A stretch of 64,000 bases of DNA, from NCBI RefSeq assembly GCF_003846175.1, contig NZ_ML123046.1, positions 344,906 through 408,905 on the forward strand, given 5' to 3'. Within the stretch, counting starts at the first letter, position 1; each line of letters begins with the position of its first letter. The notes beneath the pieces were generated by a model. The model made no database searches and had not been told where the DNA came from. It saw nothing but the letters and a program-made list of their open reading frames with translations. This DNA comes from Streptomyces sp. ADI95-17. GTDB taxonomy: Bacteria; Actinomycetota; Actinomycetes; Streptomycetales; Streptomycetaceae. Positions 1 through 64,000 of the stretch are shown in pieces. The translations under genes and the position numbers were made by a program.

Positions 1-4
1 TCCT

Positions 5-78
5 TGGAGGTGGAGACGGGATTTGAACCCGTGTAGACGGCTTTGCAGGCCGTTGCCTCGCCTCTCGGCCACTCCACC
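5..78 (-). tRNA. tRNA-Cys (GCA)
   Basis: Read on the minus strand, the acceptor stem GGTGGAG/CTCCACC closes a normal cloverleaf with a GCA anticodon in the loop (CTGCAAA) and a TTCAAAT T-loop. The discriminator T at 8 is followed by an encoded CCA (7-5), unlike the other tRNAs in this window. It lies 37 nt after tRNA-Gly on the same strand, so the two are probably cotranscribed. Confidence 0.95.
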
Positions 79-115
79 AGGAGTGAGGGTTCGGGAAGAT
101 CCCCCACTTTCTGCG

Positions 116-188
116 AGCGGACGACCAGGTTCGAACTGGCGACCTCAACCTTGGCAAGGTTGCGCTCTACCAACTGAGCTACGTCCGC
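116..188 (-). tRNA. tRNA-Gly (GCC)
   Basis: Minus-strand cloverleaf with acceptor stem GCGGACG/CGTCCGC, a D-arm with the usual TAGCTCAGTTGGTAGAGC pattern, anticodon GCC within TTGCCAA, and a TTCGAAC T-loop. The discriminator is T at 116 and no CCA is encoded. It is the first gene of a two-tRNA unit with tRNA-Cys and is divergent from the chorismate-binding gene at 334. Confidence 0.95.
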
Positions 189-230
189 TTGTCATTCCCG
201 GTCCGCTTGCGCGTCCCGGCGACGTGTTGA

Positions 231-258
231 ACTCTAGCGGATTCCCGGGCCAGTACAA
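231..258 (-). promoter_or_regulatory. Putative promoter of the tRNA-Gly/tRNA-Cys unit
   Basis: On the minus strand TTGTAC (258-253) and TAGAGT (236-231) are separated by 16 nt, resembling a vegetative sigma-70-type promoter. Transcription would start near 224, about 36 nt before the tRNA-Gly gene. This is inferred from hexamer similarity only. Confidence 0.4.
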
Positions 259-333
259 AAACGCGTTTGTGCAGCGTGCTGAGGTGCGCCTGCCCCGGCG
301 CAGGTCATCGCGCGCCGCCCTAGACTCGACGAC

Positions 334-1386
334 GTGCACGACCTCGCTCCAATAGCCCGCTTCGGCGGCCTCGTCGCGTCCGATCTGCGGGACGTGACCA
401 GTGATCCCGCAGCCCTTGAATCGTCCGGTTTCTGGGCCGTATCCGCCGATTTCGAGGGCCGCCTCGTCTGCGCGCGCTTCGGCTCCGTACGCACCGAAGC
501 GGTGCCCGCCCCCGTGCCCGGTGCCTGGCACGGGCCCGCGGCCGGTGACTGGACCTCGTCCCTGGACCGCGCCGCGTACATCGCGGGCGTACGGCGGATC
601 CGCGAGTACATCGCGGCGGGCGAGGTCTACCAGGCCAACCTCTGCCGGGTGCTGACCGCGCCGCTGCCCGATCCGGACGCCGCCGACGTGGACGCGCTGA
701 CCGCGCTGCTGGCCCGCGGCAACCCCGCCCCGTACGCGGGAACGATCCGGCTGCCCGCCCACGGTGTGGAAATAGCCACCGCGTCCCCCGAACTCTTCCT
801 GAAGCGGGACGGCCGGACCGTCGAATCGGGACCGATCAAGGGCACCGGGCGGACCGAGGGCGATCTGCTGGAGAAGGACCACGCGGAGAACGTGATGATC
901 GTCGACCTGGTCCGCAACGACCTGGGCCGGGTCTGCGCGACCGGATCGGTCACCGTTCCCGACCTCTGCGTGGTCGAGAAGCACCCCGGCCTGGTCCACC
1001 TCGTCTCCACCGTGCGCGGGGAGCTCGCCGAGGGCGCCGGCTGGCCCGGACTCCTCGGCGCCGCGTTCCCGCCCGGCTCCGTCACGGGAGCACCCAAGTC
1101 CAGCGCCCTGCGGATCATCGAGGAGCTGGAGACCGCACCGCGCGGGCCCTACTGCGGGGGCATCGGCTGGGTCGACGCCGACCGCCGTACCGCCTCGCTC
1201 GCCGTCGGCATACGCACCTTCTGGGTCGACCGGACCGGTCCCGCGCCGGTCCTCCGCTTCGGCACCGGGGCCGGCATCACCTGGGGCTCCGATCCGGAAC
1301 GCGAGTGGGACGAGACCGAACTCAAGGCGTCCAGGCTGCTCGCTGTAGCGTCGGGCGATCACGAAACAACCGGAAGGACCGCGTGA
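334..1386 (+). CDS. pabB: Chorismate-binding protein, aminodeoxychorismate synthase component I-like
   Basis: This 350-residue protein has the chorismate-binding fold of the PabB/TrpE/MenF family. The motif PIKGT carries Lys169, the position that is lysine in PabB and alanine (PIAGT) in anthranilate synthase, which favours aminodeoxychorismate synthesis for folate. Other family motifs are VDLVRNDLGR (about 189-198), SVTGAPKSS (about 249-257) and GPYCGGIGW (about 272-280). It is shorter than E. coli PabB (about 450 residues) because the N-terminal part is reduced. The GTG start at 334 keeps the whole domain. The stop overlaps the start of the downstream aminotransferase (TGATG), consistent with the two enzymes acting in sequence. 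The glutaminase partner PabA is not in the window. Confidence 0.82.
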   Translation: MHDLAPIARFGGLVASDLRDVTSDPAALESSGFWAVSADFEGRLVCARFGSVRTEAVPAPVPGAWHGPAAGDWTSSLDRAAYIAGVRRIREYIAAGEVYQANLCRVLTAPLPDPDAADVDALTALLARGNPAPYAGTIRLPAHGVEIATASPELFLKRDGRTVESGPIKGTGRTEGDLLEKDHAENVMIVDLVRNDLGRVCATGSVTVPDLCVVEKHPGLVHLVSTVRGELAEGAGWPGLLGAAFPPGSVTGAPKSSALRIIEELETAPRGPYCGGIGWVDADRRTASLAVGIRTFWVDRTGPAPVLRFGTGAGITWGSDPEREWDETELKASRLLAVASGDHETTGRTA

Positions 1387-2207
1387 TGAGGATTTGGGTC
1401 AACGGCGAACTGCGCGACGCCGAAGACGCCAGGGTGTCCGTGCTCGACCACGGACTCACCGTGGGGGACGGCATCTTCGAGACGGTCAAGACCGTCGACG
1501 GCAGGCCCTTCGCCCTCACCCGCCACCTCGACCGGCTGACCCGCTCGGCCCGCGGCCTCGGACTCCCCGCCCCCGACCTCGACGAGGTCCGCCGCGCCTG
1601 CGCCGACGTGATCGACGCCAACCCGATGGCACTCGGCAGGCTCCGCATCACCTATACCGGAGGGCTCTCCCCGCTCGGTTCCGACCGCGGCGACGCCGGA
1701 CCCGGCCTCGTCGTCGCCCTCGGCGAGGCGGCCCGCCGGCCCGACACCACCGCCGTGATCACCGTCCCCTGGACGCGCAACGAACGCGGCGCGCTCACCG
1801 GTCTCAAGACCACCTCGTACGCCGAGAACGTCGTCGCCCTCGCCCGCGCACACGAGCACGGCGCCTCGGAAGCGCTCTTCGCCAACACCGCGGGGCAGCT
1901 CTGCGAAGGCACCGGGTCCAATGTCTTCGTCGTCCTCGACGGCCGGCTGCACACCCCGCCGGTCGCCTCCGGCTGCCTCGCCGGGATCACCCGCGCGCTG
2001 GCCGTGGAGTGGACGGGTGCGCAGGAGACCGAGCTGCCGTTCGACGTCCTGGAGCGGGCCGAGGAGATCTTCCTCACCTCCACCCTGCGTGATGTGCAGG
2101 CCGTCGACCGGGTGGACGGCCGGGAGCTGACCGGCGGGGTCGGCCCCGTGACCGCCAAGGCGATGCGGATCTTCGACGAGCGGGCCGGAAACGACCTCGA
2201 CCCGTAG
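1386..2207 (+). CDS. pabC: Class IV aminotransferase, probable 4-amino-4-deoxychorismate lyase
   Basis: A 273-residue PLP fold-type IV enzyme (PabC/branched-chain aminotransferase family). The lysine in LKTTSYAEN (Lys141) is the expected Schiff-base residue. EGTGSNVF and GCLAGITR are the phosphate-cup and substrate-loop motifs. The ATG start at 1386 overlaps the pabB stop as TGATG, so translation is probably coupled. With pabB upstream, the natural reading is conversion of aminodeoxychorismate to p-aminobenzoate and pyruvate. A D-amino-acid transaminase role cannot be excluded, because the families are hard to separate from sequence. Confidence 0.8.
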   Translation: MRIWVNGELRDAEDARVSVLDHGLTVGDGIFETVKTVDGRPFALTRHLDRLTRSARGLGLPAPDLDEVRRACADVIDANPMALGRLRITYTGGLSPLGSDRGDAGPGLVVALGEAARRPDTTAVITVPWTRNERGALTGLKTTSYAENVVALARAHEHGASEALFANTAGQLCEGTGSNVFVVLDGRLHTPPVASGCLAGITRALAVEWTGAQETELPFDVLERAEEIFLTSTLRDVQAVDRVDGRELTGGVGPVTAKAMRIFDERAGNDLDP

Positions 2208-2271
2208 AGCCGGGCATGTCCGTACCGGAAATCGGGTGACGAGCCGGGCTCCAGTGGATAGAACATCTCCG

Positions 2272-3108
2272 ATGACCACCACCCTCCGGCCGACCGGGCC
2301 GATCCAGCAAGGCGCCGACGGTGCGCAGTTCCGCACGTACGACGTGTGCGACAACGGACGGCCCGTCGGCGCCGTAGAGATCGGCACCGATCCCGGATTC
2401 GGTACGAAGGCGGGCGTGCTGCGCTCCCTGCGCATCGACGAGTCCCGCCGCAGGCGCGGTCGAGGCACCATCGCGGCGCTGGCGGCCGAAGAGGTGCTGC
2501 GCGGCTGGGGCTGCACCCGGATGACCGTGCTGGTGCCGGCGGACGATCCGGCGGGGCACGCGCTCGCCACCACGCTGGGGTACACCGAGCGCAGCAGGAA
2601 CATGGTCAAGCAGCTGGAACCGACCCCGCCCGCCCTGCCCGGCGGCGTCACCGCCCGGCCGATGACGGAGGAAGAGTTCGCGCACTGGGAGCGCGACGCG
2701 ATCACCGAGTACGCGCAGACCTGGATCGAACGCGGCGTCCCCGCGGATCAGGCCATGCGGAAGGCCGAGACCAGCCACGCCCAGAACCTGCCGAACGGCC
2801 TCGCAACCGAGGGAGCGCATCTGCATGTCCTCATGCACGAGGGCGAGGCCGTGGGACTGGTCTGGGTGGCACGGTACGAAATGCATCCGGGGATGCTGGT
2901 GGGCTACGTCTTCGACGTAGAGGTGCGTGCGGAGTTCCGGGGGCGGGGGTTCGGCCGGGCGCTGATGCTCCAGGCGGAGCGCATCGCGCTCGACGCGGGC
3001 GACGACCGGCTGGGACTGCACGTCCTCGCGTCCAACACGCCTGCCCTGCGGCTGTACGAGTCGCTCGGCTACCGGACGACTCGGTACAGCCTGGCCAAGA
3101 ACCTCTGA
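2272..3108 (+). CDS. Tandem GNAT-type N-acetyltransferase
   Basis: About 278 residues that appear to contain two GNAT modules. The first half has a degenerate acetyl-CoA loop (RRRRGRGTIAALA) and the second an intact R/Q-x-x-G-x-G/A loop (FRGRGFGRALM) followed by the usual C-terminal LASNTPALRLYESLGY. The second module is therefore likely to be the catalytic one. The substrate is unknown. The ATG at 2272 is chosen because homology begins there; an in-frame GTG at 2236 would add 12 unconvincing residues, and neither has a strong Shine-Dalgarno sequence. The gene stands alone between pabC and a convergent DsbA-like gene. Confidence 0.75.
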   Translation: MTTTLRPTGPIQQGADGAQFRTYDVCDNGRPVGAVEIGTDPGFGTKAGVLRSLRIDESRRRRGRGTIAALAAEEVLRGWGCTRMTVLVPADDPAGHALATTLGYTERSRNMVKQLEPTPPALPGGVTARPMTEEEFAHWERDAITEYAQTWIERGVPADQAMRKAETSHAQNLPNGLATEGAHLHVLMHEGEAVGLVWVARYEMHPGMLVGYVFDVEVRAEFRGRGFGRALMLQAERIALDAGDDRLGLHVLASNTPALRLYESLGYRTTRYSLAKNL

Positions 3109-3120
3109 GGACCGGGCCGC

Positions 3121-3636
3121 TCAGCCGCGCTCGGCGAGCAGCCGGTCGGCGATCTCCTCGATCCGCTCGCGCAGCCCGTCCTGGCTCTTGCCACCGTCCA
3201 GCCGCTCGTCGCCGATCACATACGTCGGGGTGCCGGTGACGCCGATCGCCTTGCCCTCGGCCTGGTCGGCGTCGACGATCAGCATGTGACGTCCGTCGAT
3301 GAGCGCGGTGTCCATCTCCTCGGTGTCCAGGCCGAGTTCCCGTGCCACCTCGACGAGCAGCGGCTCACCGGTGCGGGCGAGATCGCCGGTACGGGCGAGC
3401 ACCGCCTCGATGTACGGCCAGCCCTTCCCCTGGTCCGCAGCCTCCTCGGCGGCCTGCGCGGCGGCGTAGGCGTGCTTGTGCTTCTCCAGCGGGAAGTGCC
3501 GCAGCCGCACGTCCAGCCGGTCGCCGTACTTGGCCCGCAGGGCGTGCACATCGGTGAGGGCCTGGTGACAGTCGGGGCACTGGAGCTCGCACCAGACGTC
3601 GAGGACGACGGGGGCCGCAGGGGTGGAATCGCTCAT
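3121..3636 (-). CDS. DsbA-family thiol oxidoreductase-like protein
   Basis: A 171-residue thioredoxin-fold protein with an inserted helical domain, as in the DsbA/FrnE family. The redox motif is CPDC (Cys20 and Cys23), with an extra Cys16 just before it. The cis-proline loop is GVTGTPTYVI near the C-terminus. There is no signal peptide or membrane segment, so a cytoplasmic enzyme of the FrnE type is more likely than an exported disulfide-forming protein. The ATG at 3636 is chosen because the thioredoxin fold begins right after it; longer in-frame extensions have no homologous features. It converges with the GNAT gene with 12 nt between the stop codons. Confidence 0.8.
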   Translation of the reverse strand: MSDSTPAAPVVLDVWCELQCPDCHQALTDVHALRAKYGDRLDVRLRHFPLEKHKHAYAAAQAAEEAADQGKGWPYIEAVLARTGDLARTGEPLLVEVARELGLDTEEMDTALIDGRHMLIVDADQAEGKAIGVTGTPTYVIGDERLDGGKSQDGLRERIEEIADRLLAERG

Positions 3637-3838
3637 GCGGCCAGTCTCCCAGGGCGTGCGCGAGCCTCCCAATCGGCACCCGGTCCGCCGGGTCTCCGTA
3701 CGGCCGGCCCGGCACCGATCGGCACCTGGGGAGGATCCCGGCCCTGAAATGTCCCTGATGCGGTCCCGGATCGTGGCCACTGGGCCGGTCACCGGTGCAG
3801 GATGGAAGGGACGTTTCCCCGTGCGCCAGGAGGCACCG

Positions 3839-4294
3839 ATGCTTGCCGAGACCATCTGCTCCGCGGTGTCCGCGGCGGGCCTGGGCATCGCCGCCGTCAC
3901 CGCCTGGCGAAAGCGGTTCCTCGCCGCGACCCGCATCGCCGCCTACTCCCTCGTCCCGATCGCGCTGGTCCTGACCGGGATCGTGGACTGGGTAGCCGGG
4001 ATCGCCTTCAAGCCGAGTGTCTGGCTCGGTTTCGGGCTGCTCGCGGTGGCCTGGCTGTTGTTCATGACGACCCGGACGATCGAGCGCCGCGGCGGCGGCA
4101 CCCGCAAGGAGCGCCGGGCCGCCGCGCGGGCAGCGCAGGGCGAAGCGGTCGCCCCCGCGGCCTCGGCGCCGTCCCTGGGGGCAGGGCACCAGGGGACCGG
4201 GGCGCAGCCGAAGGCGAAGTCCCGGCAACAGTCCGCCGCGCCGGGTGAGGACTTCAGCGACATCGAGGCCATTCTGAAGAAGCACGGAATCTGA
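3839..4294 (+). CDS. Small conserved membrane protein of unknown function
   Basis: A 151-residue protein with three hydrophobic stretches (about 4-22, 32-52 and 56-76) followed by a basic and Ala/Gln-rich cytoplasmic-looking tail ending in the acidic segment EDFSDIEAILKKHGI. The ATG at 3839 is preceded by AGGAG 7 nt upstream. No catalytic motif is visible and I do not recognise a named family. The gene is single, divergent from the DsbA-like gene and followed by a hairpin terminator. Confidence 0.7.
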   Translation: MLAETICSAVSAAGLGIAAVTAWRKRFLAATRIAAYSLVPIALVLTGIVDWVAGIAFKPSVWLGFGLLAVAWLLFMTTRTIERRGGGTRKERRAAARAAQGEAVAPAASAPSLGAGHQGTGAQPKAKSRQQSAAPGEDFSDIEAILKKHGI

Positions 4295-4323
4295 TCCCTG
4301 CCACTGACTCCGCTCCTGACTCC

Positions 4324-4347
4324 GCCCCGGCTCCGGAGGGCCGGGGC
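4324..4347 (+). terminator. Hairpin terminator after the small membrane protein gene
   Basis: GCCCCGGC (4324-4331) and GCCGGGGC (4340-4347) form a perfect 8-bp stem around an 8-nt loop, 30 nt after the stop codon. There is no T-run, which is usual in streptomycetes. Confidence 0.5.
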
Positions 4348-4363
4348 AGTCGATCCACGGATG

Positions 4364-4377
4364 ATGAATCGATTCAT
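4364..4377. promoter_or_regulatory. Candidate LacI-family operator (14-bp perfect palindrome)
   Basis: ATGAATCGATTCAT is a perfect palindrome with a central CG step, the form typical of LacI/GalR-family operators. It ends 9 bp before the -35 hexamer of the promoter in front of the LacI-family gene, so autoregulation is the simple inference. Confidence 0.6.
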
Positions 4378-4386
4378 GGTCGATTG

Positions 4387-4415
4387 TTGACGGTGTACAG
4401 ACGCAGAGCTAGCTT
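4387..4415 (+). promoter_or_regulatory. Putative vegetative promoter of the LacI-family gene
   Basis: TTGACG (4387-4392) and TAGCTT (4410-4415) are separated by 17 nt, a good match to a Streptomyces HrdB-type promoter. The leader to the GTG start would be about 150 nt. A second TACGAT motif at 4514-4519 could be an alternative -10. Confidence 0.55.
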
Positions 4416-4570
4416 GTGGTGATCGGATTGAGACAATTCACTCCGTGGGAGAGGGGCGGCTCGGGGAGCCGGGCCCTCCGGTACGGGGCCGGCCCGTCCC
4501 GCAACGCCGTCCGTACGATGGGGACACGCCGCGGACCGGTGCGGCCGAAGGCATCAGTGGGGCAGGGCAA

Positions 4571-5590
4571 GTGGCGCGTGTGGCAGGGATCAAGGATGTG
4601 GCCCGGCAGGCCGGAGTCTCCGTGGGCACCGTGTCCAACGTGATCAACCGGCCCGAGGCGGTGCTGCCGGAGACCCGCGCCCGGGTGCTCGCCGCCATCG
4701 AGGAACTCGGGTACGTACGCAGCGAGTCGGCGCGCCAGCTCAGGGCGGGCCGCAGCCGGATCATGGCCCTGCTCGTCCTCGACATGGGCAACCCGTTCTT
4801 CGTGGACGTGGCCCGCGGCGCCGAGCGCGCCGCCCGGGCGGCCGGTCTCGGTGTCATGGTCTGCAACAGCGACCAGAGCCCGGCGGAGGAGGCCGAGTAC
4901 CTCGGGCTCTTCGCCGAACAGCGGGTCTGCGGCGTGCTGGTCACCCCGGCCGACGCGAGCGGCCGGAACCTGGAGGCGTTCGCCCGGCACCGGATCCCCT
5001 ATGTGCTGGTGGACCGGGTCGCGCCGGGCACGGGGACCTGCGCGGTCTCCGTCGACGACGTCCGCGGCGGCGCCCTCGCCGTCGGCCATCTGCTCTCGGC
5101 CGGCCACCGCTCGGTGGCGTACGTCAGCGGCCCTGGCGACCTCCATCAGATCCGGGACCGGCGCGAAGGCGCCCTGGCGGCTCTCGCGGACGCCGGACTG
5201 CCGCCCGAGGCGCTCGTCGAGATCCCCTCCGAGCGGCTGGACGTGGCGGCGGGCCGCGATGCCGGGGCCCGGCTGCTCGGCCTGGTGCCCCGGCCGACCG
5301 CGGTCTTCTGCGCCAACGACCTGCTCGCCCTGGGCGTGCTCCAGGCGCTGTACGCGGCGGGCGTCCGGGTGCCCCAGGACATCGCCATCGTCGGCTACGA
5401 CGACATCGAGTTCGCCGCCGCCGCCGCGGTACCGCTCACCTCGGTCCGCCAGCCCGCGGTGGTCATGGGCCGGCTGGCCGCGGAGCTCCTGCTGGAGGAG
5501 TCGGACGACGAGGACGGCACGCACGAGCACCGCAGTGTGGTGCTCCAGCCGGAGCTCGTGGTGCGGGCGTCCAGCTCGACACCGCGCTGA
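4571..5590 (+). CDS. LacI-family transcriptional regulator
   Basis: A 339-residue LacI/GalR-type repressor. The N-terminal helix-turn-helix (about residues 6-27) reads IKDVARQAGVSVGTVSNVIN, followed by the hinge helix around SARQLRAGRSR and a periplasmic-binding-protein-like effector domain ending with LTSVRQP and a REL-type C-terminus. The GTG at 4571 is chosen because the HTH begins immediately after it; longer in-frame starts only add Gly/Pro-rich sequence. No transporter or sugar gene adjoins it, so the effector cannot be guessed. A perfect palindrome upstream (4364-4377) suggests autoregulation. Confidence 0.88.
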   Translation: MARVAGIKDVARQAGVSVGTVSNVINRPEAVLPETRARVLAAIEELGYVRSESARQLRAGRSRIMALLVLDMGNPFFVDVARGAERAARAAGLGVMVCNSDQSPAEEAEYLGLFAEQRVCGVLVTPADASGRNLEAFARHRIPYVLVDRVAPGTGTCAVSVDDVRGGALAVGHLLSAGHRSVAYVSGPGDLHQIRDRREGALAALADAGLPPEALVEIPSERLDVAAGRDAGARLLGLVPRPTAVFCANDLLALGVLQALYAAGVRVPQDIAIVGYDDIEFAAAAAVPLTSVRQPAVVMGRLAAELLLEESDDEDGTHEHRSVVLQPELVVRASSSTPR

Positions 5591-5852
5591 GACGGCGGAG
5601 CGGAAGCGACCGGGCCGCGCCCACGGCAGCTCGAATTCGCCGTGTGCCAGGCGGTGTTGACCGGCGGTGACAGTGTCCTGGCGTTCCGCTCGGGGGAGTT
5701 GGGCGCACGGCGCTCCGGGCGCGGCACCGAATGTGTGGCGGGCGATCGGACGCCGGAGCGAATCCGGGCCGGTGCCGGGGTGGGTGAACTCCCGGTGCAA
5801 AAAGGCGTGTTGATCGCCAACGGGGGGTGGTCTGAGTCATGATCGTCCTGAG

Positions 5853-6008
5853 ATGGTCGACACCACCCGGGGCGATGTCCCCGCAAGCCCTGACGAAGAG
5901 CCGCGCGGCTGCCTCTTCGCGCTCTCCCAGCCCCCTTTGATGATCTTCCTCGCGGTGGTCGGCAGCCTGTTGCTGATGGCCGCGTTGCACGATCTCTTCA
6001 TGCTGTGA
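5853..6008 (+). CDS. Conserved 51-residue single-span membrane protein
   Basis: An ATG at 5853 opens a 51-residue frame. The N-terminal half is acidic and polar (MVDTTRGDVPASPDEEPRG). The second half is one strong hydrophobic segment (about 25-45, containing PPLMIFLAVVGSLLLMAAL). The stop lies 4 nt from the convergent CGNR gene. Proline, cysteine and GC3 usage look coding. No function is recognisable; the start has only a weak ribosome-binding site (CTGAG). Confidence 0.6.
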   Translation: MVDTTRGDVPASPDEEPRGCLFALSQPPLMIFLAVVGSLLLMAALHDLFML

Positions 6009-6012
6009 ACGG

Positions 6013-6600
6013 TCAGCCGGCCGCTTCCTTGCGGCGTGCCCGGTACGCGGCCACATGCAGACGGTTGCCGCAGGTGCGGCTGGAGCAGTAGCGGCGGGAG
6101 CGGTTGCGGGACAGGTCCACGAAGGCGTGCCGGCAGTCCGGTGCCTCGCACCTCCGCAGCCGTTCCTGCTCGCCGGCCACCACGATGAAGGCCAGCGCCA
6201 TGCCGCAGTCGGCGGCGAGGTGGTCGGCGATCGACGCGTCCGGGGCGAAGTAGTGCACATGCCAGTCGTAGCCGTCGTGATTGCTGAGCTGGGGTGTGGT
6301 GCCGGCGGCGGCGACGAGCGCGTTGACGAGCGAGGCGGCGGTCCGGGCGTCGTCCGTCGCGAAGATCTCGGCGAAGCGCGTCCGTACGTCCCGGACCGCC
6401 CGCAGGTCCTTGTCGTGGAGCTCGTCCACGCCGCTGATCCGATGGCGCCGCGCGAAGTCGTAGAGCGCTTCGATGTCGGCGAGGCCGTCGCTCCGCCCGC
6501 TCTCCGGCTGTCCGCCCTCCGGCGGCTCGCTCTCCGGTGCGGTGTTCACCAGTTCGACCACCGTGTCGAGGGCGATCCGGGTGTCGTGGGGGATCAGCAC
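6013..6600 (-). CDS. ABATE/CGNR zinc-finger domain protein, probable transcriptional regulator
   Basis: A 195-residue protein with an N-terminal helical ABATE domain and a C-terminal CGNR zinc finger. The finger contains CEAPDC, YCSS and TCGNR with ligand-type cysteines in RRCEAPDC and RRYCSSRTCGNR, followed by a basic tail (AAYRARRKEA). This architecture is common among actinobacterial regulators and is thought to bind DNA; its effector is unknown. The GTG start at 6600 has GGGAG 8 nt upstream. An acidic Pro/Glu-rich linker lies near residues 20-40. Confidence 0.82.
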   Translation of the reverse strand: MLIPHDTRIALDTVVELVNTAPESEPPEGGQPESGRSDGLADIEALYDFARRHRISGVDELHDKDLRAVRDVRTRFAEIFATDDARTAASLVNALVAAAGTTPQLSNHDGYDWHVHYFAPDASIADHLAADCGMALAFIVVAGEQERLRRCEAPDCRHAFVDLSRNRSRRYCSSRTCGNRLHVAAYRARRKEAAG

Positions 6601-6794
6601 GCTTCAGCTCCCTGCCTCCGGCGGGCGGGTGTCCGCCGATGCGGGCTGACTCTACTGGCTCGGCCGTGCCGCACAGCGGCCCGAGACGGCCCGTGGAGCG
6701 TGCGGAGAGCGGATACCGGCCACGGGCGGGCATCCATGTCCGGTAGGCGTCCCCCGGGGCGCGAGGCGGGCGTCACGAGCCCCCCGGGCGCACG

Positions 6795-6836
6795 CCGACG
6801 CCGTCACCACGGTGGATTCCGTGATGACGGCGCCGG
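6795..6836 (-). terminator. Distal 18-bp stem-loop downstream of ssgB
   Basis: Arms 6795-6812 and 6819-6836 with a 6-nt loop. The two imperfect positions are A-C mismatches in a plus-strand RNA but G-U wobbles in a minus-strand RNA, so the full 18-bp stem exists only in transcripts running out of ssgB. It is probably a back-up terminator. Confidence 0.5.
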
Positions 6837-6861
6837 TGTCAGCCTTATGAGGTTTTCCGCG

Positions 6862-6892
6862 CGGCGCCGTCTCCCCGAGTCGGACGGCGCCG
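6862..6892 (-). terminator. Proximal hairpin terminator of ssgB
   Basis: CGGCGCCGTC (6862-6871) and GACGGCGCCG (6883-6892) form a perfect 10-bp stem 18 nt beyond the ssgB stop codon. There is no T-run. Confidence 0.55.
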
Positions 6893-6910
6893 TGCAGCTC
6901 TCGGCCTGGC

Positions 6911-7324
6911 TCAGCTCTCGGCCAGGATGTGTGAGAGCTCCGTATCGAGGTCGAAGTGACGATGCTCGGTGCCTGGCGGAACCGCGGCGTCGGTCCGCTT
7001 CAGGAACGACTCCAGGGCCCTCGCCGGGGCTTCGAGCAGGGCTTCGCCCTCTGGGGAGCTCAGCGCGATGCAGACGACGCCCTGGCCGTGACTACGGGAT
7101 GGCCAGACGCGGACGTCTCCGGTGCCGGTGGGCCGGTGCAGCCCCTCGGCAAGGAGGTCGCGGGCGAATACCCATTCGACCGTCTCCTCCGCTCCGGTAT
7201 GGAAGGTGGCGTGCACGGCATACGGATCGGCCGTGTCATACCGCAGGCCCGCGGGTACAGGCAGTGAGGACTCGCTCGACACAACGAGGCGCAGGTGCAG
7301 CTCGCAGCTGACCGTGGTGTTCAT
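6911..7324 (-). CDS. ssgB: Sporulation-specific cell division activator SsgB
   Basis: The 137-residue product starts MNTTVSCELHLRLVV and is recognisable throughout as SsgB, the near-invariant member of the SsgA-like protein family. In Streptomyces SsgB localises with SsgA to future septum sites in aerial hyphae and recruits FtsZ, so it acts at the membrane-associated divisome during sporulation. It contains the conserved VPAGLRYDTADPYAV and VEWVFARDLL segments. The ATG at 7324 gives the exact family length. The 5' region (7325-7514) is shared with a divergent membrane-protein gene and holds an inverted repeat and a BldD-like site. Confidence 0.97.
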   Translation of the reverse strand: MNTTVSCELHLRLVVSSESSLPVPAGLRYDTADPYAVHATFHTGAEETVEWVFARDLLAEGLHRPTGTGDVRVWPSRSHGQGVVCIALSSPEGEALLEAPARALESFLKRTDAAVPPGTEHRHFDLDTELSHILAES

Positions 7325-7385
7325 AAGCGCCAGGGCCTTTCGCTCAGTGTGCGCTCGGGGATTCGCACGTCGGCGAAATCGACAT

Positions 7386-7400
7386 GCCACCTACGGTGGC
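7386..7400. repeat. Inverted repeat upstream of ssgB
   Basis: GCCACC and GGTGGC flank a 3-nt spacer, forming a 15-bp dyad 62 bp before the ssgB start. It could be an operator for ssgB or a leader hairpin. No known consensus was matched. Confidence 0.4.
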
Positions 7401-7456
7401 GTTGTAAACCCCTCTGACCTTTTTGTGTTCCTTCAGGTAGCTCGTACGGCGGTGTG

Positions 7457-7469
7457 TAACTTTCGGTTA
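7457..7469. promoter_or_regulatory. BldD-like box between ssgB and the divergent membrane gene
   Basis: TAACTTTCGGTTA keeps both outer half-sites (TnAC and GTnA) of the BldD consensus TnACnCWGnGTnA and matches 7 of its 9 fixed positions. ssgB is, to my knowledge, among reported BldD targets, which makes the site plausible; binding is an inference. Confidence 0.4.
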
Positions 7470-7514
7470 TGCGGCCATTCCGGTGATGAAGGCCGTTCCG
7501 GTAGGTTGGCTCTC

Positions 7515-8000
7515 ATGAATGCGGAGCGTGACGTGCGGAACGGGGACGCCGCGTCGGCGACACCGGTGTCCGGTACGGGGGACAGGGCGGGCGTGACGGG
7601 TGAAGTCACCGAGGGTGTGACCAAGGAGCGGGAGCTCGGCTCCAGGGCGCCCGGGTTCATCAAGGCGTCCAGGACGCTGCACCTGAGCTGGCAGGTCGGC
7701 GTCTTCATCGTCGGCCTCGCCGTGGTCGTGGCGGGCATCATCATGCTGCCCCTGCCCGGCCCCGGCTGGCTGGTGATCTTCGGCGGCATGGCGATCTGGG
7801 CGACCGAATTCGTCTGGGCGCAGCTGGTGCTCCGCTGGACCAGGCGGAAGGTGACCGAGGCCGCCCAGCGGGCGCTCGACCCCAAGGTCCGGCGGCGCAA
7901 CATCATCCTCACGTCGGTCGGCCTGGTGATCATCGCGGTGCTGGTGGGGATCTACGTCTGGAAGTTCGGCATCACCATGCCGTGGAAGATCCACGAGTGA
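7515..8000 (+). CDS. TIGR02611-type (PGPGW) membrane protein
   Basis: A 161-residue protein with a polar N-terminal third and three hydrophobic segments (about 62-80, 86-100 and 136-156). The motif LPLPGPGWLVIFGG between the first two is the hallmark of the PGPGW/TIGR02611 membrane family. No function is established for that family. The ATG at 7515 is used. It is divergent from ssgB with 190 nt between starts and is followed by tRNA-Val. Confidence 0.75.
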   Translation: MNAERDVRNGDAASATPVSGTGDRAGVTGEVTEGVTKERELGSRAPGFIKASRTLHLSWQVGVFIVGLAVVVAGIIMLPLPGPGWLVIFGGMAIWATEFVWAQLVLRWTRRKVTEAAQRALDPKVRRRNIILTSVGLVIIAVLVGIYVWKFGITMPWKIHE

Positions 8001-8054
8001 CCCGGGGGTGGTCATGGGGCGCCGCTGACATGGGGTAATGTTTGGCCTGCGCCC

Positions 8055-8126
8055 GGGCGATTAGCTCAGTGGGAGAGCGCTTCGTTCACACCGAAGAGGT
8101 CACTGGTTCGAACCCAGTATCGCCCA
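8055..8126 (+). tRNA. tRNA-Val (CAC), first copy
   Basis: A 72-nt cloverleaf with acceptor stem GGGCGAT/ATCGCCC, anticodon loop TTCACAC (anticodon CAC, reading GUG) and T-loop TTCGAAC; discriminator A, no encoded CCA. It is identical to the copy at 11646-11717. Confidence 0.95.
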
Positions 8127-8133
8127 CCCCGGA

Positions 8134-8173
8134 CAGAGGGCCCGTGAGACCGCAGAGTCTCACGGGCCCTCTG
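8134..8173 (+). terminator. Terminator of tRNA-Val (first copy)
   Basis: A 17-bp stem (8134-8150 with 8157-8173) around a 6-nt loop, followed by CGTTTT. It begins 8 nt after the tRNA. Confidence 0.85.
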
Positions 8174-8336
8174 CGTTTTCCGTTTCCGGCCGGCCTCCCG
8201 GCCCCTCGGCGGTGTTCCGGTGAGTGATTCGCAAGCGCTTTCGTGAACGATTCAATCCATGAGGTAGCGGACGGTCCGGGTCCGCAAAAGCGGGAGGGCC
8301 ATCCGGATATCGGGGCCGGACGGACTTCCGAGGCCG

Positions 8337-8418
8337 CGGGAATTCCCGGAAAGGGATCGGTCCTCGGCGTCCGCGAGCAATGTCGCGGACGATTCGAGAA
8401 CTCCGCCGGGAATTCCCG
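8337..8418. repeat. Nested inverted repeats in a 394-nt non-coding stretch
   Basis: Between tRNA-Val and the large membrane gene (8127-8520) no gene is convincing. Inside it, the palindrome CGGGAATTCCCG occurs twice (8337-8348 and 8407-8418). The copies flank a 9-bp hairpin (8368-8376 with 8383-8391), so the whole block can fold as one long-range stem with an inner hairpin. It lies downstream of the minus-strand membrane gene. Confidence 0.5.
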
Positions 8419-8478
8419 CCGCGGTGGCGGCGGGCGCGAACTGCTCGATTTCACGGGCGAGTTCACGCGGCCGCTGCC

Positions 8479-8508
8479 CGGGGCCGCCCCGTGATCCGGC
8501 CGGCCCCG
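8479..8508 (-). terminator. Hairpin downstream of the large membrane protein gene
   Basis: CGGGGCC (8479-8485) and GGCCCCG (8502-8508) can pair 13 nt beyond the minus-strand stop codon, with a 16-nt loop. This is a modest candidate terminator. Confidence 0.35.
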
Positions 8509-8520
8509 TGCGACGCACCG

Positions 8521-11112
8521 TCAGCGCATCCGGCCCAGGGACTGCTTCAGCCGCCGCGCATCGCGCAGTCGCTGCTCGTACGTCGCCCCGACCACCAGCA
8601 ACAGCAGCCCGGCCACAGCGGGCGGCAGCCAGCGCGGCAGCGCGCCGACCACCTGGACCACGTACGGCGCCAGTTCGTGCACCGCGTCCAGGCCCAGCAC
8701 CGCGCCACCGACCAGCAGCAGCGCCTGGAGCCGCAGCCGGGCGCCCGCCAGGGTGATCACCAGGGCCGCCGCACCGAGCAGCAGCGGCCGCAGCCAGTGC
8801 GGATCGAGCCAGGCCGCGAAGAGGCTCGGCACCAGCGTCACCGTGAGACCCGCCCCGTACGCCGTCCACGACGACGCCTCCGGGTCGCGGCGCCGGCGCA
8901 GCACACCGACCACCAGGGCGGGCACCGTCACCGGCAGGGTGTACGCCTCCGGGTCCGACACCCCCGAGGCCGAGAGCCGCACCCAGGTCGCCAGGACGAA
9001 CAGGGCCACCGCCAGGTACCCGGCCACCGGCCGGCGCTCGGCCCGTACGGCCGTGCCCGCCGCGAGCACCCCGCTCAGCGCCAGCACCAGCGCCAGGAAC
9101 GGCCGGTCCGGCACCGCCATGACCACCGCCACCGCGGCCGCCATCGCCCCGGTCAGCTCGACCGGAAGAGCCGACGGGCGGTTCCGCAGCCGGGCCCCGA
9201 GCAGCACCGTCACCAGGGTGACGGCCAGCATCAGCGGCGCCGCCCGGTATCCGGCGAGCCCCAGCGACGCCCCGGCCGCACGGGCGAGCACCATCGCGCA
9301 CAGCACGGCCCCGCAGGCCGACACCGACTGTGCGATCCGCAGCGTCCCCGCCGCACGCGCCACTCGGGCCTGCGGCGATTCCCGCGTCGGCGTCGCGGTG
9401 TCGTCGAGCAGCACCGCGACCGCCCCGAACACCAGCAACAGCACCGCGAACACCGCGTACGTGGCGGCCTGAGCCGCGAGCGAGAGGAGCCCCGTGCTCA
9501 CCGCGCCGATCAGCCCGCACACCAGCGCGGCCGTCCCCGGCGCACCCGCCCCCCGGCGCAGGCCCCGCACCGCCACCGCGAACACCGCGGCGACCAGCAC
9601 CGACTGCGCCGCCACGGCCGTGGCGTACGACAGTCCCAGCACCGCGGGCAGCGTGACGAGCCCCGCCCAGCAGAGCACCGTCGCGACGGTCCCCGCCGCA
9701 CTCCGCCACGCCGGACCCGGCAGGACCACCGGACCGGCCGCCCCTGCCGGCCGGTCCCACGACCGGTGCGCCAGGCCGAGCAGACCGGCCACCACCAGCA
9801 GCACCAGCGGAGCCGCGGTCAGCTGGGACCACGCCGGACCCTCCGTGCCCAGGGCGGCCCGTACGCCACCGTCCGGCGCGCCGGACCACACGCGGGCCAG
9901 CTGCGACACCGTACCCATCAGCGACATCCCGACCGGCGGCGCCGAGGCCAGCACCGCGGCCGCGGTCACCGCCGACGAGGCCCACACCAGACCCTGCCCG
10001 ACCGGCCGGGGCAGCGGCGCCCGTACCGACGCCAACAGCACCGCACCGCACAGCAGATACACCGGCACCGACCAGTCCCACTCCATCCCGGCGCGCAGCA
10101 CACCGCCCACCGCGGCCACCCCGGCCAACCCGGCCAGCACACCGCCGGCCACCGCGAGGCCCCTGGGCGCACGCCACGCCCCGAACAGTGCGATCACCGC
10201 GCCCGCGAGCAGCAGTGCGGCCGGTGCCAGCGCGTCCGGCACCGCATCGGCGGACACCGACTGCGCCAGGGCCACCGCCAGTCCCAGCAGGCCCGTCGTC
10301 CAGCCGCCGACACAGGCCGTCACCCGGACCGCGAGGCCCGGCCCGCGCACCGCGATCGCGCAGTCCAGCGCCGCCGTCAGCAGCAGCGCCCAGCCGAACA
10401 CCGAGGCACCCGCACCCGCCGACCAGGCCCACAGCAGCAGCGGCAGCTGAGCGCTCACCACCGCCAGCGGCAGCGGCAGCCGCAGCCGGTCGAGCAACAG
10501 CCCGTACCCGGCCCACAGCACCGCCAGAACGGCCGAGGCGGCCGCGGCGAAACCGGGCCCGTCGGCGTCCGGCACCGCGACCCGGTGCAGCGCGTAGGCG
10601 TCGAGGATCATCAGCACGGAGGCCAGAGCGCCGAGCGACTCGGCCGTCGCGGACAGCCCGCGGCGCAGCAGCACGGCGGGGGCGGCGAGCGCCGCGAGTG
10701 TCACCACGGCGAGCACCGCCGAACGGCCGGCGATCCCCATGTGACCCCAGCTGACCAGGGTGAACGCGATCGCCGCGATCGTCAGCAGCAGACCGCCCAG
10801 GGTGAGCAGCACGTTCTGCGCGCTGCGCGGTCCGGCCTGCGCGGCAGGAGACCCGGGCACAGCCGCGAACGGGGCCGCGGGCCGAGCTGTCGAGGGCGGC
10901 CCGAACGGGGCGGCGAACTGCGGAGCCGGCGGTCCGGCGGGAGGCCCGGCGGGAGACGTCAGCACGCTCAGCAGCCAGGCACGGCGAACCAGCAACTGGG
11001 ACCGGCGGGCGTCCAGCCGGGCCAGTTCGCGATCGAGGAGCGCCAATTCCTCGGCGGGTGGCGGCACATGTTCCATGGACGCGAGTGTGGCGCGAGCCAC
11101 AGGTTCGGACAT
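8521..11112 (-). CDS. Large polytopic integral membrane protein, function unknown
   Basis: An 863-residue protein. The N-terminal 50 residues form a charged helical segment (ELALLDRELARLDARRSQLLVRRAWLL), followed by a Pro/Ala-rich linker (about 54-95). The remainder is an almost unbroken series of hydrophobic segments, on the order of twenty or more, rich in Ala, Val and Leu. Loop sequences contain no nucleotide-binding or transporter signature I can name. Such giant Ala/Leu-rich proteins are common in actinomycetes with no assigned role. The start at 11112 is uncertain; an in-frame ATG at 11076 (MEHVPPP) is equally possible. It is divergent from the SRPBCC gene with 47 nt between starts. Confidence 0.75.
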   Translation of the reverse strand: MSEPVARATLASMEHVPPPAEELALLDRELARLDARRSQLLVRRAWLLSVLTSPAGPPAGPPAPQFAAPFGPPSTARPAAPFAAVPGSPAAQAGPRSAQNVLLTLGGLLLTIAAIAFTLVSWGHMGIAGRSAVLAVVTLAALAAPAVLLRRGLSATAESLGALASVLMILDAYALHRVAVPDADGPGFAAAASAVLAVLWAGYGLLLDRLRLPLPLAVVSAQLPLLLWAWSAGAGASVFGWALLLTAALDCAIAVRGPGLAVRVTACVGGWTTGLLGLAVALAQSVSADAVPDALAPAALLLAGAVIALFGAWRAPRGLAVAGGVLAGLAGVAAVGGVLRAGMEWDWSVPVYLLCGAVLLASVRAPLPRPVGQGLVWASSAVTAAAVLASAPPVGMSLMGTVSQLARVWSGAPDGGVRAALGTEGPAWSQLTAAPLVLLVVAGLLGLAHRSWDRPAGAAGPVVLPGPAWRSAAGTVATVLCWAGLVTLPAVLGLSYATAVAAQSVLVAAVFAVAVRGLRRGAGAPGTAALVCGLIGAVSTGLLSLAAQAATYAVFAVLLLVFGAVAVLLDDTATPTRESPQARVARAAGTLRIAQSVSACGAVLCAMVLARAAGASLGLAGYRAAPLMLAVTLVTVLLGARLRNRPSALPVELTGAMAAAVAVVMAVPDRPFLALVLALSGVLAAGTAVRAERRPVAGYLAVALFVLATWVRLSASGVSDPEAYTLPVTVPALVVGVLRRRRDPEASSWTAYGAGLTVTLVPSLFAAWLDPHWLRPLLLGAAALVITLAGARLRLQALLLVGGAVLGLDAVHELAPYVVQVVGALPRWLPPAVAGLLLLVVGATYEQRLRDARRLKQSLGRMR

Positions 11113-11159
11113 GCGCTCGGATACTCAGTTGCCCGGCTGAGTACGAGCAGACTGGGGTC

Positions 11160-11606
11160 ATGGACTGGAGCCACTACCGATTTGTGAGTGTCTGGGATCT
11201 TCCCGCACCGCCCGACGCCGTGTACGAGATCCTCGAACGCGCCGACGACTACCCGCGCTGGTGGCCGCAGGTCCGTGAGGTCACCTCGGTCGACGGCACC
11301 ACCGGCACCACCCGTATCCGCTCGCTGCTCCCGTACGACCTCGTCCTGACCGTCCGCGAACGTCGCCGCGACCCCCGGGCCAGGGTGATCGAGGCGACGC
11401 TCAGCGGCGATCTGGACGGCTGGATCCGGTGGACGGTCGGCCCGCACGACGGTGGCAGCCGGGCCGTCTACGAGCAGGAGGTCGAGGTGCGCCGGCGGCT
11501 GATGCGGCTGCTGGCGGTGCCCGGACGCCCGGTGTTCCGGGCCAATCACGCCCTGATGATGCGTGCCGGGCGGCGGGGTCTCGCGGCCAGGCTGGAAGCA
11601 GTTTGA
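11160..11606 (+). CDS. SRPBCC/polyketide cyclase-like ligand-binding protein
   Basis: A 148-residue START/Bet v1-like (SRPBCC) protein: WDLPAPPDAVYEILERADDYPRWWPQV is the typical N-terminal helix-grip opening, followed by alternating beta strands and a long basic C-terminal helix (HALMMRAGRRGLAARLEAV). Members bind hydrophobic ligands; specific activities vary and none is implied here. The ATG at 11160 gives the complete fold. It is divergent from the large membrane protein gene and precedes the second tRNA-Val by 39 nt. Confidence 0.8.
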   Translation: MDWSHYRFVSVWDLPAPPDAVYEILERADDYPRWWPQVREVTSVDGTTGTTRIRSLLPYDLVLTVRERRRDPRARVIEATLSGDLDGWIRWTVGPHDGGSRAVYEQEVEVRRRLMRLLAVPGRPVFRANHALMMRAGRRGLAARLEAV

Positions 11607-11645
11607 ACCTGACCCGCAGAGACCTGTATGGTTCAACCCGTTCCC

Positions 11646-11717
11646 GGGCGATTAGCTCAGTGGGAGAGCGCTTCGTTCACACCGAAGAGGTCACTGGTTC
11701 GAACCCAGTATCGCCCA
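11646..11717 (+). tRNA. tRNA-Val (CAC), second copy
   Basis: All 72 nt are identical to the tRNA at 8055-8126, including the CAC anticodon. Identity extends only a few bases beyond the gene on either side, so the flanks and terminators are unrelated. Confidence 0.95.
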
Positions 11718-11723
11718 CCCGGA

Positions 11724-11762
11724 AGAAGCCGGTCCGTCAGCAGAATCGACGGACCGGCTTCT
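11724..11762 (+). terminator. Terminator of tRNA-Val (second copy)
   Basis: A 15-bp perfect stem (11724-11738 with 11748-11762) and a 9-nt loop begin 7 nt after the tRNA. Confidence 0.8.
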
Positions 11763-11793
11763 GCGTGTGCGGAAGCGGACACCGGGCATCCGG

Positions 11794-12519
11794 TCACGCC
11801 GCGGCGGGCAGCTCCGGGCGCAGCGGCCAGGCCGGATCCACCGCCTCCGCCGTGCCGTTCTTCGCGAACCACGCCTGCAGCCCACGTGCCTGCGCCGCGT
11901 GCCACACGGCCTGCAGGGTGTGCAGCTCCGGCGGGGTCAGCCGGTCCAGCCGGGACGAGAACCGCCGCCCCACCGCCCGCACCAGCTCCAGCGAGGCCGC
12001 CGCGTCGGCCGCCGCGTCATGGGCGCCGTCGAGCACCACGCCGTACAGCTCGCAGAGATCGGTGAGGGTCCGCCGGCCCTTGCGGTAGCGGTCCAGATGT
12101 TTGTCGAGCACGCGCGGATCCAGCACGCACAGTGGGGAGTTCTGCAGATACGGCCCGAGCGACGAGGCGCGGTGACGCTTCAGCTCCCGGTCCAGCAGCG
12201 TCAGGTCGAACGGCGCGTTCATCACGACCAGCGGGCGCCCCGCCGCGCACTGCTCGGCCAGCGCACGGGCTATCTCCTCCACCACCGGCGCCGGCCAGCG
12301 GCCGTTGCGCTGAAGGTGATCGTCGGTCAGACCGTGGATCTCGGTGGCCCCCACGGGTACCGGTATCCCCGGATTCACCAGCCAGCGGGTGACGCGCATC
12401 CGCCCGCCCGCCGCGTCCTGGACGACCAGGGCGGCCGAGACGATCCGGTCCCCCTCGACGTCGACTCCTGTTGTCTCGGTGTCAAAAGCGGCCAGTGGCC
12501 CCTCGTACCAGTGAGTCAT
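11794..12519 (-). CDS. DnaQ-like 3'-5' exonuclease (DEDDh family)
   Basis: A 241-residue exonuclease domain protein. Exo I is FDTETTG with Asp13 and Glu15. Exo II lies in VVMNAPFDLTLLDREL, and the DEDDh signature is the HDAAADA segment (His and Asp). It resembles the epsilon subunit of DNA polymerase III but lacks an extra polymerase-binding region, so it is more likely a stand-alone proofreading or repair nuclease. The ATG at 12519 has a strong GGAG-type site upstream. It is divergent from the DUF4365 operon with 190 nt between starts. Confidence 0.85.
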   Translation of the reverse strand: MTHWYEGPLAAFDTETTGVDVEGDRIVSAALVVQDAAGGRMRVTRWLVNPGIPVPVGATEIHGLTDDHLQRNGRWPAPVVEEIARALAEQCAAGRPLVVMNAPFDLTLLDRELKRHRASSLGPYLQNSPLCVLDPRVLDKHLDRYRKGRRTLTDLCELYGVVLDGAHDAAADAAASLELVRAVGRRFSSRLDRLTPPELHTLQAVWHAAQARGLQAWFAKNGTAEAVDPAWPLRPELPAAA

Positions 12520-12709
12520 CCCCGAACTCCTCGTGCCCGAACGGCAGATGTGTGATTCCTCTGCCCGGTCCGGTGATACCCGCGCCCTTTGCCTGATACG
12601 CCGTTTGCGGGCCGTCCGGTGCGGTGACAACACAGGTGAGGGGTACGGAAGTTGTCCGTCGCCCCGCCCCGGAGAACCGATCGGCACAGCCCGGAAGGCA
12701 CACGCAGCC

Positions 12710-13276
12710 ATGGCGCTCGCGCAGCCCGAACCGAGCGGGCTGCTGTCACAGCGGATCGAACCGCTGCGCGGCACACTCGCAACCACCGCCTGCATGGAGA
12801 CGCTCCAGGTGGGCTATCTGCACGCCGTCGCGGCCGCGGCGGGGTGCTCCCTGTCGCAGCCCTTCCCCGACAACGGCATCGACTGGCATGTCAGCCACGG
12901 CGCCCCAGGCCATGCCGTGGACGACGAAGTGACCATAAAGGTGCAGCTCAAGTGCACGTACCAGATCCCGCCGAACCCGCCGGGACCGACATTCGCCTTC
13001 ACGCTCGACAACGCCCACCTCGTGAAACTGGCCCGGACGCCCGTGTCGGTGCACAAGATCCTCGTCGTGATGATCGTGCCGCGCAGCCAGGACGACTGGC
13101 TCCGCGCCGGACACGACCGGCTGGACCTGCGGCACTGCTGCTACTGGACCAACCTGGCCGGCCACGCGGTGACGGGCCGGCACCGGACGACCGTGCGGAT
13201 CCCGACCTCGCGCATCTTCGACGACCGGGCGCTCTGCGAGATCATGACCCGCGTAGGGGCGGGAGGGAGACCCTGA
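12710..13276 (+). CDS. DUF4365 protein with PD-(D/E)XK nuclease-like motif
   Basis: A 188-residue protein. Residues about 28-130 match the DUF4365 pattern: an N-terminal helix with Glu30, then GIDWHV (Asp58) and IKVQLKCTYQ (Gln79-x-Lys81). Asp58 with Q-x-K is the variant PD-(D/E)XK nuclease active site reported for this family, so nuclease activity is a family-based inference. The ATG at 12710 has GGAAGG upstream. Its stop overlaps the start of the next gene (TGATG), so the two are translationally coupled and probably function together. It is divergent from a DnaQ-like exonuclease. Confidence 0.75.
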   Translation: MALAQPEPSGLLSQRIEPLRGTLATTACMETLQVGYLHAVAAAAGCSLSQPFPDNGIDWHVSHGAPGHAVDDEVTIKVQLKCTYQIPPNPPGPTFAFTLDNAHLVKLARTPVSVHKILVVMIVPRSQDDWLRAGHDRLDLRHCCYWTNLAGHAVTGRHRTTVRIPTSRIFDDRALCEIMTRVGAGGRP

Positions 13277-14550
13277 TGCACCGGCCGATGGGCGAATACG
13301 ACGACTGCGCGGACGGAGCGGTCCCGCCGGCCACCCGCCCGCACCCCGCCGAGACCGCGGGACCGTGGCCCGACGCACCCGGACTCCCGGGGGGCGTCCC
13401 GGACCCCGCCAGGGTCGACCCCGCGGTGCTCGGCGCCCTGCTCGGCCGGCACGGCTGGCAGCGCCGGGGCGGGGCGGCCGGGCGCTACAGCCGCTGGACC
13501 CCTCCGGGCCCACCGGCCCCGCCCGGCGGCGGGACGAGCCTCCTGGTCCCCGACACCACCGCCTTCCCCGACAGCGAGGACCTCCTCGCCGAGGCACTGA
13601 CCGCGCTCGCCCGCAGCGCCGCACCCTCGGCCCGCGAGGTCCTGGTCTCCCTCGCCGTGCCCAGCGACGAGATCCGCTGGTGGCGCGAGGTCCCCGAAGC
13701 GGTCGCGGGCGCGGCCGGCTGGGCCGGGGCGGAGCGGCTGCACACCGCCGCCCGGCAGATACTGCTCGCCGGAGCCCTGGCCGTACGCGAGAACGCCGGC
13801 TACCACGGCGCACGCCACCGCCGCAGGGCCCGGGCCGCGCTCGAAGGCCTCCTCGTCGGGCCCGCTCCCGGCGGCCGCGAACTCGCCGCGTTCGTGCCGG
13901 TCGAACCGGGCCGCGCCGTCGCCGTACGCCTCTACCAGGCGCTGCAGGCCACTCGCGAGGCTGTGGACTACCAGCGGGCCACCGGCGGCTACGAAGCCTT
14001 CGACACCGCTGTCGGGGCGGGCGTCAGCCGGGAGCTGACCGAGGCCGTCATCGCACTCGTCCGGGGCTCGGAAGGGGCTGGGATAGCGCTGGAGTGGGCG
14101 CCCGCCGCCGGGACGCCCGAGGGCTGCCCGGCGCGGCCCGAGCCGGTGGAGTTCTCGCCGGGCGACCTGCCCGCCCTGCGCCGGGCCGGCGCCCGCTACC
14201 TCCACGACGAGCCCGCCCTGGCGGTACGGATCACCGGCGCCGTCGTCCGGATGCGCCGCTCGGCACCGCGCGGCGCCGGGATCGTGCGGCTGCGGGTGCT
14301 GGCCGGCGCCGAGGTGCCGCACGTGCGGCTGGAGCTGGACGAGGAGGCGTACCGGATCGCGGGCCACGCCCATCTCGTGGGGCTGCCGATCCGGGTGGAG
14401 GGCAGGCTGGAGAGCCGCGGCGGCTTCCGGCGGCTGACGAGGACCTCGCACGTCGTGCCCGTGCAGGTCGACGACGCGGAACGGGACCGGCTGATGAAGT
14501 CGCTCCAGGAGAACGTCGACCACTTCGAGGAGGCCTGCACCGGCGAATAG
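13276..14550 (+). CDS. Unknown partner protein of the DUF4365 gene
   Basis: A 424-residue protein I cannot assign to a named family. Residues 1-50 are Pro/Asp-rich. A first globular part (about 55-130) contains HGWQRRGG, SRWTPPG and SLLVPD. A helical middle (about 140-270) carries basic segments (GARHRRRARAALEGLL). A C-terminal beta-rich part (about 310-400) has the pattern ITGAVVRMR, VRLELDEEAYRIAGHAHL and IRVEGRLE, which resembles an OB-like fold of RNA/DNA-associated proteins; that is only an impression. It begins with an ATG inside the stop codon of the DUF4365 gene, so the two products are likely made in fixed ratio. No active-site motif is evident. Confidence 0.65.
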   Translation: MHRPMGEYDDCADGAVPPATRPHPAETAGPWPDAPGLPGGVPDPARVDPAVLGALLGRHGWQRRGGAAGRYSRWTPPGPPAPPGGGTSLLVPDTTAFPDSEDLLAEALTALARSAAPSAREVLVSLAVPSDEIRWWREVPEAVAGAAGWAGAERLHTAARQILLAGALAVRENAGYHGARHRRRARAALEGLLVGPAPGGRELAAFVPVEPGRAVAVRLYQALQATREAVDYQRATGGYEAFDTAVGAGVSRELTEAVIALVRGSEGAGIALEWAPAAGTPEGCPARPEPVEFSPGDLPALRRAGARYLHDEPALAVRITGAVVRMRRSAPRGAGIVRLRVLAGAEVPHVRLELDEEAYRIAGHAHLVGLPIRVEGRLESRGGFRRLTRTSHVVPVQVDDAERDRLMKSLQENVDHFEEACTGE

Positions 14551-14640
14551 GGCCCGGGGCCGGGGGCTCGCGGGGGAGCGGTGGGGCCGGCCGCCCAATC
14601 CGTTTCGCAGAGGGGGCCCGCGGCTCGGTACGATTCGTAT

Positions 14641-14665
14641 CGCACGCGCACTGTGAACGCGTGCG
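14641..14665 (+). promoter_or_regulatory. Leader hairpin immediately before the thrS ribosome-binding site
   Basis: CGCACGCG (14641-14648) and CGCGTGCG (14658-14665) make a perfect 8-bp stem 14 nt before the Shine-Dalgarno sequence (CAGGAGAG). A TACGAT -10-like hexamer lies at 14629-14634, so the hairpin would fall at the 5' end of the transcript. No T-box elements (specifier loop, UGGN bulge) are present. Confidence 0.4.
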
Positions 14666-14689
14666 TTCCCCCTGAGTCAGGAGAGACCG

Positions 14690-16666
14690 GTGTCAGACGT
14701 CCGTGTGATCATCCAACGCGATTCCGAGCGGGAAGAGCGCGTGGTGACGACGGGCACTACGGCGGCCGAGCTCTTTCCCGGCGAGCGCACCGTTGTCGCC
14801 GCCCGGGTCGCCGGTGAGCTGAAGGACCTCGAATACGTCGTCGCCGACGGCGAGGTCGTCGAGCCCGTCGAGATCTCCTCCGAGGACGGCCTGAACATCC
14901 TGCGGCACTCCACCGCGCACGTGATGGCGCAGGCCGTGCAGCAGCTCTTCCCCGAGGCCAAGCTGGGCATCGGTCCGCCGGTCAAGGACGGCTTCTACTA
15001 CGACTTCGACGTCGAGAAGCCGTTCACGCCCGAGGACCTCAAGGCCATCGAGAAGAAGATGCAGGAGATCCAGAAGCGGGGCCAGAAGTTCTCCCGCCGG
15101 GTCGTGACGGACGAGGCGGCCCGCGAGGAGCTGGCCGACGAGCCGTACAAGCTGGAGCTCATCGGCATCAAGGGCTCCGCCTCCTCCGACGACGGCGCGG
15201 ACGTCGAGGTGGGCGGCGGCGAGCTGACCATCTACGACAACCTCGACCCGAAGACCGGCGACCTGTGCTGGAAGGACCTCTGCCGGGGTCCGCACCTGCC
15301 GACCACCCGGTTCATCCCGGCGTTCAAGCTGATGCGCAACGCCGCGGCGTACTGGCGCGGCAGCGAGAAGAACCCGATGCTCCAGCGCATCTACGGCACC
15401 GCGTGGCCCACTAAGGACGAGCTGAAGGCGCACCTGGAGTTCCTGGAGGAGGCCGCCAAGCGCGACCACCGCAAGCTCGGCAACGAGCTGGACCTCTTCT
15501 CCTTCCCGGACGAGATCGGTCCCGGTCTCGCGGTCTTCCACCCCAAGGGCGGCATCATCCGCCGCGCCATGGAGGACTACTCGCGCCGGCGCCACGAGGA
15601 GGAGGGCTACGAGTTCGTCTACTCCCCGCACGCCACCAAGGGCAAGCTCTTCGAGAAGTCCGGCCACCTGGACTGGTACGCCGACGGCATGTACCCGCCC
15701 ATGCAGCTCGACGACGGGGTGGACTACTACCTCAAGCCGATGAACTGCCCGATGCACAACCTGATCTTCGACGCGCGCGGACGTTCCTACCGTGAACTGC
15801 CGCTGCGCCTCTTCGAGTTCGGCACGGTGTACCGGTACGAGAAATCCGGCGTGGTGCACGGCCTGACCCGCTCGCGCGGCTTCACGCAGGACGACGCGCA
15901 CATCTACTGCACCAAGGAGCAGATGGCGGAGGAGCTCGACCGTACGCTCACCTTCGTCCTGAACCTGCTCCGCGACTACGGTCTGACCGACTTCTACCTG
16001 GAGCTCTCCACCAAGGACCCGGAGAAGTTCGTCGGCTCCGACGAGATCTGGGAGGAGGCCACCGAGACGCTGCGCCAGGTCGCCGAGAAGCAGGGCCTGC
16101 CGCTGGTCCCGGACCCGGGCGGCGCCGCGTTCTACGGCCCGAAGATCTCGGTGCAGTGCAAGGACGCCATCGGCCGTACCTGGCAGATGTCGACCGTGCA
16201 GCTCGACTTCAACCTGCCGGAGCGCTTCGACCTGGAGTACACCGGCCCGGACGGCACCAAGCAGCGCCCGGTCATGATCCACCGCGCCCTGTTCGGCTCC
16301 ATCGAGCGGTTCTTCGCGGTGCTGCTGGAGCACTACGCGGGTGCGTTCCCGGTGTGGCTGGCCCCGGTCCAGGCGGTGGGCATCCCGATCGGTGACGCGC
16401 ACATCCCCTACCTCCAGGAGTTCGCGGCGAAGGCCCGGAAGAAGGGGCTGCGGGTCGACGTGGACGCCTCCTCGGACCGGATGCAGAAGAAGATCCGCAA
16501 CCAGCAGAAGGCCAAGGTGCCCTTCATGATCATCGCGGGCGACGAGGACATGGCCAATGGCGCCGTCTCCTTCCGCTACCGCGACGGATCGCAGGAGAAC
16601 GGCATCCCGGTCGAGGACGCCATCGCCAAGATCCAGAAGGCCGTCGAGGACCGCGTCCAGGTCTGA
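14690..16666 (+). CDS. thrS: Threonyl-tRNA synthetase
   Basis: A 658-residue class II synthetase with the full bacterial architecture: N-terminal TGS domain (about 1-60), an editing (tRNA_SAD) domain starting at [11 protein letters not shown], the catalytic core, and a C-terminal anticodon-binding domain ending in VEDRVQV. The zinc site is formed by Cys in MNCPMHN, His in DDAHIYC and His in MIHRALFGS. Motif 2 is [15 protein letters not shown]. The GTG at 14690 is preceded by AGGAGAG. It stands immediately upstream of the Ap4A phosphorylase-like HIT gene region, as in mycobacteria. Confidence 0.97.
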
Positions 16667-16695
16667 CGTCCAGGTCTGACGGACACAGCAGGTGA

Positions 16696-16732
16696 GAGGC
16701 CCCCGGAGAGCTACCCGCCCTCCGGGGGCCTC
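16696..16732 (+). terminator. Terminator after thrS, overlapping the end of the channel gene
   Basis: A 13-bp perfect stem (16696-16708 with 16720-16732) and an 11-nt loop follow the thrS stop by 30 nt. Its right arm encodes the last residues of the convergent channel gene, so it may work in both directions. Confidence 0.7.
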
Positions 16733-17388
16733 TTCTCGTCCTCCCGCCGGAAGACCTGGAGCAGCCAGGACGAGAACGACCCCGTCACCGCCCCCAGCAG
16801 CGCCAGCCCGCAGACCATCAGCCCCGCGGCGACGACCCGGCCGCCGGGTGTGACCGGCACCGCGTCCCCGTACCCCACCGTCGTGAGCGTCTCGCACGCC
16901 CACCACACCGCGTCGCCGAAGGTATGGATCGTGGAATCCGGGACCTTGTGTTCCTGGTGGTAGACCGCGAGCGCCGCCGAGAAGCCGAGGAGCAGGGCGG
17001 ACGCGCCGGCGTAGCTGATCACACGCGCGTACAGGCTCAGCCGCGGCTGCTCCCGGCGCTGCTGGACCGCGGTGTAGACCCGGATCAGGCGCAGCGGCCG
17101 CAGCAGCGGAAGCAGCAGCACCATCGTGTCCAGCCAGTGCACCCGGACGAAGCGGTGGCCGAGGCCGCTGAGCCGGAGCCGTACGGCGTAGTCCGCCGCG
17201 AAGACCAGCCAGGTGGTGCCGACCAGGACGAGGGCGATGTCCCGCCGGGGTTCGGCGTCGTCGGGGGCCAGGACCCAGAACGCGTAGCCGAGCAGGAAGA
17301 GCAGGGAAACACCGAAGAGCGGCACTTCGGTGCGTTGCTCCCAGCGCCGGAGGAGTGGGGAGGTGGAGTCGGCGGACCGGTCGCTCAT
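16711..17388 (-). CDS. Voltage-gated-type potassium channel
   Basis: A 225-residue membrane protein with the selectivity filter TVGYGD (residues 170-175), preceded by the pore helix FGDAVWWACETLT. Upstream helices include an S4-like segment with spaced arginines (RPLRLIR, about 97-103), so it looks like a small six-segment voltage-gated K+ channel without a large C-terminal regulatory domain. The ATG at 17388 opens the complete domain set. It is divergent from the HIT gene with only 66 nt between starts and ends in the thrS terminator. Confidence 0.85.
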   Translation of the reverse strand: MSDRSADSTSPLLRRWEQRTEVPLFGVSLLFLLGYAFWVLAPDDAEPRRDIALVLVGTTWLVFAADYAVRLRLSGLGHRFVRVHWLDTMVLLLPLLRPLRLIRVYTAVQQRREQPRLSLYARVISYAGASALLLGFSAALAVYHQEHKVPDSTIHTFGDAVWWACETLTTVGYGDAVPVTPGGRVVAAGLMVCGLALLGAVTGSFSSWLLQVFRREDEKRPPEGG

Positions 17389-17454
17389 CGCCTCAGCATC
17401 GCCGTACGCCGACGGGTGCGGCCCCGGCGACACGCACCCGGGGAGTGAAGCAAT

Positions 17455-18015
17455 ATGCTGATCGCCATGACGAGTGAGCCGGAGCAGCAGATCGGAGTGG
17501 GAACGCCCGATGCGTTCCAGCGCCTGTGGACGCCCCACCGGATGGCGTACATCCAGGGCGAGAACAAGCCGACCGGTCCGGAGGCCGGCGACGGCTGTCC
17601 GTTCTGCGGGATCCCGTCGAGTACGGACGAGGACGGGCTCGTCGTCGCGCGCGGCAAGTACGTCTACGCCGTGCTGAACCTGTATCCGTACAACGGCGGC
17701 CATCTGATGGTGGTGCCGTACCGGCACGTCGCGGACTACACGGAGCTGGACGGCCCGGAGACCATGGAGCTGGCCGACTTCACCAAGCGGGCGATGGTGG
17801 CGCTGCGGGCGGCCTCGGGAGCGCACGGATTCAACATCGGCATGAACCAGGGTTCGGTGGCGGGGGCCGGGATCGCGGCCCATCTGCACCAGCACCTGGT
17901 GCCGCGCTGGGGTGGCGACACCAACTTCATGCCGGTGGTCGGCCACACGAAGGTGCTGCCGCAGCTGCTCGCCGACACCCGCAAGATGCTGGCCGACGCC
18001 TGGCCGGCCGGCTGA
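17455..18015 (+). CDS. HIT-family protein, Ap4A phosphorylase-like
   Basis: A 186-residue histidine-triad protein. The catalytic triad is HLHQH (His143, His145, His147) followed by LVPRWGGD. The blocks FQRLWTPHRM, YAVLNLYPYN and GGHLMVVPYR closely follow the mycobacterial diadenosine tetraphosphate phosphorylase (Rv2613c type), so Ap4A breakdown is the favoured role. A CPFC pair (48-51) could bind zinc. As in mycobacteria it lies between thrS and pgsA, which is meaningful because aminoacyl-tRNA synthetases make Ap4A. The ATG at 17455 has GGGAG about 10 nt upstream; ATG 17467 is the alternative. Confidence 0.83.
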   Translation: MLIAMTSEPEQQIGVGTPDAFQRLWTPHRMAYIQGENKPTGPEAGDGCPFCGIPSSTDEDGLVVARGKYVYAVLNLYPYNGGHLMVVPYRHVADYTELDGPETMELADFTKRAMVALRAASGAHGFNIGMNQGSVAGAGIAAHLHQHLVPRWGGDTNFMPVVGHTKVLPQLLADTRKMLADAWPAG

Positions 18016-18034
18016 TCCCGGCCCTGGCTTCCGC

Positions 18035-18074
18035 AAGGGCCGCCCCGGCTGCTGTTTCCTGCCGGGGCGGCCTT
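18035..18074. terminator. Bidirectional terminator between the HIT gene and the convergent gene
   Basis: A long GC-rich stem (18035-18049 with 18061-18074) lies between the two convergent stop codons at 18015 and 18094. Confidence 0.7.
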
Positions 18075-18093
18075 CGCGCGTCGGGGCGCCCGG

Positions 18094-19764
18094 CTACGCG
18101 TCGTACAGGTCGGCCTTGCGCGGGGTCGGGTCCTGCACCGCGCCGCTCAGTATCATCGAGCGGTTGTCGAAGCGCTCGGTATCGACGCCGTTCTCCTTGA
18201 GGACGCGCAGGGCGGCGCTGTGGACGGCGCGCAGGACCGGCGTCGCGGCACGCATCGCGTCGTCCGCCATGAAGCGGTGGCGCCACGGCTTCTCGGCCCA
18301 GGCGTGCCGCAGGCCGAACGGTTCGGGCAGGGCGATCTTGCCGCCCAGGTAGTCCAGCAGCGGCGGGTACCAGGTGAACGGGGCGCGCAGGGCGAGCCGG
18401 ACGACCTCGCCGGGCTCGACCAGGGGGAGGGTTATGTCGCGGGTCTCCCAGAACCGGACGGTCTTGTTGACCGTCTTGGTCTTGGCCGCGGGCTTGCTGG
18501 TGAAGAGCGAGTGGACCGGCCCGAGCGCGTGTCCGGTGACCTCGATGCGCAGCGTCTCGTGGAGCACCGTGACCGTGATCATCATCGTGATGATCAACTG
18601 GCCTTCCCAGAGGGTGAACTGGACGCCCAGATAGTGCCGGTCGCCGCTGCCGAACTGCTGGTGGTTGCAGATCCGCTGTATCTCGTGCGGCTTGACCTGG
18701 AAGGTGGCGACGTCCTCGCCGTCGGGGCGGGAGACCGAGCCGGCGTTCTCCCCGACGGGGGACACGATCCAGTGGGTGACCGACGGGGTGGGGAACCCCC
18801 CGGTGTTCAGCGGGCCGCGCTCCAGCACCTTGAGCTGGTCGTGGATGGCCCGGATCAGGTCCCAGCTGCGGAACTGGTGGAACTCCTTGCCGGGGTCCTT
18901 GGAGACGAGCTCCTCGGCGAGCTGCCAGCTGCCCCAGCGGGTGCCCATGCCGAGGATGCCCTTGGGGCCCGCGTAGAAGACCGAGTTGGACTGCTGCTCG
19001 GCGGTGAGCTTCTCCAGGCCCTGGCGGAGCGCCTCGCGGGAGGTCTCGTTGGGGTTCTTCGGCACTGCCTCGGGGATCTTGGCGATGACGCCGCCGCCGG
19101 AGAGCAGCCCCTCCCAACGGGCGCGCATGTCCTTGGCGGAGGACTCGGCGATCCGCTTGGCGATGAACCAGCCGATGACGGGGGCGATGATCATCGCCCG
19201 GACGTAGAGCGCCAGGAATCCGTTGAGCGGCAGGCCGACCAGGAAGACCAGCGCCACGATGCCGATGATCGGCAGCAGCGCGCTGCCCAGGGCGGAGAGG
19301 GCCTTGTCCTTGGTGCCGCCGAGGTAGTCGCGCAGGCGGAAGGCGAGGACCCACAGGATCATGCCGGGCAGGAAGACGAAGCCGAACAGCGCGGTGACGG
19401 CGGTGAGTTTGGTGTCGCGGCTCTTGCGGAGGCGGCTCGCGGACAGACAGTGCTCGACGACCGTCTGCGGGTCGGTCCCGAAGGACTGGATGAGGGCGCC
19501 GCGGGCGCCGCCCAGCATGCGTTCCTGGACGGCGCGGGAGAACGCCTCGCCGAGATTGGGCTTGAAATAGTCGGACTTGAAGAGCTTGGAACGGCCCACC
19601 TTGACTTCGGACTTGTGCCATTCACTGTTGGCTTCAAGGATTTTCTCCACCGGGCTGTCGCGGTACGCGGCGGAGGCGAGGGCGTTCGTCGCCACCGCCT
19701 GTCCGCCCGAACCCTGGAGCGGGATCTGCGCTCCGGGAGAGAAATCGAATCCGTCGCTGGCCAC
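18094..19764 (-). CDS. Conserved membrane-associated protein of unknown function
   Basis: A 556-residue protein with two or three hydrophobic segments in the first half (about 120-145 and 160-205) and large soluble parts on both sides. The soluble parts are rich in Trp, Arg and charged residues and show no motif I can name; the C-terminal portion includes a beta-rich stretch near residues 360-410. The GTG at 19764 is chosen because a GGGGG site precedes it and because the in-frame extension (to 19905) looks non-coding. It is a single gene between the HIT gene (convergent) and EF-G2 (same strand, upstream). Confidence 0.65.
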   Translation of the reverse strand: MASDGFDFSPGAQIPLQGSGGQAVATNALASAAYRDSPVEKILEANSEWHKSEVKVGRSKLFKSDYFKPNLGEAFSRAVQERMLGGARGALIQSFGTDPQTVVEHCLSASRLRKSRDTKLTAVTALFGFVFLPGMILWVLAFRLRDYLGGTKDKALSALGSALLPIIGIVALVFLVGLPLNGFLALYVRAMIIAPVIGWFIAKRIAESSAKDMRARWEGLLSGGGVIAKIPEAVPKNPNETSREALRQGLEKLTAEQQSNSVFYAGPKGILGMGTRWGSWQLAEELVSKDPGKEFHQFRSWDLIRAIHDQLKVLERGPLNTGGFPTPSVTHWIVSPVGENAGSVSRPDGEDVATFQVKPHEIQRICNHQQFGSGDRHYLGVQFTLWEGQLIITMMITVTVLHETLRIEVTGHALGPVHSLFTSKPAAKTKTVNKTVRFWETRDITLPLVEPGEVVRLALRAPFTWYPPLLDYLGGKIALPEPFGLRHAWAEKPWRHRFMADDAMRAATPVLRAVHSAALRVLKENGVDTERFDNRSMILSGAVQDPTPRKADLYDA

Positions 19765-19911
19765 TGTCGCCCCCACTCGCCGCCGAGGAACTGCTCCTGC
19801 GGCTGTTTCCCAACTGCCGTGCCCGGCACACCTTCTGAGCTGGGACCAAAGCGTATCGTCCGGATCGCCGCGCCGCCCGCCCCTGTGGACAAAGACGGGC
19901 GGCATGGCCGG

Positions 19912-22137
19912 TCATGAGTCGTTAGGGTTGTTCTCCGGCTGTCCCCGGAGGCGTTCGGCGAGCTGCGGGGGCATCGCTTCGTGCCGGGCGTACGCCCGGT
20001 CGAACCGGCCGGCGCCATGGGAGAGGGAGCGCAGGTCGACCGCGTACCGGCCGATCTCCAGCTCGGGCACCTCGGCCCGCACCAGGGTGCGGCCGGTGCC
20101 GGACTGTTCGGTTCCGATCACCCTGCCGCGCCGCCCGGACAGATCGCTCATCACCGGCCCGACATAGTCGTCGGGTACCAGGACCCGGACCTCGGCGACG
20201 GGTTCGAGGAGCTGGATACGGGTGTCCGCGGCGGCCTCGCGCAGGGCCAGCGCGCCCGCGGTCTGGAACGCCGCGTCGGAGGAGTCCACCGAGTGGGACT
20301 TGCCGTCCCGCAGCGTGATGCGCACATCGACGAGCGGATGGCCGGCCGAGACCCCGCGGGCGGCCTGGGCCCGCACCCCCTTCTCGACGGACGGGACGAA
20401 CTGACGGGGCACCGCCCCGCCGACCACCTTGTCGACGAATTCGATGCCCGAGCCCGGAGGCAGCGGCTCCACGTCGATCTCGCAGATGGCGTACTGGCCG
20501 TGGCCGCCGGACTGCTTCACGTGCCTGCCGCGCCCGGCCGACGGGGCCGCGAAGGTCTCACGGAGCGACACCTTGTGCGGTACGGCGTCGACCTGGACGC
20601 CGTAGCGGCTGCGCAACCGGTCCAGCGCCACGTCCTGGTGGACCTCGCCGAGGCACCACAGGACCACCTGGTGGGTGTCCTGATTCTGTTCCAGGCGCAT
20701 GGTCGGATCCTCGGCGACCAGTCGGGCGAGCCCCTGGGAGAGCTTGTCGTCGTCCGCCTTGCTGTGTGCCTCGATGGCCAGCGGCAGCAGCGGGTCCGGG
20801 GTGGTCCAGGGATCCAGCAGCAACGGCCGGTCCGGGTCGGAGAGGGTGTCCCCGGTCTCGGCGCCGCCCAGTTTGGCGACGCTGGCCAGATCCCCCGCGA
20901 TACAGGCGGTGAGCGGGCGCTGCTGTTTGCCGAAGGGGGAGGAGAGCGCCCCGACGCGCACCTCGGTCTCGTGGAAGGGGCGGGGCTCGCGGCCGGGGTC
21001 GGTGAGTCCGTGGCCGAAGACGTGGACGGTCTCGTCGGGACGCAGGGTGCCGGAGAAGACGCGGACCAGCGAGATCCGGCCGACGTAGGGGTCGGAGGCC
21101 GTCTTGACGACCTCGGCGACGAGCGGGCCGTCCGGGTCGCAGGTCAGGACCGGCCGTGACGCCCCGTGCAAGGGGGTGACGTCGGGGAGCGGGCGCTCCG
21201 GCGGGGCCGGGAAGCCACCGGTGATCAGGTCCAGCAGCTCGACGGTGCCGATGCCCTGGCGGGCGCCCGGAGCGGCGGGGGCGGCGGTGAGGACGGGGTG
21301 GAAGGTGCCCCGGGCCACGGCGCGCTCCAGGTCGTCGACGAGTGTCTTGATGTCGACCTCGGCCCCGTCGAGGTACCGGTCCATCAGGGTCTCGTCCTCG
21401 CTCTCGGCGATGATCCCCTCGACGAGGCGGTCGCGGGCCTCCTGGAGCGCCGGCCGCTGGTCCTCGGCGGGCGGGTTCTCCCGCCGCTCGCCCGAGGAGT
21501 AGTCGAGGATCCGCTGGGTGAGGAGTCCGGTGAGCCCGGTGAGCGGGGCGTGCCCGTCGGCGCCCTCGGGGCCGTGGACGGGCAGATAGAGCGGGAGCAC
21601 GGCATCGGGGTCGTCGCCGCCGAAGATCTCGCCGCAGATCCGGGTCATCTCCTCGAACGGGGTGCGGGCCGTGTCGAGGTGGGTGACGACGATGGCGCGC
21701 GGCATGCCGACGGCCGCGCACTCCTCCCAGACGGCGCGGGTGGCACCCGCCACCGCGTCGGCCTCCTGCGCGGCGGACACGACGAACAGGGCCGCGTCCG
21801 CCGCGCGCAGACCGGCCCTGAGTTCCCCGACGAAATCCGCGTAGCCGGGGGTGTCCAGCAGGTTGATCCTGTACCCGCCCCATTCGACGGGGACCAGGGA
21901 GAGCTGTACGGAACGCTGCTGGCGGTGTTCGATCTCGTCGTAGTCGGAGACGGTGGCACCGTCCTCGACCCGGCCCGCCCGGTTGACGGCGCCCGCGGTC
22001 AGTGCGAGGGCCTCGACGAGCGTGGTCTTTCCGGAGCCGCTGTGGCCGACCAGCACCACATTCCGTACGGATGAGGGCCGGCCGGCCGTCGCTGCCCTGC
22101 CGGCGGCCCCGGTGTGTGCGTGTGCCTTGTCGCCCAT
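19912..22137 (-). CDS. Elongation factor G-like protein EF-G2
   Basis: A 741-residue translational GTPase with EF-G domains I-V. The P-loop is GHSGSGKT (31-38), switch II is DTPG (95-98), and domain IV/V motifs appear towards the C-terminus (VGGAVPRQFVPSVEKG, then VLVPDDYVGPVMSDL). The base-specificity motif NKxD is degenerate, reading THLD (152-155). This is the second EF-G homologue of actinomycetes rather than the essential FusA, which belongs to the str operon. The exact function (ribosome rescue, recycling or accessory translocation) is not known. The ATG at 22137 has GGGAGG about 12 nt upstream. Confidence 0.85.
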   Translation of the reverse strand: MGDKAHAHTGAAGRAATAGRPSSVRNVVLVGHSGSGKTTLVEALALTAGAVNRAGRVEDGATVSDYDEIEHRQQRSVQLSLVPVEWGGYRINLLDTPGYADFVGELRAGLRAADAALFVVSAAQEADAVAGATRAVWEECAAVGMPRAIVVTHLDTARTPFEEMTRICGEIFGGDDPDAVLPLYLPVHGPEGADGHAPLTGLTGLLTQRILDYSSGERRENPPAEDQRPALQEARDRLVEGIIAESEDETLMDRYLDGAEVDIKTLVDDLERAVARGTFHPVLTAAPAAPGARQGIGTVELLDLITGGFPAPPERPLPDVTPLHGASRPVLTCDPDGPLVAEVVKTASDPYVGRISLVRVFSGTLRPDETVHVFGHGLTDPGREPRPFHETEVRVGALSSPFGKQQRPLTACIAGDLASVAKLGGAETGDTLSDPDRPLLLDPWTTPDPLLPLAIEAHSKADDDKLSQGLARLVAEDPTMRLEQNQDTHQVVLWCLGEVHQDVALDRLRSRYGVQVDAVPHKVSLRETFAAPSAGRGRHVKQSGGHGQYAICEIDVEPLPPGSGIEFVDKVVGGAVPRQFVPSVEKGVRAQAARGVSAGHPLVDVRITLRDGKSHSVDSSDAAFQTAGALALREAAADTRIQLLEPVAEVRVLVPDDYVGPVMSDLSGRRGRVIGTEQSGTGRTLVRAEVPELEIGRYAVDLRSLSHGAGRFDRAYARHEAMPPQLAERLRGQPENNPNDS

Positions 22138-22403
22138 GATGCGTGCCTCCCAGATAGTTGCGGGGAGCGGAAGAGAACCGACGCGATGTGGGGAGAGAGC
22201 TGCACGGGCACTGGGGAGCCGCCGCGGCGGCTGCGGCGACGCCCGCGGTAATTCGAGCTTTCCACTCGGGCCGGGCCGCGTCCATACATGGCACGTCGCC
22301 GCGCGACGCCGGGTGCCCGGACGGTGGAGTCCGGCGGTGGTGACTACGATGGGCCAGCCGGTGGCCGTAGGGGCCGCTCGGCCCACCGACCCTCGGGAAG
22401 GCC

Positions 22404-23078
22404 ATGCTGAACAAGTACGCGCGTGCATTTTTTACGCGTGTCCTCACACCGTTCGCCGCGCTGCTGCTCCGTCTCGGCGTGAGCCCCGACGCGGTCACTC
22501 TGATCGGTACGGCCGGGGTGATGGCAGGTGCGCTGGTCTTCTTCCCGATGGGGGAGTTCTTCTGGGGCACGATCGTCATCACGATCTTCGTCTTCTCCGA
22601 CCTCGTCGACGGCAACATGGCCCGGCAGGCCGGTATCTCCAGCCGTTGGGGCGCGTTCCTGGACTCGACCCTGGACCGGGTCGCCGACGGGGCGATCTTC
22701 GGCGGATTCGCGCTCTGGTACGCGGGCAACGGCGACGACAACGCGCTCTGCGCGGTCGCGATCTTCTGCCTGGCCAGCGGCCAGGTGGTCTCGTACACGA
22801 AGGCGCGCGGCGAGTCGATCGGGCTGCCGGTCGCGGTCAACGGGCTCGTGGAGCGCGCCGAGCGGCTGGTGATCTCGCTGGTCGCGGCCGGGCTCGCCGG
22901 TCTGCACAAGTTCGGTGTGCCCGGGATCCAGGTCCTGCTGCCGATCGCGCTGTGGATCGTCGCCGTGGGCAGCCTGGTGACGCTCGTGCAGCGGGTCGTG
23001 ACCGTGCGCCGCGAGTCCGCCGAGGCCGACGCGGCCGAGGCCGCCGCCGCGGGGCCGGGGAGCGGGACCGACCGGTGA
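22404..23078 (+). CDS. pgsA: CDP-alcohol phosphatidyltransferase, probable phosphatidylinositol phosphate synthase
   Basis: A 224-residue membrane enzyme with the family signature D-x2-DG-x2-AR-x8-G-x3-D-x3-D: Asp66, Asp69-Gly70, Ala73-Arg74, Gly83, Asp87 and Asp91. Five to six hydrophobic helices follow. In mycobacteria the gene at this place makes phosphatidylinositol phosphate from CDP-diacylglycerol and inositol phosphate, the first step to PI mannosides. Its stop codon overlaps the acyltransferase start by 4 nt (GTGA), and pimA follows in the same manner, so all three are one operon. Confidence 0.9.
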   Translation: MLNKYARAFFTRVLTPFAALLLRLGVSPDAVTLIGTAGVMAGALVFFPMGEFFWGTIVITIFVFSDLVDGNMARQAGISSRWGAFLDSTLDRVADGAIFGGFALWYAGNGDDNALCAVAIFCLASGQVVSYTKARGESIGLPVAVNGLVERAERLVISLVAAGLAGLHKFGVPGIQVLLPIALWIVAVGSLVTLVQRVVTVRRESAEADAAEAAAAGPGSGTDR

Positions 23079-24010
23079 GCGAGGACCCGGCGCAGCCGCG
23101 CAACGGCCTGCGGGACCGGCTGACCGACGGGCTGTACGGGCTCGGCTGGGGCGCGGTCAAGAAGCTGCCCGAGCCGGTCGCCCGGGCTCTCTTCCGCACC
23201 ATCGCCGACCAGGCCTGGAAACGGCGCGGCAAGAGCGTGTTGCGGCTGGAGTCGAATCTGGCCCGGGTCGTGCCCGGGGCGTCGCCGGCCCGGCTGGCCG
23301 AGCTCTCCAGGGCCGGGATGCGCTCGTACATGCGCTACTGGATGGAGTCGTTCCGGCTGCCCACCTGGAGTCCGGCGCGGATCAAGGCGTCCATAGAGGT
23401 GACGGACGCGCACCGGCTGACCGACGGTCTCGACTCCGGGCGCGGCGTCATCCTCGCCCTGCCGCACCTGGGGAACTGGGACCTGGCGGGAGCCTGGGTC
23501 ACCACCGATCTCAAGGTGCCCTTCACCACGGTCGCCGAGCGCCTCAAGCCCGAGACCCTGTACGACCGGTTCGTCGCCTACCGCGAGGGGCTCGGCATGG
23601 AGGTCCTGCCGCACAGCGGCGGGGCGGCCTTCGGCACCCTGGCGAGGCGGCTGCGGGCGGGCGGGCTGGTCTGTCTGGTCGCCGACCGTGATCTGTCCGC
23701 CTCCGGGGTCGAGGTGACGTTCTTCGGCGACACCGCGCGGATGCCCGCCGGGCCCGCGCTGCTGGCCCAGCAGACCGGGGCGCTGCTGCTGCCGGTGACG
23801 CTCTCCTACGACGACACGCCCGTGATGAAGGCCCGGATCCACGCTCCGGTCGAGCTGCCCGAGTCAGGTGACCGCACCGAGAAGACGTCCTCGATGACAC
23901 AGGCGCTGGCCGATGCCTTCGCCGTCGGGATCGCCGACCATCCGGAGGACTGGCACATGCTGCAACGGCTCTGGCTCGCCGATCTGGAGACCCGGGAGGA
24001 CCGGACGTGA
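23075..24010 (+). CDS. Phosphatidylinositol mannoside acyltransferase-like protein
   Basis: A 311-residue LpxL/HtrB-type lysophospholipid acyltransferase. The catalytic H-x4-D motif is HLGNWD (His131, Asp136), and the second conserved block reads LVADRDLSASGVEVTFFG. This is the PatA family, which acylates the mannose of PIM on the cytoplasmic face of the membrane. The GTG at 23075 overlaps the stop of pgsA, and its own stop overlaps the pimA start (GTGA), which supports a single polycistronic message. Confidence 0.88.
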   Translation: MSEDPAQPRNGLRDRLTDGLYGLGWGAVKKLPEPVARALFRTIADQAWKRRGKSVLRLESNLARVVPGASPARLAELSRAGMRSYMRYWMESFRLPTWSPARIKASIEVTDAHRLTDGLDSGRGVILALPHLGNWDLAGAWVTTDLKVPFTTVAERLKPETLYDRFVAYREGLGMEVLPHSGGAAFGTLARRLRAGGLVCLVADRDLSASGVEVTFFGDTARMPAGPALLAQQTGALLLPVTLSYDDTPVMKARIHAPVELPESGDRTEKTSSMTQALADAFAVGIADHPEDWHMLQRLWLADLETREDRT

Positions 24011-25167
24011 AGATCGGCATCGTCTGCCCGTACTCCTGGGACGTGCCCGGCGGGGTGCAGTTCCACATCCGCGACCTGGCCGAGCACCTGATCCGGCTGG
24101 GACACCAGGTGTCGGTGCTGGCGCCCGCGGACGACGAGACGCCGCTGCCGCCGTACGTGGTGTCGGCGGGCCGGGCCGTGCCCGTCCCGTACAACGGCTC
24201 CGTCGCCCGGCTGAACTTCGGCTTCCTCTCGGCCGCCCGGGTGCGCCGCTGGCTGCACGACGGCACCTTCGACGTGATCCACATCCACGAGCCGACCTCG
24301 CCGTCGCTGGGGCTGCTCGCCTGCTGGGCCGCGCAGGGGCCGATTGTCGCCACGTTCCACACGTCCAACCCGCGCTCCCGGGCCATGATCGCGGCGTACC
24401 CGATACTCCAGCCGGCGCTGGAGAAGATCAGTGCGCGCATCGCGGTGAGCGAGTACGCCCGCCGCACCCTGGTCGAGCACCTCGGCGGCGACGCCGTCGT
24501 CATCCCGAACGGCGTCGATGTCGGCTTCTTCGCCGCCGCCGAGCCCAAGGCCGAGTGGCAGGGCGGCACGATCGGCTTCATCGGGCGCATCGACGAGCCG
24601 CGCAAGGGCCTGCCGGTCCTGATGCGGGCCCTGCCCGCGATCCTCGACGCCCGCCCGGACACCCGGCTGCTGGTGGCCGGCCGGGGCGACGAGGAGGAGG
24701 CTGTCGCCTCGCTGCCCGCCCCGATGCGCGAGCGGGTCGAATTCCTCGGCATGGTGAGCGACGAGGACAAGGCGCGGCTGCTGCGCAGCGTCGATGTGTA
24801 CGTGGCGCCCAACACCGGGGGCGAGAGCTTCGGGATCATCCTGGTCGAGGCCATGTCGGCCGGCGCCCCGGTCCTCGCCAGCGACCTGGACGCGTTCGCG
24901 CAGGTGCTGGACCTCGGCGCGGCGGGCGAGCTCTTCGCCAACGAGGACGCGGACGCGCTGGCCGCTGCGGCGATCCGGCTGCTCGGCGACCCGGAGCGGC
25001 GTGCGGAGCTGCGTGAGCGGGGCGCCGCGCACGTACGCCGGTTCGACTGGTCGACGGTCGGCGCGGACATCCTCGCGGTGTACGAGACGGTGACGGACGG
25101 GGCGGCCTCGGTGGCGGCCGACGAACGCACGGGGCTGCGGGCCCGGTTCGGACTGGCGCGGGAGTGA
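24007..25167 (+). CDS. pimA: Phosphatidylinositol alpha-mannosyltransferase PimA-like
   Basis: A 386-residue GT-B glycosyltransferase of family GT4. The N-terminus has CPYSWDVPGGVQFHI, the glycine-rich loop of PimA. The C-terminal nucleotide-sugar half shows GFIGRIDEPRKGLPVL and the E-x7-E motif GGESFGIILVEAM. PimA transfers the first mannose from GDP-mannose to phosphatidylinositol at the cytoplasmic membrane. The GTG at 24007 overlaps the acyltransferase stop. Streptomyces does make PIMs, so the assignment fits. Confidence 0.9.
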   Translation: MKIGIVCPYSWDVPGGVQFHIRDLAEHLIRLGHQVSVLAPADDETPLPPYVVSAGRAVPVPYNGSVARLNFGFLSAARVRRWLHDGTFDVIHIHEPTSPSLGLLACWAAQGPIVATFHTSNPRSRAMIAAYPILQPALEKISARIAVSEYARRTLVEHLGGDAVVIPNGVDVGFFAAAEPKAEWQGGTIGFIGRIDEPRKGLPVLMRALPAILDARPDTRLLVAGRGDEEEAVASLPAPMRERVEFLGMVSDEDKARLLRSVDVYVAPNTGGESFGIILVEAMSAGAPVLASDLDAFAQVLDLGAAGELFANEDADALAAAAIRLLGDPERRAELRERGAAHVRRFDWSTVGADILAVYETVTDGAASVAADERTGLRARFGLARE

Positions 25168-25243
25168 GGGCCGCCGGCCGGGGGCCGGGGAGCCGGGGCC
25201 GGGCTGCCACGCCGTCCGGGCCTCACCGGTAGCCTTGCCGCCC

Positions 25244-25789
25244 GTGATCGAAACCCTCATCTGGATCGCCGTCGCGATCGTCGCGATCGGTATGTACCTC
25301 AGCTGGACCGCCGGACGGCTGGACCGGCTGCACACCCGCATCGACGCCGCCCGGGCCGCCCTCGACGCGCAACTCCTGCGCCGTGCGTCGGTCACCCAGG
25401 AACTGGCCACGTCCGGTGTCCTCGATCCGGCCGCCTCCATCGTCCTGTACGAGGCCGCGCACGCCGCCCGCCAGGCGGAGGAGGAGCACCGCGAGGTCGC
25501 GGAGAGCGAGCTGAGCACCGCGCTGCGGGCGGTCTTCGGCGAGCCGGCGCAGGTGGAGGCCGTGAAGGAGATCCCCGGCGGTGAGGAGGCGGCGCTCGAA
25601 CTCGCCGCCGCCGTGCGCCGCGTGCCCATGGCCCGGCGGTTCCACAACGACGCGGTGCGCGCGGCGCGCGCGCTGCGCCGGCACCGCAAGGTGCGGTGGT
25701 TCCGGCTGGCCGGACACGCCCCGTTCCCGCTGGCCTTCGAGATGGACGACGAACCCCCGGTGGCCCTCGCCGACCGCCCCGTCAGCTGA
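25244..25789 (+). CDS. LemA-like membrane-anchored protein
   Basis: A 181-residue protein with an N-terminal membrane anchor (IETLIWIAVAIVAIGMYL) followed by long helices. The order RLDRLHTRIDAARAALDAQL, helical coil, then RRFHNDAVRAARAL echoes the LemA fold (RRFYNDAV), but overall similarity is weak. The GTG at 25244 is preferred; an in-frame TTG at 25235 is possible. It follows pimA by 76 nt and may belong to the same transcript. Function unknown. Confidence 0.7.
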   Translation: MIETLIWIAVAIVAIGMYLSWTAGRLDRLHTRIDAARAALDAQLLRRASVTQELATSGVLDPAASIVLYEAAHAARQAEEEHREVAESELSTALRAVFGEPAQVEAVKEIPGGEEAALELAAAVRRVPMARRFHNDAVRAARALRRHRKVRWFRLAGHAPFPLAFEMDDEPPVALADRPVS

Positions 25790-25958
25790 CCGGACGGCCG
25801 TATTCACGCGTGACGGGGGCCACATCCCGCCACGTACGCGTTCAAAACGATCCACCGGCCTTCCATTGGCCCTTGCAGTGGACTGTTCCAGGAGAGTTTG
25901 CTCAGCACTGCATCAACCAGCGCTTTTCAGCAACTTTTTCTCCGAGTGAGGTCGATCC

Positions 25959-26879
25959 ATGTCCACGCTTCCCACCACCCCGCAGTCCGCCGACTCCCCG
26001 GCCACGGGCACCGCGCGCGTCAAGCGCGGCATGGCCGAGCAGCTCAAGGGCGGCGTGATCATGGACGTCGTCAACGCCGAGCAGGCGAAGATCGCCGAGG
26101 ACGCGGGCGCCGTGGCCGTCATGGCCCTGGAGCGGGTGCCGGCCGACATCCGCAAGGACGGCGGCGTCGCCCGGATGTCGGACCCGAACATGATCGAGGA
26201 GATCATCGAGGCCGTCTCCATCCCGGTGATGGCGAAGTCCCGTATCGGCCACTTCGTCGAGGCTCAGGTCCTGCAGTCCCTCGGCGTCGACTACATCGAC
26301 GAGTCCGAGGTCCTCACCCCGGCCGACGAGGTCAACCACAGCGACAAGTTCGCCTTCACCACCCCGTTCGTCTGCGGCGCCACCAACCTGGGCGAGGCCC
26401 TGCGCCGGATCGCCGAGGGCGCGGCCATGATCCGCTCGAAGGGCGAGGCCGGCACCGGAAACGTCGTCGAGGCGGTCCGTCACCTGCGCCAGATCAAGAA
26501 CGAGATCGCCCGCCTGCGCGGCTACGACAACAACGAGCTGTACGCCGCCGCCAAGGAGCTCCGCGCCCCGTACGAGCTGGTCAAGGAGGTCTCGGAGCTC
26601 GGCAAACTGCCCGTCGTGCTGTTCTCCGCGGGCGGTGTCGCCACCCCCGCCGACGCCGCGCTGATGCGCCAGCTCGGCGCCGAGGGCGTCTTCGTCGGCT
26701 CCGGGATCTTCAAGTCCGGCGACCCGGCCAAGCGCGCCGCCGCGATCGTGAAGGCCACCACCTTCTACGACGACCCGAAGATCATCGCGGACGCCTCCCG
26801 GAACCTGGGCGAGGCCATGGTCGGCATCAACTGCGACACCCTGCCCGAGACCGAGCGCTACGCCAACCGTGGCTGGTAA
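25959..26879 (+). CDS. pdxS: Pyridoxal 5'-phosphate synthase lyase subunit
   Basis: A 306-residue (beta/alpha)8 enzyme that builds PLP from ribose 5-phosphate, glyceraldehyde 3-phosphate and ammonia. Recognisable blocks are [20 protein letters not shown], the lysine-bearing [10 protein letters not shown], and [16 protein letters not shown]. It is the deoxyxylulose-independent route. Ammonia is supplied by PdxT, whose gene begins 6 nt after the stop. The ATG at 25959 has GTGAGG about 9 nt upstream. The 170-nt gap before it holds no obvious regulator site. Confidence 0.97.
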
Positions 26880-26885
26880 TCACCG

Positions 26886-27479
26886 ATGAGCGACACCCCT
26901 GTGATCGGAGTCCTGGCCCTCCAGGGCGACGTACGGGAACACCTGATCGCCCTGGCCTCGGCTGACGCCCTGGCCAGGCCGGTCCGGCGTCCCGAGGAAC
27001 TCGCCGAGGTCGACGGCCTGGTCGTCCCCGGTGGCGAGTCCACCACGATGTCCAAGCTGGCTTCCCTGTTCGGCATGCTGGAACCCCTGCGTGAGCGGGT
27101 ACGGGACGGCATGCCCGTCTACGGCACCTGCGCCGGAATGATCCTGCTCGCCGACAAGATCCTCGACCCGCGCTCGGGCCAGGAGACAATCGGCGGGATC
27201 GACATGATCGTGCGCCGCAACGCCTTCGGGCGGCAGAACGAGTCCTTCGAGGCGGCCGTGGAGGTCGCCGGGATCGAGGGCGGCCCCGTGGAGGGCGTGT
27301 TCATCCGCGCCCCCTGGGTGGAGTCCGTCGGTGCGCAGGCCAAGGTGGTGGCGGAGCACGGCGGCCATATCGTCGCCGTCCGTCAGGGAAACGCCCTGGC
27401 TACGTCGTTCCACCCGGAATTGACCGGAGACCATCGCGTTCACGCGTTGTTCGTGGACATGGTGCGCGCAGTCGGCTGA
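26886..27479 (+). CDS. pdxT: Pyridoxal 5'-phosphate synthase glutaminase subunit
   Basis: A 197-residue class I glutamine amidotransferase. The catalytic cysteine is Cys82 in VYGTCAGMI, the oxyanion strand is GGESTTM (50-56), and the His/Glu pair is in FHPELTG near the C-terminus. It hydrolyses glutamine and passes ammonia to PdxS. The ATG lies 6 nt downstream of the pdxS stop, so the pair is cotranscribed. Confidence 0.97.
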
Positions 27480-27540
27480 CTCGATCCCGGTAGGATCTCT
27501 CGGGTTCGAATCGTTTTTGGTGACGCGAAGGAGAAGGCAG

Positions 27541-28293
27541 ATGTCCGGCCACTCTAAATGGGCTACGACGAAGCACAAGAAGGCCGTGATTGATGCCAAG
27601 CGCGGCAAGCTCTTCGCGAAGCTGATCAAGAACATCGAGGTCGCGGCCCGCACCGGCGGTGTGGACCCCGAGGGCAACCCGACCCTCGTGGACGCGATCC
27701 AGAAGGCGAAGAAGAGCTCCGTACCGAACAAGAACATCGACTCCGCGGTCAAGCGCGGTGGCGGTCTCGAAGCGGGCGGCGTCGACTACCAGACGATCAT
27801 GTACGAGGGTTACGGCCCCAACGGTGTCGCGGTGCTCATCGAGTGCCTCACGGACAACCGCAACCGTGCCGCGTCCGACGTACGGGTCGCGATGACCCGC
27901 AACGGGGGTTCGATGGCCGACCCGGGTTCGGTCTCGTACCTGTTCAACCGCAAGGGCGTCGTCATCGTCCCCAAGGGCGAGCTGTCCGAGGACGACGTCC
28001 TGGGCGCCGTGCTCGACGCGGGCGCCGAGGAGGTCAACGACCTCGGTGACACGTACGAGGTCGTCAGCGAGGCCACCGACATGGTCGCGGTCCGCACCGC
28101 GCTCCAGGAGGCCGGCATCGACTACGACTCCGCCGAGGCCAACTTCCTGCCCACCATGCAGGTCGAGCTGGACGAGGAAGGCGCGCGCAAGATCTTCAAG
28201 CTGATCGACGCGCTGGAGGACAGCGACGACGTGCAGAACGTCTTCGCCAACTTCGACGTCTCGGACGAGGTCATGGAGAAGGTCGACGCCTGA
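27541..28293 (+). CDS. yebC: YebC/PmpR-family regulatory protein
   Basis: A 250-residue YebC family protein, starting [20 protein letters not shown] and containing the three-domain fold with [20 protein letters not shown]. Family members were long called transcriptional regulators; recent work on close relatives links them to translation through proline-rich stretches. The start at ATG 27541 follows GAAGGAG and removes a non-homologous extension. It precedes ruvC as in many actinobacteria and ends with a strong terminator, so it may be its own unit. Confidence 0.93.
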
Positions 28294-28316
28294 GCCGCGC
28301 TCGGCGCAGCCCTCAG

Positions 28317-28353
28317 CGACGGGCCGACGGGGACACACCCCGTCGGCCCGTCG
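28317..28353 (+). terminator. Terminator after yebC
   Basis: A 16-bp perfect stem (28317-28332 with 28338-28353) and a 5-nt loop follow the stop codon by 23 nt. Confidence 0.85.
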
Positions 28354-28417
28354 CATTGTCAGTGCGAGCCGATAGCCTGCGGGAACAGTTGACCGATCGG
28401 TACGGAGGGGGCGTCCC

Positions 28418-28990
28418 ATGCGGGTGCTGGGCGTGGACCCGGGGCTGACCCGGTGCGGTGTCGGCGTCGTCGAAGGCGTCGCCGGCCGCCCCCTGACGAT
28501 GCTCGGCGTCGGGGTCGTGCGCACCCCGGCCGACGCCGAGCTCGGGCACCGACTGGTCGCCATCGAGCGCGGCATCGAGGAGTGGCTCGACGAGCACCGG
28601 CCCGAATTCGTCGCCGTGGAGCGGGTGTTCAGCCAGCACAACGTCCGTACGGTCATGGGCACCGCCCAGGCCAGCGCCGTCGCCATGCTCTGCGCCTCGC
28701 GCCGCGGCATCCCCGTCGCCCTGCACACCCCCAGCGAGGTCAAGGCGGCCGTCACGGGCAGCGGCCGCGCCGACAAGGCACAGGTCGGCGCGATGGTCAC
28801 CCGGCTGCTGCGGCTCGACGCCCCGCCGAAACCGGCCGACGCTGCCGACGCCCTGGCCCTCGCCATCTGCCACATCTGGCGCGCCCCCGCCGTCAACCGC
28901 CTCCAGCAGGCCCACGCGGCAGCCGCCGCGTCCCGCACCCCGCGCGTCCCCCGTACACCCGCAGTTCCCGTCCGGAAGGTCCCCCGATGA
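28418..28990 (+). CDS. ruvC: Crossover junction endodeoxyribonuclease RuvC
   Basis: A 190-residue Holliday-junction resolvase. The acidic active site is visible as Asp7 ([10 protein letters not shown]), Glu68 ([11 protein letters not shown]), Asp141 and Asp144 ([13 protein letters not shown]). A Pro/Arg-rich tail of about 30 residues extends beyond the E. coli length. The ATG at 28418 is used and its stop overlaps the ruvA start (ATGA), so ruvC and ruvA are coupled. Confidence 0.97.
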
Positions 28991-29613
28991 TCGCCTTCGT
29001 CAGCGGCCCCGTCGCCGCACTCGCCCCGACCACGGCCGTGATCGAGGTCGGCGGCATCGGCATGGCCGTCCAGTGCGCGCCGAACACCCTCGCCGGCCTC
29101 CGGATCGGCAAGGAGGCCAGGCTCGCCACCTCCCTCGTCGTACGGGAGGACTCCCTCACCCTCTACGGCTTCGCCGACGACGACGAGCGGCAGGTCTTCG
29201 AGCTGCTCCAGACCGCCAGCGGCGTCGGACCCCGGCTCGCCCAGGCGATGCTCGCCACCCACAGCCCGGACGCCCTGCGCACCGCGGTCGCCACCGGCGA
29301 CGAGAAGGCGCTCACCGCCGTCTCCGGCATCGGCAAGAAGGGCGCACAGAAACTCCTCCTCGAACTGAAGGACAGGCTCGGCGAGCCGGTCGGCGCCCAC
29401 ATCGGCCGCCAGGGCATCGGTACCGCTGTCACCAGTTCCTGGCGCGATCAGCTCCAGGCCGCCCTGATCGGCCTCGGCTACGCCACCCGCGAGGCCGACG
29501 AGGCGGTCACCGCCGTCGCCCCGCAGGCCGAGGCGGCGATCGCCGAGGGCGGACAGGCCCCCGTGCCGCAGCTGCTGCGTGCCGCACTCCAGACCCTCAA
29601 CCGCGCGCGCTGA
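28987..29613 (+). CDS. ruvA: Holliday junction branch migration protein RuvA
   Basis: A 208-residue RuvA with N-terminal OB domain ([12 protein letters not shown] ... [14 protein letters not shown]), helix-hairpin-helix motifs ([13 protein letters not shown] and [16 protein letters not shown]) and the small C-terminal domain that contacts RuvB. RuvA tetramers hold the four-way junction while RuvB pumps DNA. The ATG overlaps the ruvC stop. Confidence 0.97.
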
Positions 29614-29696
29614 CCGGAGCGCCGCACCCCGGGGAACACCCCGACGCCGGGCCGGGCACCGCACGGCACCGAAACACCCGAGGCGGGACAGACTGA

Positions 29697-30770
29697 ATGA
29701 ACTGGGACGAGACCGGACCCGACACCGACGAGAGGCTCGACGAGAGCCTCGTCCATGCCGACGCGGACGGCGAGGACACCGCGGTCGAAGCGGCGCTGCG
29801 CCCGAAGGACCTGGACGAATTCGTCGGCCAGGAGAAGGTGCGCGAACAGCTCGACCTGGTCCTCAAGGCGGCCCTGGCCCGCGGCGCCACCGCCGACCAC
29901 GTCCTGCTCTCCGGTGCCCCCGGTCTCGGCAAGACCACCCTCTCCATGATCATCGCGGCCGAGATGGGCGCACCGATCCGGATCACCTCCGGCCCCGCCA
30001 TCCAGCACGCCGGCGACCTCGCCGCGATCCTCTCCTCCCTCCAGGAGGGCGAGGTCCTCTTCCTCGACGAGATCCACCGCATGTCGCGGCCGGCCGAGGA
30101 GATGCTCTACATGGCGATGGAGGACTTCCGGGTCGACGTCATCGTCGGCAAGGGCCCAGGCGCCACGGCGATCCCGCTGGAACTGCCGCCGTTCACCCTG
30201 GTCGGCGCGACCACCAGGGCCGGACTGCTGCCGCCGCCGCTGCGCGACCGGTTCGGCTTCACCGGCCACATGGAGTTCTACGCCCCCACCGAGCTGGAGC
30301 GTGTCATCCACCGCTCCGCCCGCCTCCTCGACGTGGAGATAGACGCGGACGGCGCCGCCGAGATCGCCGGCCGCTCCCGCGGCACCCCCCGGATCGCCAA
30401 CCGGCTGCTGCGCCGCGTCCGGGACTACGCCCAGGTCAAGGCCGACGGACGGATCGACCGCCCGGTCGCCGCCACCGCCCTCGGGGTCTACGAGGTCGAT
30501 GCCCGAGGTCTCGACCGGCTCGACCGCGCGGTGCTCGGTGCCCTGCTCAAGCTCTTCGGCGGCGGCCCCGTCGGGCTGTCCACCCTCGCGGTCGCCGTGG
30601 GGGAGGAGCGCGAGACCGTCGAGGAGGTCGCGGAGCCCTTCCTGGTACGGGAGGGTTTGCTGGCCAGGACGCCGCGGGGACGGGTCGCGACCCCCGCGGC
30701 CTGGGCCCATCTGGGGCTCGTACCTCCACAGCAAGGCGGAAAGGGACAACAGGGCCTGTTCGGGGCGTGA
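29697..30770 (+). CDS. ruvB: Holliday junction DNA helicase RuvB
   Basis: A 357-residue AAA+ ATPase. Walker A is GAPGLGKTT (about 70-78), Walker B is LFLDEIHR, sensor I is GATTRAG, the arginine finger region is PLRDRFGF, and the winged-helix domain ends with [17 protein letters not shown]. It follows ruvA by 83 nt and drives branch migration with RuvA. The C-terminus carries a short Gln/Gly extension. Confidence 0.97.
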
Positions 30771-30817
30771 TCTGTCACAGCTTGACCGGAGCAGGAACCA
30801 CACGGCGTCGCTGGGCG

Positions 30818-30847
30818 TTGTTCCATCGATGCGGACTCGCTTAGACT
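30818..30847 (+). promoter_or_regulatory. Putative promoter before yajC
   Basis: TTGTTC (30818-30823) and TAGACT (30842-30847), 18 nt apart, would start the yajC-secD-secF message about 80 nt before the yajC start. Confidence 0.4.
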
Positions 30848-30935
30848 CCGCCGATGCCGCCCTTACAGGTCGGTGTACCCACCCCCGTAGATACAGGCCG
30901 CCTTCGAGCGCGGTCGTGCGAAGGAAACTCGTCCC

Positions 30936-31415
30936 GTGAATCCCGTGACTCTCCTCCCCTTCATCGTGCTCATCGGGGCCATGTTCCTGATGACGCGGTC
31001 CGCCAAGAAGAAGCAGGCGGCCGCCGCCCAGATGCGCAACGAGATGCAGCCCGGCACCGGCGTCCGGACGATCGGGGGCATGTACGCCACCGTCAAGGAG
31101 CTGCACGACGACACGGTTCTCCTTGAGATCGCGCCCGGCGTCCACGCCATCTACGCCAAGAACGCCATCGGCGCCGTCCTCGACGACGCGGAGTACAACC
31201 GCATCGTCCACGGCGACGACGAGAACAGCCTCGACCTCGACGGCACCGTCGTCCCCGACGACGCCTCCTCGCTGACCGAGGACGACGCCGACAAGGACGC
31301 CTCGGACGAGGCCCGGATCGACCTCGGCAAGAAGACCGATGACGCCGAGCCGAAGGACGACGAGTCCGGCAAGAAGTCCGAGGGCAAGGACGACGGCGAG
31401 GCCGACGCGAAGTAA
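30936..31415 (+). CDS. yajC: Preprotein translocase subunit YajC
   Basis: A 159-residue protein with one N-terminal transmembrane helix (PVTLLPFIVLIGAMFLM) and a conserved YajC core (about 20-85: PGTGVRTIGGMYATV and GVHAIYAKNAIGAVL). The C-terminal half is an acidic Asp/Glu/Lys-rich tail, longer than in E. coli. YajC associates with SecD and SecF, encoded next, to support protein export. The GTG at 30936 follows AAGGAAA. Confidence 0.93.
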   Translation: MNPVTLLPFIVLIGAMFLMTRSAKKKQAAAAQMRNEMQPGTGVRTIGGMYATVKELHDDTVLLEIAPGVHAIYAKNAIGAVLDDAEYNRIVHGDDENSLDLDGTVVPDDASSLTEDDADKDASDEARIDLGKKTDDAEPKDDESGKKSEGKDDGEADAK

Positions 31416-31560
31416 CCCACGCCCGGGGATGCCGTGAGCCCACCGGCATCCGGCATTCCCGGGACCGTGCGGTCTTCTGCGGGGGCGGGTCCCCACTACA
31501 CTTCGTGGCCGCTCGGGCGCGTACCCGGCGCGGGGCGGTTGGACAGGGAGAAACGAGAAG

Positions 31561-33300
31561 GTGGCAGCACCGAAGAAGAGCCGAGGGCCGGCGGGCGGTC
31601 AGGGCAGGCCGGGGCGTTCCCTGGCTCTGATCCTGATCGCCATGGTCGCGCTCACCGGCGGGATGTTCCTGGCCGATCAGCCGACCCCACGGCTGGGCAT
31701 CGACCTGGCGGGCGGCACCTCGATCACGCTTGAGGCGAAGAGCGAGCCGGGCCAGGAATCGGCGATCAACAAGACCAACATGGACACGGCGGTCCAGATC
31801 ATGGAACGCCGTGTCAATGGTCTTGGCGTCTCCGAGGCCGAGGTCCAGACGCAGGGCAAGAGCAACATCATCGTCAACATCCCCAAGGGCACGAATTCCG
31901 CCCAGGCCCGGGAGCAGGTCGGCACCACGGCCAAGCTCTACTTCCGGCCGGTGCTGACCGTCGCCCAGGGCACGCCCACCCCGACGCCCAGCGCCTCGAC
32001 GTCCGGCAAGCCCACCCCGTCCGGCAGCCCCAGCGCCCCCACCGCCGACAAGGGCAAGACGTCGGCGACGCCGAACGCGAGCGCCACCACCCAGGGCCGT
32101 GCGGTCACCGGCGCCCTCAAGGCCGACTCCACGCCGACGCCCAAGGCGAGCACCACGCCGAAGGCCGACGCCACGCCGTCCGCGTCCGCCGCCGACGAGG
32201 CCGCCGCGGCCAAGCTGCAGAAGCAGTTCGCGGCGCTGGACTGCTCCAGCAAGGCGTCCCGCGCCGAGGCTGCACGGGGGGCCAAGCCCACCGACATGGT
32301 CGTCGCGTGCAGCTCCGAGGGTGACGCGAAGTACGTCCTGGGCCCGTCCGAGGTGTCCGGCACCGAGGTCGACAGCGCCAAGGCCGGCTTCGACCAGCAG
32401 CGCGGCATGTGGATCGTCAACATGGAGTTCACCAAGCAGGGCTCCAAGCAGTTCCAGACGATCACCAAGAAGCTCTCCGCGCAGCAGTCCCCGCAGAACC
32501 AGTTCGCCATCGCGCTGGACGGCGAGGTCGTCTCCGCGCCCCAGGTGAACACCACGCTCAGCGGCAGCGCCGAGATCTCCGGCAGCTTCACCCAGCAGTC
32601 CGCCGAGGACCTGGCCAACGTGCTCTCCTACGGTGCGCTCCCGCTCTCGTTCAAGGAGCAGAGCGTCACCACGGTCACCGCCGCGCTCGGCGGCGAGCAG
32701 CTCCAGGCCGGTCTGATCGCCGGTGCCATCGGTCTGGCCCTGGTGGTCATCTACCTGGTGGCCTACTACCGGGGCCTGGCGTTCATCGCGCTCCTGAGCC
32801 TCCTGGTCTCCGGCATCCTGACCTACACGCTCATGTCGCTGCTCGGCCCGGCCATCGGCTTCGCGCTGAACCTCCCGGCGGTCTGCGGCGCCATCGTGGC
32901 CATCGGTATCACCGCGGACTCCTTCATCGTGTACTTCGAACGGGTCCGCGACGAGATCCGCGAGGGCCGCACGCTCCGTCCGGCCGTCGAGCGGGCCTGG
33001 CCGCGCGCCCGGCGCACCATCCTGGTCTCCGACTTCGTGTCGTTCCTCGCCGCCGCGGTGCTCTTCGTCGTCACCGTCGGCAAGGTCCAGGGCTTCGCGT
33101 TCACGCTGGGTCTCACCACCCTGCTCGACGTGGTCGTGGTCTTCCTCTTCACCAAGCCCGTCATGACGCTGATGGCCCGTACGAAGTTCTTCGCCAGCGG
33201 TCACCCGTGGTCCGGCCTGGACCCGAAGCGGCTCGGCGCCAAGCCGCCGCTGCGCCGCTCGCGCCGTGTCAACGCCCCCACTGACCCGAAGGAGGCGTGA
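31561..33300 (+). CDS. secD: Protein translocase subunit SecD
   Basis: A 579-residue RND-type export motor subunit. The first helix is near residues 20-40, followed by PTPRLGIDLAGGTSITLEAK, the conserved P1 start. The periplasmic domain contains a low-complexity insertion rich in Thr, Pro, Ser and Ala (about 137-220). The C-terminal five-helix bundle begins near residue 380 and includes GFALNLPAVCGAIVAIGITAD. With SecF it uses the proton gradient to complete translocation. The GTG at 31561 gives a basic cytoplasmic N-terminus. The stop is 1 nt before secF. Confidence 0.95.
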   Translation: MAAPKKSRGPAGGQGRPGRSLALILIAMVALTGGMFLADQPTPRLGIDLAGGTSITLEAKSEPGQESAINKTNMDTAVQIMERRVNGLGVSEAEVQTQGKSNIIVNIPKGTNSAQAREQVGTTAKLYFRPVLTVAQGTPTPTPSASTSGKPTPSGSPSAPTADKGKTSATPNASATTQGRAVTGALKADSTPTPKASTTPKADATPSASAADEAAAAKLQKQFAALDCSSKASRAEAARGAKPTDMVVACSSEGDAKYVLGPSEVSGTEVDSAKAGFDQQRGMWIVNMEFTKQGSKQFQTITKKLSAQQSPQNQFAIALDGEVVSAPQVNTTLSGSAEISGSFTQQSAEDLANVLSYGALPLSFKEQSVTTVTAALGGEQLQAGLIAGAIGLALVVIYLVAYYRGLAFIALLSLLVSGILTYTLMSLLGPAIGFALNLPAVCGAIVAIGITADSFIVYFERVRDEIREGRTLRPAVERAWPRARRTILVSDFVSFLAAAVLFVVTVGKVQGFAFTLGLTTLLDVVVVFLFTKPVMTLMARTKFFASGHPWSGLDPKRLGAKPPLRRSRRVNAPTDPKEA

Positions 33301-33301
33301 G

Positions 33302-34405
33302 ATGTCGCGACTCGGCACTCTCGGCGCCCGTCTCTACCGAGGCGAGGTCGGCTACGACTTCATCGGCAAGCGCAAGATCTGGTACGGGATCTCGATCCTG
33401 ATCACCATCACGGCCATCGTCGGCCTGGCGGTCAGCGGCCTGAACATGGGCATCGAGTTCAAAGGCGGCGCGGTCTTCACCACCCCGAAGACCAGCGTCA
33501 CCGTCGCCAAGGCGGAGGACCTGGCCACGGAGGCCTCCGGCCACCAGGCGATCGTCCAGAAGCTCGGCAACGGCGGTCTGCGCATCCAGATCACCGAGGT
33601 CGACACCGCGAAGTCCGACGAGATCAAGAACACGCTCTCCAAGGACCTCGACGTTCCCGCGGAGAAGATCGCCGCCGACCTGGTCGGCCCCAGCTGGGGT
33701 GAGCAGATCGCCAACAAGGCCTGGACCGGCCTCGGCATCTTCATGGTCCTCGTGGTGATCTACCTGGCCATCGCCTTCGAATGGCGGATGGCCATCGCGG
33801 CCCTGGTCGCGCTGATCCACGACATCACCATCACGGTCGGTGTCTACGCCCTGGTCGGCTTCGAGGTCACCCCGGGCACCGTGATCGGTCTGCTGACCAT
33901 CCTCGGTTACTCCCTCTACGACACGGTCGTCGTCTTCGACAGTCTCAAGGAGGGCACGAAGGACATCACCAAGCAGACCCGGTGGACGTACAGCGAGATC
34001 GCCAACCGCTCCATCAACGGCACGCTGGTCCGCTCCATCAACACCACCGTCGTGGCTCTGCTGCCGGTCGCCGGTCTGCTGTTCATCGGTGGCGGCGTCC
34101 TCGGCGCCGGCATGCTGAACGACATCTCCCTGGCGCTCTTCGTCGGCCTCGCCGCCGGCGCGTACTCCTCGATCTTCATCGCCACGCCGCTCGTCGCCGA
34201 CCTCAAGGAACGCGACCCGCAGATGAAGGCCCTGAAGAAGCGGATCCTCGCCAAGCGCGCGGCAGCCGCGGCCAAGGGCGAGTCCGCCGAGGACGAGCAG
34301 CCGGACGACGACCACCCGCAGGACGCGGCGCCCGCCGCCGCGGTCGTCGGCCAGCGCCAGCAGCCCCCCAGGGGCCACGGCCGGACCCCGGGGAAGCGCC
34401 GATGA
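33302..34405 (+). CDS. secF: Protein translocase subunit SecF
   Basis: A 367-residue SecF with six helices and the short periplasmic domain. Signatures are GLNMGIEFKGGAVF near the N-terminus and GYSLYDTVVVFD (helix 4/5 region). The C-terminus is hydrophilic, with charged and Pro/Gln-rich residues. The ATG at 33302 lies 1 nt after the secD stop and its own stop overlaps apt (ATGA), so the Sec pair and apt are one operon. Confidence 0.95.
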   Translation: MSRLGTLGARLYRGEVGYDFIGKRKIWYGISILITITAIVGLAVSGLNMGIEFKGGAVFTTPKTSVTVAKAEDLATEASGHQAIVQKLGNGGLRIQITEVDTAKSDEIKNTLSKDLDVPAEKIAADLVGPSWGEQIANKAWTGLGIFMVLVVIYLAIAFEWRMAIAALVALIHDITITVGVYALVGFEVTPGTVIGLLTILGYSLYDTVVVFDSLKEGTKDITKQTRWTYSEIANRSINGTLVRSINTTVVALLPVAGLLFIGGGVLGAGMLNDISLALFVGLAAGAYSSIFIATPLVADLKERDPQMKALKKRILAKRAAAAAKGESAEDEQPDDDHPQDAAPAAAVVGQRQQPPRGHGRTPGKRR

Positions 34406-34953
34406 CCAGCACCACCGAGAGCACCCGCGAGCTCCTGCTCAGCCGGATCCGCGACGTTCCGGACTACCCGAAGCCGGGTGTGCTGTTCAAGGACATCACC
34501 CCGCTGCTCGCGGACCCGGTGGCCTTCTCGGCGCTCACCGACACCCTCGTCGAGCTGTGCGTACGGCACGGCGCCACGAAGGTCGTCGGCCTGGAGGCGC
34601 GCGGCTTCATCCTGGCCGCCCCGGTCGCGGTCCGGGCCGGTCTCGGCTTCGTACCCGTCCGCAAGGCGGGGAAGCTGCCCGGGGCCACGCTCGGCCAGGC
34701 GTACGAGCTGGAGTACGGCACCGCCGAGATCGAGATCCACGCGGAGGACCTGTCCGCCGACGACCGGATCATGGTCATCGATGACATCCTCGCCACCGGC
34801 GGCACCGCCGAGGCCTCGCTGGAGCTGATCCGGCGGGCCGGTGCCGAGGTCGCGGGCGTCGCGGTCCTCATGGAGCTCGGTTTCCTCCCCGGACGGGCCC
34901 GGCTGGAGCAGGGCCTGCGGGGCGCGCCGCTGGAGGTTCTGATCACGGTCTGA
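34402..34953 (+). CDS. apt: Adenine phosphoribosyltransferase
   Basis: A 183-residue type I phosphoribosyltransferase. The PRPP motif is MVIDDILATGGTA (124-136), and EARGFILAAPVA and RKAGKLPG complete the Apt fingerprint. It salvages adenine to AMP. The ATG at 34402 overlaps the secF stop. The position between secF and relA is conserved in actinobacteria. Confidence 0.96.
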   Translation: MTSTTESTRELLLSRIRDVPDYPKPGVLFKDITPLLADPVAFSALTDTLVELCVRHGATKVVGLEARGFILAAPVAVRAGLGFVPVRKAGKLPGATLGQAYELEYGTAEIEIHAEDLSADDRIMVIDDILATGGTAEASLELIRRAGAEVAGVAVLMELGFLPGRARLEQGLRGAPLEVLITV

Positions 34954-34991
34954 GCAGTTCCGACCGTATCTGGCAACGGATCGTGCGAACA

Positions 34992-35025
34992 GGACGGGCA
35001 CCCGGGAACAACCGGGTGCCCGTCC
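34992..35025 (+). terminator. Terminator after apt
   Basis: A 14-bp perfect stem (34992-35005 with 35012-35025) and a 6-nt loop, 39 nt after the apt stop, separates the sec-apt operon from relA. Confidence 0.8.
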
Positions 35026-35090
35026 CGCGTTGTCAGGAGTCTCACGGTCCCCGGGGGAGGACCGGCCGCGGGGTCGATACGATGGCCTTT

Positions 35091-35102
35091 CCGGGTACCC
35101 GG
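35091..35102 (+). promoter_or_regulatory. Palindrome in the relA leader
   Basis: CCGGGTACCCGG is a 12-bp perfect palindrome located between a TACGAT -10-like element (35078-35083) and the relA Shine-Dalgarno sequence (GAGGAG at 35111). It could be an operator or a short leader structure; no -35 element is clear. Confidence 0.3.
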
Positions 35103-35121
35103 ATCCGCACGAGGAGCGCTC

Positions 35122-37695
<2,574 letters not shown>

Positions 37696-37700
37696 CGGCG

Positions 37701-37752
37701 ACGAAGCAGAAGGGCCCCGGTACGCATCGCGTACCGGGGCCCTCCGCTTCGT
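37701..37752. terminator. Bidirectional terminator between relA and the DUF349 gene
   Basis: ACGAAGC (37701-37707) pairs with GCTTCGT (37746-37752), and GGGCCCCGGTACGC pairs with GCGTACCGGGGCCC inside it, giving a stem of more than 20 bp with only small internal irregularity. It lies between convergent stop codons at 37695 and 37764. Confidence 0.9.
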
Positions 37753-37763
37753 CCTGGCGGGGA

Positions 37764-38993
37764 TCAGCCGCCGAACTCCTCAAGCCCCTTCAGAGCCTGG
37801 TCCAGCAGCGCCTGCCGGCCCTCCAGCTCCTTGGCCAGCTTGTCGGCCCGGGCGTTGTTGCCCGAGGCGCGGGCCGTGTCGATCTGCGAACGCAGCTTGT
37901 CCACGGCCGCCTGGAGCTGACCGGTCAGACCCGCGGCACGCGCACGCGCCTCCGGGTTCGTCCGCCGCCACTCCGACTCCTCGGCCTCCTGGAGCGCCCG
38001 CTCCACCGCGTGCATCCGCCCCTCGACCTTCGGGCGGGCGTCACGCGGTACGTGGCCGACGGCCTCCCAGCGCTCGTTGATGGCCCGGAACGCGGCCCTG
38101 GCCGCCTTCAGGTCCTTCACCGGCACCAGACGCTCGGCCTCGACCGCGAGCTCCTCCTTCAGCTTGAGGTTCTCGCCCTGCTCCGCGTCCCGCTCGGCGA
38201 AGACCTCGCCGCGGGCGGCGAAGAAGACGTCCTGAGCACCGCGGAAGCGGTTCCACAGATCGTCCTCGGCCTCGCGCTGGGCGCGGCCCGCCGCCTTCCA
38301 CTCCGTCATCAGGTCGCGGTACCGGGCGGCCGTGGCCCCCCAGTCGGTGGAGCCGGAGAGCGACTCCGCCTCGACGACCAGCTTCTCCTTGGCCTTGCGG
38401 GCCTCCTCGCGCTGGGCGTCCAGCGACGCGAAGTGGGCCTTGCGGCGCTTGGAGAACGCCGAGCGGGCATGCGAGAAGCGGTGCCACAGCTCGTCGTCGG
38501 ACTTGCGGTCGAGCCGCGGCAGGCCCTTCCACGTGTCGACCAGCGCGCGGAGCCGCTCGCCCGCGGAGCGCCACTGCTCGCTCTGCGCCAGCTCCTCGGC
38601 CTCGGCGACCAGGGCCTCCTTGGCGTGCTTCGCCTCGTCGGTCTGCTTCGCCTTCTGGGCCTTGCGCTCCTCGCGCCGCGAGTCGACCGTCGCGACGAGC
38701 GCGTCGAGCCGCTTGCGCAGCGCGTCGAGGTCACCGACGGCGTGATGCTCGTCCACCTGCAGACGCAGATGCTCGATGGCGGTCGTCGCGTCCTTCGCCG
38801 ACAGATCGGTGGTCTTCACCCGCCGTTCGAGGAGGCCGATCTCGACCACAATGCCCTCGTACTTGCGCTCGAAGTAGGCCAGAGCCTCCTCGGGGGAACC
38901 CGCCTGCCACGATCCGACGACCTGCTCGCCGTCGGCTGTCCGCACGTACACGGTGCCGGTCTCATCGACACGGCCCCACGGGTCGCTGCTCAC
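37764..38993 (-). CDS. DUF349 repeat protein
   Basis: A 409-residue, highly charged, almost wholly helical protein. After an N-terminal part (WGRVDETGTVYVRTADGEQ) it holds three DUF349 repeats of about 65-70 residues, each with a W-x4-R/A-x6-L-x3-W pattern (for example WKGLPRLDRKSDDELWHRF, WKAAGRAQREAEDDLWNRF). A coiled-coil-like C-terminus follows. DUF349 proteins are of unknown function. The GTG at 38993 has GGAGGAGG upstream. It is convergent with relA. Confidence 0.85.
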   Translation of the reverse strand: MSSDPWGRVDETGTVYVRTADGEQVVGSWQAGSPEEALAYFERKYEGIVVEIGLLERRVKTTDLSAKDATTAIEHLRLQVDEHHAVGDLDALRKRLDALVATVDSRREERKAQKAKQTDEAKHAKEALVAEAEELAQSEQWRSAGERLRALVDTWKGLPRLDRKSDDELWHRFSHARSAFSKRRKAHFASLDAQREEARKAKEKLVVEAESLSGSTDWGATAARYRDLMTEWKAAGRAQREAEDDLWNRFRGAQDVFFAARGEVFAERDAEQGENLKLKEELAVEAERLVPVKDLKAARAAFRAINERWEAVGHVPRDARPKVEGRMHAVERALQEAEESEWRRTNPEARARAAGLTGQLQAAVDKLRSQIDTARASGNNARADKLAKELEGRQALLDQALKGLEEFGG

Positions 38994-39192
38994 AGCGCCT
39001 CCTCCACCTGATGCCCGCGAGGGGGTTCGCCCCCCTGGCATCGTCCACAGTTTCCTGGGGCGGGCAGCGCCCGCCCTGCACAACGCCAATCTAGGCGACC
39101 GGCCGCCCGGCTGTCCGCACTCAGCGCGGCCGAAAAAAATCCGTCCCGCGCCCGTCGTCACCGGCCGGCCCGGTCCGGCCGCCCCCAGCCGG

Positions 39193-39987
39193 TCACGACT
39201 TGGCGACGGCCGCCTTCGAGATGTCCACGGCCTTCTTCGGCGCACCGTCGGCCGCGCCACCTGCCACGCCCGCCGCGCCGATGTCCTTGACGGCCTTCAG
39301 CGAGGCCTCGTCCATCGTGCCGAACGGGGTGTAGGTGGGCGGCAGTTTGCTGTCCTTGTACACCAGGAAGAACTGGCTGCCGCCGGTGTGCGGCTGGCCG
39401 GTGTTCGCCATCGCCACCGTGCCCGCCGGGTAGGTGACCGTGCCGTCCGCGCCGGCCTTGCCCAGCGCGGTCAGGTTCTCGTCCGGGATCGTGTAGCCGG
39501 GACCGCCGGTGCCGTCGCCCTTGGGGTCGCCGCACTGGAGGACGAAGATGCCCTGAGTGGTCAGGCGGTGACACTTCGTACCGTCGAAGAAGCCCTTGTC
39601 GGCCAGCGACTTGAAGGAGTTCGTGGTGTGCGGGGTCTTCGCCGCCTTCATCGCGAACGCGATGTCGCCCTGGCTCGTCTTGAGCGAGAACGTGTACTCG
39701 GCCTTCTTGTCGATCTTCATCGCGGGCTCGGGCGCACTGCTCTCCTTCGCCTCCGGCGACGCGCTGGCCGACGGGCTCGAACTCGCGGCCGCGTCCGCCT
39801 TGTCCTTCTTGTCGTCGTCACCGAGGGCGAGATAGGAACCCACGCCGATGACGGCCACCACGGCCACCACGGACGCGATGACGACCGTCAGCCGCCTCGT
39901 CCTGCGGCGGGCCTCCTCCCGGCGCTGCTGCTGCCGCTCGAACTTCTCCCTGGCGAGCTGCCGCCGCCGCTGATCGCTGCTGACCAC
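39193..39987 (-). CDS. Membrane-anchored cyclophilin-type peptidyl-prolyl isomerase
   Basis: A 264-residue protein: a basic N-terminal segment with coiled-coil character (SSDQRRRQLAREKFERQQQ), one transmembrane helix (LTVVIASVVAVVAVIGVGSYLAL), a Ser/Ala linker and a cyclophilin domain (about 95-264). The domain contains FFDGTKCHRL, QCGDPKGDGTGGPGY and ANTGQPHTGGSQFFL. It is predicted to assist folding outside the membrane. The start GTG at 39987 is preceded by AAGGAG at 8 nt. In mycobacteria a cyclophilin gene is likewise found between relA and hisS. Confidence 0.88.
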   Translation of the reverse strand: MVSSDQRRRQLAREKFERQQQRREEARRRTRRLTVVIASVVAVVAVIGVGSYLALGDDDKKDKADAAASSSPSASASPEAKESSAPEPAMKIDKKAEYTFSLKTSQGDIAFAMKAAKTPHTTNSFKSLADKGFFDGTKCHRLTTQGIFVLQCGDPKGDGTGGPGYTIPDENLTALGKAGADGTVTYPAGTVAMANTGQPHTGGSQFFLVYKDSKLPPTYTPFGTMDEASLKAVKDIGAAGVAGGAADGAPKKAVDISKAAVAKS

Positions 39988-40136
39988 CGGGTGATCTCCT
40001 TGTAGGTCGTGTGATGAGGCCTTGGCTGCCCCGTACCGTATATGGGTTAGCTGTGGAATGAGGAGCGCCGGTAGGCTCTGAACTGCCGCGACCTTCTCAG
40101 TCGCAATCCGCCGTCGGACGACCATTAAGGACGATC

Positions 40137-40823
40137 GTGCTCATTGCCGGGTTCCCCGCAGGGGCCTGGGGGACCAACTGTTATCTGGTCGCCCCGGCCG
40201 CAGGCGAGGAGTGCGTGATCATCGACCCGGGCCACCAGGCCGCGGCCGGAGTCGAGGAAGCGCTGAAGAAGCATCGGCTGAAGCCCGTCGCCGTCGTACT
40301 GACCCACGGCCACATCGACCACGTCGCCTCGGTCGTCCCGGTGTGCGGCGCGCACGACGTCCCCGCCTGGATCCACCCGGAGGACCGGTACATGATGAGC
40401 GACCCGGAGAAGGCCCTCGGCCGCTCCATCGGGATGCCGCTCATGGGCGAGCTGACGATCGGGGAGCCGGACGACGTCAAGGAGCTGAGCGACGGCGCCC
40501 TGCTGAAGCTGGCCGGTCTGGAGTTCGGTGTCGCGCATGCGCCCGGCCATACCAAGGGGTCGGTGACGTTCAGGATGCCCGAGGCCGCGGATGTTCCACA
40601 GATCCTCTTCTCGGGCGACCTGCTCTTCGCCGGCTCCGTCGGACGCACCGACCTGCCCGGCGGCGACCACGCCGAGCTGCTTGAGTCGCTGGCCCGCGTG
40701 TGCCTGCCGCTCGACGACTCGACCGTGGTGCTGTCCGGCCACGGACCCCAGACGACCATCGGCCGTGAGCGCGCCTCGAATCCGTATCTGCACGGTATGG
40801 ACGCGCCCCGACGAGGAATGTGA
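40137..40823 (+). CDS. Metallo-beta-lactamase fold hydrolase, glyoxalase II-like
   Basis: A 228-residue MBL-fold protein. The dinuclear metal site begins with THGHIDH (His57, His59, Asp61, His62), with later ligands in [16 protein letters not shown] and SGHGP. It resembles small glyoxalase II-type hydrolases; the substrate is unknown. The GTG at 40137 has AAGGACG upstream. It precedes hisS by 13 nt, a conserved pairing that suggests cotranscription. Confidence 0.85.
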
Positions 40824-40836
40824 CGAGAGAAATCCC

Positions 40837-42099
40837 GTGAGCACTTTCAAGGCCCCCAAGGGCACGTACGACCTGACCCCGCCCGACTCCGCGAAGTATC
40901 TGGCGGTGCGCGAGGCGATCTCCGCCCCCCTGAAGAACTCCGGCTACGGCTACATCGAGACGCCCGGCTTCGAGGACGTCGCCCTGTTCTCCCGCGGTGT
41001 CGGCGAGTCCACCGACATCGTGACCAAGGAGATGTACACCCTCACCACCAAGGGCGGCTCCCAGCTGGCGCTGCGCCCCGAAGGCACCGCCTCGGTGCTC
41101 CGTGCCGCGCTGGAGGCCAACCTCCACAAGCTCGGCAACCTGCCGGTGAAGCTCTGGTACTCCGGCTCGTACTACCGCTACGAGCGCCCGCAGAAGGGCC
41201 GCTACCGCCACTTCTCGCAGGTCGGCGCCGAGGCGATCGGTGCCGAGGACCCGGCGCTGGACGCCGAGCTGATCATCCTGGCCGACCAGGCGTACCGCGC
41301 CCTGGGCCTGCGGAACTTCCGCATCCTGCTCAACTCGCTGGGCGACAAGGAGTGCCGCCCCGTCTACAGGGACGCGCTCCAGGGCTTCCTGCGCGAGCTC
41401 GACCTGGACGAGGAGACCCGCCGCCGCATCGAGATCAACCCGCTCCGGGTCCTCGACGACAAGCGGCCCGAGGTGCAGAAGCAGCTGACCGGCGCCCCGG
41501 TGCTGCGTGACTACCTCTGCGACGCCTGCAAGGCGTACCACGAGGAGGTGCGCGACCTGCTCTCGGCGGCGGGCGTCGTGTACGAGGACGACGAGAAGCT
41601 CGTCCGCGGCCTCGACTACTACACCCGCACCACCTTCGAGTTCGTCCACGACGGGCTCGGCTCGCAGTCCGCGGTGGGCGGCGGCGGCCGCTACGACGGC
41701 CTGTCCGAGATGATCGGCGGACCGGCGCTCCCGTCGGTCGGCTGGGCGCTCGGCGTGGACCGTACGGTGCTCGCGCTGGAGGCGGAGGGCATCGAGCTCG
41801 AACTGCCCGCTGCCACCAGCGTCTTCGCGGTGCCGCTCGGCGAGGAGGCCCGCCGGGTGCTCTTCGGGGTTGTCACGCAGCTGCGCCGCGAGGGTGTGGC
41901 GGCGGACTTCGCGTACGGGAACCGGGGCCTCAAGGGCGCGATGAAGAGCGCGAACCGGTCGGGGGCCCGCTTCACGATCGTCGCGGGCGAGCGTGACCTG
42001 GCCGAGGGCGCGGTCCAGCTCAAGGACATGGAGTCCGGCGAGCAGACGGCCGTGCCGCTGTCCGACGTGGTCGAGGCGGTCCGCGAGCGTCTGGCCTGA
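40837..42099 (+). CDS. hisS: Histidyl-tRNA synthetase
   Basis: A 420-residue class II synthetase. Motif 2 includes [19 protein letters not shown], the histidine-specific loop is [12 protein letters not shown], and motif 3 is GGRYDGL followed by [11 protein letters not shown]. The C-terminal anticodon domain closes with [15 protein letters not shown]. The GTG at 40837 begins right before [10 protein letters not shown], the family N-terminus. Confidence 0.96.
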
Positions 42100-42177
42100 G
42101 ACGTGGCAGGGGTGGCCGGCGGGATCATCCGGCCGGCCGCCCCGAAGCCACCCGCACCCGGGTCGTGCGCACCCCGG

Positions 42178-42987
42178 TCAGCCGTCGCGCCGGTCCTTCC
42201 ACCGGAAGGTCAGCAGGCACGGCACAGGCCCGCCGGCGCACCGGGCGCCGAGGACCAGCGCGACCTTCCCGTACTCCCAGCTCCCGGCCTGTTCGACGAC
42301 GGCCGCCGACTCGGGCAGGAAGACGCCGCGGAAGCCCTGGCACATCCACTTCAGCGGGAACAGCGCCCCGAGGTTCAGCATCCAGCCGGGCAGCGTGTCG
42401 ACCGATATGTAGACACCGGAGATGAACTGCGTGACGAGGAAGGGCAGGACGACGGGCCAGGAGCCGGATCGGCTCCCAGAAGCGGCGGCGGGCCCCGGGG
42501 CCGAAGCCGGTGGTCGGCTCGTCCAGCAGCAGGAGTTCGGGGGAACCGATCACGCCGAGCGCCACGTCGAGACGGCGCCGCCGGCCGCCGGAGAGCTCCT
42601 TGACGCGGGCGCCGGCCTTCTGCTCCAGACCCACCAGCGCGATGACGTCCTCGCAGTCGCGCGGCCCGGGCAGTAGCGGGCGAAGTGCGCCACCGTCTCG
42701 CGTACCGTCAACCCGGCGGGTGCGGATTCATCCTGCCAGACGATGCCGACCGGGGAACGCCAACGGCGGTCGGCGCGGGCCGGGTCGACGCCGAGCACCG
42801 CGGCGGTCCCTTCGGCACGGCTGCGATGACCCCGCAGGATCTCCACGGTCGTGCTCCTACCGGCCCCGTTCGGCCCGAGGATCCCGAACACCTCGCCCCG
42901 CCGGATCCCAAGGTCCAGGCCGTCGACGGCGGTCAGTTCGCCGTAGCGCTTCCTCAGGCCGCGCACTTCAACCCCGAGTTCGGTCAT
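42178..42987 (-). pseudogene. Decayed ABC-2 transporter (ATPase plus permease remnant)
   Basis: Three frames hold pieces of one former transporter. The ATPase starts at ATG 42987 (TELGVEVRGLRKRYGEL), but its Walker A is GPNGAGRSTT with Arg in place of the essential Lys. Near 42665 a one-base frameshift moves the signature (ELSGGRRRRLD) and Walker B (LLLLDEPTTG) to another frame. Near 42470 the ATPase stops and a third frame carries the C-terminus of a DrrB-like permease (VTQFISGVYISVDTLPGW, LFPLKWMCQGFRG) to its stop at 42178. An internal deletion and frameshifts have thus joined and disabled two genes. Confidence 0.85.
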
Positions 42988-43135
42988 GGTAGAGAGCCTC
43001 TCGCGGGCCCCTGAGTTCCGCGCCGGTCGTGCGCAGACCTTCGGGTACACCTTTATGTCCATCGAACAGAAGACTTGTGCCGTGGTACGGCACAATGACC
43101 GTGCCCAGCAGGCCACTCACTGATGGAACGGCGAT

Positions 43136-43771
43136 ATGACGACTGCAGCGGTTGACCATCCCTCCTCCGAACAGGACGAGGACGGCGGGAAGAGGACCAT
43201 CGGCGGCGGTCGGGCGCTCGCACTGCTGCTGGTGATCACGGGCGCTGCCGGACTCCTGGCCGCCTGGGTCATCACGATCGACAAGTTCAAGTTGCTGGAG
43301 GACCCCAACTTCACCCCGGGGTGCAGCCTCAACCCGGTCGTCGCGTGCGGCAACATCATGAAGAGCGAGCAGGCGGCCGCCTTCGGGTTCCCGAACCCGA
43401 TGCTCGGCATGGCCACCTACCCCGTGATCATCGGCATCGGGCTGGCGCTGCTCGCGGGCGCCCGCTTCCGCAGCTGGTACTGGCTCGGGATGAACGCAGG
43501 CACGCTGTTCGGTGTCGGCTTCTGCACCTGGCTCCAGTACCAGTCGCTCTACAACATCAACTCGCTCTGCCTCTGGTGCTGCCTGGCCTGGGTCGCGACG
43601 ATCTTCATGTTCTGCTACATCACCACGCACAACATCAAGCACCGGATCATCCCCGCGCCGAACTGGCTGCGCAACGGCCTGACGGAGTTCCACTGGGTGC
43701 CGCCGGTCCTGTGGATCGGCATCATCGGCATGCTGATCCTGACCCGCTGGTGGGACTTCTGGACCAGCTGA
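43136..43771 (+). CDS. Vitamin K epoxide reductase (VKOR)-family membrane protein
   Basis: A 211-residue membrane protein with four to five helices. The redox centre is CLWC (Cys145 and Cys148) in the loop/helix 4 region, and a partner loop has Cys63 and Cys71 (GCSLNPVVACGN). Bacterial VKORs reoxidise DsbA-like proteins outside the cell membrane using menaquinone, which fits actinomycetes that lack DsbB. The ATG at 43136 is used. The DsbA-like protein at 3121-3636 appears cytoplasmic, so it is probably not its partner. Confidence 0.87.
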   Translation: MTTAAVDHPSSEQDEDGGKRTIGGGRALALLLVITGAAGLLAAWVITIDKFKLLEDPNFTPGCSLNPVVACGNIMKSEQAAAFGFPNPMLGMATYPVIIGIGLALLAGARFRSWYWLGMNAGTLFGVGFCTWLQYQSLYNINSLCLWCCLAWVATIFMFCYITTHNIKHRIIPAPNWLRNGLTEFHWVPPVLWIGIIGMLILTRWWDFWTS

Positions 43772-43827
43772 CCGGCCCCCGTCCCTCCCCGGGCCACCGG
43801 CCCGGCAGGGATGTCAGTCCCGTGGCA

Positions 43828-43833
43828 TAGGCT
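43828..43833 (+). promoter_or_regulatory. -10 element suggesting a leaderless rarA transcript
   Basis: TAGGCT lies exactly at -13 to -8 relative to the GTG start at 43841, and no Shine-Dalgarno sequence precedes that GTG. Transcription starting at the first codon is therefore likely. Confidence 0.5.
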
Positions 43834-43840
43834 TCAAAAC

Positions 43841-45220
43841 GTGGAGCCCGACCTCTTTACCGCAGCCGCCGAAGACCGCCAGGAGAAGGACCCGTCCAGC
43901 AGCCCACTGGCTGTCCGGATGCGCCCCCGCACCCTCGACGAGGTCGTCGGCCAGCAGCATCTGCTCAAGCCGGGCTCGCCGCTGCGCCGCCTGGTCGGCG
44001 AGGGGAGCGGCGGGCCTGCCGGCCCGTCCTCGGTGATCCTCTGGGGCCCGCCCGGCATCGGGAAGACGACGCTGGCGTACGTGGTCAGCAAGGCCACCAA
44101 CAAGCGCTTCGTCGAGCTCTCCGCGATCACCGCGGGGGTCAAGGAGGTGCGCGCCGTCATCGAGGGCGCCCGCCGCGCCACCGGCGGCTACGGCAAGGAG
44201 ACCGTCCTCTTCCTCGACGAGATCCACCGCTTCTCCAAGGCGCAGCAGGACTCCCTGCTGCCGGCGGTGGAGAACCGCTGGGTGACGCTGATCGCGGCGA
44301 CCACCGAGAATCCGTACTTCTCGATCATCTCGCCGCTGCTGTCCCGTTCGCTGCTGCTCACCCTGGAATCGCTCACCGACGACGATCTGAGCGGCCTGCT
44401 GCGGCGTGCCCTGGCCGACGAGCGCGGGCTGGGCGGTGCGGTGTCACTGCCCGAGGACGCCGAGGCACATCTGCTGCGGATCGCGGGCGGCGACGCCCGC
44501 CGGGCGCTGACCGCGCTGGAGGCCGCGGCCGGTGCCGCGCTGTCCAAGCAGGAGAAGGAGATCAGTCTCCTGACCCTGGAGGAGACCGTCGACCGCGCGG
44601 CCGTCAAGTACGACCGGGACGGCGACCAGCACTACGACGTGGCGAGCGCGCTCATCAAGTCGATCCGCGGCTCCGACGTGGACGCCGCCCTGCATTACCT
44701 GGCCCGGATGATCGAGGCGGGGGAGGACCCCCGGTTCATCGCCAGGCGGCTGATGATCTCGGCCAGCGAGGACATCGGTCTCGCCGACCCCACGGCGCTG
44801 CCCACCGCCGTCGCGGCCGCCCAGGCGGTCGCCATGATCGGTTTCCCGGAGGCGGCGCTCACCCTCAGCCATGCCACGATCGCGCTGGCCCTCGCCCCCA
44901 AGTCCAACGCGGCGACGCTGGCGATCTCCGCCGCCCAGGAGGACGTGCGCAGGGGTCTCGCGGGCCCTGTTCCGGCCCATCTGCGCGACGGTCACTACAA
45001 GGGCGCCGCCAAGCTGGGCCATGCCCAGGGCTATGTGTATCCGCACGATGTCCCCGGCGGCATCGCCACCCAGCAGTACGCCCCGGACGCCGTGCGCGAC
45101 AAGCACTACTACCAGCCCACGCGCTACGGCGCGGAGGCGCGCTACGCGGATGTGGTGGAGCGGGTCCGCGAGCGGCTCGGCCGCACCGCCGGTGACGGCA
45201 CCGGCCCGTCCGCGGGCTGA
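43841..45220 (+). CDS. rarA: Replication-associated recombination protein RarA (MgsA)
   Basis: A 459-residue AAA+ ATPase of the clamp-loader type. Walker A is GPPGIGKTT (69-77), Walker B is [11 protein letters not shown], and sensor I is AATTENPYF. The C-terminal oligomerisation region includes [19 protein letters not shown] and [11 protein letters not shown]. RarA acts at stalled replication forks. The GTG at 43841 is chosen because a -10 element sits 7 nt upstream; an ATG at 43811 would add ten atypical residues. Confidence 0.9.
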
Positions 45221-45242
45221 GGGAGCGCGGGGCAGCGCTCCC
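45221..45242. terminator. Bidirectional hairpin between rarA and the DUF2470 gene
   Basis: GGGAGCGC (45221-45228) and GCGCTCCC (45235-45242) form an 8-bp stem directly after the rarA stop, 2 nt from the convergent stop at 45245. Confidence 0.6.
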
Positions 45243-45244
45243 GT

Positions 45245-46078
45245 TCAGCGCGCCGCCGCCTCGAAGAGCGTGTACATCGCGTCACGCAGTTCATTGACGT
45301 CCCGCACCGGAGCGGGGAATTCGAAGCGGGCGTCGTAGCACTGCCCCCGGTCCTCGCGCAGACGCAGCCGCAGCCCGTGCCGGTCCAGCGCGAGCGGCAC
45401 GACGGAAGGCAGATGGGCGGCGCAGCGGCCCTCCGCCCGCCCGCCCAGCAGCCCGCACAGCGTCGCCAGCTGCTCGCCGTGCGCCGCGTGCAGATGCTGC
45501 AGCAGCTCGGCCTCGTACCCGGTCAGCGGATCGGGGGCCGCGTCCCGGAAATCCTCCGGTTCGACCTCCTCGGCGCCCCACAGGTCGTCGACGTACGCCT
45601 CGCTCGTCTCCAGCCTGAGCGTCGTCCGGCCGGGTCCCGAGAGGCCGGGTACGGTGGTGAGCCAGCCGGAGACCCACGCGCGGCCGCGGATGCGGTGCGG
45701 GACGGAGACCGGGGCGACGTCCGTGAGCTCCAGCACAGCCGTCAGCTCGTCGTCCTCGGCGTGCGTCGCGGTCCGTACGGCCGGGGAATCGGCGGGGAGT
45801 TCGAGGAACAGATCTCCTTCGGGGCCGACGCTCCGGGTGAGCGGCACCAGCTGATCCCAGGCCGCTGCGTCCACCCCGGGGATGAGCAGCACCGACGAGC
45901 AGGTACTCTGTACGAGAGTTCGTGTGCGCTCGGCTGCTGACGGCATCCGAGTGTTTTCAAGCCCGCCGGGACGCGGCTGACCACGATCTGATCGGTCCTC
46001 CGTCGTATCGGCACCCCGAGGGGTGTCGACGCTGTCAGTGCTGTCCGTGATGTGACTGGTGTTCCCCGGGCGAGACAT
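45245..46078 (-). CDS. DUF2470 domain protein under a putative iron box
   Basis: A 277-residue protein. Residues 1-45 are polar and low-complexity; then a split-barrel-like first domain (about 50-160) and a C-terminal DUF2470 region (about 170-275: HLHAAHGEQLATLCGLLGG and LALDRHGLRLRL) as found in HugZ-type haem-utilisation proteins. It probably handles haem or a related ligand, but catalytic residues are not evident. The ATG at 46078 has a strong AAGGAG 7 nt upstream; an internal ATG at 45946 has none. A DmdR1-like iron box (46093-46111) lies 14 bp upstream, so expression is likely repressed by iron. Confidence 0.78.
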   Translation of the reverse strand: MSRPGNTSHITDSTDSVDTPRGADTTEDRSDRGQPRPGGLENTRMPSAAERTRTLVQSTCSSVLLIPGVDAAAWDQLVPLTRSVGPEGDLFLELPADSPAVRTATHAEDDELTAVLELTDVAPVSVPHRIRGRAWVSGWLTTVPGLSGPGRTTLRLETSEAYVDDLWGAEEVEPEDFRDAAPDPLTGYEAELLQHLHAAHGEQLATLCGLLGGRAEGRCAAHLPSVVPLALDRHGLRLRLREDRGQCYDARFEFPAPVRDVNELRDAMYTLFEAAAR

Positions 46079-46092
46079 GCGATCTCCTTAAG

Positions 46093-46111
46093 TAAGGTGA
46101 GCCTAACCTAA
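46093..46111. promoter_or_regulatory. DmdR1/DtxR-type iron box
   Basis: Read on the minus strand this 19-mer is TTAGGTTAGGCTCACCTTA, differing by one base from the Streptomyces DmdR1 iron-box form TTAGGTTAGGCTCACCTAA. It occupies a third of the 56-bp gap between the divergent DUF2470 and rpsD starts, 14 bp from the former and 23 bp from the latter. Confidence 0.8.
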
Positions 46112-46134
46112 CCTACAACGGAGGTCTGGAGAAC

Positions 46135-46749
46135 GTGCCTAACCAGTCGCGTCCCAAGGTCAAGAAGAGCCGCGCGCTCGGCATCGCGCTGACGCCGAAG
46201 GCCGTCAAGTACTTCGAGGCCCGCCCCTACCCGCCGGGCGAGCACGGCCGTGGTCGCAAGCAGAACTCGGACTACAAGGTCCGTCTGCTGGAGAAGCAGC
46301 GCCTGCGTGCGCAGTACGACATCAGCGAGCGCCAGATGGCGCGTGCCTACGACCGCGCCAAGAAGGCCGAGGGCAAGACGGGCGAGGCGCTCGTCGTCGA
46401 GCTCGAGCGCCGTCTCGACGCCCTGGTCCTGCGTTCGGGCATCGCCAAGACGATCTACCAGGCCCGCCAGATGGTCGTCCACGGCCACATCGAGGTCAAC
46501 GGTGGCAAGGTCGACAAGCCGTCGTTCCGTGTCCGTCCCGACGACATCGTGATGGTCCGCGAGCGCAGCCGCGACAAGCACCCCTTCCAGGTGGCTCGCG
46601 AGGGTGGTTACGACACCGACGGTGAGACCCCGCGCTACCTGCAGGTGAACCTGAAGGCCCTGGCCTTCCGCCTTGACCGGGACCCGAACCGCAAGGAAAT
46701 CCCCGTGATCTGCGACGAGCAGCTCGTCGTCGAGTACTACGCCCGCTGA
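46135..46749 (+). CDS. rpsD: 30S ribosomal protein S4
   Basis: A 204-residue S4 protein with the S4 RNA-binding domain (about 90-155: LDALVLRSGIAKTIYQARQMV). It lacks the N-terminal zinc-binding cysteines of the C+ form, so it is the cysteine-less type; the only Cys is in PVICDEQ. S4 nucleates 30S assembly and in many bacteria is an autoregulator. Here the gene is monocistronic, outside the usual alpha operon. The GTG at 46135 has GGAGG 10 nt upstream. The 56-bp upstream gap also holds an iron box. Confidence 0.95.
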   Translation: MPNQSRPKVKKSRALGIALTPKAVKYFEARPYPPGEHGRGRKQNSDYKVRLLEKQRLRAQYDISERQMARAYDRAKKAEGKTGEALVVELERRLDALVLRSGIAKTIYQARQMVVHGHIEVNGGKVDKPSFRVRPDDIVMVRERSRDKHPFQVAREGGYDTDGETPRYLQVNLKALAFRLDRDPNRKEIPVICDEQLVVEYYAR

Positions 46750-46766
46750 TCCAGGCGTAGCCACTC

Positions 46767-48968
46767 TCACCAGCGCTCAGGCCCGCCCCTCCCGGAAGTA
46801 CGGGAGGTGGCGGGCCTCCGCGTTTTCCCGGGACCGGGCAGTGTCCCGGGCAGCCGCCCCGGAGCCTCCCGGCGGCCTGCGGGGCCGCTCGCCAGAGCCC
46901 TGGTCACCGCCGTGTCCGGATCCAGCTGTCCGCCCGCGCGCAGCCCCGCCTCGTAACGGTCGTCGCCCAGTTCCCGGCGGGCCAGCTCCTCGCAGCGCAC
47001 CCGGGGCTGCCCGTAGTGCGCCGACCCGAACAGCGGCAGTCCCACCGACGGCCAGATCCGGTCGGCGGCCCCCTGGAGCACCGCCGCCTCCGCCGGATCG
47101 CCCTCGATGGCCGTGACCAGCGCCAGCAGTTCCAGGGCGAGCGCCGAGCCGAGCAGGTCGTGGAAGGTGTGGCTGATCGCCAGCGACTGGCCGAGCAGTT
47201 CCCGGGCCCGTTCCGGCCGGCCGCGCTGCAGCGCCGCGAAGGCCAGTACGTACAGCGCGTACGACAGGGCCCACCGTTCCCCGTGGTCCTCGCAGATCTC
47301 CCGGACCTCTTCGCAGATGGCGGCCGCCCCGTCCAGATCCCCCTGGAATCCGATCGTCATCGCGAGCTCGATCTGGGCCATCAGCACATTGCTGTTCAGC
47401 TCGCCGAGCTCCCGGTAGCGGCGCAGTGCCTCGTCCAGCAGCTCCTGGGCCCGCGCCATGTCGTCGGTGACGAGCGCCAGACAGCCCGTCCGGTGCACCG
47501 CGTACGCGAGCGCCGTGGAGTCACCGGCCCGCTCCGCCTCGTCCCGGCACTCCTGCAGCGCGGAGACCGCACCGACCGGATCGCCCTGCAGCACGGCCAC
47601 GTAGCCGAGCACCCACAGCGCCTTCAGCCGCGAGGAGTCGTACGGGGTGTCCTCCTCCAGCACGTGGTCCAGCCAGTGCCGCCCCTCCGACAGCCGGCCG
47701 CAGCCCACCCAGAGGAACCACAGGGTGCCCGCCAGATACTGCGCGAGATGGGCCTCGCCCGGGCTCTCCAGCGAACACTCCATCGCCCGCCGCAGATTCG
47801 GCAGCTCGCTCTCGGCCCGGGCGGCCACCTCGCGCTGGCGCGGGCTGAACCAGTCGAGCTCGCACCAGGTCGCCAGCCCCAGGAACCAGTCCCGGTGGCG
47901 GCGCCGCAGCCGGTCGGTGTCATCGGTGGCCGCCAGCCACTCGGCGCCGTACTCCCGCACCGTGTCCAGCATCCGGTAGCGGGTGCCGTGCGCCGAGTCC
48001 TCGCGCAGCACGACGGACTGGGCGAGCAGCCCGGAGAGCACGTCGAGCACCGACTCGGCCGGCAGATCGGTGCCGCTGCAGATGTATTCGACGGCCTCCA
48101 GGTCGAACTGTCCGGCGAAGACCGAGAGCCGGGCCCAGAGCAACCGCTGCTCCGGAGCGCAGAGTTCATGGCTCCAGCCGATGGCCGTACGGAGCGTCTG
48201 GTGGCGTGCCAGCGCGCTGCGGCTCGAACCGGTCAGCAGCCGGAAGCGGTCGTCCAGGCGTTGCAGCACCTGGACGGTGGACAGGGCGCGCAGCCGTCCG
48301 GCGGCCAGCTCCAGGGCGAGCGGGATTCCGTCCAGGCGGCGGCACAGTTCCCGGGTGGTAGAGCGGTTCTCGTCGGTCAGCCGGAAGTCCGGCCGCACGG
48401 CGACGGCCCGCTCGGCGAAGAGCAGCATCGCGTCCTCGTCCGTCATCGGCGGGAGCGGGAAGGTGACCTCCCCGTCCAGTTCGAGCGGGAGCCGTCCGGC
48501 GGCCAGCACCCGCAGGTGCGGGGCCCGGCGCAGCAGTTCCCGTACGAGGTCGGCGCAGGCGTCGACCAGATGCTCGAAGCCGTCGATCACCAGGAGGAGG
48601 CGCCGGCCGGCCAGATGCTCGACGAGGGTGGTGCGGGGCGGTCTGCCGGTGTGGTCGGTGAGCCCCAGGGCGTCGACCAGGGCGTGTTCCAGCAACTCGG
48701 GGTCGTGGATGGCGGAGAGCTCGGCCATCCGGACACCGTCGCAGTACCGTTTCTCCAGAAGTGCGGCGATCCTGGCGGCGCAGCGGGTCTTGCCCACGCC
48801 GCCGACGCCGACCACGGTGACGAGCCTGGACTCTTCCAGGAGCTGGGCGAGGCGGACGAGTTCGTTCTCCCGGCCGACGAATCTGTTCAGTTCCGCCGGG
48901 AGGTTTCCGGGCGCGGTGGGGCCGTTCGGATCGTGGGGGGACGGAACGGAGCGCTGGGGGCGTCGCAT
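46767..48968 (-). CDS. STAND-type NTPase with TPR-like repeats
   Basis: A 733-residue AfsR/LuxR-like ATPase without a DNA-binding domain. Residues about 25-310 form an NB-ARC-type NTPase: Walker A VGVGGVGKT (53-61), Walker B LLLVIDGFEHL, GxP-type RLDGIPLALELAAGRL. A winged-helix part follows, and residues about 420-680 are TPR-like helices (LALVTDDMARAQELLDEALRRYRELG). Such proteins act as signal-sensing switches. The ATG at 48968 is chosen since upstream sequence is not coding-like and has a plausible promoter (TTGTAC-18 nt-TACTCT) placing transcription near the start. The final 35 residues are Gly/Pro/Arg-rich and overlap the rpsD terminator. Confidence 0.75.
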   Translation of the reverse strand: MRRPQRSVPSPHDPNGPTAPGNLPAELNRFVGRENELVRLAQLLEESRLVTVVGVGGVGKTRCAARIAALLEKRYCDGVRMAELSAIHDPELLEHALVDALGLTDHTGRPPRTTLVEHLAGRRLLLVIDGFEHLVDACADLVRELLRRAPHLRVLAAGRLPLELDGEVTFPLPPMTDEDAMLLFAERAVAVRPDFRLTDENRSTTRELCRRLDGIPLALELAAGRLRALSTVQVLQRLDDRFRLLTGSSRSALARHQTLRTAIGWSHELCAPEQRLLWARLSVFAGQFDLEAVEYICSGTDLPAESVLDVLSGLLAQSVVLREDSAHGTRYRMLDTVREYGAEWLAATDDTDRLRRRHRDWFLGLATWCELDWFSPRQREVAARAESELPNLRRAMECSLESPGEAHLAQYLAGTLWFLWVGCGRLSEGRHWLDHVLEEDTPYDSSRLKALWVLGYVAVLQGDPVGAVSALQECRDEAERAGDSTALAYAVHRTGCLALVTDDMARAQELLDEALRRYRELGELNSNVLMAQIELAMTIGFQGDLDGAAAICEEVREICEDHGERWALSYALYVLAFAALQRGRPERARELLGQSLAISHTFHDLLGSALALELLALVTAIEGDPAEAAVLQGAADRIWPSVGLPLFGSAHYGQPRVRCEELARRELGDDRYEAGLRAGGQLDPDTAVTRALASGPAGRREAPGRLPGTLPGPGKTRRPATSRTSGRGGPERW
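46779..46817 (+). terminator. Terminator of rpsD within the end of the STAND gene
   Basis: A stem of about 16 bp (46779-46794 with 46801-46817, one bulge) and a 6-nt loop, 30 nt after rpsD. It lies inside the last 17 codons of the convergent ATPase gene. Confidence 0.7.
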
Positions 48969-49159
48969 GAGACACGCAGAGTACTGGCCCGAAAGCTCTC
49001 CGTACAATCTCCTTATGGCAACGCCCACCCTTTCCGCGGGTAATGCGGTACGGGGTGCGACCACCGGCGCGATAGGCTCGGGGGACGACGACCGGCCGCT
49101 GCGACGGCCGTCGCCGGAGAGACAGACAGAGACAGCGACAAGCTAGAGAGCGGTGCACT

Positions 49160-49612
49160 GTGTCCGGTGGAGAGGTGGCCGGGATCCTGGTGGCCGTCTT
49201 CTGGGCGATCCTGGTTTCGTTCCTCGCCGTCGTGCTGGTGAGGCTGGCCCAGACGCTCAGGGCGACCACCAAACTCGTGGCGGACGTGACCGAACAGGCG
49301 GTCCCGCTGCTCGCCGACGCCTCCGCGACGGTGCGTTCCGCGCAGACCCAGCTCGACAAGGTCGACGCGATCGCGACGGACGTCCAGGAAGTCACCTCCA
49401 ACGCCTCCGCGCTCTCCACCACCGTCGCCTCGACCTTCGGCGGCCCGCTCGTCAAGGTCGCCGCGTTCGGCTACGGGGTGCGGCGGGCCATCGGCCGGAA
49501 GGCCGACCCCCAGCCGGAACCCGCCCGACGGGCCGTGGTCGTCGGCCGTACCGTGCCGTCGGCACGCGGCAGGAAGCGCAACGGCAGAAACTCCCGCGGA
49601 TCGAAGGACTGA
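49160..49612 (+). CDS. DUF948 domain protein
   Basis: A 150-residue protein with an N-terminal transmembrane helix (GILVAVFWAILVSFLAVVLV) and a helical DUF948 region up to about residue 110 (ADASATVRSAQTQLDKVDAI), followed by a basic tail (RKRNGRNSRGSKD). DUF948 proteins are membrane-anchored coiled coils of unknown role. The GTG at 49160 follows a purine-rich leader with repeated GACAG units (49120-49140). It is followed by another small gene and alaS, an arrangement conserved in streptomycetes. Confidence 0.8.
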   Translation: MSGGEVAGILVAVFWAILVSFLAVVLVRLAQTLRATTKLVADVTEQAVPLLADASATVRSAQTQLDKVDAIATDVQEVTSNASALSTTVASTFGGPLVKVAAFGYGVRRAIGRKADPQPEPARRAVVVGRTVPSARGRKRNGRNSRGSKD

Positions 49613-49619
49613 CGCAGCC

Positions 49620-49982
49620 ATGTTCCGCCGTACGTTCTGGTTCACCGCCGGCGCCGCCGCCGGTGTCTGGGCCACCGCCAAGGTCAACCGGAAGCTCAAG
49701 CAGCTCACCCCCGAGAGCCTCGCGGCGCAGGCCGCGGACCGCGCGATCGAGACGGGGCACAAGCTCAAGGACTTCGCACTGGACGTCCGCGAGTCCATGG
49801 CGCGGCGCGAGGCCGAACTGGGCGAGGCGCTGGGCCTTCAGGCGCCGGTCGACCCGGACCTCCCGGTGCGGCGGCACTACGTCGTCGAGGCGTCCGAGCC
49901 CGTCGGACCCGAAAGGTCCCTCGGGACCACCGAATACCGCAAGCTCCCCTACAAGTCGTACAACCGGAATGAGGACCACTGA
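49620..49982 (+). CDS. Small conserved protein with N-terminal membrane segment
   Basis: A 120-residue protein, probably the DUF6167 family. The N-terminus ([20 protein letters not shown]) is a short hydrophobic segment, then an amphipathic helical stretch (about 25-70) and a polar C-terminus. It begins 7 nt after the DUF948 gene and ends overlapping alaS (TGATG), so it is in the alaS operon. Function unknown. Confidence 0.72.
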
Positions 49983-52651
49983 TGGAGTCGGCTGAAATTC
50001 GTCGCCGCTGGCTGAGCTTCTTCGAGGAGCGCGGTCACACCGTCGTCCCTTCGGCGTCGCTCATCGCGGACGACCCGACTCTGCTGCTGGTCCCCGCGGG
50101 CATGGTGCCCTTCAAGCCGTACTTCCTCGGCGAGGTCAAGCCGCCCGCCCCGCGCGTCACCAGCGTGCAGAAGTGCGTCCGTACGCCGGACATCGAAGAG
50201 GTCGGCAAGACCACCCGGCACGGCACGTTCTTCCAGATGTGCGGCAACTTCTCCTTCGGCGACTACTTCAAGGAAGGCGCCATCGGTTACGCCTGGGAGG
50301 CTCTGACGAGCTCCGTGGCGGACGGCGGCTTCGGTCTCGACCCCGAGCGGCTGTGGATCACGGTCTACCTCGACGACGACGAGGCCGAGGCCATCTGGCG
50401 CGACAAGATCGGTGTGCCGGCCGAGCGCATCCAGCGGCTGGGCAAGAAGGACAACTTCTGGTCCATGGGCGTCCCCGGACCCTGCGGCCCCTGCTCCGAG
50501 ATCAACTACGACCGCGGCCCCGAGTTCGGCGTCGAGGGCGGCCCGGCCGTCAACGACGAGCGGTACGTGGAGATCTGGAACCTGGTCTTCATGCAGTACG
50601 AGCGCGGCGCCGGGGACGGCAAGGAGGACTTCCCGATCCTCGGCGACCTGCCGTCGAAGAACATCGACACGGGTCTGGGCCTGGAACGCCTCGCCATGAT
50701 CCTGCAGGACGTACAGAACATGTACGAGACCGACACCCTGCGCGTCGTCATGGACAGGGCCACCGAGCTGACCGGCGTCCGCTACGGCGCCGACCACGGC
50801 TCGGACGTCTCGCTCCGCGTGGTCGCCGACCACATCCGCACCTCGGTGATGCTCATCGGCGACGGTGTCACGCCGGGCAACGAGGGCCGCGGCTACGTGC
50901 TGCGCCGGATCATGCGCCGCGCCATCCGCAACATGCGGCTGCTGGGTGCCACCGGACCGGTCGTCAAGGACCTGGTCGACGTCGTGATCGAGACGATGGG
51001 GCAGCAGTACCCGGAGCTGATCACCGACCGCAAGCGCATCGAGACCGTCGCCCTGGCCGAGGAGGCCGCCTTCCTCAAGGCCCTCAAGGGCGGCACCAAC
51101 ATCCTCGACACCGCCGTCACCGAGACCAAGTCCGCCGGCGGCAAGGTCCTCGCCGGTGACAAGGCGTTCCTGCTCCACGACACCTGGGGCTTCCCGATCG
51201 ACCTCACCCTGGAGATGGCCGCCGAACAGGGCCTCTCCGTGGACGAGGAGGGCTTCCGCCGCCTGATGAAGGAGCAGCGGGACCGCGCCAAGGCGGACGC
51301 CCGCGCCAAGAAGACCGGTCACGCCGACCTGTCCGCCTACCGCGAGGTCGCCGACAACTCCGGCGCCACCGACTTCACCGGCTACACCTCCACCGAGGGC
51401 GAGTCGACCATCGTCGGCCTCCTCGTCGACGGTGTGTCCTCCCCGGCCGCGTCCGAGGGCGACGAGGTCGAGGTCGTCCTCGACCGCACCCCGTTCTACG
51501 CCGAGGGCGGCGGCCAGATCGCCGACCAGGGCCGGATCCGGCTCGACACCGGCGCCGTCATCGAGGTCCGCGACGTCCAGAAGCCGGTCCCCGGCGTCCA
51601 CGTCCACAAGGGTGTCGTCCAGGTCGGCGAGGTCACCGTCGGCGCTCCGGTCCTCGCCTCGATCGACGTCAAGCGCCGCCGCGCCATCGCCCGTGCCCAC
51701 TCCGCCACGCACCTCACGCACCAGGCCCTGCGCGACGCGCTCGGCCCGACGGCCGCCCAGGCCGGTTCGGAGAACCAGCCCGGCCGCTTCCGCTTCGACT
51801 TCGGTTCGCCGAACGCCGTCCCCGGCTCGGTCATGACCGACGTCGAGCAGAAGATCAACGACGTGCTCTCGCGTGAACTCGACGTCCAGGCCGAGGTCAT
51901 GTCGATCGACGAGGCCAAGAAGCAGGGCGCCATCGCCGAGTTCGGCGAGAAGTACGGCGAGCGGGTCCGGGTCGTCACCATCGGCGACTTCTCCAAGGAG
52001 CTCTGCGGCGGTACGCACGTCCACAACACCGCCCAGCTGGGTCTGGTGAAGCTGCTCGGCGAGTCGTCCATCGGTTCCGGTGTGCGGCGCATCGAGGCCC
52101 TCGTCGGCGTCGACGCGTACAACTTCCTAGCCAAGGAGCACACGGTCGTCGCCCAGCTCCAGGAACTGGTCAAGGGCCGTCCCGAGGAGCTCCCGGAGAA
52201 GATCGCCGGAATGCTCGGCAAGCTGAAGGACGCCGAGAAGGAGATCGAGAAGTTCCGCGCGGAGAAGGTCCTCCAGGCCGCCGCCGGACTGGCCGAGTCC
52301 GCCAAGGACGTACGCGGCGTCGCCCTGGTCACCGGCCAGGTCCCCGACGGCACGACCGCCGACGACCTGCGCAGGCTCGTCCTCGACGTCCGGGGCCGCA
52401 TCCAGGGCGGCCGGCCGGCCGTCGTGGCCCTGTTCACCACGGCCAACGGCCGCCCGCTCACCGTCATCGCCACCAACGAGGCCGCCCGTGAGCGCGGTCT
52501 CAAGGCCGGTGACCTGGTCCGTACCGCCGCCAAGACCCTCGGCGGCGGCGGTGGCGGCAAGCCGGACGTCGCCCAGGGCGGCGGCCAGGACCCCGAGGCC
52601 ATCGGCGCCGCGGTGTCCGCCGTCGAACGCCTCGTCACCGAGACGGCGTGA
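49982..52651 (+). CDS. alaS: Alanyl-tRNA synthetase
   Basis: An 889-residue class II synthetase: catalytic core with [15 protein letters not shown] near the N-terminus and [18 protein letters not shown], the editing domain with [12 protein letters not shown] and CGGTHVHN (zinc ligands), and the C-terminal C-Ala domain ([20 protein letters not shown]). The C-terminus contains a Gly-rich stretch ([16 protein letters not shown]) typical of C-Ala. The ATG at 49982 overlaps the preceding stop. Its stop overlaps the ruvX start (GTGA). Confidence 0.97.
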
Positions 52652-53133
52652 CGACGGGAATGACGCAGATGCGCCGCGGTCGTCGGCTCGCGATCGATGT
52701 CGGGGACGCCCGGATCGGGGTCGCCTCGTGCGACCCCGACGGGATCCTCGCCACGCCGGTGGAGACCGTTCCGGGGCGTGATGTCCCGGCGGCCCACCGG
52801 CGGCTCGGGCAGATCGTCGAGGAGTACGAGCCGATCGAGATCATCATCGGTCTGCCGCGGTCCCTCGGCGGCGGTGAGGGACCCGCCGCCGCCAAGATCC
52901 GGGTCTTCGCCCAGGAGGTCGCCCGTGCGGTCGCACCCATTCCGGTGCGACTGGTGGACGAGAGGATGACCACAGTGACGGCCAGTCAAGGGCTGCGCGC
53001 TTCGGGCGTGAAGTCCAAGAAAGGCCGATCCGTCATCGACCAAGCTGCCGCTGTGGTGATCCTTCAGAACGCTCTGGAGTCCGAACGGGCGTCGGGCCGG
53101 GCCCCCGGCGAAGGCGTCGAAGTGGTTGCCTGA
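52648..53133 (+). CDS. ruvX: Putative pre-16S rRNA nuclease / Holliday resolvase-like RuvX (YqgF)
   Basis: A 161-residue RNase H-fold protein. The active-site aspartates fall in [13 protein letters not shown] and in the C-terminal [12 protein letters not shown], with Glu in LVDERMTT. YqgF homologues process pre-16S rRNA; a resolvase role is also proposed. The GTG at 52648 overlaps the alaS stop; an internal ATG at 52669 ([12 protein letters not shown]) would match the usual length. It precedes mltG, as in many actinobacteria. Confidence 0.88.
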
Positions 53134-53228
53134 TCGCGATACGGTAACGTTCCGCGCGATGCGGCGGTGCCTCGAACAAACACCGCACAGCAAGAGACGG
53201 AACGTCGTCTCGCGGCTCTAGGGGATCG

Positions 53229-54977
53229 ATGACTGAGTATGGCCGGGGCCCCGGCTCCGAACCGTGGCATCCCGAGGACCCCTTGTACGGGGACCAGGGA
53301 TGGGGAGGACAGCAGCCCGCCCACGGCCAGGACCAGTACGGCGGCCAGCAGCAGCCCTACCCGCACGATCCGTACGCGCAGCAGACCCAGCAGCCGCAGG
53401 ACCCGTACGCCCAGCAGCAGCCGCAGGATCCGTACGCCCAGCAGCAGCACTACCAGCAGCAGCCCGGCTACGGAGTCCAGCAGGACCCGTACGCGCAGCA
53501 GCCCCAGCAGCCGCAGCAGCCGCAGTACGACAACGGCGGCTGGGGCACCGGGCAGCAGCCCGCCGCGATGCCGTACGACGCCCAGCCGGCTGCCGACCCG
53601 TACGGCGGGGGACAGACCGGCTACGGCGAGACGCAGGACTACTACGGCACGCAGGAGGCCTACCCGCCGCCGCAGCCCCCGGGCCGTCGCGAGGCCGCTC
53701 CCCAGCAGGACCCGGCGCAGACTCCGGACTGGGACCCCAAGGTTCAGCCGGAGGAGACCCACCCGTTCTTCACGGGCGCCGACGACAACGGCGATCGCGA
53801 TGACAACGGCGACGGCAAGGACGACGACTACGACGACGACCCGCGTGAGTCCCGCCGCGGCAGCCGCGGCGGGAACGAGCGCCGTGGCAAGGGCAAGAAG
53901 AAGAGCCGCAGCGGCTGTGCCTGTCTGGTCGTCTCGCTGGTCCTGGTCGGCGGCCTCGGCGGGGTGGGCTACTTCGGCTACTCGTACTGGAAGGACAAGT
54001 TCGGCGCGGCGCCCGACTACGCGGGCAGTGGCTCGGGTTCGGTCGAGGTGGAGATCCCCAAGGGTGCCTTCGGCTCCGACATCGGCAACATCCTGAAGAA
54101 GAAGGGTGTCGTCAAGAGCGTCGACGCGTTCGTCTCCGCGCAGAGCGAGAGCCCCAAGGGCAAATCGATCCAGGCAGGGGTCTATCTCCTCCACGAGAAG
54201 ATGTCCGCGGCCGAGGCCGTGAAGATGATGGTCGACCCCAACAGCCAGAATCTCCTGGTGATTCCCGAGGGTTCCCGCAACACGGCCGTCTACGCGATGG
54301 TCGACAAGAAGCTGAGCCTCAAGAAGGGCACGGCCAAGGGAATCGCCACGGCCAAGAGGTCCGAACTCGGCCTGCCCGACTGGGCGGTCAACGGCAAGGA
54401 CGTCAAGGACCCGCTGGAGGGCTTCCTCTACCCGGCCGCGTATCCGGTGACGAAGGAGACCAAGCCGGAGACGATCCTCAAGAAGATGGTCGAGCGGTCC
54501 AACGAGGAGTACAAGAAGCTCGACCTCGAAGGAACCGCCAAGAAGTACAAGCTGGACGGCCCGTGGCAGGTGCTCACCGTCGCCAGCCTGGTCCAGGCGG
54601 AGGGTCTCACACACGACGACTTCCGGAAGATGGCCGAAGTCGTCTACAACCGCCTGAAGCCGGACAACACGGTGACGAACCGCAAGCTTGAGTTCGACTC
54701 CGCGTTCAATTACCTCAACAACCAGAGCAAGATCAAGATCAGCACGAAGGAGATCCGGACCAACCCGGACCCGTACAACACCTATTACCACGAGGGGCTT
54801 CCGCCGGGTCCGATCAGCAATCCCGGTGACGAGGCCCTGCGGGCCACGCTCAGCCCCACCAACAATGGGTGGATGTTCTTCATCTCGCTCGACGGCAAGA
54901 AGACCGAGTTCACCAAGACCGCTGCCGAGCACGAGAAGCTCAACGACAAGTTCAAGGAAAAGCATGGCCTCGGCTGA
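53229..54977 (+). CDS. mltG: Endolytic murein transglycosylase MltG (YceG)
   Basis: A 582-residue protein. The first 200 residues are a Gln/Pro/Tyr/Asp-rich cytoplasmic tail with four DPYAQQ repeats, then a basic stretch and one transmembrane helix (about 229-250). The extracellular part has the LysM-like then YceG fold; catalytic Glu458 lies in VASLVQAEGLTHDD. MltG cleaves nascent glycan strands and is linked to peptidoglycan elongation. Its end overlaps the aroE start by 14 nt, so aroE is in the same operon. Confidence 0.9.
   Translation: MTEYGRGPGSEPWHPEDPLYGDQGWGGQQPAHGQDQYGGQQQPYPHDPYAQQTQQPQDPYAQQQPQDPYAQQQHYQQQPGYGVQQDPYAQQPQQPQQPQYDNGGWGTGQQPAAMPYDAQPAADPYGGGQTGYGETQDYYGTQEAYPPPQPPGRREAAPQQDPAQTPDWDPKVQPEETHPFFTGADDNGDRDDNGDGKDDDYDDDPRESRRGSRGGNERRGKGKKKSRSGCACLVVSLVLVGGLGGVGYFGYSYWKDKFGAAPDYAGSGSGSVEVEIPKGAFGSDIGNILKKKGVVKSVDAFVSAQSESPKGKSIQAGVYLLHEKMSAAEAVKMMVDPNSQNLLVIPEGSRNTAVYAMVDKKLSLKKGTAKGIATAKRSELGLPDWAVNGKDVKDPLEGFLYPAAYPVTKETKPETILKKMVERSNEEYKKLDLEGTAKKYKLDGPWQVLTVASLVQAEGLTHDDFRKMAEVVYNRLKPDNTVTNRKLEFDSAFNYLNNQSKIKISTKEIRTNPDPYNTYYHEGLPPGPISNPGDEALRATLSPTNNGWMFFISLDGKKTEFTKTAAEHEKLNDKFKEKHGLG
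53367..53501 (+). repeat. DPYAQQ-coding repeats in the MltG tail
   Basis: Four 18-bp copies of a gayccgtacgcscagcag unit start at 53367, 53400, 53427 and 53484, in the mltG frame and each encoding DPYAQQ. Spacing is irregular, so this is protein repetition, not a CRISPR array. Confidence 0.85.
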
Positions 54978-55800
54978 CCGGCGCCACCGGGCGGCCGCCC
55001 TCGGTTCGCCCATCGCGCACTCGCTCTCCCCGGTGCTGCACCGGGCCGCGTACGCCGAACTCGGCCTCGACGGCTGGACGTACGACCGGTTCGAGGTCGA
55101 CGAGGCCACGCTGCCCGGCTTCGTCCAGGGGCTCGACTCCACGTGGGCAGGGCTCTCGCTGACCATGCCGCTCAAGCGGGCGATCATTCCGCTGCTGGAC
55201 TCCGTCAGCGAGACCGCGTCCTCGGTGGAGGCCGTCAACACGGTCGTCCTCACCGAGGACGGCCGACTGGCCGGCGACAACACCGACATCCCCGGGATGA
55301 TCGCCGCGCTGCGCGAACGCGGGGTGGAGAAGACCGAGTCCGCCGCCGTCCTCGGCGCCGGGGCCACCGCCTCGTCCGCGCTCGCCGCGCTCTCGCGGAT
55401 CTCCACGGGACCGGTCACGGCCTATGTCCGCAGCCGCGAGCGCGGTGACGAGATGCGCGGCTGGGGCGAACGCCTCGGCGTGGACGTCCGGATCGCCGAC
55501 TGGGCGGAGGCCGAGCAGGCGCTGCGCTCCCCGCTGATCATCGCGACGACCCCCGCCGGGGCGACCGACGGACTGATCGGCGCCGTCCCGGAACGTCCCG
55601 GCACGCTCTTCGACGTGCTGTACGAGCCCTGGCCCACCGGACTCGCGTCCGCCTGGACGGCCCACGGCGGCCCAGTCATCGGAGGTCTGGACCTCCTGGT
55701 ACACCAGGCCGTCCTCCAGGTCGAGCAGATGACGGGCCGCTCCCCGGCGCCGCTGGCCGCCATGCGCCGGGCCGGCGAACAGGCGCTGGCCGCCCGCTGA
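54964..55800 (+). CDS. aroE: Shikimate dehydrogenase
   Basis: A 278-residue AroE. The substrate region is GSPIAHSLSPVLH and LTMPLKRAI (catalytic Lys), with GDNTDIPGM (catalytic Asp). The NADP-binding loop is GAGATASSAL in place of the usual GAGGAA. It reduces 3-dehydroshikimate. The ATG at 54964 lies inside mltG, overlapping by 14 nt, so translation may be coupled. It heads the shikimate cluster aroE-aroC-aroKB-aroQ. Confidence 0.93.
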   Translation: MASADRRHRAAALGSPIAHSLSPVLHRAAYAELGLDGWTYDRFEVDEATLPGFVQGLDSTWAGLSLTMPLKRAIIPLLDSVSETASSVEAVNTVVLTEDGRLAGDNTDIPGMIAALRERGVEKTESAAVLGAGATASSALAALSRISTGPVTAYVRSRERGDEMRGWGERLGVDVRIADWAEAEQALRSPLIIATTPAGATDGLIGAVPERPGTLFDVLYEPWPTGLASAWTAHGGPVIGGLDLLVHQAVLQVEQMTGRSPAPLAAMRRAGEQALAAR

Positions 55801-55945
55801 CCGTGGATCCGGCCCTCCGGACCGTCCGTCTGCTGGACCGGCGGCGGGCCGCGGTCCCCGGCCGTGGGAGGATCGAGGGTGGCGGGCCAGGGCCGCGCAC
55901 CCGGTCGCGCCGTCGCAGTTCCAGGCGCGAGCATGAGGAGCACCG

Positions 55946-59210
<3,265 letters not shown>

Positions 59211-59245
59211 CGGACCGGTTTCCCGGCCATCCGGGCACCGTTGCG

Positions 59246-59281
59246 CGTTCCCGGCCGTTGTCCCAGCGGCGGCCGGGAACG
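59246..59281 (+). terminator. Terminator after aroQ
   Basis: A 12-bp perfect stem (59246-59257 with 59270-59281) and a 12-nt loop, 36 nt after the aroQ stop, closes the mltG-aro operon. Confidence 0.7.
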
Positions 59282-59336
59282 GTACGGTTGCCGTTCCATC
59301 AGCGCCAGTTGCCTGTACGAGACGGAGTGGCACCGG

Positions 59337-60158
59337 ATGCAGCACGCAGTGGGGGCCCCGCTGCCGCCGCCCCAAGGACCCGGAAGCGGACCTGTCGGCT
59401 GGTCGCACCAGGCCCAGCACCCCGGCCACCCCGGTCCGCCGGGGCCGCCGCCCATCACCCCGCCCGCGCCCGGCGGCTGGAGCGGGCCGGCCCCGCACCA
59501 CGCCCCGGGCCCTCCCCTCAGGGAGACCACGGGACACGTCCAGCTGCCGCCCGGCGGCCCGGTCCCGTTGCCCGCACCGCCCGCCGAGCCCGGCACCGGC
59601 AGCGCGACCCTCGCGGTCCTCCTGATCGGCCCCGCGGGCGCCGGCAAGACCACCGTGGCCAAGCTCTGGGCCAGCCGCCGCCGGGTGCCCACCGCCCATG
59701 TCAGCCTCGACGACGTCCGCGAATGGGTCTGCTCCGGTTTCGCCGACCCGCAGGCCGGGTGGAACGACCACTCCGAGGCCCAGTACCGCCTGGCCCGCCG
59801 CACCTGCGGCTTCGCCGCCCGCAATTTCCTCGCCAACGGCATCTCCTGCATCCTCGACGACGCGGTCTTCCCCGACCGGCCGGTGGTCGGACTCGGCGGC
59901 TGGAAGCGCCATGTCGGCCCCGGACTCCTGCCCGTCGTGCTGCTGCCCGGCCTGGAGATCGTGCTGGAGCGCAACGCCGCCCGCAGCGGGAACCGCCGCC
60001 TCTCGGACGAGGAGGTCGCCAGGATCCACGGCAGGATGGCCGGCTGGTACGGCTCCGGGCTGCCGATCATCGACAACTCGACGTACGACGTGGAGACCAC
60101 CGCCCGCGTCCTGGACGACATACTCGCCCGCTCCATAGCCAGCCCGCCGACCTGGTGA
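59337..60158 (+). CDS. P-loop ATPase/kinase-like protein with Pro-rich N-terminus
   Basis: A 273-residue protein. About 85 N-terminal residues are Pro/Gly/His-rich. The remainder is a zeta-toxin/polynucleotide-kinase-like P-loop domain: GPAGAGKT (98-105), HVSLDDVREWVCSG, then SCILDDAVFP and an arginine-rich lid (ARSGNRRLSDEEV). Substrate unknown; homologues are annotated only as AAA-type ATP-binding proteins. The ATG at 59337 has GGAG upstream. It is not obviously paired with a toxin or antitoxin gene. Confidence 0.75.
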   Translation: MQHAVGAPLPPPQGPGSGPVGWSHQAQHPGHPGPPGPPPITPPAPGGWSGPAPHHAPGPPLRETTGHVQLPPGGPVPLPAPPAEPGTGSATLAVLLIGPAGAGKTTVAKLWASRRRVPTAHVSLDDVREWVCSGFADPQAGWNDHSEAQYRLARRTCGFAARNFLANGISCILDDAVFPDRPVVGLGGWKRHVGPGLLPVVLLPGLEIVLERNAARSGNRRLSDEEVARIHGRMAGWYGSGLPIIDNSTYDVETTARVLDDILARSIASPPTW

Positions 60159-60252
60159 ACCGTCACCGGGCGGTGCTCCCGGCGCCCGGCCGCCCCCCCC
60201 GGTCGGGTGCGCTGACCGCGCAGGCCCGCGCCACCGCTCGTAGGCTCGTGGC

Positions 60253-61359
60253 ATGTCAGAGGTGTACGCCGTCCGCCGCGGGCTGCTTCGCGACCGGTGC
60301 GCCGCCGTCGGATCCGCGGCCGCTCTGGTCTCCCGCCCCGCCAACGTCCGCTATCTCGCGGGCGGAGCGCCCCCGGGTGCCGTGCTGCTGCTCGGACCCG
60401 GCGGGGACGTCCTGATCTCTCCCCGGGACCCGGGCGGTGATCCCGCCGACGGGCGCACCGACGACCAGCTGAGGGTCTCCCCGCTGCCGGCCTCCGACGG
60501 TGATCCGGCGGTCGCGGCCGCCGATCTGGCCGGCTCCTCGGGCGCGGAGTCGCTGGCCGTCGAGGAGCACCATCTGACGGTCGCCCGCCACCGGGCCATG
60601 GGCTCGGTGGCCCCGCGGCTGAGGCTGGCCGATCTCGGTGCCACCGTCGAGCAGCTGCGGGTGGTCAAGGACGAGGAGGAGATCGCCTGCCTGCGGATCG
60701 CCGCCGAGATCACCGACCAGGCCCTGGGCGAACTCCTCGAATCCATCCTGGTGGGCCGCACCGAACGGCACCTCGCCCTGGAGCTGGAGCGCCGCCTGGT
60801 GGACCACGGCGCCGACGGCCCCGCCTTCGCCACCTCCGTGGCCACCGGACCGAACTCGGGCCAGGGCCGCCACCGCCCCTCGGACCGGCGGGTGGAGGAG
60901 GGAGATTTCCTCTCCGTCTGCCTCGGCGCGAACTACCGCGGCTACCGCTGCGAGATCGGCCGTACGTTCGTCATCGGGACGACGCCGGCCGACTGGCAGA
61001 TCGAGCTCTACGACCTGGTTTTCGCCGCTCAGCGGGCCGGGCGCGAGGCCCTCGTACCGGGCGCGGCCTACCGCGACGTGGACCGTGCGGCCCGGCATCT
61101 CCTGGACTCCGCGGGGCACGGCGGGGGTCTGGCACCCTGGACCGGGCACGGGGTGGGACTCGAAATCGACGAGGACCCGCAGTTGGCACCTGCGGCCATG
61201 GGTAAACTGGACGCTTGTGTGCCGGTCACCGTCGAACCGGGGGTCCACCTCCCGGGCCGGGGCGGGGTCCGGATCGATGACACGCTCGTCGTGCGCCCCG
61301 AGGCGGACGGCGGACCCGAGCTACTCACCATTACGACCAAGGAGCTGCTCGCGCTCTAG
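60253..61359 (+). CDS. M24 (Xaa-Pro) peptidase-like protein with substituted metal ligands
   Basis: A 368-residue protein with the creatinase/pita-bread fold of aminopeptidase P. Metal ligands of active M24 enzymes are Asp, Asp, His, Glu, Glu; here they are Cys223 (in SVCLGANY), Glu234 (in RCEIGRTF), His299 (TGHGVG), Glu328 (VEPGVH) and Asp342 (RIDDTL). The 11-residue spacing of the first pair is exactly kept, so the alignment is firm. Three of five ligands are changed, so peptidase activity is doubtful or altered. It lies between the P-loop gene and efp, as Pep-like genes often do. Confidence 0.83.
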
Positions 61360-61409
61360 CGCGCATCCTCGGTCGTTCCACCAGCTTCAGTCCAGGAGAT
61401 TCCGCAACC

Positions 61410-61976
61410 GTGGCTTCCACGAACGACCTCAAGAACGGCCTGGTGCTCAAGCTCGACGGAGGCCAGCTCTGGTCCGTCGTCGAGTTCCAGCACGTCAAGC
61501 CCGGCAAGGGCCCGGCCTTCGTGCGCACCAAGCTCAAGAACGTGCTCTCCGGCAAGGTCGTCGACAAGACGTTCAACGCCGGCGTGAAGGTCGAAACGGC
61601 CACCATCGACCGTCGCGACATGCAGTTCTCGTACATGGACGGCGAGTACTTCGTCTTCATGGACATGGACACCTACGACCAGCTCATGGTCGACCGCAAG
61701 GCTGTCGGCGACGCCGCCAACTTCCTGATCGAGGGCTTCACCGCCTCGGTGGCGCAGCACGAGGGCGAGGTGCTCTACGTCGAGCTCCCGGCCGCCGTCG
61801 AGCTCGTCATCCAGGAGACCGAGCCGGGCGTCCAGGGCGACCGCTCCACCGGTGGCACCAAGCCCGCCACCCTGGAGACCGGTTACCAGATCCAGGTCCC
61901 GCTCTTCATCACCACCGGTGAGAAGGTCAAGGTCGACACCCGCACCAGCGACTACCTCGGCCGGGTGAACAGCTAA
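61410..61976 (+). CDS. efp: Translation elongation factor P
   Basis: A 188-residue EF-P with KOW, OB and S1-like domains. The tip loop is KPGKGPAFV with Lys33 at the position modified in some bacteria; in actinobacteria it is thought to act without the EpmA system. It relieves ribosome stalling at polyproline. The GTG at 61410 has AGGAG upstream. nusB follows 2 nt after the stop. Confidence 0.97.
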
Positions 61977-61978
61977 CC

Positions 61979-62410
61979 GTGGCTGCCCGGAACAAGGCCC
62001 GCAAGCGTGCCTTCCAGATCCTCTTCGAGGCCGACCAGCGCGGCGAGTCCGTGCAGACGGTCCTCGCGGACTGGGTGCGGCACTCGCGGGCCGACACCCG
62101 TCAGCCGCCGGTCACCGAGTACACGATGGAGCTGATCGAGGGGTACGCGCAGTACGCGGACCGGATCGACGACCTCATCGTGACCTACGCGGTGGACTGG
62201 GAGATCGACCGCATGCCGGTCGTCGACCGGAACATCCTGCGGCTCGGCGCCTACGAGCTGATCTGGGTGGACGGCACCCCGGACGCGGTGGTGATCGACG
62301 AGGCGGTCCAGCTCGCCAAGGAGTTCTCCACCGATGACTCCCCGTCCTTCGTGAACGGGCTGCTGGCCCGCTTCAAGGACCTCAAGCCGAACCTCCGCCG
62401 GGAGCAGTAG
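61979..62410 (+). CDS. nusB: Transcription antitermination factor NusB
   Basis: A 143-residue all-helical protein with the NusB signature RKRAFQILFEADQRGES and, later, DRNILRLGAYELIW. It binds boxA RNA together with S10 during rRNA antitermination. The GTG at 61979 is 2 nt after efp. Confidence 0.95.
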   Translation: MAARNKARKRAFQILFEADQRGESVQTVLADWVRHSRADTRQPPVTEYTMELIEGYAQYADRIDDLIVTYAVDWEIDRMPVVDRNILRLGAYELIWVDGTPDAVVIDEAVQLAKEFSTDDSPSFVNGLLARFKDLKPNLRREQ

Positions 62411-62431
62411 CCTCCGGCGGCGTTCAGCCGA

Positions 62432-62467
62432 CGAAGGGCCCACGGTCGCTCGACCGTGGGCCCTTCG
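62432..62467 (+). terminator. Terminator after nusB
   Basis: A 15-bp perfect stem (62432-62446 with 62453-62467) closed by a 6-nt loop, 21 nt after the stop codon. Confidence 0.85.
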
Positions 62468-62516
62468 GCATGCTGCGGCCGGCCACGCGCGAAGCACCGT
62501 GCGGCCGCCACGTACG

Positions 62517-62568
62517 AAAAAGCCGTGCCGGCGCGGGCACCCGATGGGGTGAACCGCGCCGGCACGGC
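62517..62568 (-). terminator. Intrinsic terminator of bldD
   Basis: A 15-bp perfect stem (62522-62536 with 62554-62568) followed on the minus strand by TTTTT (62521-62517). It is the only classical U-tract terminator I see in the window, 22 nt after bldD. Confidence 0.9.
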
Positions 62569-62590
62569 GGCACGTTTCTTCAGGGGGCCC

Positions 62591-63091
62591 TCAGCCCTCT
62601 TCGTGGGCCACGGCGCGACGCGCGTCCGCGTCCAGCACTCCCCAGCTGATCAGCTGCTCCGTGAGCACGGACGGCGACTGGTCGTAGATCACGGCCAGTG
62701 TGCGCAGGTCGTCCTGGCGGATCGAGAGCACCTTGCCGTTGTAGTCACCGCGCTGGCTCTGGATCGTCGCCGCGTAGCGCTGCAGCGGACCGGCCTTCTC
62801 CGGCGGGACGTGGGCGAGGCGCTCCAGGTCCAGAACGAGCTTCGGCGGCGGCTCGGCGGCACCGCCGGGCGTCGTACCGGGCAGGAGCTCCTGGACCGGG
62901 ACCCCGTAGAAGTCCGCGAGCTCAGCGAGGCGCTGTACGGTCACGGCACGGTCGCCGCGCTCGTACGAACCGACCACGACGGCCTTCCAGCGGCCCTGGG
63001 ACTTCTCCTCCACGCCATGGAGGGAGAGGCCCTGCTGGGTGCGGATGGCACGGAGTTTGGCCCCGAGCTGTTTTGCGTATTCGCTGGACAT
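62591..63091 (-). CDS. bldD: Developmental master regulator BldD
   Basis: A 166-residue XRE-type regulator. Helix-turn-helix (about 9-66) includes TQQGLSLHGVEEKSQGRWKA. The C-terminal c-di-GMP signature R114-G-D116-x8-R125-Q-D-D128 is complete, so the protein should dimerise through the tetrameric c-di-GMP ligand and hold vegetative genes' sporulation targets off. The ATG at 63091 has GGGGAG upstream; the frame extends further to 63115 without support. Two BldD-type sites in its promoter region imply autoregulation. It is transcribed opposite to pyrR. Confidence 0.98.
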   Translation of the reverse strand: MSSEYAKQLGAKLRAIRTQQGLSLHGVEEKSQGRWKAVVVGSYERGDRAVTVQRLAELADFYGVPVQELLPGTTPGGAAEPPPKLVLDLERLAHVPPEKAGPLQRYAATIQSQRGDYNGKVLSIRQDDLRTLAVIYDQSPSVLTEQLISWGVLDADARRAVAHEEG

Positions 63092-63140
63092 AAGGCTCCC
63101 CGGACGCTGGGACATTTCGCGGCTCCGCCGCGTTGCTGGT

Positions 63141-63168
63141 AACTCACTGTGAGGTTACGCAGCGTTAC
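63141..63168. promoter_or_regulatory. Two tandem BldD boxes upstream of bldD
   Basis: TTACGCAGCGTTA (63156-63168) matches every fixed position of the BldD consensus TnACnCWGnGTnA. TAACTCACTGTGA (63141-63153) matches with one exception. They lie 50-77 bp upstream of the bldD start, consistent with the known autorepression. Confidence 0.8.
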
Positions 63169-63276
63169 TTGGATGCGTCAAGCCGAATGGTCCGGACCGG
63201 CACCTCCCGGGGGCGGGAGCGGGGGCCGGCGCAAGCCCTGGTAACGTGGATGACGCAATTTCGACGTCCTTTAAGG

Positions 63277-63897
<621 letters not shown>

Positions 63898-63989
63898 CCC
63901 CACCACCCCCGTACGGCCCACCACGAGCCACTACGGCTGCTTCCGCACGCCCGCATGCCTGAACCCTCCAGCCCCCGGAGAACACCCAG

Positions 63990-64000
63990 ATGAAGCGCCA
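63990..64000 (+). CDS. pyrB: Start of pyrB (aspartate carbamoyltransferase), truncated by window end
   Basis: ATGAAGCGCCA encodes Met-Lys-Arg, the N-terminus expected of streptomycete aspartate carbamoyltransferase, after CGGAGAAC. Only 11 bases are in the window, so the call rests on position after pyrR. Confidence 0.55.

What the first reader, a model, noticed from the sequence alone, without database searches (positions are those of the whole stretch)
12710..14550. Coupled two-gene unit: DUF4365 PD-(D/E)XK-like protein plus an unassigned partner, divergent from a DnaQ-like exonuclease
The first protein keeps Asp58 and Q79-x-K81 of the DUF4365 nuclease-like site. The 424-residue partner has no recognisable family but has a beta-rich, possibly OB-like C-terminus. 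TGATG overlap implies fixed stoichiometry. A nuclease-type protein with a dedicated unknown partner resembles a defence or nucleic-acid-quality module, although this setting is otherwise housekeeping. This is the best candidate here for an undescribed system.
Basis: partly seen in the sequence, partly recalled or inferred. Interest (0 to 1): 0.6.

Follow-up and report, generated by a model that had tools for sequence, protein, structure and literature searches.

The report
Nuclease and partner defence gene pair
Two joined genes, a DNA-cutting-type protein and a partner with a nucleic-acid-binding fold, sit at a fixed chromosomal place in most Streptomyces while distant copies ride on phages, plasmids and defence islands; they are a catalogued but untested anti-phage candidate whose partner can outlive the nuclease.

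Summary
Gene A (12710-13276, 188 aa) is DUF4365 with D58, Q79 and K81; gene B (13276-14550, 424 aa) overlaps it by TGATG and ends in an OB fold. The pair is already catalogued: PADLOC-DB models PDC-M02A and PDC-M02B match at 5.3e-93 and 1e-176, though no held paper names PDC-M02. A's predicted fold is closest to the DUF4365 nuclease domain of SPARDA (Z 13.7); there is no Argonaute. Distant pairs lie on a Leptospira phage, mycobacterial prophages, plasmids of several phyla, integrative elements and inside DISARM loci, which supports defence. The window copy differs: a vertically inherited dnaQ/thrS-linked locus of Streptomycetaceae, not in a defence island. In 101 genomes no A match lacks a B match (0 of 83), but B occurs without A (6 of 89, two at contig ends); yet B's frame is interrupted beside an open A in at least two genomes, which weakens the case that B must restrain A. 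Nuclease loss with an open, constrained B recurs. Most likely: a DREN-type nuclease coupled by B to foreign nucleic acid. Mechanism is inferred; no activity was tested.

The parts
12710..13276 (+). Gene A: 188-aa standalone DUF4365 (PD-(D/E)XK-like) nuclease-type protein, PDC-M02A
   Evidence: model pLDDT 81, pTM 0.75; best fold matches SPARDA nuclease domain
12881..12883 (+). Asp58 codon, putative metal-binding residue
   Evidence: D in 42 of 42 diverse A rows (some rows near-identical, two poor rows left out) and 57 of 57 core loci (one genome is in twice)
12944..12952 (+). Gln79-Leu80-Lys81 codons, QxK motif; by motif, not by structural alignment, it corresponds to Q62/K64 of SPARDA TmuRE (passages of PMC10810196)
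   Evidence: Q 41 of 42, K 42 of 42; Q 56 of 57, K 56 of 57 (exception L148)
13276..14550 (+). Gene B: 424-aa partner, PDC-M02B
   Evidence: model pLDDT 81.3, pTM 0.59
13408..13659 (+). B N-terminal domain (about residues 45-128), kept in short B proteins together with A; proposed A-coupling part (inference)
13660..14208 (+). B middle alpha/beta part (about residues 129-311), absent from short B proteins of cyanobacterial plasmids; its fold was not tested on its own
14209..14475 (+). B C-terminal OB fold (about residues 312-400), nucleic-acid-binding type
13274..13278 (+). TGATG stop/start overlap of A and B
11797..12519 (-). Divergent DnaQ-like (RNase_T) exonuclease, conserved neighbour, usually stays when A-B is lost
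14690..16666 (+). thrS (threonyl-tRNA synthetase), conserved downstream neighbour

Best explanation
A-B is a two-component anti-mobile-element module of the PDC-M02 type. Shown by sequence and model: A is a standalone DREN/DUF4365 nuclease-type domain with an intact active-site pattern; B has an N-terminal domain, an alpha/beta middle and a C-terminal OB fold; the two genes are overlapping or abutting partners in several phyla. Inferred: A and B form a complex through B's N-terminal domain, and B's OB/middle part binds an unusual or foreign nucleic acid and directs or switches A. By analogy with SPARDA, where the DREN domain alone showed no detectable activity and works after tetramerisation (passages of PMC12205087), sensing would bring several A subunits together so that they cut DNA and stop the invader or the cell. 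Whether B also restrains A is less sure. In Streptomycetaceae one copy has become a fixed, vertically inherited chromosomal locus between dnaQ and thrS. There the nuclease is repeatedly lost while B stays open and constrained, so B may also have a nuclease-independent effect.
For: PDC-M02A/B matches. SPARDA nuclease as top fold, Z 13.7, 139 residues, rmsd 3.4. OB fold. Full-length fold match of B to a 381-aa protein of Leptospira phage LE1, Q6NE06, E 5.9e-16; independently, A matches LE1 (E 0.02) and the gene after it encodes a 381-aa PDC-M02B, with a type IIG restriction-modification gene before A. Pairs on Mycobacterium prophages and on plasmids of Actinomycetota, Bacillota, Pseudomonadota and Cyanobacteriota. 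In L034 and L036 the pair lies beside a DrmD-type gene of DISARM (the same protein also matches a DrmA model), with a gene matching Orf5/HEC-06/mREase_IV models on the other side, and DrmMI after DrmD in L036; in L086 beside type I restriction and specificity genes. Among 129 neighbours of 23 distant copies: FtsK 5, phage integrase 5, GntR 8, UTRA 7. A match without B match 0 of 83, B without A 6 of 89, in the same 101 genomes. Short B keeps N-domain plus OB in 6 of 7 cases, N-domain alone in the seventh. G897 has an open A and a B cut down to about residues 42-174.
Against: No activity, complex or phage phenotype was tested. The window copy is not in a defence island: of 54 window proteins scanned, 36 PADLOC models matched at E up to 1e-10 (25 listed), and the listed ones are PDC-M02 except a DEDDh model and PDC-S48. 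The locus is vertically inherited and near-universal in the genus, unusual for a defence system. Against restraint by B: in G070 and G100 (both among the 83) and in G849 and G1055, A is open while B's match changes frame, though sequencing errors are possible (G1055's dnaQ is also interrupted; in G944, G977 and G1088 thrS, dnaQ or A is interrupted too). The N-domain/A link is not strict: G002 and G047/G911/G836 keep B's N-domain though A is gone or lacks its core. The B model has pTM 0.59, so domain arrangement is uncertain.
Confidence: 0.5

Rival explanations
1. Housekeeping or repair pair: A is a junction- or flap-type nuclease and B an SSB/RecG-like OB loader working with the neighbouring DnaQ exonuclease in DNA repair.
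For: Conserved dnaQ-A-B-thrS order in 30 of 30 Streptomyces loci (best-scoring ones); A, B and thrS together in 14 of 14 loci picked from strong matches in other genera of the family, with dnaQ in 13; Holliday-resolvase and RecG/PriB/SSB fold matches; low dN/dS of A, 0.157.
Against: The pair is dispensable: in 9 of the 101 genomes B and A are gone though thrS is there, and dnaQ usually stays. Distant pairs opened here lie on phages, plasmids, integrative elements and in DISARM.
Confidence: 0.22
2. Toxin-antitoxin-like addiction pair: A is a toxic nuclease, B its neutraliser; defence is incidental.
For: No A match without a B match (0 of 83) while B without A occurs (6 of 89); overlapping genes; presence on plasmids.
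Against: Open A beside a frame-broken or shortened B in G070, G100, G849, G1055 and G897. B is a large protein with a nucleic-acid-binding-type fold. Both genes are lost several times in Streptomyces.
Confidence: 0.12
3. Degenerating relic: an old defence module captured once in the family ancestor and now decaying, without a present function in this organism.
For: Losses, remnants (L125, L129), internal deletions, frame-broken B and an active-site-dead A (L148) in the family; 9 changes between intact and lost A on a thrS tree of 77 loci.
Against: In this window both genes are intact with a full active site; dN/dS of A is 0.157 and of B 0.276 over 30 genomes; 83 of 101 genomes keep an A match, at least one of them (G047) only a fragment.
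Confidence: 0.13

Closest known systems
PDC-M02 (PADLOC-DB 2.0.0 phage defence candidate, genes PDC-M02A and PDC-M02B)
   Same: Both proteins match at 5.3e-93 and 1e-176; adjacent genes.
   Different: Only a catalogue entry; no held paper names it. This copy is a chromosomal dnaQ/thrS-linked locus rather than island or element cargo.
SPARDA (short Argonaute with DUF4365/DREN-APAZ nuclease)
   Same: Nuclease fold and QxK motif.
   Different: No Argonaute and no fused APAZ; A is standalone and the partner is an OB-fold protein.
Archaeal Holliday-junction resolvases (Hjc) and other PD-(D/E)XK nucleases
   Same: Core fold, Z about 9 to 11.5.
   Different: No Hjc family match by sequence; operon with B.
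DISARM
   Same: Distant A-B pairs sit next to DISARM genes in L034 and L036.
   Different: No DISARM model among the 25 listed PADLOC rows of the window.

Membership tests
PDC-M02 candidate system | PDC-M02A and PDC-M02B protein models | tested here: met
   E 5.3e-93 and 1e-176
PDC-M02 candidate system | A and B adjacent | tested here: met
   TGATG overlap; 30 of 30 Streptomyces loci read
PDC-M02 candidate system | anti-phage activity | not testable with these tools
   needs phage assays
DUF4365 (PF14280) | score above the curated cut-off | tested here: met
   72.2 against 24.3 bits
PD-(D/E)XK nuclease | core fold with Asp and (D/E/Q)xK residues | tested here: met
   fold; residues
PD-(D/E)XK nuclease | metal-dependent cleavage | not testable with these tools
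   -
SPARDA | short Argonaute partner in the operon | tested here: not met
   B has no PIWI/Argonaute match at E up to 10; the flanking genes are dnaQ and thrS
SPARDA | nuclease fused to APAZ | tested here: not met
   A is 188 aa and the nuclease-domain match spans residues 21-186
Hjc Holliday-junction resolvase | Hjc family sequence match | tested here: not met
   only DUF4365 found for A at E up to 10
DISARM | DrmA/DrmB plus methyltransferase at the locus | tested here: inconclusive
   none among the 25 PADLOC rows shown of 36 for 54 window proteins
toxin-antitoxin | toxicity of A relieved by B | not testable with these tools
   only occurrence was tested: 0 of 83 A matches without a B match, but frame-broken B beside open A in some

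The most novel reading that the evidence does not exclude
PDC-M02 is a guide-free counterpart of SPARDA: the same collateral nuclease is controlled not by an Argonaute but by an OB-fold sensor with an effector-coupling N-domain. One lineage, the Streptomycetaceae, has taken it up as a near-universal chromosomal gene pair, in which the sensor has more than once outlived its nuclease and taken on a role of its own.
Probability: 0.28. Interest if true: 0.75.

Novelty: new member of a known kind. Interest (0 to 1): 0.5.

Why it matters
An uncharacterised nuclease module that most Streptomyces carry at one fixed place, with relatives on phages and plasmids of several phyla, could be a hidden barrier to phages and foreign DNA in an industrially important genus. 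Nature supplies the test set: full pairs, short B proteins, B without A, A beside a shortened B, and an active-site-dead A. These make the division of labour between nuclease and partner directly testable, and the SPARDA likeness suggests what to look for.

Tried and rejected
SPARDA membership rejected (no Argonaute, no APAZ). Hjc membership rejected by sequence. Internal duplication of the two halves of B: hhalign gave a probability under 1%, so not claimed. HEAT repeat (E 0.068) and RNA 3'-cyclase (E 0.0093, far below its cut-off) hits of B and gp41-tail matches of the B profile taken as chance. A strict rule 'B without A always lacks its N-domain' looked perfect at first (4 of 4) but was broken by G002 and G047/G911/G836. 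B in phage records by sequence: none; in IMG/VR with two queries: none. A profile search with alignment A1 in 396 phylum genomes found 9 genomes, all of this genus; its first look scored only 4 candidates a genome, so it is not read as absence. The VIA-align listing covers only B's OB part, so the folds of the N-terminal and middle parts are untested rather than new. Literature: 'PDC-M02' 0 papers; recalled S. coelicolor locus tags SCO1532-1534, a guess of mine, 0 papers. Two Streptomyces phage papers used PADLOC; their main texts hold no 'PDC', but their supplementary tables could not be read and may list it. Papers: passages only of PMC10810196, PMC12205087, PMC12988326, PMC11811056, PMC9252829, PMC8565338, PMC10117723 and PMC11536984; all other papers seen only as search listings.

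Full report
What is there. Gene A spans 12710-13276 (188 aa) and gene B 13276-14550 (424 aa), sharing one base in TGATG. A is DUF4365 (PF14280, E 6e-20); B has no accepted Pfam or NCBIfam family. Against PADLOC-DB, A matches PDC-M02A (5.3e-93, over residues 1-188, which also supports the chosen start) and B matches PDC-M02B (1e-176). So the pair is a catalogued phage-defence candidate. PDC candidates are described as unpublished, found by 'guilt-by-embedding' and mostly unvalidated (passages of PMC12988326 and PMC11811056); no held paper contains 'PDC-M02'.

Structure. A was modelled with 17 sequences (pLDDT 81, pTM 0.75). Foldseek's first 14 PDB hits are SPARDA complexes, best E 2.5e-6, and the second look gives Z 13.7 over 139 residues, rmsd 3.4, to residues 3-150 of a XauSPARDA chain; Holliday-junction resolvases follow at Z of about 9-11.5. 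The QxK of A corresponds to the Q62/K64 site of TmuRE (passages of PMC10810196); I matched them by motif, not by a structural alignment. B was modelled with 16 sequences (pLDDT 81.3, pTM 0.59). Its C-terminal part (312-405) is an OB fold with SSB, PriB, RPA and RecG matches at Z of about 8-9; the best row, Z 9.9, is SilF, and such Z values are modest. Foldseek alone gives no PDB hit with E under 0.001 for B. The only full-length match found is Q6NE06 of Leptospira phage LE1, E 5.9e-16, TM 0.52/0.57.

The pair across life. A was found in LE1 independently by sequence, weakly (E 0.02). There the next gene encodes a 381-aa protein that matches PDC-M02B at 9.9e-65, A itself matches PDC-M02A at 7.6e-51, and the gene before A is a type IIG restriction-modification enzyme. 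That this gene product is Q6NE06 itself I infer from phage, length and family. Further pairs lie on two Mycobacterium prophage records of equal length (one opened) and on plasmids. Of 27 plasmid records with an A match I opened 16, and all 16 have B or a short B next to A; one of these A genes is broken (L165). One search took 56 loci (mostly distant copies, with two Streptomyces core-locus remnants, L057 and L064): 55 have a B match and 51 of these have A directly upstream. Five loci are repeats that I recognised by equal contig lengths (L086 and L158 of L056; L159 of L075; L161 of L084; L162 of L090), leaving 46 of 50. Active-site conservation over 42 A rows, some near-identical, with two decayed or truncated rows (L064, L037) left out: D58 42, K81 42, Q79 41, D54 41.

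Contexts of distant copies. Among 129 neighbours of 23 distant copies, Pfam gives FtsK 5, phage integrase 5, GntR 8, UTRA 7, GmrSD_N 3, which fits actinomycete integrative elements (label recalled). In L034 and L036 the order is a gene matching Orf5/HEC-06/mREase_IV models, A, B, DrmD, with DrmMI next in L036; in L086 type I restriction and specificity genes are next. There was no matched control set for these counts beyond the window itself.

The window's copy is different. It is part of a conserved dnaQ-A-B-thrS block: 30 of 30 Streptomyces loci read, the best-scoring of 89 genomes, and 14 of 14 loci that I picked from strong matches in other genera of the family have A, B and thrS together, with dnaQ found in 13. 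The family-wide profile matched 128 of 200 genomes and 13 of 17 genera; this count includes distant copies. Median pairwise dN/dS over 30 genomes: A 0.157, B 0.276, dnaQ 0.175, thrS 0.191; synonymous sites are partly saturated. Outside the PDC-M02 models the window shows only a DEDDh model and PDC-S48 among the 25 PADLOC rows listed of 36, so it does not look like a defence island.

Losses. In one sample of 101 congeneric genomes B was matched in 89 (one, G044, only as a distant copy) and A in 83 (G047 only a fragment, G060 and G079 in two pieces). No A-positive genome lacks a B match (0 of 83). B without A: 6 of 89 (G002, G073, G087, G088, and G032 and G046 where the match ends at a contig edge). 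In three of the 12 B-less genomes the place could not be read (G001 and G078 lack thrS; G050 is at a contig end), so nine are true absences. In nine A-B-less loci, two of them from outside this sample (L124, L129), dnaQ and thrS lie 218-968 bases apart, two of the nine with remnants (L125 a B fragment, L129 fragments of both); in L126 and L128 dnaQ was not found. A 392-genome sample gave 343 with a match to B's residues 128-424. From it and the family sample I picked 24 genomes by hand, 20 with weak or odd matches and 4 low-identity ones meant as intact comparisons (two of which, G002 and G047, proved to lack an intact A), and checked A and B; this is not a random sample. It showed more B proteins that begin at about residue 113-120 with no local A (G867, G1016, G779), and three genomes (G047, G911, G836) in which A keeps about its first 60-70 residues and lacks the QxK core while B is full length. 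G002 has a full-length B and no A between dnaQ and B. On a single-gene thrS tree of 77 loci, A intact/lost changes at least 9 times by parsimony, and B without A sits in at least three separate places. Those B genes have no stop within the matched stretch; pN/pS is 0.52 (15 pairs, N-truncated B) and 0.41 (3 pairs, A-deleted clade), against 0.32 in intact Streptomyces and 0.64 in intact other genera, so constraint seems to persist, somewhat relaxed compared with the genus. One of 57 core A genes (L148) is open but has lost Q79, K81 and D54.

Results against restraint by B. The same 24 genomes, with G070 and G100 of the first sample, also hold the reverse case. In G070, G100, G849 and G1055 A is open while the match to B changes frame; in G897 A is open and B stops matching after about residue 174, with thrS close behind. 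In G1055 dnaQ, and in G944, G977 and G1088 A, dnaQ or thrS, are interrupted as well, so assembly errors may explain some of these. B in G868, G1054, G833 and G923 ends at contig edges. So A is not strictly dependent on an intact B, and restraint by B is only one possibility.

Natural dissection of B. Short partners of A on cyanobacterial plasmids (175-180 aa) keep the N-terminal domain (model positions about 4-84) and the OB fold (about 288-366) and lack the middle; this holds for 6 of 7 short partners, and the seventh, from Azospirillum, keeps only the N-terminal domain. Every B next to A (51 of 51) has the N-terminal domain, and G897 keeps it with A while losing the rest. B proteins without A often lack it: L057, L062, L063, L065 and L039, L041, L186, L187, L192. 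Exceptions that keep it without an intact A are G002, G047, G911 and G836. I therefore propose, with moderate confidence, that the N-terminal domain couples B to A. It is inference, not a shown contact.

Mechanism. Best reading: B holds A through its N-terminal domain, its OB/middle part binds a nucleic-acid signal of invasion, and clustering or release of A gives cleavage, as DREN tetramers do in SPARDA (passages of PMC12205087). Housekeeping repair remains the main rival because of the fixed locus, the dnaQ neighbour and the resolvase-like fold; dispensability and the mobile relatives speak against it. Whether the core copy still acts in defence, or B has gained its own role, is open.

Verdict. 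A real, conserved, two-gene nuclease module; catalogued but uncharacterised; a new member of a known kind with an unusual, vertically inherited lineage and a useful natural series of broken and shortened forms.

Noticed in passing
   Followed up: partly
   Followed up: partly
   Followed up: no
L140, L163, L164, L165, L171, L172 (Nostoc and Tolypothrix plasmids): Short 175-180 aa B partners made of the N-terminal domain and the OB fold only; L140 and L165 lie near a DNA/RNA non-specific endonuclease with an inhibitor-family gene.
   Followed up: partly
L062, L063, L065 (genus g64): B-like proteins without the N-terminal domain and without A nearby, at a chromosomal place whose neighbours are shared by the three genomes.
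   Followed up: partly
L090, 10391-11293: A second DUF4365-like gene (300 aa) directly downstream of an A-B pair.
   Followed up: no
L138, 1472-4255 (Leptospira phage LE1): A type IIG restriction-modification gene immediately before the A-B pair on a temperate phage.
   Followed up: partly
window, one unidentified gene of the 54 scanned: One window protein matches the PADLOC candidate PDC-S48 at 1.9e-25; which gene was not resolved.
   Followed up: no
window 8524-11112 and 18097-19905: Large proteins of 863 and 603 aa without a Pfam match at E up to 1e-5.
   Followed up: no
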